From positions 1 to 47,512 of the IMG/VR virus record IMGVR_UViG_3300045738_001340: a stretch of DNA of 47,512 bases; one strand, 5' to 3'. This document shows positions 1-47,512 of the stretch, piece by piece. A program made the translations under genes and the position numbers. This stretch comes from a virus. Positions within the stretch are counted from its first letter, which is position 1, and each line of letters opens with the position of its first letter. Under the pieces are notes generated by a model. That model ran no database searches. It was not told the DNA's origin and saw nothing but the letters and a program-made list of their open reading frames with translations.

Positions 1-249
1 AGCGGTACGCCTCCTCCGCCTGGCTGCCTGGCGCCCCGTCACGTTCCCGCTGCATGGCGGCGAGCTGGGCGGCGATCCGCGGGTCCTTGAAGTTGCCGCG
101 CTCGTCCTGCAGGTCGGCGAGTACCTCGTCGACGTCGTCCACACCCAGGGCTTCGAGCATGAGTCGCAGGATGAGCAGCGGCGGCGCACCGGAGTCCAGG
201 GCGGTCTGCAGGGCGGTGAGCCGTTCGGAGAGGGGCAGGTCGGCGATCG
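1..249. repeat. Left copy of the near-identical terminal overlap
   Basis: Bases 1-249 align without gaps to 47264-47512 with nine substitutions, at positions 23, 24, 25, 29, 41, 116, 117, 118 and 122. All lie in the portal C-terminus. Four of the five altered codons are synonymous; the fifth changes Ala to Lys. This marks the window as a circular genome opened inside the portal gene, with ends drawn from two alleles. Confidence 0.9.
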
Positions 250-1588
250 GCGGGAACGTGACGTCCACCGTCGTGTCCACCTCGCCGGCCAGGCCCGGCA
301 CCCCGTCGTCGACGGCGACGGCGATCACGTGCTCGAAGAACGCCTTCAACCAGTCCGACCACAGCTCCTGGGAGGCCTTGGTGGTCTCCTCCAGCGGCTT
401 GTCCAGCGTCTCCGCCACCGCCCGGGCGCCGGACGTGCCCGGGTCTGCCAGCAGCATCGTGATGGGCACGTCCAGGGCCGCGGCCACCATGCCCGCCAGC
501 GGCTTGCCGGACCCGGAGTCGATGGTGGCACCCGAGGAGTGCATCGGCGCCATGGTGGCGTCCGGGGACATGACCGCCGTCTGCCCGGCCGGGTCCGTAG
601 CCGCCCCGGTGATGGGGTTGGTGGACCGGCCCCGGTCCAGGGCGGCCTTGATCTTCGGGGCGTGCTTGGCCGGGGCGGTGGCCTTGAACGCGAACCGGGC
701 GAGGGCCTTCATCAGGCCGGCCCAGCCGGACAGGTACTCGGCGTACGCCTTGTCCCAGTCCACCGCCGAGTAGATGGTGGGGATGCCCCACGGGGCCTGC
801 CCGACCGAGTTGACCGCGCAGTGCTGGATGGGCTGATCCCAGCGGACAGCGTCCGCCCCGATCAGGTCCACCCGGCGGCCCAGCGGCAGGGACCGCGAGA
901 ACTCGAGGGTGGGGTGCCACTCGGTGCGGGTCACCGTCTGCGGCGCAGGCACACGGCCGTTGCGGTCAGCGAACGCCAGGTCGGTGCGCTTGCTGGTCCA
1001 CGTGCGCTTGTAGAACCACACGTCGTTGGGGTCGTCCGGGTTGTGGATGAAGTCCACGATCTGCGCGGCCGGCACCAGGCGGGGGCGGACCAGGCCGCGG
1101 TCGAGGTGCACGGCCAGCAGGAAGAACTCCCCGGCCGTGTGCAGGTTGACCTCCCGCTCCTCGCGGGCCTGCGCCGAGCCGAGGGTGCGCTTGAACTCCG
1201 CGGAGTCCATCAGCTGCTGCAGCAGCTCGTTGACGGGGCTGTCGCCGTCGGTGGAGGCGTCGCGGGCGGCGATGTCCACGTCCCCGGACCACACGTAGTT
1301 GCGGCGGATCCGCACCCCGCGCCCGATCAGCGGGGACCGCACGTAGGCCATCAGGCAGGCGCGGTGCAGCTCGAGCAGGTCGGGGCGGGTGAGCAGGTCG
1401 GTGTCGGCGCCGCCGATCTTCGACCAGCCGGCGTCCTCGCGGCGCAGGGCGGCCATGCCGTCGCCGAGCGCCTCGGTGACCACTTCGAGCTCGTTGGCTA
1501 GCGCCGCGTACTCGGCGCGGGACACCGACGGCTCGGCCTCGGTGAGCGGGGTGCGGCGGAACAGGTCAGCGATCGCCACGCGCACCAC
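1..1588 (-). CDS. Portal protein (3' end cut by the window edge)
   Basis: The frame is open from GTG 1588 to base 1, where the T of the stop codon is the last base present: 529 codons. In tailed phages the portal is the dodecameric ring at the capsid vertex through which DNA enters and leaves. I call it portal from its place directly after the large terminase and before a MuF-type protein, its length, and an N-terminal half rich in acidic and aromatic patches of the kind seen in actinophage portals. GTG codons at 1588, 1585 and 1579 are all possible starts; 1588 lies 9 bp after the terminase stop. The missing stop is supplied by the other window end (TGA at 47264-47262), which carries a variant copy of the last 83 codons. 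Confidence 0.85.
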   Translation of the reverse strand, partial: MVRVAIADLFRRTPLTEAEPSVSRAEYAALANELEVVTEALGDGMAALRREDAGWSKIGGADTDLLTRPDLLELHRACLMAYVRSPLIGRGVRIRRNYVWSGDVDIAARDASTDGDSPVNELLQQLMDSAEFKRTLGSAQAREEREVNLHTAGEFFLLAVHLDRGLVRPRLVPAAQIVDFIHNPDDPNDVWFYKRTWTSKRTDLAFADRNGRVPAPQTVTRTEWHPTLEFSRSLPLGRRVDLIGADAVRWDQPIQHCAVNSVGQAPWGIPTIYSAVDWDKAYAEYLSGWAGLMKALARFAFKATAPAKHAPKIKAALDRGRSTNPITGAATDPAGQTAVMSPDATMAPMHSSGATIDSGSGKPLAGMVAAALDVPITMLLADPGTSGARAVAETLDKPLEETTKASQELWSDWLKAFFEHVIAVAVDDGVPGLAGEVDTTVDVTFPPIADLPLSERLTALQTALDSGAPPLLILRLMLEALGVDDVDEVLADLQDERGNFKDPRIAAQLAAMQRERDGAPGSQAEEAYR

Positions 1589-1597
1589 CCCGTCCGG

Positions 1598-3088
1598 TCA
1601 GTAGGCGCCGATGCGCATCTCGTCGTCGACCTCATGCCAGTCGATGTCGTCGCCCTGGTCGCCGAACAGGATGGGGTTGAGCAGCAGCTTGTTGAGCGCC
1701 TGCGTCAGCGCGTCGCACTGGTCGTCGTGCGCGCCGTTGGGGAACGCCGCGGCCTCTTCGACCAGGTCGGTCACCCAGGCGTAGCCGTCCATGTCCGGGT
1801 CGGGCAGGTGCACGTTCCCGGCCTCCACGAACGGGGACACCGCGGCGGCCCGCGCAACCTTGCCGCCTTCGGGCTCCACCGGTATCAGGCCGGGCACGCT
1901 CGACGCCAGCATGTTGATGACCGCCGGGCCGTTGGCCTTGTCCTCCACGTACTTCGCCAGCGCCTGCGGCCAGCGGGCGGTCAGGGTCTTCACGGCGGCC
2001 AGGGTGTCGGTGAACGACATTCGGCCGCGCACCTGGTCGAGCAGGAACGCGTGCACGCCCCGCCGCAGCCACACCTGCCCGACCACGTAGTCCGACGACT
2101 TGGTGTCCTTGAAGGCCAGGTCCCAGGACATGGCGAGTTCGTCACCGTCGGAGACGGGCACCCACAGGGAGCCGTCCGGGCGGCGGATGGCCAGCGGGCT
2201 GTCGTAGAACTGCCACCACTCGCGCTTGAGCACGTCACCGGACTGCGGCGACGGCCGGCCCTGGTACAGGGCGTTCCACGAGCGGGAGCCGACCTCGCGC
2301 TTCTTCTTCTCCCAGTCGTCCGTCGTGCGGCCGCGGGCGGACTCGAGGTACTCGCCGGGCTGCCGGCCCAGCGGGTCGGTCTCGCCCTTCTCCGGGGAGT
2401 GGTCGGCTTGGGCGGGGATGTTGATGACCCGCCACGTGTCGCCGTTCTCGCCCTTCTGCAGCCAGCCGGACAGGTCGTTCTCTCGCCACCGGGTCTGGAT
2501 GATGACCACGGGCGCCCCGGGCGCGAGGCGGGGGATGGCGACCTCGTTCCAGAACTCCTGCACGGTCTCGTTCCACGCCTCGGAGTCGGCCTGGCCGGCG
2601 TCCTTGTACGGGTCGTCGATGATCAGCAGGTCGACCGGCCGGGAGGTGAGGGAGCCGGTGATGCCGACGCAGTAGACCGAGCCGTCGTGCCCTTCGAGGT
2701 TCCATTCGTGCTGGGCGGACGAGGAGGGGTCGACGGTGAGGCCGAGGCGCGGGTTGTCGCGGATGTCGTCGCGGATGGCGCGGCCCCAGCGGCGGGCGAC
2801 GCCGTGCGCGTAGGACACGATCGCGATGCGCAGGTCCGGGTTGCGGGTGAGCATCCACAGGGGGAACCGGCGGGAGGTGCGCTGGCTCTTGCCCTCCTGG
2901 GGGGCGAGGGCGAGCATGAGCCGGTCGCAGCGGCCTTCGGCGACGTCGAGTAGCGCCTGGTCGATCAGCTCGAGCGCCGGCGTCTGGATCGTCTTCGGGT
3001 CGAGGTCGCGGGCGAGTGCGCCGGGGGAGTCCCAGCCGGCGCCGCGGCCTTCGAGCATGTCGGCGGCGTAGGCGGCCCAGCTGGTCAT
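1598..3088 (-). CDS. Terminase large subunit (ATPase-nuclease)
   Basis: 496 residues. The DNA-packaging motor cuts concatemeric DNA and pumps it into the prohead through the portal. An ATPase half has a P-loop variant at residues 61-69 (APQEGKSQ) and a Walker B at 153-159 (DLLIIDD). The C-terminal RNase H-like nuclease shows the expected acidic residues: D323 (SWDLAF), E382/D383 (VEDKANG) and D455, D456, D459 (HDDQCDA). The length is normal for the family. Its ATG overlaps the stop of the 55-residue gene upstream, and it is followed 9 bp later by the portal gene, the usual packaging order. Confidence 0.95.
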   Translation of the reverse strand: MTSWAAYAADMLEGRGAGWDSPGALARDLDPKTIQTPALELIDQALLDVAEGRCDRLMLALAPQEGKSQRTSRRFPLWMLTRNPDLRIAIVSYAHGVARRWGRAIRDDIRDNPRLGLTVDPSSSAQHEWNLEGHDGSVYCVGITGSLTSRPVDLLIIDDPYKDAGQADSEAWNETVQEFWNEVAIPRLAPGAPVVIIQTRWRENDLSGWLQKGENGDTWRVINIPAQADHSPEKGETDPLGRQPGEYLESARGRTTDDWEKKKREVGSRSWNALYQGRPSPQSGDVLKREWWQFYDSPLAIRRPDGSLWVPVSDGDELAMSWDLAFKDTKSSDYVVGQVWLRRGVHAFLLDQVRGRMSFTDTLAAVKTLTARWPQALAKYVEDKANGPAVINMLASSVPGLIPVEPEGGKVARAAAVSPFVEAGNVHLPDPDMDGYAWVTDLVEEAAAFPNGAHDDQCDALTQALNKLLLNPILFGDQGDDIDWHEVDDEMRIGAY

Positions 3089-3252
3089 CGGGACGCGCGG
3101 AGCTGGAGGCGTTCGTCGAGCAGCTGGTCGATGGCGATCATGGCGATCTCGGCGGCGTTGGCGGACATGTGGCTGAGTGCCCGTTCGAGGTGCCGGTGGG
3201 TGTTGGCGAGGTCGCGGTCGATGTCGTCGACGGTGCGGGCGGGTGTGGTCAC
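3085..3252 (-). CDS. Small protein ahead of the large terminase, 55 aa
   Basis: A GTG-started frame of 55 codons (MTTPARTVDDIDRD...) whose TGA overlaps the terminase ATG (ATGA). The reverse strand shows a purine-rich ribosome binding site, GAGGGGG, about 5 bases before the GTG. The protein is predicted helical and charged, with a possible short coiled coil and no recognised domain. Its place as the first late gene could suit a very small terminase subunit or cofactor, but a better small-subunit candidate lies at 8643-9278, so the function is open. Confidence 0.65.
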   Translation of the reverse strand: MTTPARTVDDIDRDLANTHRHLERALSHMSANAAEIAMIAIDQLLDERLQLRASR

Positions 3253-3275
3253 CGCTGCCCCCTCGGTGGGTGTGC

Positions 3276-3318
3276 CGGGCCGCCCCGGGCAGGCTCTCAG
3301 GGTGTCCGGGGCGGCCCG
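3276..3318. promoter_or_regulatory. 13-bp perfect inverted repeat in the late leader
   Basis: CGGGCCGCCCCGG (3276-3288) pairs perfectly with 3306-3318 across a 17-base loop. It starts 24 bp upstream of the first late gene on the minus strand. No T-run follows on either strand, so it is less likely a simple intrinsic terminator than an RNA structure, a processing site or a protein-binding site. Confidence 0.6.
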
Positions 3319-3490
3319 CGCTATTCAGTTGTCGCCGGTCTTCCCCTCCGGCGCTCCCGCTTTTCCACGGCGGGAAGTTGGGTCCCCGGGGGCGCGGCGG
3401 CGGCTCGACAGCCTGCGTGTGCGCGTGGGTGTCTGCGGCTGGCGCCGCGCCCCGGGGGTGGCTGTCGTCGGCAGGCCCGCGTCGGACAGC

Positions 3491-3525
3491 AGAAAGCCCC
3501 CGGCCGATTCATGGCGTCGGGGGCT
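3491..3525 (-). terminator. Intrinsic terminator, minus strand
   Basis: On the minus strand AGCCCCCG (3525-3518) pairs with CGGGGGCT (3502-3495) and is followed at once by TTTCT. It stops transcripts arriving from the early region, whose last gene ends at 3567, and lies about 25 bp downstream of the predicted start of the promoter at 3556-3583. Confidence 0.75.
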
Positions 3526-3548
3526 GGGCGCGGGGACACTTCACCCGC

Positions 3549-3583
3549 TGTCGTCACTATACGTGTTCAGCCAGCGCTGGCAA
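3549..3583 (-). promoter_or_regulatory. Candidate late promoter, minus strand
   Basis: On the minus strand TTGCCA (3583-3578), a 16-bp spacer and TATAGT (3561-3556) make a good sigma-70-type promoter, with a start predicted near 3549. The perfect 12-bp palindrome GCCAGCGCTGGC (3570-3581) overlaps the -35 box and spacer and could be an operator. The promoter lies partly inside the 3' end of the preceding HTH gene and immediately before a terminator, so late expression may need read-through. Confidence 0.5.
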
Positions 3584-3821
3584 TACGACGTCCAGCGCGT
3601 CGGCGTGTCGCCGCTTCGGCCCGCAGCACGTCGATGCCCTTGACCAGCCACCACCCGTCCAACCCCTTGATCGCGGGCACCTTGACCACGGTCCCATCGG
3701 GGCCTCGGTAGCCGCGCTTGATCCAGTTGCGAATCACCGGGACGGACACGGCGGCGAGCTCTGCGGCTTGCGGCAGGGTGATGTCGTCCTCGTGCAGGTC
3801 GAACGGCAGCAGGTCGGTCAC
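3567..3821 (-). CDS. Small HTH DNA-binding protein (MerR/excisionase-like)
   Basis: 84 residues from GTG 3821, overlapping the stop of the gene upstream. Residues 16-36 (LPQAAELAAVSVPVIRNWIK) read as a winged helix-turn-helix of the type in MerR-like and excisionase proteins, and the C-terminus is strongly basic (RRRAGRR). It is the last gene before the early terminator and next to the late control region, so a role in late switching is possible but inferred only from position. Confidence 0.7.
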   Translation of the reverse strand: MTDLLPFDLHEDDITLPQAAELAAVSVPVIRNWIKRGYRGPDGTVVKVPAIKGLDGWWLVKGIDVLRAEAATRRRAGRRIASAG

Positions 3822-4567
3822 GCGCTCATCCGCTCCTGGTCCGACGCGTACGGCTGCGTGGCCTTGCAGGACTGGCACTCCATCAGTTCGTCCGGCGACC
3901 GGTGCGTGACCGCCCGCACCCCGCAGGCTCGGCATGGGGCATCCATGCGCCGGACCCTGCCGCGCTCGGTCGGCCCGTTCGCCGACCGCACCGTCACCCA
4001 CAGCGCCTTCAGCTCGTCGTGGAACTCCCCGGCCCAGTCCTGCAGCAGGATCCACCGGAAGTTGTTCTTCTCGGCGAGCAGGGCTCGTTCGCGGGCGACG
4101 GTGAGCGGGGCGCGCACGGCACGGCCGATGCCGGTGCGGCATGGCAGGTGGTGGCAGGACGTGATGCAGGCGCCGACGTAGCTGACCTGCTCGGGCAGTT
4201 CGCGGCCTTCGCGCACCCGGTCGGCCCAGGAGCTGAGGGTGGCGAGCACGGATGGGGTGTCGTCCCAGCCCCATGGGTCTGCGTCGTCGTAGCCGATGCG
4301 GCCGGTTCCGCGGCGGCGGTCGCGGATGGTCATGACGTGGGTGTTGCCGGGGGACCGCTGGGAGGCGAGCCGCCCCCCGCCGATGGTGCCCACTTCTCGG
4401 CCCTGCATGGACGGGACGGCCGAGAGCCGCTCGTACTCGGTGCCGATGCCCGCCAGGTACTCGCCGAGCCGGCGCACGTCCGCGTCGCACAGCACCGCGG
4501 CCGGGGCGGCTGGTCGGGTGCAGCTGGTGGCGGCGCACACCGGGCCGTCGTACTCGAGGTCGGTCAC
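3818..4567 (-). CDS. Zinc-finger protein of unknown function, 249 aa
   Basis: Starts at GTG 4567, overlapping the upstream stop (GTGA). N-terminal cysteines (CAATSC, then C-D-A-D) and a C-terminal ribbon with C-x2-C and C-x2-C pairs (CRACG...CQSCK) suggest two zinc sites. The middle holds a basic, Arg-rich stretch and an amphipathic helical region. Proteins of this layout occur in actinophage early regions without known function; DNA or RNA binding is a reasonable guess. A longer upstream start exists but would run through the neighbouring gene. Confidence 0.75.
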   Translation of the reverse strand: MTDLEYDGPVCAATSCTRPAAPAAVLCDADVRRLGEYLAGIGTEYERLSAVPSMQGREVGTIGGGRLASQRSPGNTHVMTIRDRRRGTGRIGYDDADPWGWDDTPSVLATLSSWADRVREGRELPEQVSYVGACITSCHHLPCRTGIGRAVRAPLTVARERALLAEKNNFRWILLQDWAGEFHDELKALWVTVRSANGPTERGRVRRMDAPCRACGVRAVTHRSPDELMECQSCKATQPYASDQERMSA

Positions 4568-4815
4568 AGCGTCTCCTTGCGTGCGGGCGGGTTGGTGACG
4601 CGCAGCAGCACCTGGCCGCGCAGCAGCAGGCACACCAGGTGGGTGCGATTGCTGGCCCCCACCGCAGCCAGGGCGGCCTTCACGTGGGACTTGACGGTGT
4701 CCTCGGCGACACCGAGCCGGGTGGCGATTACGGCGTTGTCGGCGCCGTCGCGGGCGAGCTCGCGGATGACGGCACGCTGCCGGCGGGTCACGTCGGCCAC
4801 GAACGGGGCAGTCAC
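4564..4815 (-). CDS. LuxR/GerE-type HTH regulator, 83 aa
   Basis: A free-standing LuxR-type helix-turn-helix: residues about 27-62 (ATRLGVAEDTVKSHVKAAL then ...NRTHLV) fit the GerE pattern of DNA-binding response regulators without any receiver domain. Start GTG 4815 overlaps the upstream stop. It is likely a DNA-binding transcription factor acting on early or late phage promoters. The target is unknown. Confidence 0.8.
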   Translation of the reverse strand: MTAPFVADVTRRQRAVIRELARDGADNAVIATRLGVAEDTVKSHVKAALAAVGASNRTHLVCLLLRGQVLLRVTNPPARKETL

Positions 4816-5051
4816 GCGGCTCTCCTCCTGCGGGCGGGCTTGATGTCGGCGGCGCGCGGCAGCGGCGGCACGGTCAGCGACCAGACGGGCCCGCACACGC
4901 CGTGCCCGCACCGGTGATCCACGCACGCCCGGCTGGCGGACCGCACGTCCGGGAGCAGCACCCGGAACGTGTCCCCGCACTGCACGCAGGCGGCCTCCAC
5001 GACGGGGGTGGTGGAGCGCTCGAAGCCGAGGATGCGGCGGGCCACGTTCAC
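4812..5051 (-). CDS. Small cysteine-rich protein, 79 aa
   Basis: GTG start at 5051. It has CVQCG near residues 22-26 and C-x4-C-x4-C spacing further on (ACVDHRCGHGVC), consistent with one zinc site, and a basic tail (KPARRRRAA). No known family recognised. It overlaps both neighbours by 4 bp, so it is translationally coupled. Confidence 0.65.
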   Translation of the reverse strand: MNVARRILGFERSTTPVVEAACVQCGDTFRVLLPDVRSASRACVDHRCGHGVCGPVWSLTVPPLPRAADIKPARRRRAA

Positions 5052-5539
5052 CGCTGCCCCTCCGGGTGGGCCATGGCTTCGATGTCTGCCTCGAGCTGCG
5101 CCCACTGTGCGTCCATGCGCTGCTTCCAGTCGGCGTCGAGCAGCACCGGGGTGGTGGCGGCTGCGGCGCGGGGGGACGGCCTGGGGCCGGTGATCGGCCG
5201 CGGCTGGTCGTCGTCGTGGGGCCAGGTGGCGGGGGCCTGCAGGGTGTCGAGGTTGACGGGCTGGGCGGGCAGCCACGGCGTCTCGTCCTCGTCGTGCGGC
5301 TCGTCGTCGTGCTCGGGGACGATGGGGCCGCGGCGCAGCTCCACATCGTCCAGGTGGTCGTCGAGCCGGTTGTGCAGGGCGATGATGCGGGCTTCCTGCA
5401 GGCCGACGAACACGGCCAGCACCAGGATGCTGTAGCCGGTCGCGGGCCAGTCGAACACGTGCAGCCACAGGCCGGCACCCACGGCGGCGGCGATGGCGAC
5501 GAGCATGTGCCGGGCGATGCCGGGCAGGTACCGGCTCAC
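5048..5539 (-). CDS. Membrane protein with acidic cytoplasmic tail, 163 aa
   Basis: Two hydrophobic segments at about residues 10-27 and 35-50, joined by a short loop, form a hairpin in the membrane. They are followed by a long hydrophilic tail rich in Asp, Glu and Pro (HDDEPHDEDE). No domain recognised. The position among tiny early genes suggests interaction with the host envelope, perhaps superinfection exclusion, which is speculation. Confidence 0.7.
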   Translation of the reverse strand: MSRYLPGIARHMLVAIAAAVGAGLWLHVFDWPATGYSILVLAVFVGLQEARIIALHNRLDDHLDDVELRRGPIVPEHDDEPHDEDETPWLPAQPVNLDTLQAPATWPHDDDQPRPITGPRPSPRAAAATTPVLLDADWKQRMDAQWAQLEADIEAMAHPEGQR

Positions 5540-5649
5540 CGTCGTCCCCTGTCGTCGCGTTTGATGGACCAGCCGATGAGCAGGGCGCCGAGGGGCACGG
5601 CGGTGGTGGCGATGCCGACTGCCACGAGCAGTCCGAGGGCGTCGCTCAC
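5536..5649 (-). CDS. Tiny single-pass membrane protein, 37 aa
   Basis: GTG 5649 to a stop overlapping the next ATG. One hydrophobic helix spans most of the protein (LGLLVAVGIATTAVPLGALL) and ends in a basic tail (KRDDRGRR), the topology of a cytoplasm-in C-terminus. It is likely co-translated with the downstream membrane protein. Function unknown. Confidence 0.55.
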   Translation of the reverse strand: MSDALGLLVAVGIATTAVPLGALLIGWSIKRDDRGRR

Positions 5650-5996
5650 GACGACGGGTCCAAGGCGCGGCGGAGGGCGTGGACCTTCGTCTCGTTGCTC
5701 GCTGGCTGCGCCTTCGTCTCCCACGCTTCCAGCAGCCGTCGCACCCGCTGCATGGCCTGGCTGTCGGCGATCAGCGGGGCGAGGGGGCCGGACAGCAGCG
5801 CGTCGGCCATCTCCTGCCGCTCGGCCTCCCGCCATGTGACGGCGGTCCAGCCGTACAGCGTCCGCACGATCGCTTCCCGCAGCCCGATGTTGCCGGTGTC
5901 CGCCCGGCCGGCGGGAGAGGAGGCGACGTCGGGGCCAGCGTCGGGGCACCATCCCCTGTGGAAGCCGATACCGCCACACCGATCGCAGATGGTCAT
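5646..5996 (-). CDS. Small zinc-binding hypothetical protein, 116 aa
   Basis: ATG 5996. The first 20 residues contain C-x2-C followed by a further Cys (ICDRCGGIGFHRGWC), a treble-cleft-like zinc knuckle, and the rest is predicted helical. No enzyme motif. Both ends touch neighbours in an operon-like series. Confidence 0.7.
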   Translation of the reverse strand: MTICDRCGGIGFHRGWCPDAGPDVASSPAGRADTGNIGLREAIVRTLYGWTAVTWREAERQEMADALLSGPLAPLIADSQAMQRVRRLLEAWETKAQPASNETKVHALRRALDPSS

Positions 5997-6034
5997 GTGG
6001 TTCCTTCCGTCGATACCGGGCGGGCGGGGGAGGC

Positions 6035-6136
6035 TCACAGCCGACCGCCGAGGGTGAGCCAGTAGCGCAGGGCGTCGCGGCGGTACGGGCCGACACCGGC
6101 CCGGCCAGACCACCAGCGCCACAGATGCCGGATCAC
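6035..6136 (-). CDS. Tiny basic, tryptophan-rich protein, 33 aa
   Basis: GTG 6136 overlaps the previous stop. The sequence is short, aromatic and basic (RHLWRWWSGRAG). It is supported mainly by the 4-bp overlap and by filling the gap between coupled genes. Confidence 0.4.
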   Translation of the reverse strand: MIRHLWRWWSGRAGVGPYRRDALRYWLTLGGRL

Positions 6137-6480
6137 GTCGTCTTCCCGGGTGCGGGCTGGGCGAGAGCGGCGTGGCGCCGGGCCATCCATGCGACAGCGT
6201 CGAGCGGCCCCCTCGTGGCTGCGATGCCGAGGGATTCGCCCAGCTCCTCGGCTGCCTTCTGGTTGGCGGCGGCCTGGACACGGGCATCCACCTCGGCGGC
6301 GATCACCGGCATGAGGGCGTCGGCGTAGCGACGTCCGGGCGCACTCCCTGGCACGTCGTAGTACTTCGTGCAGTCGTCGCTGCCCAGCAGTTCCGCCAGC
6401 GCCTCGGCGAGCTGGTCGCGGAGGTGGGGGCCGGGCGGGGTGGCGTCCAAGTCGCCCCTCTGGGCGTCGGGTCCGGTCAT
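6133..6480 (-). CDS. Hypothetical protein, 115 aa
   Basis: ATG 6480. Mostly helical with an acidic central region. The start region carries the CAGAGGGGCGAC sequence that recurs at two other nearby genes, encoding a shared Gln-Arg-Gly-Asp near the N-terminus. Overlaps both neighbours. No family recognised. Confidence 0.65.
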   Translation of the reverse strand: MTGPDAQRGDLDATPPGPHLRDQLAEALAELLGSDDCTKYYDVPGSAPGRRYADALMPVIAAEVDARVQAAANQKAAEELGESLGIAATRGPLDAVAWMARRHAALAQPAPGKTT

Positions 6481-6860
6481 GGCTGCTCCTGTTCCGCATC
6501 GAAGAACACGACCGGCGTCCCGGTCAGGCCGGTCGGGTCCGGTATCCAGGCGCGGCGGCCCTCGTCGCCGTCTGGCCTCCATCGGCCCCACGCGGCGCGT
6601 CCGTTGTCCAGCACCCACGGGGCAGACCGGTCGTCGGCCTCCAGCTCGGCCATGGCCAGGGCACGGGCTGTCCTGTCGCTGTGCGTCCGCATCACGCAGA
6701 CCCCGATGACCATCCCGTCCTCGTCGCCGAGCAGCATCGCCTCGGGGAGCTTGCGCGGCCGGTACAGGCGGCCGTCCGGGCGGTGGACCGGTGTCGGCAC
6801 CCGTGGTGGCTCCGGGAACGCCTCGACCTGGGCGGCGTCGCCCCTCTGAGCACCGGTCAT
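6477..6860 (-). CDS. Hypothetical protein, 127 aa
   Basis: ATG 6860. A mixed alpha/beta composition with a central beta-rich stretch (MVIGVCVMRTHSD) and a C-terminal strand ending VVFFDAEQEQP. Shares the MTG...QRGD start with the downstream gene. Lies directly after the Dam-like methyltransferase in translation order. Function unknown. Confidence 0.65.
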   Translation of the reverse strand: MTGAQRGDAAQVEAFPEPPRVPTPVHRPDGRLYRPRKLPEAMLLGDEDGMVIGVCVMRTHSDRTARALAMAELEADDRSAPWVLDNGRAAWGRWRPDGDEGRRAWIPDPTGLTGTPVVFFDAEQEQP

Positions 6861-7363
6861 CGCGACCACACCAGCAGGCAGCAGCCGAACGGGGGCCGCT
6901 CGTTGGGCTTGACCTCGGTCGCGCCGGGCTTGATGAACCGCAGGCGGCCGGGCAGAAAGCGGACCGTCAGCGGGCCACCGCGGTCGCGATACTCCTCGAC
7001 GTGCTCCTGCCACCACGGCTGCTCGGGCCGGTTCGCGGGCAGCAGCATCACGATCGATGTCGGGCCGTCCGGTCGCCACCACTCGGTCCACGCCTTGTCG
7101 AGCCAGGCACTCAGGTTCGAGTACGGCGGGTTGCACCAGACCGACCCGTGCCACGGTTGCAGCAGCCCGTCGGCCAGGCGCGTGTAGTAGTTCGCGCACT
7201 TGGCGTTGTGCGGCGCGGCGGCCACATCCAGCGTGAAGCGGTACTCCCGGTCGAGCTCGTCCCAGAAGTCCTGGGGCGTGCCACGGTCGTCGATCTCGTC
7301 GTCGGCACCCTTGCGGGTCACCTGTTGCGGGTGGTTGGCGGCGCGGAAGCCGACGAGGCTCAT
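6857..7363 (-). CDS. DNA N6-adenine methyltransferase (phage Dam-like)
   Basis: 168 residues. The catalytic NPPY motif sits at 78-81 (WCNPPYSN) and the N-terminal TPQDFWDEL and DVAAAPHNAKC pattern is typical of the short phage Dam family. The family transfers a methyl group from S-adenosylmethionine to adenine N6. In phages this can guard the genome against host restriction or mark replicating DNA. No restriction enzyme lies nearby, so an orphan protective role fits best. The target sequence cannot be read from this gene alone. Confidence 0.85.
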   Translation of the reverse strand: MSLVGFRAANHPQQVTRKGADDEIDDRGTPQDFWDELDREYRFTLDVAAAPHNAKCANYYTRLADGLLQPWHGSVWCNPPYSNLSAWLDKAWTEWWRPDGPTSIVMLLPANRPEQPWWQEHVEEYRDRGGPLTVRFLPGRLRFIKPGATEVKPNERPPFGCCLLVWSR

Positions 7364-7590
7364 GACGAAGCTCCGTCCGCGTCGGCCAGTGCCTTGCTGA
7401 TCGCGCGCCGGACCTTGCCCACCTTGATCGTGTGCGAGCCCGACGCGATCACCGACTCGGCGGCTGACATCGGGACGGCGCTGCGCAGGCTGGCGTCAGC
7501 CTCGTCGCAGAGGTCGAGCACCGCCGCGAGTGCATCGGCCAGGCGGCTGAGTCCAGCTCGCTCGAAGTGGCCCCTCTGTTCCGCGCTCAT
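7360..7590 (-). CDS. Hypothetical protein, 76 aa
   Basis: ATG 7590, overlapping its neighbours by 4 bp. Predicted all-helical. It opens MSAEQRGHF, the third instance of the QRG start motif in 1.1 kb. No recognised domain. Confidence 0.6.
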   Translation of the reverse strand: MSAEQRGHFERAGLSRLADALAAVLDLCDEADASLRSAVPMSAAESVIASGSHTIKVGKVRRAISKALADADGASS

Positions 7591-8003
7591 CGGTGGTCTC
7601 CTTCGCTGGTGGGCTGGGCGGCCGACAGGGCGCGGAGGAAGGCGCGGCCGGTGTCGGCCTGGATCGCGTCTTCCATGCCGCCGGAGCCCCAGTCGTCGGG
7701 CGGGCACTTCGCGGCCAGCTCGTCGGCCAGCGCCTTGGCGGCGTCGAGGGCGGCCTGCTGGCGGCGGATGAGCGCGGCCATGCGCGGGAAGGCGTTGTGC
7801 ACGGCCACGATCGCGGCGGCGTTGTCCTCGCCCCGGTAGGTGAGCGCGATCGTTCCGAGGTAGCTGCCGTCTGCCGCGTTCAGCGTCTTGCTGTTGTCCG
7901 GCACGCCCTGGTCGATGAAGTCCTGTCGCTCGGTCCACGGCCCGTCGGTCGCTGCGGCGTGTGCGGCTTCCAGTCCGTCCAGCCACGACAGGTCGCCGGT
8001 CAC
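7587..8003 (-). CDS. Hypothetical protein, 138 aa
   Basis: GTG 8003. It resembles the small early actinophage proteins that begin with W-x2-G-P-W type signatures (TDGPWTERQDF) and end in a long helix (RQQAALDAAKALADEL). Function unknown. Coupled to both neighbours by overlap. Confidence 0.65.
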   Translation of the reverse strand: MTGDLSWLDGLEAAHAAATDGPWTERQDFIDQGVPDNSKTLNAADGSYLGTIALTYRGEDNAAAIVAVHNAFPRMAALIRRQQAALDAAKALADELAAKCPPDDWGSGGMEDAIQADTGRAFLRALSAAQPTSEGDHR

Positions 8004-8293
8004 GCGGCGCCGCCGAGGTAGAGCCCGGCAGCGGCCGACACGCGGTCCTCGGCCGGGTGTTCCTCGTCCATCCAGCCCCACCACACGAGCACGCCGCCCT
8101 TGACCTGGCCGACGTTGAAGTCGTCGGAGCCGAACCCGGCGAAACCGGCCTTGATCGCGGCCTCCCGGGTGGGGTGAAGCTGCCCGTCCCACGAGTAGGA
8201 CCATGACCAGTCAGCCAGCGAGCCGACCGGGTAGCTGGTCGCCGCCAGCCAGCCGGAGCCGTGCCCGTCCACGTCGGTGCGCGGGCCGGTCAC
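8000..8293 (-). CDS. Hypothetical protein, 97 aa
   Basis: GTG 8293. Unusually rich in Trp and aromatic residues (DWSWSYSWDG, VWWGWMDEE), suggesting a compact beta fold. No family recognised. Confidence 0.6.
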   Translation of the reverse strand: MTGPRTDVDGHGSGWLAATSYPVGSLADWSWSYSWDGQLHPTREAAIKAGFAGFGSDDFNVGQVKGGVLVWWGWMDEEHPAEDRVSAAAGLYLGGAA

Positions 8294-8646
8294 CGGGAGC
8301 GTCCTTCGCTCTTCACGGCGGGGCACTCGTCGGGGCATGAACAGCCATCCGGTCCGCACGGGTAGTCGCAGTCGCCGCACAGTGGCTCGCTCTCCGTCTC
8401 GCCGCCGGTGGGGCGGGCGTCCGCGTGCAGAGCGGCGGTGGCCAGGCGGAGGTACTCGTCCTGGATGTAGCTCGCCGCTAGTGCCCACTTAGCGCCCCGG
8501 TTCTGCTCCTGGTGGATCGCCTTCGCCGCTGTCTCCACCCGCTGCCCCCACGACTCCGCGGCTGGCGGGCGCCTCGTGTGCCCCGGCGGCAGCGGAGCCA
8601 CCCGGTACCCGCCGGCGGCCGTGCCCGGTGCCCCTGCAGCCCTCAC
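8290..8646 (-). CDS. Cysteine-rich hypothetical protein, 118 aa
   Basis: GTG 8646. The C-terminal 30 residues hold six or more cysteines in tight spacing (CGDCDYPCG...CSCPDEC), a likely metal site. The first 60 residues are low-complexity, rich in Ala, Gly and Pro, so the true start may be internal. Overlaps both neighbours. Confidence 0.6.
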   Translation of the reverse strand: MRAAGAPGTAAGGYRVAPLPPGHTRRPPAAESWGQRVETAAKAIHQEQNRGAKWALAASYIQDEYLRLATAALHADARPTGGETESEPLCGDCDYPCGPDGCSCPDECPAVKSEGRSR

Positions 8647-9278
8647 GACGACGCCCCCAGCGCCCGCAGGTTCTCGGCGAGGATCCGCGGCCCCAACTCG
8701 AGCTGTTCCGGTGTCGCCTTCATCCGCGAGTCAGCGAACGTGCGGCGCATCGCCTCCACCGCGTCCACTGCCTGCGACTCGGTGAACGCCTGCCTACGTG
8801 CCTCCAGACCGAGCTTCCCGGCGTCCACCGCCATCCGGTGCAGCCGGTCACGCTCCTGCCCGTACAAGGCCACCACCGGGGCGATCCCGGCCGCCTGCGT
8901 CACGTCCACGCCCGGGAACTGCGACGACCCCACGGTGACCACCTGCGACTCGCCCCAGGTGAGCGCCTGCGGACTGAGCTGCTGCACCAGGTCCCGCAGC
9001 GCCAGCACGTTGCCGTACGTCTCGTCCAGCCCGGTCTGGATGGCTTCATGCCACTCGATGGCGGTCGGCATCCCGTACTTGGCCACGTACACCGCGGCCG
9101 CCTGCTCCTGCTGCCGGCGTTCGGCGGCGGCCCGGGACTGGGGTGCCCGCCCGCCGTGCGAACCGCAGCGGGCCTGCTCGGCCATCGGGGGGAGCTCGCA
9201 GTAGCCGCCGTCAGGGTTGCGTTCGGAGACGCTGACCTTGGCGGCGCAGCGGCCGGCGATGGGTTCGCGGCTAGCCAT
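8643..9278 (-). CDS. Terminase small-subunit-like protein, 211 aa
   Basis: ATG 9278. The N-terminal Cys-rich segment followed by CGSHGGRAPQ and an Ala/Arg-rich helix matches a layout common in actinophage proteins annotated as terminase small subunits; the helical remainder would fit oligomerisation and DNA binding. It lies 5.5 kb upstream of the large subunit, which is unusual, so the role is inferred from family resemblance rather than position. Confidence 0.5.
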   Translation of the reverse strand: MASREPIAGRCAAKVSVSERNPDGGYCELPPMAEQARCGSHGGRAPQSRAAAERRQQEQAAAVYVAKYGMPTAIEWHEAIQTGLDETYGNVLALRDLVQQLSPQALTWGESQVVTVGSSQFPGVDVTQAAGIAPVVALYGQERDRLHRMAVDAGKLGLEARRQAFTESQAVDAVEAMRRTFADSRMKATPEQLELGPRILAENLRALGASS

Positions 9279-9321
9279 CGTGGTGATGGGTGTCGGTGCC
9301 GATGCGCTGGTTGCCGCTCAT
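9271..9321 (-). CDS. Possible 16-codon reading frame
   Basis: ATG 9321 overlaps the stop of the membrane protein upstream, and its own stop overlaps the next start. The product (MSGNQRIGTDTHHHDG) is very short, so this may be a translational coupling bridge and not a functional peptide. Confidence 0.25.
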   Translation of the reverse strand: MSGNQRIGTDTHHHDG

Positions 9322-9485
9322 GCCCGGATTTCCCCGTCGAGGTCGGTCGGGGGCGGCGCGTAGCCGTCGTCGCAGCAGTAGCAGCTGCTGGTGGTGGTGG
9401 TGTCGCGGAGTGCTCGGCCGATGAGGATGCCGGCTGCGGTTGCGGTGGTGAGCCAGGCGGCGGCGAGTGCGAGGGCGAGTGTCAC
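9318..9485 (-). CDS. Small membrane protein, 55 aa
   Basis: I chose GTG 9485 because AGGGAGA lies about 6 bases upstream; an in-frame GTG at 9506 lacks this. One hydrophobic segment covers residues 3-28 and is followed by a Cys-Tyr-Cys-Cys cluster (SSCYCCDDGY). Function unknown. Confidence 0.6.
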   Translation of the reverse strand: MTLALALAAAWLTTATAAGILIGRALRDTTTTSSCYCCDDGYAPPPTDLDGEIRA

Positions 9486-9569
9486 GGGGTTTCTCCCTGG
9501 GTTCACCAGGCGGGGGCCTCGTCTGGTGGTGGTCGGATCGTAGCGTGGTGATGGATGCCACGTCCACGG

Positions 9570-9896
9570 CTAGTGGATGGTTTGTGCGGCCGTGTCGAGG
9601 TGGGTTCCGCAGCGGCGGCAGGTGTCGTGTTCGGGCTGGTGGCCGTACCGCTGGCAGAGCTCGGTTCGGAAGGCTTGCCGGCCGGGGGAGTCGTCGGTGG
9701 CGGGATGTGCGGGCCGGGCGGGGGGCAGGTCGAGGGCGGGGTCGGGCGGCTGTTTCCAGCCGAGGGTCTGGAGTTGGTCGAGGAGCCAGCTGGCGGTGTC
9801 GTGCGGGTCGGGCTTCGTTGCTGCGGCGCGGTCGCGGGTGAGTGCGTCGGCGACGAGGAGCCGGCTCTTGGCGAGGCGGGACTGGTCGGTGGTCAT
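9570..9896 (-). CDS. Hypothetical protein with zinc knuckle, 108 aa
   Basis: ATG 9896 overlaps the stop of the replication-type protein. Helical N-terminus, Pro-rich middle, and C-terminal cysteines (CQRYGH, then CRRCGTHLD) that could bind zinc. The close coupling to the initiator-like gene hints at a replication accessory role, by position only. Confidence 0.65.
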   Translation of the reverse strand: MTTDQSRLAKSRLLVADALTRDRAAATKPDPHDTASWLLDQLQTLGWKQPPDPALDLPPARPAHPATDDSPGRQAFRTELCQRYGHQPEHDTCRRCGTHLDTAAQTIH

Positions 9897-10804
9897 GCGG
9901 TCGCTCCGAGGGGGTGGGGGTGACAGGTCGGGCAGCGGGTGACGGTGCGGTCGTCGACCTCGAGGAGGCGGGTGGTCTGGTCGCAGTGGCCGCACCAGCC
10001 GGGCTTGGGGGCGGGCTTGGGGGCGGGCTTGGCGGCGTGGTCGCGGGCGAGCTCCCAGTTGCCGCGGAGCCGGCCGCAGGCGCGGCAGGGCGGGATGGTG
10101 TCGCGGTCCTGGCCGTGGTGCTTGGCGCAGAGTGGCGGTTCGTCGTCGAGTTCGCGGGGGGGCGGGGGAGCGCTCTTCCCTCCCAGATTCTCAACGTGAG
10201 GAACCCCTGAAACAGAACCTGAAACAGAAAGGGGGGGTTCGGCGATGGGTTCGGGGATGGGTTCCGTGGAACCCATCCGGGATGGGTTGCTTACGCACCT
10301 ATCGTCGATCCCTTCCGGGATGGGTTCGGGGATGGGTTCCGCACCGGGGTTGAGGGCGGCGCGGGTGGCGCGGATGGCGGTGGTGCCGTCGACCGCGGTC
10401 TTGCCTTCCAGGGCGGGCAGTCGGCCGAGTTCGACGGCCAGGGCGGCGCGGATCGCTGGGGACTGGACGGCGGTGGCGGACTTGAGCGCGGACTTGAGCA
10501 CGCCGGGGATGCGGTAGGACCCGTCGTTTCGGATGAAGGACCGGACCAGCACTTCTTCGGTGTCCTCGTCCACGACGAGGAATCGTGCGGCGGCGAGCCG
10601 TTCGATGGCTTCGTCGACGCTGCCGACGGTCCAGCCGTGGACGCAGCGGGACCATTTGCGCAGCTGCATCGGGAGCACGCCGGCCTGGTTCATGGACGGC
10701 TGGGAGAGCAGCAGCAGGTAGAGCAGTTGGGCGTCGGCGTCGAGGGCGCGCCATTCGGGGTCGGCCCAGATGCGGTGCTGGATCTGCCCGTAGTCGCGGG
10801 CCAT
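9893..10804 (-). CDS. Replication-initiator-like protein with C-terminal zinc ribbons
   Basis: 303 residues from ATG 10804. The N-terminus (RDYGQIQHRIWADPEWRALD) and the following winged-helix-like region match a family of actinophage proteins often called HTH or replisome-organiser proteins. A Pro/Glu-rich linker (about residues 150-215) is encoded by repeated GATGGGTT DNA. The C-terminus has cysteine pairs (CAKHHG, CRACG, CGHCD, CPTCH) that form likely zinc ribbons. No other replication initiator, helicase or polymerase is visible in the genome, so this is the best candidate to recruit host replication. The assignment is moderate. Confidence 0.6.
   Translation of the reverse strand: MARDYGQIQHRIWADPEWRALDADAQLLYLLLLSQPSMNQAGVLPMQLRKWSRCVHGWTVGSVDEAIERLAAARFLVVDEDTEEVLVRSFIRNDGSYRIPGVLKSALKSATAVQSPAIRAALAVELGRLPALEGKTAVDGTTAIRATRAALNPGAEPIPEPIPEGIDDRCVSNPSRMGSTEPIPEPIAEPPLSVSGSVSGVPHVENLGGKSAPPPPRELDDEPPLCAKHHGQDRDTIPPCRACGRLRGNWELARDHAAKPAPKPAPKPGWCGHCDQTTRLLEVDDRTVTRCPTCHPHPLGATA
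10244..10338. repeat. Iteron-like GATGGGTT cluster inside the initiator gene
   Basis: Five direct copies of GATGGGTT start at 10244, 10256, 10281, 10319 and 10331, and an inverted copy AACCCATC lies at 10270-10277. Each pair 12 bp apart forms a tight doublet, and the inverted copy faces the 10281 copy across 3 bp. Iterons inside the initiator gene are a known origin arrangement in phages and plasmids. The repeats also encode the Glu-Pro-Ile-Pro linker, so coding repetition alone could explain them. Confidence 0.5.
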
Positions 10805-11472
10805 CAGGCGGCCATCTGATGGGCGTGCTGGCGCCGGCGGTGCCGTGCGAGGTGGGCGGCGACCTCGAGCCCGCAGTCGGGGCAGGTGCGGCGGGTGCGT
10901 GCCTTCTGGGGGCTGGTGCGCCCGCCTGGTGGTCGGGAGACGGGGGTGTGTGCTCCGACCCGCCAGCGGATGACGGTGCGTTCGGCGACGCCGAGGGTTT
11001 CGGCGATGCGCAGGGCGGAGTGGCCGCGCCGCTGGAGGACGCGGAAGGCGGCGGCGAGTTCGTAGCGGTTGAGGTGGATGCTGCGGTCGCCGTTGGCGGC
11101 GCGTTCTACGGCGATGTCGTCGATGTCGTAGCCGTGTCGGCCGGCCGCTGGCGACACGCTGTCCCGGCGGCTCGGTGGTGGTGGTGGCTGGTCGGGCACG
11201 GTGCTGTTCCCCCTGGTCTTGGATGGTCGGGTCGGGCGTGCGCCTGGGCTCATGGCGCGCAGCCGTGCCCGCTGCTTCGGCGTGGTGCCGCCCCACACCC
11301 CCTGCGGTTCGTGCCGAACCGCGTAGGTGAGGCAGGGCAGGAGGATGGGGCAGCCGCGGCACAGTCCGGCGGCGGCCAGTGCTTCGGCGTTGCGGCCGGG
11401 CTCGGGATGGAACCTGTCGGGGTCGGTGCGCCGGCACGGCACGTCCGCCGGCACCGGCGGGTAGGTGGTCAT
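10804..11472 (-). CDS. WhiB-family iron-sulfur regulator fused to HTH and zinc finger
   Basis: 222 residues from ATG 11472. The WhiB part has four cysteines C13, C38, C41 and C47 (PCRRTD...CRGCPILLPC) and the turn GVWGG at 58-62. These are the ligands of a 4Fe-4S cluster and the sigma-factor-facing turn of WhiB proteins. Residues 80-115 form a Pro/Ser linker, 135-172 a helix-turn-helix (LRIAETLGVAERTVIRW), and 197-216 a C-x2-C plus His zinc finger. Most WhiB proteins are about 80-120 residues without an added HTH. WhiB proteins are found almost only in actinobacteria and their phages, where they bind host sigma factor region 4. Confidence 0.85.
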   Translation of the reverse strand: MTTYPPVPADVPCRRTDPDRFHPEPGRNAEALAAAGLCRGCPILLPCLTYAVRHEPQGVWGGTTPKQRARLRAMSPGARPTRPSKTRGNSTVPDQPPPPPSRRDSVSPAAGRHGYDIDDIAVERAANGDRSIHLNRYELAAAFRVLQRRGHSALRIAETLGVAERTVIRWRVGAHTPVSRPPGGRTSPQKARTRRTCPDCGLEVAAHLARHRRRQHAHQMAA

Positions 11473-11693
11473 GACGGCGTCTCGAACAGGTCGAGCTGGA
11501 CGACCTCGGCGCACCGGTGCTCGGACACCTCGATGGTGTGCTCCATGGCGTTGCGCTCCTCGATGTGCGCGACGTACCAGCCGCAGGTCCAGCAGCGGGA
11601 CCACAGCCACAGCTCGACGCTGGCCGGGTTGTGGGGCGGGTTCGGGCCGAGGTGGGTGCGGATGCTCTGCGCAGGAGGGGCGAGCTCCGTCAT
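11469..11693 (-). CDS. Small hypothetical protein, 74 aa
   Basis: ATG 11693, stop overlapping the WhiB ATG. A central CWTCGWYVAHIE segment and a later Cys (HRCAEV) could bind metal. No family recognised. Confidence 0.65.
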   Translation of the reverse strand: MTELAPPAQSIRTHLGPNPPHNPASVELWLWSRCWTCGWYVAHIEERNAMEHTIEVSEHRCAEVVQLDLFETPS

Positions 11694-12331
11694 GCCGCAC
11701 CCGCCTCACGCCACTGCTCGAGCACGTCGGTCGGGACGCGGCCGATGTCGGGCACGTGGATGCCCTGCTCTCGGGCCCACGCCCGGGCCTGCTTGTGCTC
11801 GCCGGGCTTGGATGCGGCGGCCGGCTTCTTCTTCCGCAGGGCGGCCTTCGCCTCGGCCAGGGCCTGCTCGAGCTCGGCTACGCGTTCCCGGGCGGCCTGC
11901 TGGGATTCCCATTCGGCCAGAAGGGTGTCGAGGGTGGCGAGCGCCTGGTTGGCCTTCTCGGCGGCCTTGCGGATCGGGGCGTGCTCCGATCGCAAGCCGG
12001 TGGCGACCTTGTCCTTCGTGGGGTCCACGGTGGTTCCTTCGATTCGAGTGGGCGGTGGCTGAACGGGCGGTGGTGTCGGCCTGGGTGGAGTCGGGCGGGC
12101 GGGGGCCTCCGGGAGAACGCGGCCGGGGCGCTGAGTGGCAGGCGGGCGTGGTGCCAGCCGTTGGGGGCGTGGGATGCGACCGGAGTTGTCGAGTTCCCAG
12201 CCGCGTTCCGAGGCGACCCGGAGGACGTCGCCTCGAGTCCAGCCCTTGGTGACGCCGTCCTCGGAGGCGAAGTCGACGGAGTAGCCGGCCTCGAGCAGGC
12301 GTGCGATCTGGTTGTCCTTGGTGCCGCTCAT
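11690..12331 (-). CDS. Lsr2-like DNA-binding protein, 213 aa
   Basis: The C-terminal 35 residues (ARAWAREQGIHVPDIGRVP) match the DNA-binding domain of the actinobacterial nucleoid silencer Lsr2, including the RAWA start, the central Gly and the I-P-turn that inserts a short Arg-Gly-type motif in the minor groove. It is preceded by a coiled coil (about residues 125-165) and a Pro-rich linker, in place of the usual Lsr2 dimerisation domain. It may silence or counter-silence AT-rich DNA or compete with the host protein. Confidence 0.75.
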   Translation of the reverse strand: MSGTKDNQIARLLEAGYSVDFASEDGVTKGWTRGDVLRVASERGWELDNSGRIPRPQRLAPRPPATQRPGRVLPEAPARPTPPRPTPPPVQPPPTRIEGTTVDPTKDKVATGLRSEHAPIRKAAEKANQALATLDTLLAEWESQQAARERVAELEQALAEAKAALRKKKPAAASKPGEHKQARAWAREQGIHVPDIGRVPTDVLEQWREAGAA

Positions 12332-12537
12332 GCCGTGCGCCCGGTGTCGTCGGTGCGCGCGGCGGCCAGGTAGCGGTCGAGCGCACGGTGGGGGATGCGG
12401 AAGGAGCGGCCCACCCGCAGCGCGGACAGTTCCCGGCCGTGGACCAGCCGGTACACGGTCATCTTGGAGACGCGCATGATGGCGGCCGCCTCGGCGACGG
12501 TGAGGAACACGGAGGCGGGCTGGGCGGGGCCGGTCAC
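12328..12537 (-). CDS. Excisionase-like HTH protein, 69 aa
   Basis: GTG 12537. Residues 12-55 (TVAEAAAIMRVSKMTVYRLV ... RVGRSFRIP) are a textbook HTH_17/MerR-type winged helix as in excisionases and small phage regulators. It could be the recombination directionality factor for the serine integrase at 21.3-22.8 kb, though such factors vary and the gene is distant, or simply a regulator. Confidence 0.8.
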   Translation of the reverse strand: MTGPAQPASVFLTVAEAAAIMRVSKMTVYRLVHGRELSALRVGRSFRIPHRALDRYLAAARTDDTGRTA

Positions 12538-12977
12538 GCTGCCACCTGCTCTCCGCGCTCGGCCGGGGCGACCGTGAAGGTCACGCCCGGGACGGCGCCG
12601 GGTGGCGGGTACGCCTTCGACCACTCGCACTTGACGACCTGGGCGTCATCTACCCACGCCCCGCCGGCGGTGATGGCGTCGAACAGGGCCCGCTCCAACT
12701 TGTCCCCGTCGGGCTTGCGGTCGGGCGCCCACCGGCGCTTGGGCGCGGACTTGGGCCGCGGCAGGGTGAAGGTGACGGCGACGGCCAGCGGGCCGGTGAG
12801 CGGTTCGGTGAGTCCGGCTGCCATGCACTCTTGCCGCACGTGCCAGGCGACGGTGTCCCGCCAGGGGCGGAGCCGCACGTTGTCGGAGATCATGCGTCCG
12901 CGGCCGACGGCGCGCATCGACCCCTGGGGGATGGGCTCGCCGAGCACGGTGACGGTCAGGGCGGTCAGGGCGGTCAC
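12534..12977 (-). CDS. rusA: RusA-family Holliday junction resolvase
   Basis: 147 residues from GTG 12977. The core KPDGDKLERALFDAI (residues 88-102) followed by VDDAQVV (109-115) gives acidic residues D90, D92, D110 and D111, which fit the metal-binding catalytic set of RusA. The enzyme cuts branched DNA made during recombination and replication, helping to resolve concatemers before packaging. It lies beside the recombination module at 14.3-17 kb. Confidence 0.85.
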   Translation of the reverse strand: MTALTALTVTVLGEPIPQGSMRAVGRGRMISDNVRLRPWRDTVAWHVRQECMAAGLTEPLTGPLAVAVTFTLPRPKSAPKRRWAPDRKPDGDKLERALFDAITAGGAWVDDAQVVKCEWSKAYPPPGAVPGVTFTVAPAERGEQVAA

Positions 12978-13582
12978 GCTGCCTCCAGTCCGGCGCACTG
13001 GCAGGCGACGCCTTCGACAGTGCGGGTCAGGTGTCGCCAGGCGTGCAGCGGGCAGCCGGGTACCAGCCCGGGGCCTGGCTCGTGGCGTCTCGGCACACCG
13101 GCGCGCGGGTTCCAGCCGTAGGCGTTGATCTCGGCCACCAGCTCCCCGCAGGCGCCGCAGCGCACCACCTTGTGCCCGACCATCTCCCCGACGTGCCGGG
13201 CCGGTCCGTACGGGCCGCCGCCGGGGCACCAGCGGGGCGGGATCAGCCGCTCGGGGTCGAAGCGCAGCTCGACGCCGGGGGTGATCGGTGACGGGTGCCC
13301 GGCGCCTGCGGCCCGGCCTTCGCACGTGCCGCACAGCGGCGCCCCGTCGGTCGGGAGTTCGACGGTGGCGGGCTTCTCCGAGGTGATCGTCTGGCCGCAC
13401 CAGACGTGGTAGGTGGCGTGGTCGAAGTGCGGGTACTGGACCCCGGAGCGGACCCGGTGCCACCGGCTCGGGTTGCGCAGCCACCGGGGTCCCGTCCAGA
13501 GCACCGTGGGCTGCCGCCCGTGCGGCATGGAGTAGCTCAGCGGCGGCTCGTAGCGGACCGCGCCCAGGTCGACGACGGTCAT
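12974..13582 (-). CDS. Zinc-binding hypothetical protein, 202 aa
   Basis: ATG 13582. Several cysteine pairs are visible (CGTCEG, RCGACGE, GCPLHA, CQCAG) with His-rich spacing, indicating two or more zinc sites. No catalytic motif is seen. Overlaps RusA by 4 bp. Confidence 0.7.
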   Translation of the reverse strand: MTVVDLGAVRYEPPLSYSMPHGRQPTVLWTGPRWLRNPSRWHRVRSGVQYPHFDHATYHVWCGQTITSEKPATVELPTDGAPLCGTCEGRAAGAGHPSPITPGVELRFDPERLIPPRWCPGGGPYGPARHVGEMVGHKVVRCGACGELVAEINAYGWNPRAGVPRRHEPGPGLVPGCPLHAWRHLTRTVEGVACQCAGLEAA

Positions 13583-13767
13583 GGCGCCGTCCTCGTGCAC
13601 GATGGGCAGTGGTCGATGTTGCCGACGTCCTGGGTCCAGCCGGCGGCTTCGGCTTCCTCGTAGGCGGGGTCCACGTAGGCGCTGCCGGTGGCCAGGAAGG
13701 CGCGGCACTCGGGTGGGGTGCGGTCAGGGTGTACCGCCTGGCAGGAGATGAGGATCCGGGCGGTCAC
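13579..13767 (-). CDS. Small hypothetical protein, 62 aa
   Basis: GTG 13767. Three or four Cys (ISCQAVH, ECRAF, HCPSC) and no known domain. Overlaps both neighbours. Confidence 0.6.
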   Translation of the reverse strand: MTARILISCQAVHPDRTPPECRAFLATGSAYVDPAYEEAEAAGWTQDVGNIDHCPSCTRTAP

Positions 13768-14354
13768 GAGTCGTCCTCGCCGAACCGCTGCAGGTACTCG
13801 ACCAGCGGCACCTTGACCCAGCCGTGCTCGGCCGGGGTCTTGGGCCGGTGGCGGTTGGTCTCGTTCAGCTCGTCTTCGACGTCCTTGGACGCCCAGCCGA
13901 CCCACACCCCGTCGTCCTCGTGCCGGATGCTGCAGGAGTACAGGCCGTGCCCGGCGAAGGTGACTCCGGGCATCCCGAACTGGCCGAGCTCCTTGCGCTG
14001 GTCCGGCGTGGACAGCCGCTTCATCTCGTCGAGGAGCTTCTTCCCCGGCCCGTTCGCGCGGGGGCGGACCAGGTGGTCCTCCTTGACCGGGCGGAACCAG
14101 CCAGCAGGCAACCGGTCGTCCATCTTGCGGGGCCAGTCGAGCCCGGTGAACGCGCCGCTGTCGCGGACCCAGATCTGCCGGACCCGCCGGTCGCGATCGT
14201 CCGTCTCCGGAACGTCGGCGGCGTCCCAGAACTTCGCGGCCCAGGCCCACCGCTCCGCGGCGATCTTCGTGGCGCGCTCACGGACATCGGCGGACCAGGC
14301 CAGCACCTCCGGGGTGCTGTTGCGGTAGACGAGGCGGGGCAGGCGGTCTCTCAT
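13764..14354 (-). CDS. Hypothetical protein, 196 aa
   Basis: ATG 14354. Trp-rich and mixed alpha/beta (WAWAAKFWDAADV, VWVGWASKDVED). No motif of a known enzyme is apparent. It is immediately downstream of the annealing-protein candidate and overlaps it by 4 bp, so it may serve recombination. Confidence 0.65.
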   Translation of the reverse strand: MRDRLPRLVYRNSTPEVLAWSADVRERATKIAAERWAWAAKFWDAADVPETDDRDRRVRQIWVRDSGAFTGLDWPRKMDDRLPAGWFRPVKEDHLVRPRANGPGKKLLDEMKRLSTPDQRKELGQFGMPGVTFAGHGLYSCSIRHEDDGVWVGWASKDVEDELNETNRHRPKTPAEHGWVKVPLVEYLQRFGEDDS

Positions 14355-15313
14355 CGCGCACGCCCGCGGATGCTCGGCTCGACGGGCTCCCCGCCGTCCC
14401 AGTCCGGCGGCGGCTCGTCGGCGGGCGTCTCCTCCGTAGCGGGCGGCGCTGCCGGCTGCTGCTTCCGCGGCTCCGGCGCCTTCGGCTCGGCCGCCTTCGG
14501 CTTCGCCCCGGTGATCTCGTCCGACGTCACCCGGGCCTGCGGGAACTCGTCCTCCCGCGTCACCTCACCGTTCGTGATCGACCGCCACACCACGCCCAGC
14601 GACGCCACATCCTCCGGCGTCCACTGGTCGGCGCGCCGCCCGACCCGGTCCACCAGCTGCTGGTCGGTGACACCCAGCTTCCGCATCGCCCCGATCAGGT
14701 CGTCGATGCGCACCGCCAGCGGCTTCCCGCCGCCCTCCTGCAACGTCTTCCGGCACCGCTCCTTCGCTTCCTCGGTGAACCACTTCGGGAGGATCGCGAA
14801 GATCTGCTCGCGCAGCCGGCGGGCGCCCATGTTGGCGTTGTTCTCGTAGATGTCGCGCAGGTCGGTCAGGTCCACCGCACCGCCGGTCCTGTCCCGCTTG
14901 TGCGGCACGATGAAGGTGGTGGAGGCGCGGGTGTTGTTCTGCACGTCCCACGCGAACGCCTGCATCTCCGACTGGCCGTGGGCGTCGTCGCGGCGCAGTT
15001 CGGCCAGTCCGTACTGCAGGTTGCCGAAGCAGCGGGCCAGCTCGCGGGCCAGGTGCACCGTCTCCCCGGTCACCGCCGAGCCGCCACGGTTGTAGCGGAA
15101 GAACGCTCGCTCGGCGAGGAACTGCATCCCGCAGGAGTCCAGCATCTGCTGGCGGGCGTTCTGCAGGTTGCGCGGCACCTCCTGGGCGACGCGGACGGCG
15201 GCGGCCACTTCGGCGACGGCGCGGGCCTGCTCGACGGCGGTGGCCTGGCCGACGCGGTCGGCGGTGGCGGGGGACTGATTGCGTCCGATGGTGTCGATGT
15301 CGGTGCTGGTCAT
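14351..15313 (-). CDS. Candidate single-strand annealing (RecT-like) protein
   Basis: 320 residues from ATG 15313; a longer frame starting near 15751 runs through the exonuclease gene and is a shadow. The middle is alpha/beta with a conserved-looking segment (TTFIVPHKRDRTGG), and the C-terminal 60 residues are a Pro/Ala/Glu-rich tail. The pairing with a PD-(D/E)XK exonuclease just upstream in the operon is the usual two-component phage recombination layout. Sequence similarity to classic RecT or Erf is not obvious by eye, so the call rests mainly on context. Confidence 0.55.
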   Translation of the reverse strand: MTSTDIDTIGRNQSPATADRVGQATAVEQARAVAEVAAAVRVAQEVPRNLQNARQQMLDSCGMQFLAERAFFRYNRGGSAVTGETVHLARELARCFGNLQYGLAELRRDDAHGQSEMQAFAWDVQNNTRASTTFIVPHKRDRTGGAVDLTDLRDIYENNANMGARRLREQIFAILPKWFTEEAKERCRKTLQEGGGKPLAVRIDDLIGAMRKLGVTDQQLVDRVGRRADQWTPEDVASLGVVWRSITNGEVTREDEFPQARVTSDEITGAKPKAAEPKAPEPRKQQPAAPPATEETPADEPPPDWDGGEPVEPSIRGRAR

Positions 15314-15339
15314 GGCGTGCTCCTTCTGTCGTGGGTTGG

Positions 15340-16254
15340 TCAGGGGGCGGTGTCGGCGAACTCGCGGGCGACCCACGGGGGTGGGCTGACCAGTTCGACC
15401 TGGTCGGAGTAGCCGGGCCAGCGGCCGGTGCGCTGGCAGTCGGCGAAGATGGACAGCGCCCGCTGGTTGAGGATTCGGCCGATGCGCAGGGCGTCGACGT
15501 CGAGCTCGCAGACAGTCACCGGGTAGGGCGCGGTCTTCTCCTGGACGACGAACACGAACGCGATGTCGTCGGCCAGGCCGAGAGCGGAGACGGCGTCGAT
15601 GTACCAAGCCGCCTGCTGGTGGTAGCCGTGGTCGAACACGGCTCGCGCGAACTTGCCGGGCTCGGCGCAGGCAGCGGTCTTGTAGTCGGCCAGGATCAGC
15701 CGGCCGCTCTTGGTGAGCTTGGGCAGCCAGTCGAGGCGCGCCCGGCGCCACACCGGGGTGGGCTGCGGACCTTCCGGGGTGGTGACGAGTACCTGCTGCT
15801 GCCAGAACAGGGACTGCTCGGGCTTGCCGCCGCGGGCGTGGTCGAACAGGGCCGCGGCCATGGGGTGCAGCCGGATGGCGGCGGCCATGGCCTCAACCTG
15901 GGCTACCTCGGCGGCCAGCAGGGGCACCTTGCCGGCCGCGTAGGCGGCGTCCCGGTGCTCGCGGGCAGCCTTGGTGCGCCAGTCGTCGGCGTCCACTTCG
16001 ACCACGTCGGCGCCGATGCCGAGAACGGCCTTGTGCGCGGCGTGCCCGAGATCGAAGGTGCGCTTGTGCCCGGCCCCGTGGTCCCGCTCGTACCGGTAGA
16101 TGGCCGGGCAGGACGGGGGCAGGAGCTTGCGGGCTCCGGACGACGACAGGGACTCGGCGGGTACCGGGTCGGAGTGGTAGACCTCCTCGGGCATGTCGGC
16201 ATAGATGCCGGGTTTGGTGACCTGGGTTGGTGCCAGGGCTTCGGCCGCGGTCAT
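15340..16254 (-). CDS. PD-(D/E)XK exonuclease (RecE/DUF3799-like)
   Basis: 304 residues from ATG 16254. The N-terminal PGIYADMPEEVYHSD and LSSSGARKLL pattern is typical of DUF3799/RecE-type nucleases. Likely catalytic residues are H74, E147, D175 (LDWLP) and D190-Y-K192 (LADYKTA), with QQAAWY downstream. The enzyme would resect double-stranded DNA ends 5' to 3' to give single strands for the annealing partner at 14351-15313. Confidence 0.85.
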   Translation of the reverse strand: MTAAEALAPTQVTKPGIYADMPEEVYHSDPVPAESLSSSGARKLLPPSCPAIYRYERDHGAGHKRTFDLGHAAHKAVLGIGADVVEVDADDWRTKAAREHRDAAYAAGKVPLLAAEVAQVEAMAAAIRLHPMAAALFDHARGGKPEQSLFWQQQVLVTTPEGPQPTPVWRRARLDWLPKLTKSGRLILADYKTAACAEPGKFARAVFDHGYHQQAAWYIDAVSALGLADDIAFVFVVQEKTAPYPVTVCELDVDALRIGRILNQRALSIFADCQRTGRWPGYSDQVELVSPPPWVAREFADTAP

Positions 16255-16961
16255 GCCGTACGCTCCGCGGTCTCGACCCATGCGCGCATGGGCCACTCGC
16301 CGTGGGGCAGGTCCTCGGTCTTGCCCTGCCGGATCAGGTACTCGCGGAACGACGCGGCCTGCTCGGACGCCCACTGGACCTGCGCGGCGTGCAGCTCGGC
16401 CAGGGTCTTCTCCGCGACCGTCGGGTACCGCTGCGCGATGCGCCACGCCACCCGGGCCGCCGCCAGGGCGTCCGCGGTCGCGTCGTGAGCGCCGTCGATC
16501 CGCACCCCGTAGAAGGCGCACTGGGCCACCAGCTTCCGCGACCCGCGCCGGTACGACACGTGCTTGTCCAGCACGAACGCGTCCACGCAGTGACCGGGCT
16601 CCAGCGGGGGCCGGCCGTGACGGCGCAGCTCCCGATCGAGCAAGGTGCAGTCGTACGCCAAGTTGAACCCGACGACGGGCAGGCCGAGCGCCCAGAACGA
16701 GGCGAGCTGGTCGGCGATCTCCCCGACGCCCTCGGCCGCGGGCTGCCCTTCGTTGCGCGCGCGCTCGGTGGTGATGCCGTGGACGTCGGTGGCGCCCTGC
16801 GGGATGTCGATGCCGGGGTCGAGCAGCCACGTCATCGGTTCGACGGGCTGGCCGGGCTGGATGAGCGCCACGCAGGCGGTGACGATCCGCGCCGTCTCCG
16901 TGTCGATGCCGGTTGACTCGCAATCGAATGCGACGAGAGGTCCTTCGTGCCAGGCCGTCAT
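16251..16961 (-). CDS. DnaQ-like 3'-5' exonuclease (DEDDh)
   Basis: 236 residues. Motif I D13-x-E15 (FDCESTG), motif II D104 (NLAYD) and motif III H159-x4-D164 (HDATAD) make the full DEDDh set of DNA polymerase III epsilon-type exonucleases. In phages it may trim DNA ends during recombination or degrade host nucleic acid. No polymerase is encoded here, so it would act alone or with the host replisome. Confidence 0.9.
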
Positions 16962-17431
16962 GACGCCCTCCGGGCCTGGAAGCGGCCGGTCGTCGGGTGC
17001 TGCTCGATGCCCGCGTAGGCGATCGCCCGGCGGTTCTTGGACTGCTGGCTCTGAGTGGCCCAGCGGCAGTTCTCGGGGCTGTACGGCCCGTCGTTGTCGA
17101 CCCGGTCGAGCGAGAGACCGGCGGGGCGCTCGCCCATGTCGGCGACGAAGTTCCAGAAGTCCTCACGCCACCGGTCGCAGACCGTGATGCCGCGGCCGCC
17201 GTACTTGGCCCAGCTCGCGTGCGTCGGCCGCGAACAGCGGCCGAGCATGTCCATGTAGGTGTCGTAGAGCGGGTGGAACGTCTTCCCGCCACGCCAGTTC
17301 GAGTTGCGGTCGGTGACCCTCGAACGTGCCCGGACGCGCGCACCACAGGAGACGGAGCAGTACGTCTGCCGGTTGGACGGCGCGACGAACGACGTCGAGC
17401 ACTCCGGGCAGACCTTCGGGTAGGCGGTCAT
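16958..17431 (-). CDS. HNH-type endonuclease-like protein
   Basis: 157 residues from ATG 17431. It has an N-terminal zinc ribbon (CPECSTSF ... YCSVSCG) and the segment [13 protein letters not shown] ... [18 protein letters not shown], typical of phage HNH-fold homing-type nucleases. It sits in the same orientation as its neighbours with 4-bp overlaps at both ends, so it is well integrated in the operon and may have a phage role rather than being a recent intruder. Confidence 0.8.
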
Positions 17432-17604
17432 GCCGCACCGGTCCCGATGCAGTCGGGGCACAGCCGGTCGCCGTCGTCGACGGTCTGCGTGTCACCGCAG
17501 TAGTCGCACCGCGGCCCGTCGTACTCCATGCGCCCGTCGCCGATCATGTCGACGATCGGGGCGGCCATGACCAGCCGGTCGAAGGCCGGGTCGGGGGCGC
17601 TCAT
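17428..17604 (-). CDS. Small zinc-ribbon protein, 58 aa
   Basis: ATG 17604. The pair CDYCGD and CPDCIG gives a C-x2-C...C-x2-C zinc ribbon at residues 33-52. Likely a nucleic acid or protein binder. No partner identified. Confidence 0.65.
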
Positions 17605-17984
17605 GCCGCCACCGCCTTGCGGGCGTAGCGTGCGGCGGCCATGAGGGCGGCCACCACCTGGTTGACGGTGCGGTCGGGTTCGTCGTTCCAGCCGCCCACC
17701 GTCTCGATGACGTCCAGGCCGCCGTCCTCGGTGACGCAGCGGGGCGCGCCGAGCTCGTTGACGAGGTAGTCGGCGAGGGCCTCGACGGCGGCTGTGGCGT
17801 CGGGGCGGACGCTCCGGTCGACGTAGCGGGGGTCCCCGTCGGGGTCGGACGGGTCGGCGGCGTAGGCGACCACACCGAGGGCGCAGCGGCAGCCGTCGGT
17901 CTCGACGAAGAACTTCCGCCCCCACGGCACCTCGCCGCTGGCGAGCGCTCGGGCAGCGCGGTGAAGAACGAAGCTGGCGGTCAT
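17601..17984 (-). CDS. DUF6197-like hypothetical protein, 127 aa
   Basis: ATG 17984. The pattern of an N-terminal helix, W-G-R-x2-F and CRCALGVVAYAA resembles the DUF6197 family of actinobacterial and phage proteins. Its function is unknown. Confidence 0.65.
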   Translation of the reverse strand: MTASFVLHRAARALASGEVPWGRKFFVETDGCRCALGVVAYAADPSDPDGDPRYVDRSVRPDATAAVEALADYLVNELGAPRCVTEDGGLDVIETVGGWNDEPDRTVNQVVAALMAAARYARKAVAA

Positions 17985-18472
17985 GCCGCCACCTCGATCT
18001 GATCCGCGTCCTCCGCGTCGTTGGCAAGCAGCGGGGAGCACACCCACTCGACGTGCTCGACGGTGCGGGTGACGGTCTGCTCGGGCCGCAGGTCGGCCTC
18101 GGTGACCGCGGGGATGACCTCGGTGACCTCCTCGGTGCCGGTGACGACCCGCTCGCAGACGGCGTCACGGTCCAGCCACAGGTCGACGGGCACACCGCCA
18201 CACATGCCGTCCAAGGTCAGGTAGGCGCCGCCCACGGACTCCTTCTTCTGCCACCTGCCGCCACCGAGCGAGCGCCGGAGGCGGGCGGCGATCTCGGCCT
18301 GGTTCTCGCCGTCGTGGATGAACAGGGCGATCGGCCCCTGCGGGTAGGGGCAGTCCGGGTCAGACGCGATGACGTCCGCCAGGTGGCGGAGTCCGGCCGC
18401 GTAGGCGGCGCGGGCCTCCGGGTCGGTGGTGCTCGGGTAGTCGGTGCGGGGGAGGGGCTTCGGTGCGGTCAT
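17981..18472 (-). CDS. Hypothetical protein, 163 aa
   Basis: ATG 18472. Mixed alpha/beta with an N-terminal region of about 90 residues containing FIHDGENQAEIAAR and a strand-rich C-terminal half (VDLWLDRDAVCERVV). No catalytic motif. Coupled to both neighbours. Confidence 0.65.
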   Translation of the reverse strand: MTAPKPLPRTDYPSTTDPEARAAYAAGLRHLADVIASDPDCPYPQGPIALFIHDGENQAEIAARLRRSLGGGRWQKKESVGGAYLTLDGMCGGVPVDLWLDRDAVCERVVTGTEEVTEVIPAVTEADLRPEQTVTRTVEHVEWVCSPLLANDAEDADQIEVAA

Positions 18473-18633
18473 CGGAGGGCCTTCCGATCGGTGGTGTTCT
18501 CGCCGTCCGGGCGGTCGACGAGGCGGGACAGGAAGCTGTCGGGGTTGCGCAGCAGCACCAGGGCCGCGGCGGACACGAACGCGAAGGCCAGGCACGCGAT
18601 CTGCAGGGCGTCCGCCTTCTCCTGCACGGTCAC
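18469..18633 (-). CDS. Small membrane protein, 54 aa
   Basis: GTG 18633. One hydrophobic helix at about residues 10-28 (LQIACLAFAFVSAAALVLL) and a charged tail. Function unknown. Confidence 0.6.
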   Translation of the reverse strand: MTVQEKADALQIACLAFAFVSAAALVLLRNPDSFLSRLVDRPDGENTTDRKALR

Positions 18634-18878
18634 AGCCCGACGCCGATGACCTGGGCGGCGATGACGGTGAGCGCCCCGGCCATGAACGTGACGCCGCGGC
18701 GGGCGCCGGCCTTCACGTCCTCCACGAACGGGGAGGTGCGGAAGCGGTGCCAGCGGTTCGGGCGCCGGTAGATGGCGGTCACCGGCGGGCGCAGCCACGG
18801 GGCGTCGATCGGCTCGGTGTCGGGCAGGTTCAGCACCTGGCCGTCGATGACGGGGATGCGGGTGGTGTCGGTGCGCAT
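18630..18878 (-). CDS. Small membrane-anchored protein, 82 aa
   Basis: ATG 18878. The basic, Trp-containing middle (RRPNRWHRFRTSPF) precedes a C-terminal hydrophobic helix (FMAGALTVIAAQVIGVGL), so it is probably tail-anchored in the membrane. Confidence 0.6.
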   Translation of the reverse strand: MRTDTTRIPVIDGQVLNLPDTEPIDAPWLRPPVTAIYRRPNRWHRFRTSPFVEDVKAGARRGVTFMAGALTVIAAQVIGVGL

Positions 18879-19285
18879 CACGCCACCTGCGCCGGGGTGG
18901 TGACGGGGAGACCGGCGGCGGTGAGCAACTGGGTGATGACGCGGGCGAGGACGTCGGGGCCGCGGCGGCGGGCGGCGTGGATCTGCTCCTGCGCGCGGGG
19001 CGCGTCGAGGACGCGGCGGCGGGCCTTCTCGTAGGCGACGCCGGGGCAGCGGGGGGCGTCCTCGGCGGCGCGGCCCCAGCAGGCGTAGTGCCCGCAGCTG
19101 GTGTCGCCGCTCGAGCCGTCGCAGTCGCAGCCGTTGCGGCACGTCTCGCAGGGCCGGAGAGCGGCGCGGTCCTCGCGCACGCCGCGGAGCTGGGCGGCGG
19201 CGTAGCCCTCGCCGGGCATGGGGGTGACGAAGGTGATGCCGCCGATGTTCTGGCGGCCTGTGCGGGGGAGAGCGGTACGGTTCAC
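18878..19285 (-). CDS. Cysteine-rich hypothetical protein, 135 aa
   Basis: ATG 19285. A central cluster (CETCRNGCDCDG ... SCGHYACWG) with about eight cysteines points to bound zinc. It is followed by a helical domain (QIHAARRRGPDVLARVITQLL). An AAGGAG ribosome binding site lies before the ATG. A gap of about 70 bp to the next gene contains no clear signal. Confidence 0.65.
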   Translation of the reverse strand: MNRTALPRTGRQNIGGITFVTPMPGEGYAAAQLRGVREDRAALRPCETCRNGCDCDGSSGDTSCGHYACWGRAAEDAPRCPGVAYEKARRRVLDAPRAQEQIHAARRRGPDVLARVITQLLTAAGLPVTTPAQVA

Positions 19286-19358
19286 GGTGATCGACTCCTT
19301 GTCAGTCGGTCGAGATGGACGGCGTCCCGGGCCTGGGGCGCCGTTCGTCGTTCGGGGG

Positions 19359-19547
19359 TCAGGCGGCCTGGTCGTCGCCCATGGCGCGTTGCGCCGCGAT
19401 GCGGTGTTCCAGCTCGTCGACGCTGGGGCCGCCCGGCCGGTGAGCTGCCTCCGCCGCCTGCCTGGGGGTGAGCTCGTCCTGCTCGGCGAGGGCCTGGGCG
19501 AGCGCGGCGCCGGCCGCGTCGATGCACTCCTGCCGGGTGCGGCTCAC
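19359..19547 (-). CDS. Small hypothetical protein, 62 aa
   Basis: GTG 19547. Helical and Ala/Glu/Gln-rich. Overlaps the upstream gene by 4 bp. No domain. Confidence 0.55.
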   Translation of the reverse strand: MSRTRQECIDAAGAALAQALAEQDELTPRQAAEAAHRPGGPSVDELEHRIAAQRAMGDDQAA

Positions 19548-19711
19548 CGGGACGCCACCTCGGTCATGCGGGCCAGCAGGCCCTCCGGCAGGCGGGTCGA
19601 CACCAGCAGCCCGCCGTCGTTGACGGACTCCACGCCGTCGACGACGGCGCGCACCATGCCGAGCAGCTCGTCGCGGTCGGCGACCACGGCGGCCACCTCG
19701 TCGGGGCTCAT
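19544..19711 (-). CDS. Small hypothetical protein, 55 aa
   Basis: ATG 19711 overlaps the stop of the Cro-like gene. Helical, acidic N-terminal half. Second gene of the leftward operon. Function unknown. Confidence 0.55.
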   Translation of the reverse strand: MSPDEVAAVVADRDELLGMVRAVVDGVESVNDGGLLVSTRLPEGLLARMTEVASR

Positions 19712-20007
19712 GCCGCCCTCCTCTGCTGGACGACGGAACGTCCCGTGTCGATAGAAATCGAGGGCACAAAGAGGATCTCGGTGTCGATCCCCAGCCGCCT
19801 CGCGATGGCTTCGGCGACCCGCGGCGTGCAGGTCTTCTTGCGGCCCTTCACCAGGTGGCTGATGAAGCCCTTGCTGACCCGGGCCGCGTCGGCCAACTCC
19901 TGGTAGGAGACGCCGGTTGCGTGCATCTGCCGCGCCAGCCTCTCCTCGCTGATGAGCCGCATCCATGTCCCCTTCGGCCAGCGCGTTCGTGTTCTCGTCT
20001 GTCTCAC
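19708..20007 (-). CDS. XRE-family HTH protein, Cro-like
   Basis: 99 residues. I chose GTG 20007 because GGGAGGA lies 5 bases before it and the predicted transcript starts near 20045; an upstream ATG at 20079 would lie inside the promoter. Residues 34-57 (SYQELADAARVSKGFISHLV) are a classic lambda-repressor-type HTH. As the first gene leftward from the switch it is in the Cro position and would repress or tune the lysogeny promoters. Confidence 0.8.
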   Translation of the reverse strand: MRQTRTRTRWPKGTWMRLISEERLARQMHATGVSYQELADAARVSKGFISHLVKGRKKTCTPRVAEAIARRLGIDTEILFVPSISIDTGRSVVQQRRAA

Positions 20008-20018
20008 AGCTTCCTCCC

Positions 20019-20183
20019 GGTAGACCCTTCCGTCAAGGCTTGCGGGATAAAACATCCTCTGTCGGTAGACACCTGTCAAGAACTCACAGCGTTGTTCTTT
20101 CGCTGGCAGGGGAAACGCCCCGCTCGGCCTGTCACTTGCTGGTAGACGGAAGGCATAGCCTCGGCGAGTGCAAACGGGTAGAC
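20019..20183. promoter_or_regulatory. Genetic switch region with four GGTAGAC operator-like repeats
   Basis: GGTAGAC occurs at 20019, 20064, 20141 and 20177, all in the same orientation, spaced 45, 77 and 36 bp. The first two are followed by GTCAAG after 6 and 4 bp, and the second forms the palindrome GACACCTGTC. The copy at 20064 lies between the -10 and -35 of the leftward promoter. The arrangement between divergent regulators is that of a phage operator region. Confidence 0.65.
20045..20079 (-). promoter_or_regulatory. Leftward early promoter
   Basis: On the minus strand a perfect -35 TTGACA (20079-20074) is followed after 17 bp by GATGTT as a -10-like box. Transcription would begin near 20045 and drive the Cro-like gene and the long early operon. 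A GGTAGAC repeat sits in the spacer, so a repressor bound there should block it. Confidence 0.65.
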
Positions 20184-20198
20184 CGCAAGGCGGGCCGC

Positions 20199-20792
20199 AT
20201 GGTTGAGCGTGACAGCACGGGCGGCGACAGTCCTTCCGTGCCCACGATCGCCGATCTCCTCCAGGAGTACCGACGGCTGACGGGCGCTTCCTACGAAGCC
20301 ATGTCGGAGGTCGTCAACCGTGAGATCACCACAGGCCGGCTGCACCAGCTGGCCACCGTGCCACCCAAGTCGTTTCCGCGGGATGCAGGGACGGTGCAGC
20401 GCCTCGCCGACCTGCTGCAGGTGCCGGTCGCCACCATCGTGCTGGCGTTCGCGGCGTCGCTCGGGCTGCCGGTGTCGCAGCAGGGGTCACATCTGTCGAT
20501 CACGCTGCCACCGGGCACCGACAGTCTCGAAGCGAAGGACGTGGAAGCCATCCGCGCGGTGGTGCGGCAGCTGGTGGAGGCCCGCAACCGGGCCGCCCAC
20601 GCAGGCGGCTCGGGTGAGGCGGGGGAGCTTGTGCAGATGGCCACAGGTCGCGGCAAGGCGACATCGGCGATCTCTCGCCTGCCCGACCTGGCGCGGCCGG
20701 AGTTGCCGGACCTGTCGCGGGTGGCGGCCCGGCGCGGGGAGTCGGAGGGGCGGCGGCGGCGGCAGGAGCAGGACGAGGACGCCGACCGTTAG
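20199..20792 (+). CDS. Candidate immunity repressor, 197 aa
   Basis: ATG 20199 with AAGG upstream; a longer frame exists but would start within the opposing gene. The N-terminal half (IADLLQEYRRLTGASYEAMS ... RLADLLQVPVATIVLAF) has the helical pattern of an XRE-like HTH in which the second and third helices are spread out, as in actinophage repressors. The C-terminus is highly charged and low-complexity (RRGESEGRRRRQEQDEDADR). Position opposite the Cro-like gene and ahead of an ImmA-like protease supports the repressor role. Confidence 0.65.
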   Translation: MVERDSTGGDSPSVPTIADLLQEYRRLTGASYEAMSEVVNREITTGRLHQLATVPPKSFPRDAGTVQRLADLLQVPVATIVLAFAASLGLPVSQQGSHLSITLPPGTDSLEAKDVEAIRAVVRQLVEARNRAAHAGGSGEAGELVQMATGRGKATSAISRLPDLARPELPDLSRVAARRGESEGRRRRQEQDEDADR

Positions 20793-20872
20793 GTCCGTGC
20801 CGGTTCCGCAAGTTTCGTCCCACTAGTCACACGGACCACGCCGTGTCGCAGCAGCCATGTAGACAGTCAGTC

Positions 20873-21316
20873 ATGGGGGACTACGCAGGGCGATGGAGCC
20901 CATGGAGGCATCTGCGGCAACAGCACCCAGGAGTCGACGTCCGCGAAGCTGAACTGCCAGTCGGCTTCATGGGCTTCTGTGACCACTACGAGCGCACCAT
21001 CTGGCTGGACTCCCGGCTCACCTGCGCCGAGCAGCGGGCCACCCTCGCCCACGAGATCGGGCACCTCGAGCTGGACGTGCACGCAGGGGGGCGCTGGTAC
21101 TCGGCGCCGGAATGGAAGGTGGACCAGTGGGCGGCCCGCCGGCTGATCGAGCTCGGCGCGCTGCTGCGGGCCTTCCAGTGGACGGCCGATCTCGACGAGA
21201 TGGCCGAGGAACTGTGGGTGGACCGGCACACGCTGCGGGTGCGGCTGCGGTGCATGACCGATGAGGAGCAGGACGCGGTGATGGGCGCTATCAGCAAGCG
21301 GTGGACGGCGGCGTGA
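20873..21316 (+). CDS. ImmA/IrrE-type metalloprotease-like protein
   Basis: 147 residues from ATG 20873; an in-frame GTG at 20843 is possible and neither start has a good ribosome binding site. HEIGH at residues 60-64 is the zinc-binding HExxH motif. ImmA/IrrE proteins cleave or inactivate phage-type repressors in response to damage or signals. Here it lies between repressor and integrase in one transcript, so it probably controls the repressor encoded just upstream. Confidence 0.85.
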   Translation: MGDYAGRWSPWRHLRQQHPGVDVREAELPVGFMGFCDHYERTIWLDSRLTCAEQRATLAHEIGHLELDVHAGGRWYSAPEWKVDQWAARRLIELGALLRAFQWTADLDEMAEELWVDRHTLRVRLRCMTDEEQDAVMGAISKRWTAA

Positions 21317-22803
21317 GCAGGCGGCTACGGCCGGTCCCCTTGGCCAGCCCGCGTGCGGTGCTGTACCTGCGGCAGTCGGTGTCCCGCGACGACTCCATCA
21401 GCCTCGAGCTGCAGGAGACGGCGTGCCGGGACTACTGCGCGCGCCGCGGCTACTCGGTGGTCGAGGTCATCTCCGATCCCGGCATCTCTGGGCGCACCTG
21501 GAACCGGCCGGGTGTGCAGCGCACCTTGGACCTGGTCGAGACGGGGAAGGCCGACGTCATCGTGCTGTGGCGCTGGTCGCGGCTGTCCCGGTCCCGCAAG
21601 GACTGGGCGGTTGCCGTGGACCGGGTCGACGTCGCCGGCGGGGCCATCGAATCGGCCACCGAACCCGTGGACGTGTCGACCGCGGCCGGGCGGCTGCAGC
21701 GCGGCATGTTGGCCGAGCTGGCCGCCTGGGAGTCGGAGGTGAAGGGCGAGCAGTGGAAGGAGACCCATGCCCGCCGACGCTCGAAGGGCCTGCACCACTC
21801 GGGCGGCCACCGGCACGGCTACGTGTACCGGGAGGACAAGACGTGGGAGCCGGACCCGGACATGGCGCCGCTGGTGGTGTCCCTGTACCAGCAGTACGTG
21901 GCGGGCAAGGGGTACGCCAGCTTGGCCGACTGGTGCCGGGCGGTTGGGCTTCCCCCGCGGGTGCCGGGTACGCAGTGGACCCAGCGTGGGGTGGCGTCCG
22001 CGCTGCAGTCGGGGTTCGCCGCCGGCCTGATCAACGTGCACGACCCGGACTGCGGGTGCCGGAAGGCGAGCAGCTGCACGCGCCGGCTGATGCTGCCCGG
22101 CTCGCATGAGCCGATCGTCGACCAGAAGCTGTGGGAGGCCTTCGTGGCGGAGCGGCGACGGAGGGCCGGCACGCCGGCGCGGCTGCTGTCTCCGGGGACG
22201 CCCTTGGCTGGGCTGGTGCGCTGCGGGTCGTGCGGCTATTCGATGCCGTCGATGGGGCGGAAGCGCCGCGGCTACCAGTGCCCGAACCGGGGGTGCGCGG
22301 AGCCGTCGTCGGTGACGTTGGCGCGGGCGGAAGCGGAGGCGGTGGAGTGGCTGCGCGGCTACGCCGACGACGTCAGCCGGTCGGCGGCGATCGCCTCCTC
22401 CGATCAGGCGTCGCGGGCTACGGCGAAGTCGGCGGTGACCCGGCTGGCGCGGGCGGTGGCCCGGCTGGACGCGGAGTTGGTCACGCTCACTCGGGAGTAC
22501 GGCCGAGGTGTGATCCCGGAGGGCGCGTACGTGGCGGCCCGGGACGAGCTGGCACGGGAGCGGGAGGCGGCGCACGGCGAGTTGGATAGGGCGGCGGCGC
22601 GGCTGGCGCCAGCGCGACCATCCCGCCGTTCGGCGGCCGACGTGATCGCGCACTGGGACACCCTGCCGCCGGCGAAGTTGAACAAGGTGCTGCAGCCGCT
22701 GCTGCGGGTGGTGGTGTCCCGCGGCCCGTGGCGGTCGGAGGTGCGGGTTGTTCCGGCGTGGGAGTGGACGCCGGGAGCCGGCCGCCCTCCTGCTGCTGGT
22801 TAG
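21313..22803 (+). CDS. int: Large serine integrase
   Basis: 496 residues from GTG 21313, whose codon overlaps the metalloprotease stop. The resolvase domain has Y18, R20 and nucleophile S22 (YLRQSVS) and the R-hinge WRWSRLSRSRKDW. It continues into a recombinase domain, a zinc beta-ribbon (CGSCGYSM ... CPNRGC) and a coiled-coil tail, the full plan of large serine integrases. It would catalyse attP x attB integration without host factors. It is co-transcribed with the immunity genes. Confidence 0.95.
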   Translation: MSRRLRPVPLASPRAVLYLRQSVSRDDSISLELQETACRDYCARRGYSVVEVISDPGISGRTWNRPGVQRTLDLVETGKADVIVLWRWSRLSRSRKDWAVAVDRVDVAGGAIESATEPVDVSTAAGRLQRGMLAELAAWESEVKGEQWKETHARRRSKGLHHSGGHRHGYVYREDKTWEPDPDMAPLVVSLYQQYVAGKGYASLADWCRAVGLPPRVPGTQWTQRGVASALQSGFAAGLINVHDPDCGCRKASSCTRRLMLPGSHEPIVDQKLWEAFVAERRRRAGTPARLLSPGTPLAGLVRCGSCGYSMPSMGRKRRGYQCPNRGCAEPSSVTLARAEAEAVEWLRGYADDVSRSAAIASSDQASRATAKSAVTRLARAVARLDAELVTLTREYGRGVIPEGAYVAARDELAREREAAHGELDRAAARLAPARPSRRSAADVIAHWDTLPPAKLNKVLQPLLRVVVSRGPWRSEVRVVPAWEWTPGAGRPPAAG

Positions 22804-22941
22804 CGAACGGTGCTGAACGTCACCGGTCCTGAACCCGCATGACGTCTTCCGGGCGGCGCCCGGACGCGCCGATTCCTTGCGAGACGACAGCTTCCCGCCG
22901 TGGTGGGCTGCCCACAACCGACACCCTCTGGAGGGGATTTC
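22804..22941. other. Intergenic candidate attP region with two inverted repeats
   Basis: The 138 bp between integrase and lipoprotein hold CCGGGCG-G-CGCCCGG (22849-22863) and GTGGGC-T-GCCCAC (22903-22915). Serine integrase attP sites are about 50 bp and usually lie beside int. The first repeat could instead terminate the integrase transcript. No crossover dinucleotide can be chosen from sequence alone. Confidence 0.3.
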
Positions 22942-23271
22942 GTGAACCGCACCTTGACCGCCGCCGCCGCTGGTGCGGCGTGTGCCGTGCTCGCCTTGTC
23001 CGGCTGCGGGAGCAGCTCGGGGGACGAGGGCGGGGCGATCGTGTACTGCCACCAGTTCATCGAGGACCGGCTGCAGTCGCCGTCTTCGGCGGACTTCCCG
23101 TCCAACAGCGAGCACCAGGTGACGGAGGTGGGGGAGCAGCGGTGGCGGGTGTCGTCGTACGTGGACGCGGAGAACGCGTTCGGGGCGTCGCTGCGCACCG
23201 ACTGGACGTGCGAGATCTCCTACGACGAGTCGGCGGAGACGTGGACGTTGGAGGACCTGCAGGGGCTGTGA
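22942..23271 (+). CDS. Small secreted lipoprotein, 109 aa
   Basis: GTG 22942 with GGAGGGG upstream. A signal peptide ends in the lipobox LSGC (Cys about residue 22), so the mature protein is lipid-anchored outside the membrane. The body (CHQFIEDRLQSPSSADFPS) matches a small domain repeatedly seen in actinobacterial phage and mobile-element lipoproteins. Expressed next to the immunity genes, it may be made in lysogens and act in superinfection exclusion, as several phage lipoproteins do; this is inference. Confidence 0.75.
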   Translation: MNRTLTAAAAGAACAVLALSGCGSSSGDEGGAIVYCHQFIEDRLQSPSSADFPSNSEHQVTEVGEQRWRVSSYVDAENAFGASLRTDWTCEISYDESAETWTLEDLQGL

Positions 23272-23279
23272 ACGACGAA

Positions 23280-23318
23280 CCGCCCCCGCCCAACCCTCAT
23301 GGGGTCGAGCGGGGGCGG
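23280..23318. terminator. Hairpin terminator between converging operons
   Basis: CCGCCCCCGC (23280-23289) pairs perfectly with GCGGGGGCGG (23309-23318). It follows the lipoprotein stop by 8 bp. No long T-run follows, as is common in high-GC actinobacteria. Confidence 0.6.
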
Positions 23319-23379
23319 CTGCGATGTATCCAACGGAACCCCGCCGTGCTCTATTACGCATCAGAGCCGAGGGGGAGCC

Positions 23380-23532
23380 GTGCCGTGGTGGGGTTTGGCG
23401 TTGTGCGTGTGGCCGTTCGCGGCGGGTGTCGTCGGCCTGGGGGTGGGGCGGCTGCTCAGACGTCTCCTGGCGCTTCCCGTCAGCTCCCCGGCGGGAGGAC
23501 GAACGACAGCGACACGTAGGGCAGTGAGGTAG
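23380..23532 (+). CDS. Possible small membrane protein, 50 aa
   Basis: GTG 23380 preceded by GAGGGGGAG. One hydrophobic helix (residues 2-24) and a basic C-terminus (RLLRRLL ... TRRAVR). The last 53 bp overlap the end of the converging tail-fibre gene. Confidence 0.45.
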   Translation: MPWWGLALCVWPFAAGVVGLGVGRLLRRLLALPVSSPAGGRTTATRRAVR

Positions 23533-24238
23533 GCCGCGTCGCGGTGCGGGTGCCGGTGGCCGCCGTGGACGACAGCGGCTCGTCGGCCGCAGCCACGCCC
23601 ACGTGGTAGCTGCCGTACACGTCGGCGCGTTCGGTCATGCCGCCCGGCGTGGTGGTGCCGCCGTCGCCGCCGATGAATGTGGTGGTGCCCTGCATCCAGG
23701 CGGAAACCAGCAGCCCGTCGACCACGCCGGTGGTGGAGGGTGCGACGAGGCTGGTGGAGTTCGACCCGGAGCCGCCCCATGCGATGTTGGTGGGTTCCCC
23801 GGCGGTGTCGTAGGCGAGGATGGCGGCGACTCGTGCGGCGGCGTCGCCGTTGAGGATGGGCACCACCACGGGGTCGGTGTCGGAGCCGGTTGCCTGGCGG
23901 GTGAACAGGAACGCCCGGCCCGCGCTGCCGGAGAACGTGGAGTTGGCCGAGGTGCGGGTCCAGCCGGTGGGGTCGCCGATGGATGCCTCACTGTCGAGGA
24001 ATCGGGAGCCCATCATGATGAGGACGAGCCGGTCCCCGGCCTGCACGCCGGTGGGTAGGGGCACGGAGATGTCGGTGTTGGCCGCGGCCTGCTGCACGCC
24101 GCTGGACGCCGACCGGAACGCCGGCGGGCTGGTGGCGGGGGCGGCCGACCACGCCAGGGTGGCCCCGACGTACACGGCGGTGGCTGCGGTGCTACCGACG
24201 TAGACGGCGGCGGGCTGCGCTCCGGCGCTCAGGACCAT
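23480..24238 (-). CDS. Tail-fibre-type protein, paralogous module B
   Basis: 252 residues from ATG 24238. Residues about 30-250 align to residues 133-365 of the protein encoded at 24872-25984: shared anchors include QQAA near the start, LFTR, PILNGDA, AWMQG, TFIGG, MTER and SYPYVSL/SLPYVSL. The module is beta-rich, Thr/Ser/Gly-rich and likely part of the virion tip. It is the last gene of the late operon. Receptor binding is inferred. Confidence 0.7.
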   Translation of the reverse strand: MVLSAGAQPAAVYVGSTAATAVYVGATLAWSAAPATSPPAFRSASSGVQQAAANTDISVPLPTGVQAGDRLVLIMMGSRFLDSEASIGDPTGWTRTSANSTFSGSAGRAFLFTRQATGSDTDPVVVPILNGDAAARVAAILAYDTAGEPTNIAWGGSGSNSTSLVAPSTTGVVDGLLVSAWMQGTTTFIGGDGGTTTPGGMTERADVYGSYHVGVAAADEPLSSTAATGTRTATRPTSLPYVSLSFVLPPGS

Positions 24239-24846
24239 CAGGGGATCACCACGTAGGCGGTGGTGGCGTCCTTGCTGCCGATGGCGTCGTAGGCGGCCTG
24301 GGTGCCGATCCACAGCTTGGCGTTGGTGGTGGCTGCGGTGACCTTGGTGTCGGCGACGGCCTTGACGCCGGCTGGGGTGACGGCGCGCGCTGTGTCGGTG
24401 CCGGTGGTGGCCTCGGTGGTGGTGGCGAGTTCGACGACGCCGGTGGCGCTGGTGGTGGCCGCGCCCACGCCGAGGGTGATGGTGTCGGCGGCGTCGTCCA
24501 CGGTTTCGGTGAGCGGGGCGGTGACGTTGAGGGCGGTGGCGATGGTGTCGCGCACGACCTCGGGGTCAGTTGTGCCACCACCGGCGGGCAGGGCGGTCCA
24601 TGCCCCGGTGGCGCCGTCCACGTAGGTGCCGGCGGCGGGGGTGCCGCTGCCGAGGCGGGCGGTGGCGAGCACCCCGGAGGTGACGGCGGACGCGGGGTGG
24701 GTGTGGGATGCGGCGGCCGCGCCGGTGGCGGTGCGGGCGGCTGCCGCGTCCACAGCCTTGAGCACGGCGCGCCCGGTCTCGGTGGAGCCGACGAGCGGCG
24801 TGACCTCGTCCTGCACGTCCTGGTGGGTCTGCGGTGGCCATGCCAT
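24238..24846 (-). CDS. Tail fibre protein with collar-type repeats, 202 aa
   Basis: Overlaps its neighbours. The segments SHTHPASAVTSGVLATARLG and SATGVVELATTTEATTG...AVTPAGVKAV are hallmark phage tail-fibre repeats. The C-terminus IGTQAAYDAIGSKDATTAYVV resembles short chaperone- or attachment-like ends of minor fibres. It is likely a trimeric fibre. Confidence 0.8.
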   Translation of the reverse strand: MAWPPQTHQDVQDEVTPLVGSTETGRAVLKAVDAAAARTATGAAAASHTHPASAVTSGVLATARLGSGTPAAGTYVDGATGAWTALPAGGGTTDPEVVRDTIATALNVTAPLTETVDDAADTITLGVGAATTSATGVVELATTTEATTGTDTARAVTPAGVKAVADTKVTAATTNAKLWIGTQAAYDAIGSKDATTAYVVIP

Positions 24847-24871
24847 CAGTGGTCTCCCTGCGTCGGTGTGG

Positions 24872-25984
24872 TCATGAGTGGGCTGCCCACGGGTCGGTGC
24901 CGGTCCAGGTGCCGGCGGCGATCCAGTTGGGTTCGGCGGTGGCGGGCTGGATGACCAGCGTCAGGGACACGTACGGGTAGGAGGTGCCGCGGGCTGCTGC
25001 CCGCACACCGGTCGGCCCGTCGGCGGTGATCGGCTCGTCTGCTGCGGCGATGCCGTTGTGGTAGTCGCCGTGGAAGTCGACCCGCTCGGTCATGGACACC
25101 GGCGGGGTGGTGCCGGAGCCGCCGATGAACGTGTCGCCGCCCTGCATCCACGCGCACAGCAGCCGCCCGTTGGCGACGCCGGTGGTGGTGGGCGCGTCCA
25201 GGGATGTGGCGGCCGTGCCGGACCCGCCCCAGGTGACGCCGGAGATCCCTGCCGCGGAGCTGTAGGCGAGGATGGTGGCGGTGCGCGCCGATGCGTCCCC
25301 GTTGAGGATGGGGACGGTGACGGTGCCGCCCAGGTCGGCGGACTGCGCGCGGCGGGTGAACAGCAGGGCGTGCCCCGCGGTGCCGGCGTAGCTGGAGTTG
25401 GTGGCCGCCCGCGTCCACCCGGCAGGGGTGCCCACGTTGGCCTGCGTGTCCAGGAACCGGTTGGTGCGCATCACGAGCAGCATCAGGTCCCCGGCCTGCG
25501 TGCCTACCGGCACCGGCGCCGTCAGCGAGGTGTCGGCGGCGGCCTGCTGCGCGCCCGTGGAGGCGGCCCGGAACACCGGGGTGGCCGTGGGGGCGGCCGG
25601 GAGAGTGACCGGCTCCGACGTGGCGCCCAGCGAGTAGTTGCCCGCCGCGTCCACCGCCGACACCGAGTAGGTGTGGGTGCTGCCCGCGGCCAGCCCGGTG
25701 TCGGTGAACGACAGGCCGGGCACGCTGGCGGCGATGGTCTGCGTGCCGCGGCGCACCCGGTAGCCGACCACCCCCACGTCGTCGGTGGCCGCGGGCCACG
25801 ACACGTCGACCGTGCTCGAGGAGGTGGCGGTCGCGGTCACCGTCGCCGGGCCGTTCGGCGGGGTGCCGTCCCCGCCGGTGGGCTTGGACCACAGCAGCTC
25901 GGCGCCCCGGTAGACGGCGGTCACCTCGCGGGCGCCCAAGCGCACGCCGGTCACCTCGGCGTCGCCCAGGTACAGGCCGGGCAT
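24872..25984 (-). CDS. Minor tail/fibre protein with FN3 domain and module A
   Basis: 370 residues. The start (MPGLYLGDAEVTGVRLGARE) is typical of actinophage minor tail proteins. A fibronectin type III domain at about 38-128 (VSWPAATDDVGVVGYRVRRG) precedes a beta-rich module at 133-365 homologous to the gene at 23480-24238. Adjacent to the collar-type fibre gene and to the tailspike, so it belongs to the tip complex. Confidence 0.75.
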   Translation of the reverse strand: MPGLYLGDAEVTGVRLGAREVTAVYRGAELLWSKPTGGDGTPPNGPATVTATATSSSTVDVSWPAATDDVGVVGYRVRRGTQTIAASVPGLSFTDTGLAAGSTHTYSVSAVDAAGNYSLGATSEPVTLPAAPTATPVFRAASTGAQQAAADTSLTAPVPVGTQAGDLMLLVMRTNRFLDTQANVGTPAGWTRAATNSSYAGTAGHALLFTRRAQSADLGGTVTVPILNGDASARTATILAYSSAAGISGVTWGGSGTAATSLDAPTTTGVANGRLLCAWMQGGDTFIGGSGTTPPVSMTERVDFHGDYHNGIAAADEPITADGPTGVRAAARGTSYPYVSLTLVIQPATAEPNWIAAGTWTGTDPWAAHS

Positions 25985-28146
25985 CAGAGGGACCGGGTGC
26001 CGTGCACCAGGGTGCGCAGCCCCTTACCGGGCACATGCACCTGCTGCGACAGCACGGCCGCCCGGGTGGGGTTCATCAGCTGGTAGATGTCGAGCACGAT
26101 GTTGCCGTAGCTGTCGCCGATCAGGTTCCCGGAGTAGTCCACGTTCTGCGGGTTGTTGACGGTGCCGGACTTGGTGTGCGCCCGCAGCGGCGCACCGAAC
26201 AGCGTCGACTCGTTGATGTCGGTCAGCGTCGAGGTGGACACGTCCGGCTTCACCATGAACGTGGACGTGTTGGCGCCCCGCCCGTCGATGAAGATGCGGT
26301 CCATGCGCACCTGCCCGGCCATCTGCTGCACCCCGTCCTGGTGGTGCCCGGCCGGGTTGGAGGTGGCCATCGAGTGCATGAAGATGTACTTGCCGTACAT
26401 GAGGCCGCCGGTGCCGTAGAGCCGCAGCCCGTCGTAGTGGCGGACGATCTCCACGAACTCCAGGGTGACGCGGGAGTTCTGGTGGACTTCCATCATGCCG
26501 GTGAGGCCGGTGTTGCCGCCGCCGTCGAGGAGGGCGTGGCGCAGGGTGAGGTGGGCGTTGCCGTTGACGCGGATGTCGGCGCCGCGCATGGTGATCTGCT
26601 CGATGGTGACCACGGCGGAAACGGTGAGCCGCCCGGTGATGGTCTTGCCGCGCAGGGCGTCGGCCTGCGCCTGCGTGGTGACGGTGGTGGCGCCGACGGT
26701 GCCGGTGCGGGGGATGCGGCGGGGGGCCAGGTTGTCCAGGTACCAGCGGCGCATCGTCTCGATGTTCTTGGTGGCCCAGGCGGTCGCGTAGGAGGCGTCG
26801 AGGTCGGTGGGGTCGACCGGGTCCGGGTTCTCCGGGTCGGTCGGCTCCGGCTCCGGCAGGGGCGCGGTGGCGGACACGGTGAACGTGTCGGTGTGCGCCT
26901 GCGAGGCCACGCCGTCGCTGTACTGCACGACGGTGGTGAGGGTATGCGTGCCGGCGCCCAGGGTGGACAGGTCCAGGGGCAGCGCCGCGAAGTTGGAGGA
27001 GGCGTCACCGGCGCCCATCAGGTCGTAGGGGGCGAACGCTTCCCCGTAGGCGCGGAACCCGTTGTCGAGGTTGAAGTCGACGCGGGCGATGCCGGGCCCG
27101 GCCGGGACGAACACGTAAATCTGCCCGGACAGGTCGGTCTTGCCGGCCAGCGTGACCGGGTTGGTCCGGTCGCCGGAGGTGGAGTAGACGACGGGGGAGG
27201 TGACCGGGAGCGGCTGCGTGGGGGCGGTGACGGTCACGCCCTGCGTCTGGTTGGACGACTTGCCGTTGTCGTCGGTGACGACGAGGGTCACCTGGAAGGT
27301 GCCGCCCGCGGCGTAGGTGCGGGTGGCGACCGGGCCGGTGGCGGTGGCGCCGTCACCGAAGTCCCAGGCGTAGGAGGCGATGGACGCCCCGAACGCCGCC
27401 GTGGAGGACCCGGAGCCGTCCACCGACAGGGTGAGCCCGGTGGCGCTGTAGGTGAAGGTGGCGACGGGGGCGGGCGGTTCTTCCTCGGCGAGCTCGGCGA
27501 CGGTGAAGTAGATGGCGGTGTCGGCTGGGCTGGTGAGGGCCGCGTAGTCGTCGGCGGTGATGGCCCGCAGTTCGGTGATGCCGTATCCGGCGACGGCGGA
27601 CATGACGGTGCGGGCTTCCTGTGGGCTGTCGGCGGTGGCGACGCTGCGGCCGATGCTGGTGGCGTCGCCGAGGGACGCGACGGGCTGGGTGCCGGTGTGG
27701 CTGGACCGGTCGCGCAGGTCGACGTCGGCGCCGGAGAAGTCCCACACTCCGGCGGGGGTGACGGTGGGGGCGGCTTCGACGACGGACAGCACGTCGCCGG
27801 TGACTCCGGCCAGCGCCAGGTCGGCGGCCTCGCGGGCGGCGACGGCTTCGATGAGCGCCTGGTCGGCGGTTTCCTGCACGTCGATGGCGGCGTCGCGGGC
27901 CTGGTCGGAGACGACGGGGATCTGCACGGACCCGAAGTCGAGGACGCCGTGGCGGATGTCGGCGGTGAACGCGGGGGAGGCGCCCTTGGGTCCGACGACG
28001 ATCGGGCGCGGGGAGCCGTTGAGGTCGTAGGTGGGGACGGATGGCTGCCCGGCGGCGGGCCGCAGCACTCCGGTGGTGCCGGTGGCGGCGAGTTCGCCGG
28101 TGGTTTCCACCAGCACCGCGACCGCGGGGTACGTGTAGTCGGGCAT
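25984..28146 (-). CDS. Tailspike with PKD domain and C-terminal beta-helix
   Basis: 720 residues from ATG 28146. The N-terminal 220 residues are fibre-like with helical stalk (IDVQETADQALIEAVAAREA). Residues 227-310 form a PKD fold (YAWDFGDGATATG ... VTDDNG). After a Pro/Glu-rich linker, residues about 540-715 resemble a right-handed beta-helix with regular short turns (RVNGNAHLTLRHALLDGGGN, RLYGTGGLMYG), as in polysaccharide-binding or -degrading spikes. No catalytic residues can be assigned. Confidence 0.75.
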   Translation of the reverse strand: MPDYTYPAVAVLVETTGELAATGTTGVLRPAAGQPSVPTYDLNGSPRPIVVGPKGASPAFTADIRHGVLDFGSVQIPVVSDQARDAAIDVQETADQALIEAVAAREAADLALAGVTGDVLSVVEAAPTVTPAGVWDFSGADVDLRDRSSHTGTQPVASLGDATSIGRSVATADSPQEARTVMSAVAGYGITELRAITADDYAALTSPADTAIYFTVAELAEEEPPAPVATFTYSATGLTLSVDGSGSSTAAFGASIASYAWDFGDGATATGPVATRTYAAGGTFQVTLVVTDDNGKSSNQTQGVTVTAPTQPLPVTSPVVYSTSGDRTNPVTLAGKTDLSGQIYVFVPAGPGIARVDFNLDNGFRAYGEAFAPYDLMGAGDASSNFAALPLDLSTLGAGTHTLTTVVQYSDGVASQAHTDTFTVSATAPLPEPEPTDPENPDPVDPTDLDASYATAWATKNIETMRRWYLDNLAPRRIPRTGTVGATTVTTQAQADALRGKTITGRLTVSAVVTIEQITMRGADIRVNGNAHLTLRHALLDGGGNTGLTGMMEVHQNSRVTLEFVEIVRHYDGLRLYGTGGLMYGKYIFMHSMATSNPAGHHQDGVQQMAGQVRMDRIFIDGRGANTSTFMVKPDVSTSTLTDINESTLFGAPLRAHTKSGTVNNPQNVDYSGNLIGDSYGNIVLDIYQLMNPTRAAVLSQQVHVPGKGLRTLVHGTRSL

Positions 28147-28180
28147 CTGCGTGGCCTCCAGGGCGTCGGTCGGGGTGGTG

Positions 28181-28654
28181 CTAGAGCAATGCGTGGACGG
28201 CGCGGTCAGCCAGATAGGCGACACATGCCGCGGTGGTGGCCGCTGCGGCGCCGATGGCGGCCACGGCGGGTGCGTCCCGCCAGAACTGCGACGGGCGCCG
28301 GCCCTTGCTGAACGGGGCCGCGGTGCGCACCGCGGCCCACATCAGCCAGCGGCGCACCGGGTCCGTCCCCTCCTCCCGAAGGACGCGGCGGAACACCCCG
28401 TCCGTCTGCCGAGAGGTGATCAGCCCGGCGGGGATTCCATCGGTGATGAACCAGTCGTGCAGGGTCGCGGCGAGAGTCCAGACGCCGGTGCGGGGGACGA
28501 GCCACTGCACGAACCACGGCACGGTGGCGAAGTCGGTGCGGTAGCCGGAAGGGATCGTCCAGTGGTCGACGCGCCCCTGGTAGGAGAGGGGGGCGACGAG
28601 CTCCCATGTGGTCGGGTCGACGTGGCGAACCAGCAGCGGGGTGGTGAACGGCAT
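28181..28654 (-). CDS. DUF1353-like phage protein, 157 aa
   Basis: ATG 28654. The pattern WTIPSGYRTDFATVPWF, then LHDWFI and a C-terminal helix pair match the DUF1353 family, found near lysis and tail genes of many phages. Its role is unknown. A C-terminal hydrophobic stretch (AAIGAAAATTAACVAYLA) may insert in a membrane. Confidence 0.7.
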   Translation of the reverse strand: MPFTTPLLVRHVDPTTWELVAPLSYQGRVDHWTIPSGYRTDFATVPWFVQWLVPRTGVWTLAATLHDWFITDGIPAGLITSRQTDGVFRRVLREEGTDPVRRWLMWAAVRTAAPFSKGRRPSQFWRDAPAVAAIGAAAATTAACVAYLADRAVHALL

Positions 28655-28929
28655 CAGCCCGCCTGGATGCGGTCGACGTGCGGTGCGAGCCACCCGGCGG
28701 CCCACGAGCACACCGCCACGGTCACCCCGCCGATGAGCCCCACGTACTCGATGGGCAGCGTCGCCGGGCCGTTCCCGTCGAGCAGCAGGTCGTCGATGAT
28801 GCGCACCAGCACCGGGGTGATCAGGGCAGCAGCCCCGGTGGCGGCACCAGCAGCGGCCTTCACCTTCGGCTCCGTGCCGAACTTCACGGACGGCTCCTGC
28901 ACGCGGTGTCGGCCGCGTGGGTCAGTCAC
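28654..28929 (-). CDS. Holin-like membrane protein, 91 aa
   Basis: Two hydrophobic segments (about residues 24-42 and 60-82) with charged ends. Size, topology and position in the lysis cluster fit a holin, which opens the membrane for endolysin release. Competes for that role with the gene at 28939-29307. Confidence 0.6.
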   Translation of the reverse strand: MTDPRGRHRVQEPSVKFGTEPKVKAAAGAATGAAALITPVLVRIIDDLLLDGNGPATLPIEYVGLIGGVTVAVCSWAAGWLAPHVDRIQAG

Positions 28930-28938
28930 AGTCGCCTC

Positions 28939-29307
28939 CTAGTTGGGCAGGTTGGCGAGGATGAGCGACAGCAGGCCGATGATCAGCACCCCGGCCGTCA
29001 GGCTGGTGGTGAGCGCGTACCGGCGCTGCGCGGCGATCCGCTCGTCCTGCGCCTTCTGCAACGCCTCCAGCCTCGCCACCTCCGTCTCCACCCGGCCGTC
29101 GAGCTTGGTGACCTGGTTGCGCAGGTCGGAGTGCCGGGCCTCGTACTCGCCGCGGGGCAGGAACTCCCGCGTCAGCCCCTCCATGCGGGTGGTCAGGTGG
29201 CCCTCGAGGCGCACCACATGGGACTTGAGGTCGTCGATGGCACCCAAGATCAGGTTGGTGACCGTCGGGTCATCCTGGTTGCCTCCCCGCTGCACTGGCA
29301 CAGTCAC
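28939..29307 (-). CDS. Coiled-coil protein with C-terminal membrane segment, 122 aa
   Basis: GTG 29307. A long coiled coil (about residues 20-95) leads to one C-terminal helix (LTTSLTAGVLIIGLLSLIL). Proteins like this often sit beside phage endolysins as holin partners, antiholins or spanin-like factors. Confidence 0.65.
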   Translation of the reverse strand: MTVPVQRGGNQDDPTVTNLILGAIDDLKSHVVRLEGHLTTRMEGLTREFLPRGEYEARHSDLRNQVTKLDGRVETEVARLEALQKAQDERIAAQRRYALTTSLTAGVLIIGLLSLILANLPN

Positions 29308-29320
29308 GCCACCCGCCCGG

Positions 29321-30238
29321 TCAGGCGGGTCCACCGATGCCCGCACCCGGGGCATCGCCGATGGCCTCGACCAGTGCCTGCACAAGCTTGGCCTGCGCGG
29401 GGGAGTCGAACTCGCCGACGAGCATCCGGCCGCGGCGGTCCATCAGGTCCCAGGTGGCGGGGTGAACCCACATGTGGGTCGCCCCGGCGGCGATCTGCTG
29501 GTCGAAGCCGCGGCGCTCAGCCCCCGCCAGGCCGGTCAGGACCCCGCCGGAGTAGATGCCGAACAGCTGCTGGCCGGGCTTGTAGTCGCACAGGATGAGC
29601 ATGGCGTCGTCCTCCGGGGAATCTGGAGTGGTGGCGGGGCTTCCGGCGTCGGGGTGGTCGGGCATCAGCTCGGCGAGCGCCGCGGCGCTCGCAGCCAGGA
29701 ACTCGTCGAACGGGAAAACGTTGGGCGCCGCGACGCCGGGGTCGGTCCGCCGGGCGGGGTCACGCCAGCCGTGGCAGCAGAACCCGGACTGGCCCGCGTC
29801 GGACTGCGCCTTGGTGATGTAGCGCAGCCGGGTGAGCGGCGCACCGGTGGCCTTCCGCCACTTCTGCTGGGACACGAACGCCAGCGCCCCGTTGCGCAGC
29901 ATCCCCGCCCGCTTGGCCGGGGTCATGCGCCGCCAGTCCGAGGTGCGGCAGGCGAAGGAGACGGACAGCGCCCAGTTGTTGGAGCCGGTGCCGTCGTGGA
30001 ACGCCCCCGACTGGTAGGGCACCAGGTGCACGATCGAGTCGGAGTCCACGAGGTCGTGGTAGGAGCCGGGGGTGGAGCGGGTGCGGATGAACTCGGCGAC
30101 GTTCTCCGCGCCCGTGTCCACACCCATCTCGTCGAACGCGGACTCGGTGTCGTGGAGGACCGTGCAGCCGGTCAGGGCGCGGTTGCGGGTGGAGTAGAAC
30201 TGCTGCCGGGCCGGGGGTCGGTCGATCAGGTAGGCCAA
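29321..30238 (-). CDS. Endolysin, N-acetylmuramoyl-L-alanine amidase
   Basis: 305 residues. An Amidase_2/PGRP domain covers about residues 10-175, with predicted zinc ligands H29 (LHDTES), H156 (CCHGWRDP) and D166. It cleaves the lactyl-amide bond of peptidoglycan. The C-terminal 95 residues (LFGIYSGGVLTGL ... MWVHPATWDLM) are separated by a Pro/Asp linker and likely bind the cell wall. It is followed by two holin-type genes. Confidence 0.85.
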   Translation of the reverse strand: MAYLIDRPPARQQFYSTRNRALTGCTVLHDTESAFDEMGVDTGAENVAEFIRTRSTPGSYHDLVDSDSIVHLVPYQSGAFHDGTGSNNWALSVSFACRTSDWRRMTPAKRAGMLRNGALAFVSQQKWRKATGAPLTRLRYITKAQSDAGQSGFCCHGWRDPARRTDPGVAAPNVFPFDEFLAASAAALAELMPDHPDAGSPATTPDSPEDDAMLILCDYKPGQQLFGIYSGGVLTGLAGAERRGFDQQIAAGATHMWVHPATWDLMDRRGRMLVGEFDSPAQAKLVQALVEAIGDAPGAGIGGPA

Positions 30239-30242
30239 GGGG

Positions 30243-31178
30243 TCACCATCCTGTTGCTGTCACCGAGATGCCGAGCACCTGCCCGCCGGCCACCTGCCCG
30301 GTGGACAGCAGGAAGCCGCGCAGGTTCGTCCTGTCCAGGGCCGCATTCCACGCATCGATCTTGTAGGTGGAGGCCGGGGCGCCGGCCTGCTGCGTGACGT
30401 GCGCTTCCACGTCGACCAGGCCGTTGCTGAACGTGCCGCCCGGGTAGAACACGGTGGCGTCGCCCTGCGCGTTCAGGGGCACGTTGCCGACCCACGTTTT
30501 GGTGCGCAGCGCCGTGCCGACCGGAGGGGCCACACCGGCCAGCACCCCGGACGTGTCGGCGTTGCCGCCCTCCCGAACCCACGCCGGTGACCCGCTGACC
30601 ATCTCCCGGCGGTACCGGGTGCCGCCCTGCCACAGGATCGTGCCCAGCGGCGACGATAGGGGCAGCGGCGCCCCCGTGGGCATGTCCAGCGCCGGGGCCA
30701 GGCGCGGAAACAGGCGCTGCACGGTGGCCTGCGACAGCGCCTGCCCGGGGGTGCGGGTGACCGCCCACAGGGGTAGATCCTCCACACCGGCCGGGGACGC
30801 ATCGTAGGCCGGGATGCCGCTGGAGGTGCCACTGATCAAGGCGAGCCGCACCGGCCCCGGTAGGCCGGTGAACGCCGGGTCGTAGCGCAGCGCAATGATG
30901 TCGGTGCGGGCGCTACCGACAGCGGCGGGAACGGTGATCGGCTCCGTCTCCCCCTGCGGGATGACGTGCGCGAACGCGGCCAGGCGCGCCACCGAACGCT
31001 GCGTGGCCGACCCCACCTGTGCCACGTCGGAGTCGGTGGGCAGCGTCACCTTGTAGGCGGTGCCGTCGAGGTCACCGACCACGCCCGGCTCGTCACCGAA
31101 CAGGTCGCGCCACAGCACGTCGGTGAACTGGCGTTCGGCGGTCGTGCCCTGCGCGATCGGCCCGGATGACTGCGGCAT
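30243..31178 (-). CDS. Minor tail protein, 311 aa
   Basis: Beta-rich with an N-terminal segment (AQGTTAERQFTDVLWRDLFGDEPG) typical of actinophage baseplate or minor tail proteins that follow the Gp37-like protein, and a C-terminal carbohydrate-binding-like fold (TGQVAGGQVLGISV). Precise role unknown. Confidence 0.7.
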   Translation of the reverse strand: MPQSSGPIAQGTTAERQFTDVLWRDLFGDEPGVVGDLDGTAYKVTLPTDSDVAQVGSATQRSVARLAAFAHVIPQGETEPITVPAAVGSARTDIIALRYDPAFTGLPGPVRLALISGTSSGIPAYDASPAGVEDLPLWAVTRTPGQALSQATVQRLFPRLAPALDMPTGAPLPLSSPLGTILWQGGTRYRREMVSGSPAWVREGGNADTSGVLAGVAPPVGTALRTKTWVGNVPLNAQGDATVFYPGGTFSNGLVDVEAHVTQQAGAPASTYKIDAWNAALDRTNLRGFLLSTGQVAGGQVLGISVTATGW

Positions 31179-32357
31179 CTACTTGCTCCTCTGGATGGCG
31201 GTGACGGCGCGCAGCGCGCGGGCGGTCTGCTGCTGGTCGCGGCTCGCGGGCGCGTCCGGGGTGCCCACGACCACAGACACGCGCTCGGTGGCCTTCCCCG
31301 GCTCCACCTGCACGGTGGTGGTGGCCTGCCGGATCTTGTCCTCCGCGGGGTCCAGGCCGGGCAGGTCGTAGCCCACGACATCCCCCACGTTCACGTCCCG
31401 CCGGTACGCCAGGTCCGGGCCCAGCACGGACGTGAAGCTGACCTTGCGCGGTTCTGCGCCGGCAGCGAGCGCTTCCTGCCCGGCGCGGGTCATCTCGGCC
31501 AGCTTCTCGGCGGACTCCGGGTCCACCTGCCGCTGGTCGACGACGGCCTCCACCGACGCCGACCACAGCGTCTCCGCCGCGCTGTTGATGAGCTGCAGGA
31601 ACTCGCGGTCGGCCAGGTCCCCGCCGGCGGCGACGATCGCCCGCGTCGTCGTCGGGATGAACAGGCTGTACTTGGCGTCCCGGATCAGCCCGGTAGCAGT
31701 GGAGCCCGTCGACCCGAACCGGACGTCGTCCGACAGGTCAGCGACGGGGGCGATGTTGAGGTCCAGCCACGGGCCGGTGCTCTCCTCGACGTGCCCCACG
31801 GTGACCCGCAGGTTCCCGGCTTCCGCCAACGACTGCACGAGCACACCCAGGTTGTCCAGGCGCGCCGTGACCTGCGTGGTGCCGCCCCGGCCCAGGCTGG
31901 CCGGGAACCGTAGCCGCGCCTGCTGCCGGGAAGCCAAGGCGAGGTCGCCCAGGTTGGAGCGGGTGTAGCCGAGGATCAGGTCCTCCACGGTGCCCGAGCG
32001 CACGTCGTGGGCGGCCGGGAACTTGGAGATGGCCGCGGTGAGCTCCACAGTCGGGTCCGGGTAGACGATGCGCCAGCCCAGCCGCAGCAGGTCGGAGGCG
32101 AACGACACGGTGAGGGTGTCCGCCTCCTGGTCCCATTCCATCGACGTGGCCTGCCCGGACGCGACCTGCACGCCGTCACGGTCGAGGATGCAGCCGCTAC
32201 CGGCGACGAACGCGGCCATGCTGTTGGTGGGGGCGGTCACCGCCCACGTGTCCGGACTGTTGAGGCGTTCCACCAGGGTCAGGGACTGCCAGCCGCTGAC
32301 CGGGTCGAACGTGCGGGTCAGGTCCGGATTGCGCGGGTGGATCGTCCAGTCGCTCAC
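31179..32357 (-). CDS. Minor tail protein (ReqiPepy6 Gp37-like)
   Basis: 392 residues from GTG 32357, which overlaps the upstream stop by 4 bp; an ATG at 32384 is in frame but would lie inside the neighbour. The WTIHPRNPDLTRTF start and V-G-D-V-V-G-Y-D-L motif suit the siphovirus Gp37-like family that forms the baseplate hub or tip behind the distal tail protein. Confidence 0.7.
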   Translation of the reverse strand: MSDWTIHPRNPDLTRTFDPVSGWQSLTLVERLNSPDTWAVTAPTNSMAAFVAGSGCILDRDGVQVASGQATSMEWDQEADTLTVSFASDLLRLGWRIVYPDPTVELTAAISKFPAAHDVRSGTVEDLILGYTRSNLGDLALASRQQARLRFPASLGRGGTTQVTARLDNLGVLVQSLAEAGNLRVTVGHVEESTGPWLDLNIAPVADLSDDVRFGSTGSTATGLIRDAKYSLFIPTTTRAIVAAGGDLADREFLQLINSAAETLWSASVEAVVDQRQVDPESAEKLAEMTRAGQEALAAGAEPRKVSFTSVLGPDLAYRRDVNVGDVVGYDLPGLDPAEDKIRQATTTVQVEPGKATERVSVVVGTPDAPASRDQQQTARALRAVTAIQRSK

Positions 32358-33379
32358 CACAGGGACCTGTACCGCTCCCGCCACGACAAGCGAACCCGCG
32401 TCGCCTCCGTACCGCCAGGCGCCGACACATCCAGCACATTCATGCCCGGATAGAACGGGGACAGCGACGAGCCACGGTCCACACGGCCAGCAGCCAGCGC
32501 ACCAGACCAGCCCGACACCGACTCCGGGTCGCCGTCACCCAGCCGGATCGACCGCGCTCGAGGATCAGTGACCAGCCGCAACGTCTGCCCCGCCGGCACA
32601 CCCGCCGACACCGACACATGCCACGACGGCGACCCGAAAAACGGGGACCCAGGCGGCGGCGTCAGCGTGCCGTCGAACGAATCCATCGGCCCCACCAGAT
32701 CCAGCACCGGGAACACCGGCACCTCAGAATCGACCCGCACCCGCATCCCGGTGCCGATCACCGCAGACGACGTCAACGACCCCGGCCACGGCGCATCCGT
32801 GCCGCCCACGATCCCCAGGAACGGCTGCCCCACCTGCGCCACACCGAACGTCAACGTCCGGTCCGTACGGGCAGACGCCCACGGGTCACACGCCAGCGCC
32901 GTCACACCGAACTTGCGCCACCACAGGCCTGATTCCGACCGGCCCTCCGACCCCTCGAGGCCGCCGGTGTACACGGCGGTCAGCGTCCGCTGGTCGCGCT
33001 CCGAGTAGCCGACGAGCCGGAACTCGCCGCGCAGCGGGTCCACGATGTGCTGCATGGCGTCGAGCACCTCCAGGTGGGCCACCTGCGTGCGGGCCTGCGC
33101 CAGCACCGGCAGGAACACCGACCGCTGCTCGGCGCGCACGTCATTCAGCATCGACCCGTGCGCCCCCGGCACCGGGCTGGTGGCCACGTCGAAGGGGGGC
33201 AGGTCGAGGCCGGTGGCGCCAGCCTGCGCCCGCCACCCGGTGGAGCCATCCAGGGGGATGCGCAGCGTGCCGTCGAGAGATTCGATGGCCAGCCTGCGGC
33301 GGGGCTTTGGTGCGGGCCGGTCGCGGACGGGGGTGGTGGGCTGGCCGCCCGTGAGGGACGCCAGGTAGTAGGCGTTCAC
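32354..33379 (-). CDS. Distal tail (Dit-like) protein
   Basis: 341 residues from GTG 33379, set by AGGAGG six bases upstream. Beta-rich with long loops. It follows the tape measure gene, the classical position of the distal tail protein that caps the tube and holds the fibres. Confidence 0.75.
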   Translation of the reverse strand: MNAYYLASLTGGQPTTPVRDRPAPKPRRRLAIESLDGTLRIPLDGSTGWRAQAGATGLDLPPFDVATSPVPGAHGSMLNDVRAEQRSVFLPVLAQARTQVAHLEVLDAMQHIVDPLRGEFRLVGYSERDQRTLTAVYTGGLEGSEGRSESGLWWRKFGVTALACDPWASARTDRTLTFGVAQVGQPFLGIVGGTDAPWPGSLTSSAVIGTGMRVRVDSEVPVFPVLDLVGPMDSFDGTLTPPPGSPFFGSPSWHVSVSAGVPAGQTLRLVTDPRARSIRLGDGDPESVSGWSGALAAGRVDRGSSLSPFYPGMNVLDVSAPGGTEATRVRLSWRERYRSLW

Positions 33380-33389
33380 GAGCCTCCTG

Positions 33390-36300
33390 TCACGGCCACG
33401 GGGCGGCGAGTGCGGCCTGCTGGCGTTCCCGCTGGTCGATGGCGCGCACGATGGCCCGCTCGTCGGGGTGGGTGGCCACGGTGATGTTCGGTCGTTCCCG
33501 TGCGGTGACGGCCCGGGCCAGCCGGTCAGCGAGCCGATCGACATCGATACCCGGACCGCCGGAAGCGGCCCCGTAGCCGGGCATCGCCGCCGGGATGACC
33601 CCGTTCGGGTACACGGTGGCCGGGGAGTCGAAGCGGGCGATCTCCGGGCCGCGTTCGCCGACCAGGAAGTTGGCGCCCGGCCACACCGGGCCGCCCTGCT
33701 CGCGGGCGGCGTGCACGTGGTTGGCGTGCTGCTTCTGCGTCGACTTCGAGTAGGTGTGCGGCCGGCCCAGGCGCAGGTCGGGGCGGCTGTTCCCGATGCC
33801 GTCGTAGATGAGCTCCGCCAGGCTGGCGCCGATGCCGTCGTGCAGTACCCGCTCGATCAGCGCCAGGCCGGCCGACCCTGCCCCGCCCGGACCCGACCCG
33901 TAGCCGAAGTCGACGGCCAGGCCGCGGCCGTGTCGCCCGGGGTCGCCGGGCCGGTACGTGGAGTTGATGCGCGCGGCGGGCACGCGGGCCTTCACGTAGT
34001 TCCAGATGGGCTGCCAGCCGGTGCCGGCGATCGCGCCCGCCCCGGCCGTTCCGCCCTGCGTGGCCTCGGCCTGGGCCTGCATGTAGTCGCGGACCGCGTC
34101 GTAGCCCTTGCCCATGGTGCCGTCGGCGGCGGCGCCGACCGGCCACCCGAAGGGTGCCGTCGGCGGGCGAGGAACATCGGCAGGGGTGACGAACCCGCCG
34201 GTGGCGTACCCGCGGTTGGCGAAGTCCTCGATCCGCTGGATACCCAGCCGGTCCGTCTGCTCCTTCGTCAGCACGTACTCGCCGGCGTGCACGATCCCGG
34301 CCGGCTGGTACTTGTGGCCCGGTCCTGTGTAGCCGCCCTGATCGAAGTTGGGGACGAACGCCGCCGCACGTGCCACGGCCAGACCGATCTGCGCCTTGCC
34401 GACCGCGGCCAGGATCGGGTTGATCCCCGACGCGAGCTGCAGCCCGTACTGCTCGGCGATGCGCATGACCTCGCCGACACCGAGCCCAAGCTGCTGCGCA
34501 ATCCCGGCAGCCGTGGCGCCAGCACCGGCCGCCCCAATGGCGGCCATGACCTGCATACCCTTGTCCATCTCGGCGGCCCAGCCGTCCGAACCCAGCCGGA
34601 TGTCCTCGCGGATCAAGGCGGCCATCCGCTGCGCCTCGGCGTCCGTGCCGTTCGCCATCTTGGCGACCAGATCGACACCCTCTTCGCCCATGGCGGCCAG
34701 GTGCTGCGCGACGTCCGCGCCAGCCCACTGCGCGATCAGGCCGATGTTGGTGCGCCAGTTCTGCTGGTTGGCGATCTGCTCCTCGAGGCGCGTGGCGAGC
34801 TCGTCGAGAGACACGTCGACGGAGCCGACGTAGTCCTTCCACGAGTCCGACGTGGACTCGGTGGACGCGGCGGTCGCCTCCGCGGACTCCCGCTCGGCCG
34901 TCTCCTTCTCCTGCAGCAGCCCCTTGTAGGCCTCCAGCGGCGCCACGAAGCCCTCTGCGACGCCCTGCAGCGTCTCCAGCCACTCCTCGAGCGCCTTCGA
35001 CGCCTCCTCGGACTGGGCGACGGTGGCCTGCGCGGCGCCGACGACGGAACTGGCGGCGCTGCCCATGGCCTCGCCGACGGACCCGGCGAACCCGGCCATC
35101 GACGACTCGGTTTCCGCCTCCAGAGCCTCGATCTCGCCCTGGATCAGCTCGATGGCCTCGCGCGCCTCGCGGACCTCCGAGTTGTCGTCGAACGGGTTCT
35201 GCCAGATGTAGCGGTCGAACCAGTTCTGCTCATCGTTGGCGGCGACGATGTCCTGCAGCCGCTGCAGCTCCTCACGGTAGGCGGCGAGCTGCGTCGCCTT
35301 GGGCAGCGCCTCCACGGTGCGGCCGAAAGACTCCACGGAGTCGGCAGCGTTGTCGGAGGCGTTGGTGAAGTCGATGATCTCCTTCACCGCGTACCCGGCG
35401 GCGATCACCGCGGCCAGGGGGGCGGCTGCGGTGACCAGGCCGGCGACGGCGATACGGGCGGTGCCGGCGGCGATGCCGAGACCGGTGGTGGCACCGGTGG
35501 CCATGCCCATGCCGGTGACGGTGGAGGTGATGCCGACCGCCAGGTTGGTGAACAGCGTGCCCAGAGGCCCGCGGAGGGCGGCGAGAGCGGCGAGGCCGAT
35601 CACGGCTCCCTGCACCGGGCCCGGCAGGCTGGTGAAGAAGCCGAGGACGTCGCCGCCGGTCTGCACGATGAACGTCAGCGCCTGCACCAGCTCACGCAGG
35701 GCGCCCTGGGCGCCGCCGCCGATGGTGGTCATCACCGAGTCGAAGGCGCCACCGAGCCGCTCCAGGTCGCCGCGCAGGTTGTCGGTGAGCTGGGTGGCCT
35801 GCCGCTGCGCGTAGCCGGCGTCGTTGACGTTCGCCGTCCACTGCTCGACGCCCTTCGCGCCGGCCTCGTACAGCACATTGGCGGCGCGGACAGCGTCGGA
35901 ACCGAAGATGGTGGCCATGGCCTTGTCCCGCTCAGCCTGCGTGAGGCCGCGCAAACCGACCTGCAACTGCTGGGCGAGGTTCTCCATGCCCGCGAACTCG
36001 CCGTTGGCGTCGTACAGGGACACCCCGAGCTCGTCCATGGCGCGCATGGCCTCGTTGGACGGGTTCTGCAGGCGCAGCAGCATCTGCCGGAACGAGGTGC
36101 CCGCGTCGGAGCCGACGAGGCCCTGGGAGGCGAACAGGGCCAGCGACCCGGCCGTCTCCTCGATCGACAGCCCGGTGGCTGCGGCGACCAGCGCCGACTG
36201 GTTGAGGGCCATGCCCAGGTCGTGCACCGAGCCCTGCGCCTTGCCGGCGCCGGCCGCGAGCAGGTCGGCGACGTGGCTCATCTGGTCGCCGCGCAGGTTG

Positions 36301-36983
36301 AACACGTTCATGGCGGTGGCGCCGAGCTCGGCGGCGTCGGCGACCTCCATCTGCCCGGATGCGGCCAGGTTGAGGGCGCCCACCAGCCCGCCGCCGATGA
36401 TGTCGGCGGAGGCGACACCGGCCTTCGACATCTCGGTGATGCCCTGAGCTGCCTCCACCGCCGAGTACTGGGTGTCGGCGCCCGCCTTGATGGCCAGGTC
36501 GGACAGCTGGCCGAGGGTGGCACCGGTCTCCTGGGAGGCGGCCTGCACCTGGGACATGGCGGAGTCGAACTCCATGCCCCGGTAGCCGGCGTACGCCAGG
36601 CCGAGGCCCACGGCGCCGAGCCCGGCGGTGAGCGGGGTGAGGGACGTGCCCAGCAGCTGGTTGGAGGCGGCCAGGGAACGGTTGGCGGTCTCCTGCACGC
36701 GGGCGTTGAGCGAAGCGGACTGGGCGGCGGTGGTGTGCGCACGGGCCTGGACGGCGGCCGACGCCTGCGCGGAGGTGGACGCCTTGACGTTGGAGGCGGC
36801 GATCTTCGACGCGGCGCCGGACTGCACCCCGGCCGAGGTGGTGGCGGCCGTGGCGGCCTTGCCCTGCGCGGTGGCCACCGTCGAGTTGAAGGCAACCACG
36901 TCCCGGCTGGCCGTGGCCAGCATGGGGGACAGCAGGTTGCGGCCAGTCAGGACCGTCTCCAGCACGCGACTGATGGCCGCCAC
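33390..36983 (-). CDS. Tape measure protein with C-terminal M15 peptidase-like segment
   Basis: 1,197 residues, the largest gene. The N-terminal 900 residues are helical and Ala-rich with a TP901-type core (TSLTPLTAGLGAVGLGLAY ... SGAQ...). It sets the tail length, so the tail should be roughly 180 nm if about 1.5 angstrom per residue applies. Residues about 1006-1095 look like an M15-type D,D-peptidase: STYRPGD, H1018-x6-D1025 (HGRGLAVDF) and H1089-V-H1091 as likely zinc ligands. It could open peptidoglycan during DNA entry. GTG start with GAGGGCGGGG upstream. Confidence 0.9.
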   Translation of the reverse strand: MAAISRVLETVLTGRNLLSPMLATASRDVVAFNSTVATAQGKAATAATTSAGVQSGAASKIAASNVKASTSAQASAAVQARAHTTAAQSASLNARVQETANRSLAASNQLLGTSLTPLTAGLGAVGLGLAYAGYRGMEFDSAMSQVQAASQETGATLGQLSDLAIKAGADTQYSAVEAAQGITEMSKAGVASADIIGGGLVGALNLAASGQMEVADAAELGATAMNVFNLRGDQMSHVADLLAAGAGKAQGSVHDLGMALNQSALVAAATGLSIEETAGSLALFASQGLVGSDAGTSFRQMLLRLQNPSNEAMRAMDELGVSLYDANGEFAGMENLAQQLQVGLRGLTQAERDKAMATIFGSDAVRAANVLYEAGAKGVEQWTANVNDAGYAQRQATQLTDNLRGDLERLGGAFDSVMTTIGGGAQGALRELVQALTFIVQTGGDVLGFFTSLPGPVQGAVIGLAALAALRGPLGTLFTNLAVGITSTVTGMGMATGATTGLGIAAGTARIAVAGLVTAAAPLAAVIAAGYAVKEIIDFTNASDNAADSVESFGRTVEALPKATQLAAYREELQRLQDIVAANDEQNWFDRYIWQNPFDDNSEVREAREAIELIQGEIEALEAETESSMAGFAGSVGEAMGSAASSVVGAAQATVAQSEEASKALEEWLETLQGVAEGFVAPLEAYKGLLQEKETAERESAEATAASTESTSDSWKDYVGSVDVSLDELATRLEEQIANQQNWRTNIGLIAQWAGADVAQHLAAMGEEGVDLVAKMANGTDAEAQRMAALIREDIRLGSDGWAAEMDKGMQVMAAIGAAGAGATAAGIAQQLGLGVGEVMRIAEQYGLQLASGINPILAAVGKAQIGLAVARAAAFVPNFDQGGYTGPGHKYQPAGIVHAGEYVLTKEQTDRLGIQRIEDFANRGYATGGFVTPADVPRPPTAPFGWPVGAAADGTMGKGYDAVRDYMQAQAEATQGGTAGAGAIAGTGWQPIWNYVKARVPAARINSTYRPGDPGRHGRGLAVDFGYGSGPGGAGSAGLALIERVLHDGIGASLAELIYDGIGNSRPDLRLGRPHTYSKSTQKQHANHVHAAREQGGPVWPGANFLVGERGPEIARFDSPATVYPNGVIPAAMPGYGAASGGPGIDVDRLADRLARAVTARERPNITVATHPDERAIVRAIDQRERQQAALAAPWP

Positions 36984-37016
36984 CCCCGCCCTCTGTCAGT
37001 GGTCGTCGAGCGGGGG

Positions 37017-37939
37017 CTAGGGCTGGTGCTGCTTGGCGTCCATGCGGGCCCGGAACGACCCGATCGGCTCCAGGTACGTGTACTGGCCGGGCAGCGTCTT
37101 GCCCTCGTAGTCCTTGCGCAGCCCGTTCGCCTCGTGCTGGGCGATCTGCGCGCACCCCGGGCACTCCCACGAGGCGGGCACGTAGGGGTCTTCGGTGCGG
37201 TCGTCGTCCCACTCGTCGGCGCGGGTGCCGCACCGGCAGGTGGCCTTCTTGTCGCGCATCCAGGCGAGGGCGTACCCGCGGGCCAGCGGGGACCACTCCG
37301 TCCAGGCGTCGTAGGAGATGCCCAGGGGGACGATGTAGTCCAGCTCGGCCTTTAGCTGCGGGTCCGCCCGGAGCTGAAAACCAGGCTGCTGGTGTCCACG
37401 GCCCGCTCGTGCAGGTTGATGCAGGCGTTGACCAGCATGTTCCACTCCGGCCGGGTCCACGACTCGAAGTAGCCGCGGGCGTCCTCGAGCGAGATCTCCG
37501 GGTCGACGACGCAGGTGGAGACCAGGCGGGGGGCGAACTCGGACTGGTTCCAGGCCGCCTTCGCCTTGTCGTCGGAGTGCTCCTTGCGCACCTGGGTGTG
37601 GTCGTCGTCGGTGGGGGGGAACTCGGCCTTCAGCGCCTGGTAGGCGAGGGGGGGCATGGCGCGGAGCTTGACCGACACCACACCGACGCCTTCGTCGGCG
37701 GCCGGCAGCAGCTCGTCCACCTCGGACTGGGCTTCGTCGACGTCGGCCTGCAGCTCGTCCAGGGTGGTGTCGGGCTCCTGCAGACGGCGGCCCTTGCGCA
37801 GTTCCTGCTGGGCCATGGTGAGCCGCAGCCGGGCCTGCGCGTAGGCCTCCACGGCCTCGTGGTCGAGGACGACGGCGTGCGTGCTCTCGCGGGGCTTCTT
37901 GCCCTTGAGGAGGGACAGCTTGGACTTGGTGCCGGGCAT
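37017..37939 (-). CDS. Tail assembly chaperone, long frameshift product (gpGT-like)
   Basis: The downstream frame lacks its own start and is open to 37017. A -1 slip at GGTTTTC (in-frame G GTT TTC, near 37381) joins SSLVF to QLRADPQLK and yields about 307 residues. The added part has cysteines CRCG and CPGC. This is the usual two-protein chaperone design ahead of a tape measure gene. The heptamer is not the strictest slippery sequence. Confidence 0.7.
37352..37939 (-). CDS. Tail assembly chaperone, short product (gpG-like)
   Basis: 195 residues from ATG 37939; the frame is open upstream to 37996 but without good initiation signals. Ends SSGRTRS then TAA. Helical and charged, it would bind the tape measure protein during tail assembly. 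Same start as the frameshift product. Confidence 0.8.
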   Translation of the reverse strand: MPGTKSKLSLLKGKKPRESTHAVVLDHEAVEAYAQARLRLTMAQQELRKGRRLQEPDTTLDELQADVDEAQSEVDELLPAADEGVGVVSVKLRAMPPLAYQALKAEFPPTDDDHTQVRKEHSDDKAKAAWNQSEFAPRLVSTCVVDPEISLEDARGYFESWTRPEWNMLVNACINLHERAVDTSSLVFSSGRTRS

Positions 37940-37972
37940 GGCGGGGGTCTCCAGTGGTCGCGGTGGAGGACC

Positions 37973-38008
37973 GAGCAGGGCGCGGGCGCGACACACCGCG
38001 CCCTGCTC
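37973..38008. terminator. 13-bp perfect hairpin before the chaperone gene
   Basis: GAGCAGGGCGCGG (37973-37985) pairs fully with 37996-38008 across a 10-base loop. It lies between the 81-residue gene and the chaperones. It may reduce read-through after the highly expressed tail-tube segment, or protect that messenger. Confidence 0.55.
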
Positions 38009-38028
38009 AGCCGATCAGGGGGAGGGGG

Positions 38029-38274
38029 TCAGTCGTTGTCGTCGTGGACGACGGGGATGACGATGTGGTGCATCGCCACCTCGCCATGCTTGTCGCCGCC
38101 GATGACGAAGTACCTCTTGCCGTCCTCGTTCAGGGCGTAGATCTCGGCCTCGACAGCGTTGCGGCTGATCGACAGCGACTTGAGGCTCTTGGTGTCGATC
38201 CCGAGCGAGCGCACCAGGTCCTGCACGCGCTCGAGCGGGATCGACTCCGGCACCGTCTCGATGGTCAGCGCCAC
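38029..38274 (-). CDS. Small hypothetical tail-region protein, 81 aa
   Basis: GTG 38274, just after the tail tube stop. Mixed alpha/beta (VQDLVRSLGIDTKS, EIYALNEDGKRYFVIGG). It is unknown but sits where some phages encode small tail-completion or chaperone-related proteins. Confidence 0.65.
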   Translation of the reverse strand: MALTIETVPESIPLERVQDLVRSLGIDTKSLKSLSISRNAVEAEIYALNEDGKRYFVIGGDKHGEVAMHHIVIPVVHDDND

Positions 38275-38744
38275 GGTCAGGCGGCGGCGGGGATGACGGC
38301 GTTCTTCTCCGGCGGCTCCGGGATGGAGAAGCCCACCTGGAACTGGCCGTAGGACGACAGGTCGATCTGGTCGTTCACCCCGGCGGAGATGGCCGGCCAG
38401 CACTCGCACCGCTCGCCCGGGTAGTCCCCGTACGGCAGCTTGACGAGCACCAGCGTCGTGCCCTCCTCGAGGACGTCGCGGTTGGTGGTGTCGCCGCGCA
38501 CGTCCTTGAAGGTGAGGGAGGAGTCGCCGGCGGAGCGCTCCCCGGCCACGTTGCCGGTGAACGACGAGTCGAGGTCGGGGGTGGGCACGAAGGCGGTGGA
38601 GATCTGGAAGCCGGCGATGCCGACGATGTTGGTGAGCGGGGTGCCGGCGTCGAGTTCGGCGCGGGTGGGGGCAGCCAGGTTGGCGACGGCCGGGCAGGCG
38701 ATGAACTGGGTGACTGTGGTTCCCCCGAGATCGTGGAGGACTTC

Positions 38745-39656
38745 TTATGCCGCTTCTCGGGTGAGGGCGGCGTTCTCGTAGTTGATCGGGGACTGGCCGG
38801 CGGCTGCGCTGTGCCGGCGCTGGGTGTTGTAGAACCCGTAGCACCAGTCGATCACGACGGCGCGGGCCTTCGCCACGGTGTCGAACTCGTGTCGGGACAG
38901 CACCTCCCACTCCAGGCTGGAGAAGAACGCCTCCGCGGCGGCGTTGTCGAAGCACGAGCCGACCCGGCCCATCGACTGGCGAATCTCGAGCCGGCGGCAA
39001 AGGGCGGTGAACTTGTCGGCGGTGTAGGTCGAGCCTCGGTCGGTGTGGAAGATGACGCCGTCGATGTGCTCGGCGCCGCCGCGGGCCGCCACCGCCATCT
39101 TGATCGCATCACAAGCCAGCTGCGCGTCGGGATGCAGGCCGGTGGCCGCGCCCAGTAGCCGCCGCGAGAACAGGTCGATCACCGTCGCCAGGTACAACTT
39201 CCCGGCCGCGGTCGGGATCTCGGTCATGTCGCCGACCCAGCGGCAGTTCGGCGCCGGGGCGGTGAAGTCGCGCTTGAGCAGGTCGGGGAACTTCGGCGCG
39301 GTCTTGTCCTGCACGGTCAGCCCGTTGCGCCGGCGGATCTTGCGGGCGACCAGGCCCTGGCGGCGCATCGAGTCGGCGACGGTCTTCTCCGACACCGTCC
39401 AACCGGCCTCGCGCAGGTCGGTCACCAGCCGGGGCGAGCCGTGCAGCCCGCGCGCTGCCTTGAACGCCTTGGCCACCGCTTCGTCGACCTGGGCGCGTCG
39501 CTGCTCGGTCGCCGTCGGGGTGCGGCTGAGCCACTTGTAGAACCACGAGATCGAGACCCCCAGCAGCGCGCAGGTGATCGTGTGCGGCACCCGGTAGTTG
39601 GTCCTCTGGTCGGCGACGAAGCGGGCCACGCTCACTTCGTCGCCTCCTTCACCCAC
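38745..39656 (-). CDS. IS3 transposase OrfB (DDE catalytic subunit)
   Basis: 303 residues from GTG 39656, in the -1 frame relative to OrfA and overlapping it by 25 bp. It has an HTH-type N-terminus and an integrase core with D143 (GDMTEIP), D206 (HTDRGST) and E242 (DNAAAEAFF), the DDE triad. The full transposase OrfAB would arise by programmed -1 frameshifting. Confidence 0.95.
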   Translation of the reverse strand: MGEGGDEVSVARFVADQRTNYRVPHTITCALLGVSISWFYKWLSRTPTATEQRRAQVDEAVAKAFKAARGLHGSPRLVTDLREAGWTVSEKTVADSMRRQGLVARKIRRRNGLTVQDKTAPKFPDLLKRDFTAPAPNCRWVGDMTEIPTAAGKLYLATVIDLFSRRLLGAATGLHPDAQLACDAIKMAVAARGGAEHIDGVIFHTDRGSTYTADKFTALCRRLEIRQSMGRVGSCFDNAAAEAFFSSLEWEVLSRHEFDTVAKARAVVIDWCYGFYNTQRRHSAAAGQSPINYENAALTREAA

Positions 39657-39922
39657 AGGACCACGGATCGCTTGAGGACATCACGCTCCATCCGCAGCTC
39701 GGCGTTCTCCGCACGCAGCCGCTTGAGTTCCTCGATGTCACCCCGGGACAGGCCCTCGGTGCCCTCCCGGGCCTCCCGGGCCTTGACCACCCAGTTGCCC
39801 AGGGTGCCCTCGTTGACCCCCAGGTCACGGGCCACGTGAGCGATCGACTTCCCGGTCTCCTCGACGATCCGGACAGCTCCCTCGCGGAACTCCCGGTCGT
39901 ACTTCTTGCGCGTCTCTGGCAT
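39632..39922 (-). CDS. IS3 transposase OrfA (DNA-binding subunit)
   Basis: 96 residues from ATG 39922. HTH (GKSIAHVARDLGVNEGTLGN) followed by a leucine-zipper-like coiled coil (RAENAELRMERDVLKRS). It recognises the inverted repeats and regulates transposition. Confidence 0.95.
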   Translation of the reverse strand: MPETRKKYDREFREGAVRIVEETGKSIAHVARDLGVNEGTLGNWVVKAREAREGTEGLSRGDIEELKRLRAENAELRMERDVLKRSVVLWVKEATK

Positions 39923-40037
39923 CGCTACTCCTTATAGCTGATGCCTCCGCGGTCTCGGGGGAACCCCAGACGCCGCGGATGAAGAACGGGCCGGTGGGTG
40001 CGGTCATGGCGAGAGGCTCCTGGAGGTGTGGCGGGGG

Positions 40038-40373
40038 TCAGGGGATGTCGAAGACGGCGACGGTCACCGTGGTTACCGTCGAGTAGTCGATGTGGACGAC
40101 CCCGCCGGCCTGCTTGTAGGCGGCCGTGGTGCCGAACGCGATGAGCTGCTCGCCGCCGGCGGCGACGGTGATGGTGCGGTCGGCGACCGCCAGCCCGTCC
40201 ACCAGCTGCGGGGTGGGGGCTGTGACGGTGACCGCCGAAGCGCTGCCGTTCTTGACGTGCAGCGCCCGCCCTGGCAGGAGCCGGAAGCTGTTGCCGTCGA
40301 CGTTGGCCGGCTCGTAGGCGGGGGCGCGGCCGGCGGAGGTGACTGCCTGCGCGGTGATGGGCGTGCGGGCCAT
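40038..40373 (-). CDS. Small structural protein, head-tail region, 111 aa
   Basis: ATG 40373. Beta-rich (NSFRLLPGRALHVKNGSASAV), resembling small tail or decoration proteins. It sits between the tube gene and the tail terminator. Exact role unknown. Confidence 0.65.
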   Translation of the reverse strand: MARTPITAQAVTSAGRAPAYEPANVDGNSFRLLPGRALHVKNGSASAVTVTAPTPQLVDGLAVADRTITVAAGGEQLIAFGTTAAYKQAGGVVHIDYSTVTTVTVAVFDIP

Positions 40374-40374
40374 G

Positions 40375-40536
40375 TCAGGACTCCAGCTTCTTGGTCAGCT
40401 CGGGGACGGTCATGTCCCACGCCTCGTAGGAGGGGATGCCGCGGGTGATGGCGAGCTCCACCAGTTCCTGCTTGGTGTCGGGCAGTGGCGGCTTCTGTGG
40501 CGCGGCCTTGCCGGTCTTGCGGGGCGCGGGGGGCAT
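40375..40536 (-). CDS. Small protein with a helical SAP/HeH-like motif, 53 aa
   Basis: ATG 40536 with AGGAGA eight bases upstream. The C-terminal half (LVELAITRGIPSYEAWDMT) resembles the HeH/SAP helix-extended-helix found in small phage head-tail proteins. Basic N-terminus. Confidence 0.6.
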   Translation of the reverse strand: MPPAPRKTGKAAPQKPPLPDTKQELVELAITRGIPSYEAWDMTVPELTKKLES

Positions 40537-40545
40537 GGCGGTCTC

Positions 40546-41043
40546 CTAGCTGGGGGCGATGGTCAGGGTGAAGCGCTGCGGGAGTGAGAAGACGGCGTTG
40601 GGGGTGTCGCCGGGGCGGTCGATGCCGGGCGTGGCCGGGTCGGGTCGGCGGCCGATGTCGGTCCAGCCGTCGGGCATGGCCAGCCCGTACACGTAGCCAC
40701 TGCCGGTGCGGGCCAGGTAGCGGTCGCGGGCGGCCCGGGCGGCGTACTCGCACTGGTTGCGGTAGTTGGACACGGTGGTCAGCTGGTAGGCGAGGGTTGC
40801 CTCGCGGGGGTCGCCGTCGAGCCCGGGGAACGGGTCGCTGCTGCCGCCGGGGATGCGGTACAGGATCGAGTACGGGTAGGCGGGCTTCAGCGGGTTCGCG
40901 GCGTAGGCGGGGTCCTGTGCGGCCAGGTCGGGGACCCGCGCGTACACGCCGTCGAACACGGCGTGCCCGGCGCCGCGTAACAGCCACAGCACCGCGGTGG
41001 TCACCTGGTCCAGCGGGGCCGAGTAGACGGGGAGGGTCACCAC
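40546..41043 (-). CDS. Tail terminator-like protein, 165 aa
   Basis: GTG 41043, overlapping the upstream stop. Mixed alpha/beta with SNYRNQCEYAARAARDR and the position between an HK97 gp10-like protein and the tail tube match the tail terminator that ends tube growth. Confidence 0.6.
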   Translation of the reverse strand: MVTLPVYSAPLDQVTTAVLWLLRGAGHAVFDGVYARVPDLAAQDPAYAANPLKPAYPYSILYRIPGGSSDPFPGLDGDPREATLAYQLTTVSNYRNQCEYAARAARDRYLARTGSGYVYGLAMPDGWTDIGRRPDPATPGIDRPGDTPNAVFSLPQRFTLTIAPS

Positions 41044-41456
41044 TTCACCGCCTGCTCTGCCACCTTGGCCATGGCCAGGTAGAACAGGGGCTCGATGACG
41101 TCCACCGCGGGCCCGTGGTGCGGGTACGGCGGCTGGTCGAACGTGCGCCCCAGGGAGTCGGTGCCGACGAACCCGTACTCCAGGCGGTTGGCCTGCGCCC
41201 GGTCGGTGCCGGCGGACCGGGACACCGCTGTGGGGTCGGCGTCCTGCACCGCCTCCACCCGCCAGCTGCCGCGGTAGTCGCCGGTCGGGGCGTTCGGTCC
41301 CGGCCGGCCGGACGCGTTCTGCTGCGTGAGCGCCACCAGGTCGGCGGTCGACTTCTCCACCACCGCGGCCACCAGCAGCGGGGTGCGGGCCGCGCCGTTG
41401 GCCAGCAGCGCGGCCAGCGACTGCGCGCCTTCTACGGTCCAGCCTCCGGCAGCCAT
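41037..41456 (-). CDS. HK97 gp10-like neck protein, 139 aa
   Basis: ATG 41456. The segment TADLVALTQQNA ... TGDYRGSWRVEA is characteristic of HK97 gp10-type head-tail components. It overlaps the preceding gene by 25 bp. Confidence 0.75.
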   Translation of the reverse strand: MAAGGWTVEGAQSLAALLANGAARTPLLVAAVVEKSTADLVALTQQNASGRPGPNAPTGDYRGSWRVEAVQDADPTAVSRSAGTDRAQANRLEYGFVGTDSLGRTFDQPPYPHHGPAVDVIEPLFYLAMAKVAEQAVKW

Positions 41457-41872
41457 GAACTCCCCCTGACCCGGTAGCGGCGGTAGGTGGCGAAACTGCG
41501 CTCGTCCTCGCCGACGACGACGAACACGTCGCCGACCAGGCCGGGGGAGAAGCGGGAGGCGGTCACGGTGAACAGGTCACCGGGCAGCAACGCCGCCGAG
41601 TCGATGGGCAGCTTGAGCTGCCGCTGAGTGGGCACCCCGGACTGGTCGTTGGTGGTGCGTCCGGCCAAGGTGGCGTCGGCCGGGTCGGACACGGTGCACG
41701 GCCCGTCGTAGACCGGCTCCCCGGCGGCCGCGGTCACCTTGCCGTCCGCGTCCAGGGTCGGTGTCTGCCCCGCACTCGCTGGCCGCACGGCGATACCGGT
41801 GTCCAGCATCTGCCCTGTGCGGGCGGCGGTCAGCTGCTGCATGGCCGCCGCGTACTGCTCAGCCGCGGTCAT
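41432..41872 (-). CDS. Head-tail connector (DUF6093-like), 146 aa
   Basis: ATG 41872. Beta-rich with the pattern YDGPCTVSDP ... LPIDSAALLPGDLFTVTA, a signature of actinophage stopper-type connectors. It would lock DNA in the head and dock the tail. Confidence 0.65.
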   Translation of the reverse strand: MTAAEQYAAAMQQLTAARTGQMLDTGIAVRPASAGQTPTLDADGKVTAAAGEPVYDGPCTVSDPADATLAGRTTNDQSGVPTQRQLKLPIDSAALLPGDLFTVTASRFSPGLVGDVFVVVGEDERSFATYRRYRVRGSSWLPEAGP

Positions 41873-42209
41873 CGAACAGCCCAGCCTGGGCGAGCACGGC
41901 GGCGGCGAACGCCTCCCCCTGCGTGCCCTCCTCGATCCGCTGTAGGGCGTCCTGCTCGAGGCGGGCCGGGGACAGGGAGCGGGCGAAGTCGGTTGCGGTC
42001 GGGCCGGACTGGATGATCTGCACCCCGGTCTCGGGCAGGTCGACCGTGATCTCGCCCGGGCGGAGCTCCACCATCAGCCGCGGCACTTCCCCGGCCTTGC
42101 CGAGGATCTGCACGCCGATGACGGCCGGCAGCTCGGTGCCGTTGATGGTCACGGCGCAGCTGCCGTCCGCGGCGAGCCTCACGTGCACGCTGGGCAGGGA
42201 CACGGTCAC
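41859..42209 (-). CDS. Hypothetical head-tail protein, 116 aa
   Basis: GTG 42209. Beta-rich N-terminal half (AVTINGTELPAVIGVQILG) and helical C-terminus. Overlaps the neighbours by 4 and 14 bp. Not recognised. Confidence 0.6.
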   Translation of the reverse strand: MTVSLPSVHVRLAADGSCAVTINGTELPAVIGVQILGKAGEVPRLMVELRPGEITVDLPETGVQIIQSGPTATDFARSLSPARLEQDALQRIEEGTQGEAFAAAVLAQAGLFDDRG

Positions 42210-42538
42210 CACCCGCGCTCGGTGAGCTCCGGGCGGCACACGCTGCCGCCCGCGGTGTCGAAGTAGAAGCCGTCGTCGGCCGCGGCCTCGTCGGCGGCGG
42301 CCTGCTCCCGCAGCCGGGCGGCCCGGGACATGAGCACTGCCGCCCGCTTCGACCCGGACAGGGTGATGTCGTCCGAGGCGACGTCCAGCAGCCCGCCCGC
42401 CACCGTCTCCAGCGCCTGGGCGGCGGCCAGCTTCACGCTGTCCCCGTTGACCTCCAGCAAGGTGGCGATGTCGGCGTCGGTCAGCTCGCCGGCGGGTAGC
42501 CCGGTAAGCAGCCTGACCTGTTCGGCGGGGGTGGCCAT
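42206..42538 (-). CDS. Head-tail adaptor-like protein, 110 aa
   Basis: ATG 42538. Helical (LLTGLPAGELTDADIATLLE ... KRAAVLMSRAARLREQA), typical of gp6/gp15-like adaptors that sit under the portal. It is the first connector gene after the capsid, interrupted only by the HNH gene on the other strand. Confidence 0.7.
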   Translation of the reverse strand: MATPAEQVRLLTGLPAGELTDADIATLLEVNGDSVKLAAAQALETVAGGLLDVASDDITLSGSKRAAVLMSRAARLREQAAADEAAADDGFYFDTAGGSVCRPELTERGW

Positions 42539-42598
42539 GAGTCCTCCGGTCGTCGCGTCGGGAGGGTGCAGGACGGGTGTTACAGGTACGATGTATCT

Positions 42599-43120
42599 GT
42601 GACCAACACTCCTGCGGACCGCGCCGAACCCGCCCGTGTCGATGCCCGCCAAGCCGAGAAGATCAAGCGCAGGTTGGCGGCCCGAAGCACGAATGGAGAC
42701 GGGTGCTGGCTGTGGCAGGGGTGCCGAGACCAGCGCAGCGGATACGGTCGGATCTCGTTCGGCGGAGGCAAACGGACCTGGCTGGCGCACCGCCTGTCAC
42801 TACTGGCCGAACTCGGGGAACTTCCGCGGGGCGCGCTGGTTCTGCACACCTGCGACGTGCGGGCGTGTGTGCGGCCGTCCCATCTCTACCTCGGCACCGC
42901 CCTGGACAACTCCCGTGATCGAGGGGAGCGGACCGGGTGGAGTGGCAATGCGCCAGGTGTCGCCAACGGGATGGCGAAGCTGGACGACGATTCGGTCCGT
43001 GAGCTTCGGCGACGGGCCAGCGCCGGAGAGAGCAGAACGTCTCTTGGCCGGGCGTTCGGAGTGTCGCGCCAGACCGCGAGCGACATCGTCGACCGGAAGC
43101 TCTGGCGGCACATCGAGTAG
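42599..43120 (+). CDS. HNH homing-type endonuclease, reverse to its operon
   Basis: 173 residues from GTG 42599; an in-frame GTG at 42566 is possible. The N-terminal GCWLWQG and HTCDVRACVRPSHLYLGTALDN segment is a HNH_3 core with conserved His and Cys. NGMAKLDDDSVRELRRRAS and a C-terminal HTH (SRTSLGRAFGVSRQTASDI) form a DNA-recognition tail. TACGAT at 42587-42592 could be a -10, giving a nearly leaderless message. It points against the surrounding structural genes, as a mobile selfish gene would. Confidence 0.85.
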   Translation: MTNTPADRAEPARVDARQAEKIKRRLAARSTNGDGCWLWQGCRDQRSGYGRISFGGGKRTWLAHRLSLLAELGELPRGALVLHTCDVRACVRPSHLYLGTALDNSRDRGERTGWSGNAPGVANGMAKLDDDSVRELRRRASAGESRTSLGRAFGVSRQTASDIVDRKLWRHIE

Positions 43121-43143
43121 GTAGACGCCGGGACGCAGGCGAG

Positions 43144-43161
43144 GTGGCATAGCCACTTCTT
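43144..43161 (+). terminator. Short intrinsic terminator after the HNH gene
   Basis: GTGGC-ATA-GCCAC (43144-43156) is followed by TTCTT on the plus strand, 24 bp after the HNH stop. The short stem makes it weak, but the T-rich run is rare in this genome. Confidence 0.45.
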
Positions 43162-43279
43162 CCGTTCATGGCAGGCCCCAGAAGGACGCCCATGGAGGAA
43201 CCCGAACGGCCTTCGGGGGGATCATCTGGCAGCGCGGTGGGCGCCCCCGGTTGACGCCCCGGCGCCTAGCAGTGGGCGC

Positions 43280-43310
43280 GGCCCGGCCGTGGTCGCGTCA
43301 CGGCCGGGCC
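43280..43310. terminator. 12-bp hairpin downstream of the major capsid gene
   Basis: GGCCCGGCCGTG (43280-43291) pairs perfectly with CACGGCCGGGCC (43299-43310) around a 7-base loop, 6 bp after the capsid stop on the minus strand. It probably moderates read-through or protects the abundant capsid message. The rest of 43162-43279 holds no gene I can support. Confidence 0.65.
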
Positions 43311-43315
43311 AGCGG

Positions 43316-44476
43316 TCAGGCGGCGCCGGTGGAGGCGTACGTGTGCAGCGGGTCCACGGTGCCGGAGCCGACGACGTGCCGGGCCCGGTAGTAGATGCCG
43401 TCCACGTCGAACGACCCCTCCTCGGCGCCGATCGCCCCGCCACCCACGCGCTGCCCGGCGTCCGCCTTCTGGCGGATGTCCGGCGTCTCGTAGCCGTTCA
43501 GGAACGCCACCGCCAGGGCGGGGCGCGCCGACGTCGGCGCCGGGACGATGAACCAGGCGTTGCCCGGCAGCGTCTCGTGCACCACCAGGTCGACGACACC
43601 GCGCAGCCAGTTCGGCTCCAGGGTCTGCTTCGACCCGTTGGTGGTGCGGATCTCCGTGGCGTTGAGGATGCGGCGGGCCGTCATCTCCAGCGCCACGCCC
43701 ACGACCAGCCGCAGTCGGCCGGCGCGCACCAGCTTGCCCTGGTGGTCGCGGCGCGACCGCACCGCGGTGATCGCCGCCGAGAGGGCGTCCTCCGACAGGG
43801 CCGCGGTCACCGGGGTGGTGTTCGGGCCCGGCAGCGGGTTGCCGTCGGAGTCGGTGTCGCTGGTGTGGTCCTTGAAGAACGCGGTGTTCGGCGCGCCCGT
43901 GTCCAGGTTGGCGATCAGCTCCAGCGCGGCGTCGTCCTCCGTCGCCGAGGCGGCGGCGGCGAACGCGTTGGGGACGGTGCGCAGCTCGTCGAGGTCGTCG
44001 TTGATGAGCGACTCCCACGAGAAGCCGAACATGCGGCCGAACTTGGCGACCTTGATGAAGTACTCGCGGCGCTGGTAGTCGGCGCCGGGGTACTCCGACA
44101 GCTCCGGCACCCGGTCGAAGCTCGACCGGCCGCCGAGGATGTCCACCATGCGCTTGGGCTTGAAGTTGCGGACGGTGGTGCGGGTGACGAACTCGGCCCA
44201 CTGCGGGGCCTGCGCCTCGTAGGCGGCGAGCAGCTGCTGGTCGAGGACGTCGCCGGCCGCCGACTTGAACAGGTCGTCGGTCGACAGGGCCTCGCGCAGC
44301 AGCACCGAAGCCCGGATGTCGCCCTTGAACGTGGACTCGATGAGCCGGTGGGCCACGTCCATGGCAGCGAGCCGCTTCGGGGAGTACTGGCGGCGCACGA
44401 ACGGGGAGGTCCCCGGCATGGTGCCGCCCTCGGTGAGGCTGAACGCCTCGGGGGCGGTGATGAGGGTGTTGGTCAC
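43316..44476 (-). CDS. Major capsid protein, 386 aa
   Basis: GTG 44476 with GAGGAG upstream. The lineup protease, decoration protein, this gene, then connectors is the standard head cassette. The order of helices and the segment FSWESLINDDLDELRTVPNAFA resemble Mu-like/HK97-fold capsid proteins. Gene length and the hairpin after its stop fit high expression. Confidence 0.85.
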   Translation of the reverse strand: MTNTLITAPEAFSLTEGGTMPGTSPFVRRQYSPKRLAAMDVAHRLIESTFKGDIRASVLLREALSTDDLFKSAAGDVLDQQLLAAYEAQAPQWAEFVTRTTVRNFKPKRMVDILGGRSSFDRVPELSEYPGADYQRREYFIKVAKFGRMFGFSWESLINDDLDELRTVPNAFAAAASATEDDAALELIANLDTGAPNTAFFKDHTSDTDSDGNPLPGPNTTPVTAALSEDALSAAITAVRSRRDHQGKLVRAGRLRLVVGVALEMTARRILNATEIRTTNGSKQTLEPNWLRGVVDLVVHETLPGNAWFIVPAPTSARPALAVAFLNGYETPDIRQKADAGQRVGGGAIGAEEGSFDVDGIYYRARHVVGSGTVDPLHTYASTGAA

Positions 44477-44487
44477 GGGTGGGCTCC

Positions 44488-44826
44488 TCAGACCTGGGCG
44501 ATCTTGACGGGGATGACGCCGGCGCCGGTGCCCTTGGTGGCGAGGGCGTAGCCGAACAGCGTGTTGGCGGTGGCGGTCGTGGTGAGCGCGTTCGCCGACG
44601 TGATGTAGATGGGCAGGCCGACGGAGGCGACGGCGCCGGTGACCGACAGGTCGAAGGCGCCCTTCGTCCAGACGGTGGCGTAGCCGTCGTCGTTGCCGCC
44701 GCCGCCTTCCTTGGTCTGGGTGACGCCGACCAGGGAGCCGACGAGGACGGGCGCGCCGGACGCCGTGTCGGCAGGGACCGGGAGCGACAGCCGCTCGGCG
44801 TCGTGGAACTTCTCGTTGCGGGCCAT
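44488..44826 (-). CDS. Head decoration protein (DUF2190-like), 112 aa
   Basis: Short beta-barrel-like sequence (LPVPADTASGAPVLVGSLVGV ends the first half in two strands; LPIYITSANALT is typical). DUF2190-type proteins decorate the capsid. Lies 11 bp before the capsid gene. Confidence 0.75.
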   Translation of the reverse strand: MARNEKFHDAERLSLPVPADTASGAPVLVGSLVGVTQTKEGGGGNDDGYATVWTKGAFDLSVTGAVASVGLPIYITSANALTTTATANTLFGYALATKGTGAGVIPVKIAQV

Positions 44827-44828
44827 GG

Positions 44829-46073
44829 TCAGGCCTCCTTGCCGAAGCCGGAGCGGATGGACTTGAGGACGTCGGCCTCGGCGAGCTGCTCGCCGCCGGC
44901 GGCGGACTCCTGGACGGACCCGAAGGACCCGAACAGGGGGGTGGCGGTGGGCCGGGTGTAGTCGGCCTTGACGTCGTCCTCGCGGCTCTTGACCGCGGAC
45001 TCGACGGCCGCCGCGAGCGTCTCGTCGGCGATCTTGCCGTCGACCACGGGCAGGGCGACGACGATCGACTCGACCAGGCGGGCCTTGTCGCGTTCGCCGA
45101 GGATGCTGGACTCGGCGACCTTCGCCGCGACGACCGGGCGGGCAGCGGTGCGGGCGGTGCTCTCGGCGATCTGCGCCTTGAGCGTGGCGGCCTCGGCGAG
45201 CGCGGCATCCCGCGCGGCCTCGGCCTGAGCAGCCGAGTCCCGCAGCGCGGTGACCTCGGCCTCGGTCAGTTCGGGCACGAGGCCCCCCTTTCGGGTCGGT
45301 GGATCGGTCGGGGCCGGGGCCCCTTCGCTGACCGCGGGTGCGGCCGGCTCGTCCCAGAGGTCGCGCTGGTACAGCTGTGGGGCGTTCGCCTCGAGGTTGG
45401 CGACGAACGCGGCGAGGGCATCACCGATCGCGGACGACATCTGGATGCGCTCTTCGCGCGTGAGGTGGCCTTCGCCGGCCATGTTGTCGGCCATGACGGT
45501 GAAGTCGCGGTGGATTGCGGACTCGACCCACTGGCCGACGTTGCGGGCCTCCGCGAGGTTGGTGGCCGTGGGGCGGGCGGACTCGAGCAGCTGCGCGATG
45601 CGCCCGCCGCGGCCGGCCCGGGTCACGAAGTCCACGGAGGTGGCGTTGACCAGCTGGGTGACGATGCGCCCGCGGCGGCCCTCGGCCTCGCCCATCTCGA
45701 CCTCGCCGCCGGCGCGGATGGAGACGCCGATGTCGTCCTTCATCTCGGCGACGAGCGGCTGGTAGGGGGCGAACACGCGGGCCTTGCCGCGCAGCGCCGT
45801 GCCGTTCCAGGTGGCGTCTTCGGCGAGGACGGCGGCGAGGTCGCGCAGGGAGCGTTCGGGTCGGTCGTGGTTCTCGCTGGCCGAGGGATGGTCGATGTAC
45901 ATGTGGGTGCCGGCGGCGAACACCTTGTCGCGGCCGGCGGACTCGAGCACCTCGGCGCTGTAGTAGCCCGAGGAGCCCCAGCCGGGGGTGATGAGCTCGA
46001 CGTCGATGAGGGCGCCGGTGGCCTCGGTGAGGGTGGCGGTGGCGCTGTTGGTCTCGCAGAGCTGTTCGGGCAC
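44829..46073 (-). CDS. Capsid maturation protease fused to scaffold
   Basis: 414 residues from GTG 46073, set by AGGAGG upstream. The N-terminal 180 residues (FAAGTHMYIDHPSASE ... GKARVFAPYQPLV) match actinophage prohead proteases with a His and Ser-containing core. A coiled-coil scaffold (TALRDSAAQAEAARDAALAE) forms the C-terminal half. It cuts capsid precursors and guides shell assembly in one chain. Confidence 0.8.
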   Translation of the reverse strand: MPEQLCETNSATATLTEATGALIDVELITPGWGSSGYYSAEVLESAGRDKVFAAGTHMYIDHPSASENHDRPERSLRDLAAVLAEDATWNGTALRGKARVFAPYQPLVAEMKDDIGVSIRAGGEVEMGEAEGRRGRIVTQLVNATSVDFVTRAGRGGRIAQLLESARPTATNLAEARNVGQWVESAIHRDFTVMADNMAGEGHLTREERIQMSSAIGDALAAFVANLEANAPQLYQRDLWDEPAAPAVSEGAPAPTDPPTRKGGLVPELTEAEVTALRDSAAQAEAARDAALAEAATLKAQIAESTARTAARPVVAAKVAESSILGERDKARLVESIVVALPVVDGKIADETLAAAVESAVKSREDDVKADYTRPTATPLFGSFGSVQESAAGGEQLAEADVLKSIRSGFGKEA

Positions 46074-46097
46074 GGCTGCGCCTCCTACGCTGGGCGG

Positions 46098-46262
46098 GTG
46101 GATGACGCCGGGCACGTGCACCGGTGGGTGTTGGTGTCGGCGGTGCTGGACGGCAAGGGCGCGCTGCGGGTGCTGGCGTGCGACGAGCCGGGCTGTGATG
46201 CGACGGCGGTGCGGCCCGCGTCCGGGGACGTCAGGCCGGAACGAGGTCCCTCACCGGGGTGA
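46098..46262 (+). CDS. Possible plus-strand small protein in the head operon, 54 aa
   Basis: GTG 46098 to TGA 46262 in the gap between the MuF and protease genes, which is otherwise empty. GHVHRWVLVSAVLD and CDEPGCDATAV could be a His/Cys metal site. The last 32 bp overlap the MuF gene. The start lacks a clear ribosome binding site. Confidence 0.3.
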   Translation: MDDAGHVHRWVLVSAVLDGKGALRVLACDEPGCDATAVRPASGDVRPERGPSPG

Positions 46263-47262
46263 CCTGGAAGGAGCGGCGCCAGTCGGCGTTGGGCTTCTCC
46301 ACCGCGAGGGATGACCACGGCGCCCCGTCGTCCAGGGCCTTCAACCGTGCGGGCCCCATCACGGCGAGCTGCCGGTCACGTGGCATGTCGCGGAACTGGT
46401 CCTCAGCCGACAGCCGTGCCAGCCCTGCCGGCTCGTCGAGGTCCAGGCCGAGTTCCCGCCACGTCTTGGTGCGCACCATGCGGGTGCACCGGCAGTTGAC
46501 GTGCCCGTCCGGTCCCGACACGTCGAGCTCGTGCAGGGTGCCGTCCATGCCCCAGCACGCGGGGCAGGTGGTGGCTGACCTCGAGGACAGCCACTCCCAG
46601 CCCTGCAGCGTCTGGCTGTTCGCCTGGCCCCACGCCTGCGTGGCCGCGCGGGCCGCGTCGTTCAGCTCGGTGCGGGCGATGGCCATGGCGCGGGTGACGG
46701 GCAGGTCCACCGCGGCGGCTCGGGCGAGCCTGACCATGTCGCGGGCGACCTTCACCGGGTTGTCCGCCGCGGCGGCGCCCTGCACGAGCGCCCGCCGGAC
46801 GGCGACCTGCCCGGCCTGCGACAGCGGCCGGGTGCGGGCGGTGATCTGCTGCGAGGTGCGGGCGACGATGGTGTCGATGACGTCGGAGTTGACCGACGAC
46901 AGCAGCCGGTCAGCGAACTGCGCCGGGAGCTGGCTGCCGGCGATCGCCGCCTGCGCGGTGACGGAGATGGAGGTGACCTGCCCGGCGCCGTCGGTGATCA
47001 CCACGGCCGTGTGCGCGGCCAGCGAATCCAGGGAGTCGGCGATGGCCTGCAGCGCCGACGCCACCTTGCTCGAGCGCAGCAGCCGCGTCTCGGTCCAGCC
47101 GTCGTCGGCCAGGTCGTCGATGGCGTCCCGCAGCTGGTCCACCACCGCGTCCCACGCGTCCACGTAGGCCGTGGCGAGGGAGATTTCCTGCCGGTCGATG
47201 ACGTCGGCCAGGTCCACGACCAGCCGGCGCATCGCCTGCAGGGTGGACGAGGTGACCGGCAT
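46231..47262 (-). CDS. MuF-type head morphogenesis protein, 343 aa
   Basis: ATG 47262 overlaps the portal stop (TGATG). A helical N-terminal half precedes a MuF-like domain with C233-x2-C236, H254, C257 and C259 (TCPACWG ... HVNCRC), a conserved zinc-like knot. It binds portal and capsid and is packaged in small numbers. Position after the portal is canonical. Confidence 0.9.
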   Translation of the reverse strand: MPVTSSTLQAMRRLVVDLADVIDRQEISLATAYVDAWDAVVDQLRDAIDDLADDGWTETRLLRSSKVASALQAIADSLDSLAAHTAVVITDGAGQVTSISVTAQAAIAGSQLPAQFADRLLSSVNSDVIDTIVARTSQQITARTRPLSQAGQVAVRRALVQGAAAADNPVKVARDMVRLARAAAVDLPVTRAMAIARTELNDAARAATQAWGQANSQTLQGWEWLSSRSATTCPACWGMDGTLHELDVSGPDGHVNCRCTRMVRTKTWRELGLDLDEPAGLARLSAEDQFRDMPRDRQLAVMGPARLKALDDGAPWSSLAVEKPNADWRRSFQVTPVRDLVPA

Positions 47263-47512
47263 CAGCGGTACGCCTCCTCCGCCTGCGAGCCGGGCGCCCC
47301 GTCGCGTTCCCGCTGCATGGCGGCGAGCTGGGCGGCGATCCGCGGGTCCTTGAAGTTGCCGCGCTCGTCCTGCAGGTCCTTGAGCACCTCGTCGACGTCG
47401 TCCACACCCAGGGCTTCGAGCATGAGTCGCAGGATGAGCAGCGGCGGCGCACCGGAGTCCAGGGCGGTCTGCAGGGCGGTGAGCCGTTCGGAGAGGGGCA
47501 GGTCGGCGATCG
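47262..47512 (-). CDS. Portal protein C-terminus (continues into base 1 side)
   Basis: The last 83 codons including TGA at 47264-47262. It is the variant copy of bases 1-249: same product except Lys for Ala in EVL-x-DLQ. It supplies the stop missing on the left edge and joins to the MuF start. Confidence 0.85.
   Translation of the reverse strand, partial: IADLPLSERLTALQTALDSGAPPLLILRLMLEALGVDDVDEVLKDLQDERGNFKDPRIAAQLAAMQRERDGAPGSQAEEAYR
47264..47512. repeat. Right copy of the near-identical terminal overlap
   Basis: Partner of 1-249; 240 of 249 bases match and there are no gaps. It shows that the sequence closes into a circle of about 47,263 bp. Confidence 0.9.

Follow-up and report, generated by a model that had tools for sequence, protein, structure and literature searches.

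The DNA analysed here, which we call the window, corresponds to the entire virus record IMGVR_UViG_3300045738_001340; it has 47,512 bases, is classed as linear in IMG/VR and has a G+C content of about 72%. The tail tube gene of this phage is located on the minus strand, between the head-tail connector genes and the tape measure gene of the operon, and is split by an insertion sequence (IS) of the IS3 family. The features of the locus are listed below, where L002 and L203 denote the virus records IMGVR_UViG_3300025875_000073 and IMGVR_UViG_3300036652_002016, respectively.

38277..38714, minus strand: tail tube gene, downstream piece and stop, 145 codons including the duplicated one (profile matches)
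38712..38714, no strand: target-site duplication GAC, copy 1 (3-bp alignment overlap against L002 and L203)
38715..39968, minus strand: IS3-family insertion sequence, 1254 bp (ends, target-site duplication, homologue ends and transposase families)
38715..38739, plus strand: terminal inverted repeat, low-coordinate end (22 of 25 bases matched to the other end)
38745..39656, minus strand: OrfB, DDE transposase with rve domain (PF00665, E 1.6e-27)
39632..39922, minus strand: OrfA, 96 aa, HTH_Tnp_1 (PF01527, E 2.4e-16)
39825..40007, minus strand: 60-aa fusion frame of 13 tail tube and 47 IS codons, then stop
39944..39968, minus strand: terminal inverted repeat, high-coordinate end (end comparison)
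39969..39971, no strand: target-site duplication GAC, copy 2 (3-bp alignment overlap against L002 and L203)
39969..40007, minus strand: tail tube gene, codons 1-13, upstream piece (matched in L002 and L203)

The IS has several of the characters by which the IS3 family is recognized. Its termini, TGTGGTTCCCCCGAGATCGTGGAGG and the complement of CCTCCGCGGTCTCGGGGGAACCCCA, form the 25-bp inverted repeats, and both open with 5'-TG (TGTGG... and TGGGG...). In the window, the 13-base inner part of the repeat is present only at the two IS ends, with 0.11 matches expected by chance. Two consecutive overlapping frames encode OrfA, with the helix-turn-helix domain, and OrfB, with the DDE/rve domain; OrfB also matched the IS3 family transposase model of NCBIfam (NF033516) with an E value of 1.2e-82, above the cut-off. 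The element is flanked by a perfect GAC/GAC duplication, within the 3-5 bp of the family and equal to the 3-bp overlap against the empty sites described below. The preliminary description had reported a complete element with both inverted repeats, both transposase frames and the 3-bp duplication at 38715-39968, and all of these were confirmed. OrfB is in the -1 frame, and the canonical slippery heptamer was not seen by eye. A Shine-Dalgarno-like AAGGAGG precedes the GTGA overlap of OrfA and OrfB, and, as judged from the sequence, the translation of OrfB probably starts at the inner GTG just past OrfA.

From its start at 40007, the tail tube gene runs for 13 codons before the IS interrupts it. 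As had been proposed, the two pieces join in frame into 157 codons when the IS is removed. The downstream piece alone matched the Pfam family Phage_TTP_16 (E 2.6e-20), with residues 2-144 covering positions 13-167 of the 167 in the profile, and phrog_2491, major tail protein (E 2e-15), so the suspected homology of the interrupted gene to tube proteins was borne out. A second intact tail tube gene, which would have spoken against the preliminary description, was not found among the ORFs scanned with PHROG and Pfam, i.e., those predicted for head and tail proteins as well as others. An ORF at 40038-40373, immediately upstream of the tail tube gene, encodes a 111-aa 'tail protein' (phrog_16194), which was matched in L203 and not found in L002; it may be a variable small virion gene.

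The state of the gene before the insertion is visible in two relatives. L002 and L203, with 85% and 72% nucleotide identity, respectively, share with this phage the collinear head-tail genes and the orthologous tail tube gene, but in both of them this gene is uninterrupted and contains no IS. In each case, the alignments to the two flanks in the window overlap by exactly 3 bases, which are the duplicated target. The same empty site in two relatives leaves little doubt that a transposition event took place. From the comparison of the downstream piece with L002, a dN of 0.12 and a dS of 0.36 were obtained, which would be expected if purifying selection had acted on the gene until recently. The interrupted gene has accumulated no frameshift or stop, and the proposal that the insertion is recent is supported by this intactness, the sole measure of its age.

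The IS and the tail operon point in the same direction. OrfB is in frame with the tail tube gene, and its TAA is located ten codons short of the IS end. Beyond the IS, the first possible in-frame start (ATG, GTG or TTG) is a GTG at residue 55 of the joined gene. In siphophage assembly, absence of the tube protein results in filled heads without tails. The present phage copy should, from its disrupted frames, be unable to build tails.

To place the element and its phage, homologues were compared. IS copies 88-89% identical to the present one were found in the Pseudonocardia dioxanivorans plasmid pPSED01 and in Modestobacter caceresii, and a fragment of the IS with 90% identity in a further genome of the Modestobacter family. 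The Pseudonocardia and Modestobacter copies have the same full length (1254-1255 bp), the same terminal repeats and a two-frame transposase, and are flanked by target duplications of 3-4 bp. Since the ends and the length of these homologues agree with those in the window, the IS boundaries are not arbitrary. The homologues differ from the present IS in nucleotide sequence, and the present copy lies in a phage. A search for the IS in the likely host had been suggested; among about 500 genomes of the two likely host families it yielded homologues, the best full-length ones being 88-89% identical, but no identical copy. This IS is probably a separate, unnamed iso-element, as far as its sequence tells. 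Phage relatives are also present in two genomes of the Modestobacter family, with identities of 63% for the terminase, 55% for the tail tube protein, and 44% and 65% for the integrases. The relatives appear to point to Geodermatophilaceae or Pseudonocardia hosts, i.e., soil actinobacteria. With protein identities of 44-65% and non-identical IS copies as the guide, the host is most likely a member of Geodermatophilaceae or a near relative.

A second group of features, in the middle of the window, bears on the lifestyle of the phage.

20843..21316, plus strand: ImmA/IrrE-like metalloprotease (PF06114, E 2.7e-7; phrog_87)
21301..22803, plus strand: serine integrase (phrog_95, E 7.1e-87; Resolvase, Recombinase and Zn_ribbon_recom)
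22805..22815, plus strand: probable attP core GAACGGTGCTG, an 11-mer two bases past the integrase stop

The serine integrase and the ImmA-like protease indicate that the phage is temperate. The candidate attP 11-mer, which accompanies the integrase, is common to integrated relatives: it is found at the phage/host junction beside the integrase in the prophages G083/L177 and L178. In the window it occurs once and is followed by more phage-like genes, not by host genes. The integrases with 63-65% identity are in integrated prophages, in which host Tad-pilus-like genes start just past the integrase. Towards the opposite end of the G083 prophage, no repeat of the attP-like core was found within the 40 kb examined, and the attB-like gene segment, searched for across the Modestobacter family, was found only in G083 itself. 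Another related prophage of this family, L185 (G051:C323, after 30362), is located inside a comM/yifB-like gene beside dprA. Since the G083 prophage, with its 65%-identical integrase, lies at a Tad-pilus-like gene, related integrases use different attachment genes; the names Tad-pilus-like, comM-like and dprA were assigned by reading translations and not by family search.

Some other genes of the window were also examined. The DNA methyltransferase frame at 6857-7363 covers only positions 46-202 of the 345 in the profile, and the rest of the profile was not found in the neighbouring frames; it may represent either a short version of the gene or a remnant. In the late-gene region beside the integrase, two diverged copies with 69% identity (23490-24147 and 24945-25599) are possibly a duplicated tail-tip or fibre gene, and the neighbouring protein at 24238-24846 has a Phage_tail_C tip domain. 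A 746-aa protein with a PKD domain is encoded at 25984-28224 in the tail/lysis region, and is possibly a receptor-binding or adhesion protein.

The two ends of the window overlap by 249 bp within the portal gene.

1..249, no strand: terminal overlap, left copy, portal gene (96.4% identical to 47264-47512)
47264..47512, no strand: terminal overlap, right copy, portal gene (last 127 bases exact)

The longest suffix of the contig that recurs is exactly 127 bases long and is located at 123-249. Nine mismatches precede it, in the first 122 bases of the overlap. They change one amino acid, and for this reason are read as strain variation. The 127-base recurrence would be the end of a de Bruijn path with k=127 meeting itself, where k is deduced from the overlap; in principle, it could be a chance stopping point rather than the assembler k-mer. 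The contig is thus probably a circle of 47,263 bp that closes inside the portal gene and was classed as linear by IMG/VR, and a second strain, of which the first 122 bases are a branch, probably co-occurs in the sample. The integrase is mid-contig with phage genes on either side, which is not the arrangement of an integrated prophage, where host sequence would bound the contig at attL and attR beside the integrase. The circular closure in the portal gene and the unbroken run of the contig across the attP-like site indicate that the sequenced molecule was most likely non-integrated, i.e., excised, replicating or packaged. The earlier suggestion of a trapped prophage, integrated and immobile, is disfavoured by the self-closure with its exact 127-base overlap, and also by the passage of the contig through a site that is the phage/host junction in related prophages.

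We searched for this IS in the viral contig set (viral_contigs) by protein and by the terminal-repeat pattern, and none was found. Among annotated phages, the sole DNA match to the IS was 97 bases long, and IS3-like OrfB proteins were present in 126 of 50,697 phage records, all with less than 60% identity. IS elements have been described in 347 temperate phages (PMC8136500). In a 2010 paper, one IS each was found in 8 of 284 phages, including Sf6, HK022 and P1, and IS-bearing mutants of lambda and Mu were noted (PMC3091744). Shigella phage Sf6 with IS911 and Burkholderia phage KS5 with ISBmu23 likewise have one complete IS each in temperate genomes that are otherwise ordinary; however, the IS of KS5 is reported to disrupt no ORF (PMC3091744), whereas here a virion gene that should be essential is inactivated. 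The IS-induced mutants of lambda and Mu represent the same kind of spontaneous phage mutation (PMC3091744), but they are laboratory mutants, while the present one was recovered as an IMG/VR virus record. A limited literature search, which does not prove absence, found no direct precedent for an IS that had naturally inserted into the tail tube gene of a phage. The preliminary description held that insertion sequences are rare in free phage genomes. This is true of virulent phages, but IS elements are documented in temperate phages, and because the present phage is temperate, the finding is less surprising than had been stated. The insertion is genuine, but insertions of this kind are well known, and the mechanism is that of textbooks.

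How this genome came to be sequenced can be read in several ways. An assembly chimera, in which a host IS was joined to phage contigs, might be imagined from the relatives of the IS in host genomes and plasmids. However, such a chimera would yield no target-site duplication, while the window has exact IS ends on both sides and a perfect 3-bp duplication of the interrupted codon, whose bases are present as a single copy in the relatives, and we regard this reading as scarcely credible. A decaying prophage fixed in the chromosome, with the IS as an early step of domestication, would suit a temperate phage, and IS insertions into the structural genes of prophages are ordinary. Against this, the attP-like site lies inside the contig, flanked by phage genes, and the contig ends overlap in the portal gene. 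Apart from the tail tube gene, no gene was found to be clearly broken; the other head, tail, lysis and replication genes that were recognised have open frames. Such decay is thus very unlikely.

A minority variant is another reading, in which most phages in the sample are intact and the assembler took a rare, IS-bearing path. The population is probably mixed, a second strain being suggested by the nine mismatches, and the relatives in which the tail tube gene was found have it intact. However, a commoner empty-site path, or many IS copies in the host, would be expected normally to break a de Bruijn contig, and no near-identical empty-site contig was found in viral_contigs, a set that may lack near-identical records. 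We consider this reading unlikely. The continuity of the contig over both IS junctions weakly suggests, instead, that the occupied site is dominant in the sample. The second strain, 96.4% identical in the overlap, makes helper co-infection or complementation possible. It is distinctly unlikely, on our estimate, that the tail-less genome with the IS dominates among the non-integrated forms and that a co-occurring intact strain propagates it by complementation; if true, this would be a natural defective phage lineage that arose from one transposition event.

We consider it probable that the window represents a temperate siphophage in the course of excision or replication, whose genome, hit by a host IS, is defective and tail-less. 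Copy-and-paste transposition and a host origin of the IS are what would be expected of the family. A temperate siphophage of an actinobacterium would have acquired a host-derived IS3-family element in this way. As the sequence shows, the element entered the tail tube gene behind codon 13, along the orientation of the tail operon, and 3 bp were duplicated. Translation from the tail tube start would then stop after 60 residues, inside the IS, as the frames predict. The remaining 144 codons would have no usable start before residue 55, and presumably no tube protein would be made. From what is known of siphophage tail assembly, such a genome should remain able to excise and replicate, to fill heads and to lyse the cell, but the particles would be tail-less and non-infectious unless an intact phage supplies the tube. 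The sequenced molecule would not be the integrated form but the 47,263-bp circle spanning attP, with at least one other strain present. The IS most likely jumped in during lysogeny or in the most recent round of infection, and the DNA in the record would derive from excised or replicating genomes.

Only two points set the insertion apart: virions should require the targeted gene, and the genome was obtained in free form. It provides a clear case in which a host IS inactivates a presumably essential virion gene, in a non-integrated genome and with the pre-insertion state visible in relatives. A contig in free form can still be a dead phage. The finding also shows how phages can acquire IS elements, and possibly move them, between actinobacteria.
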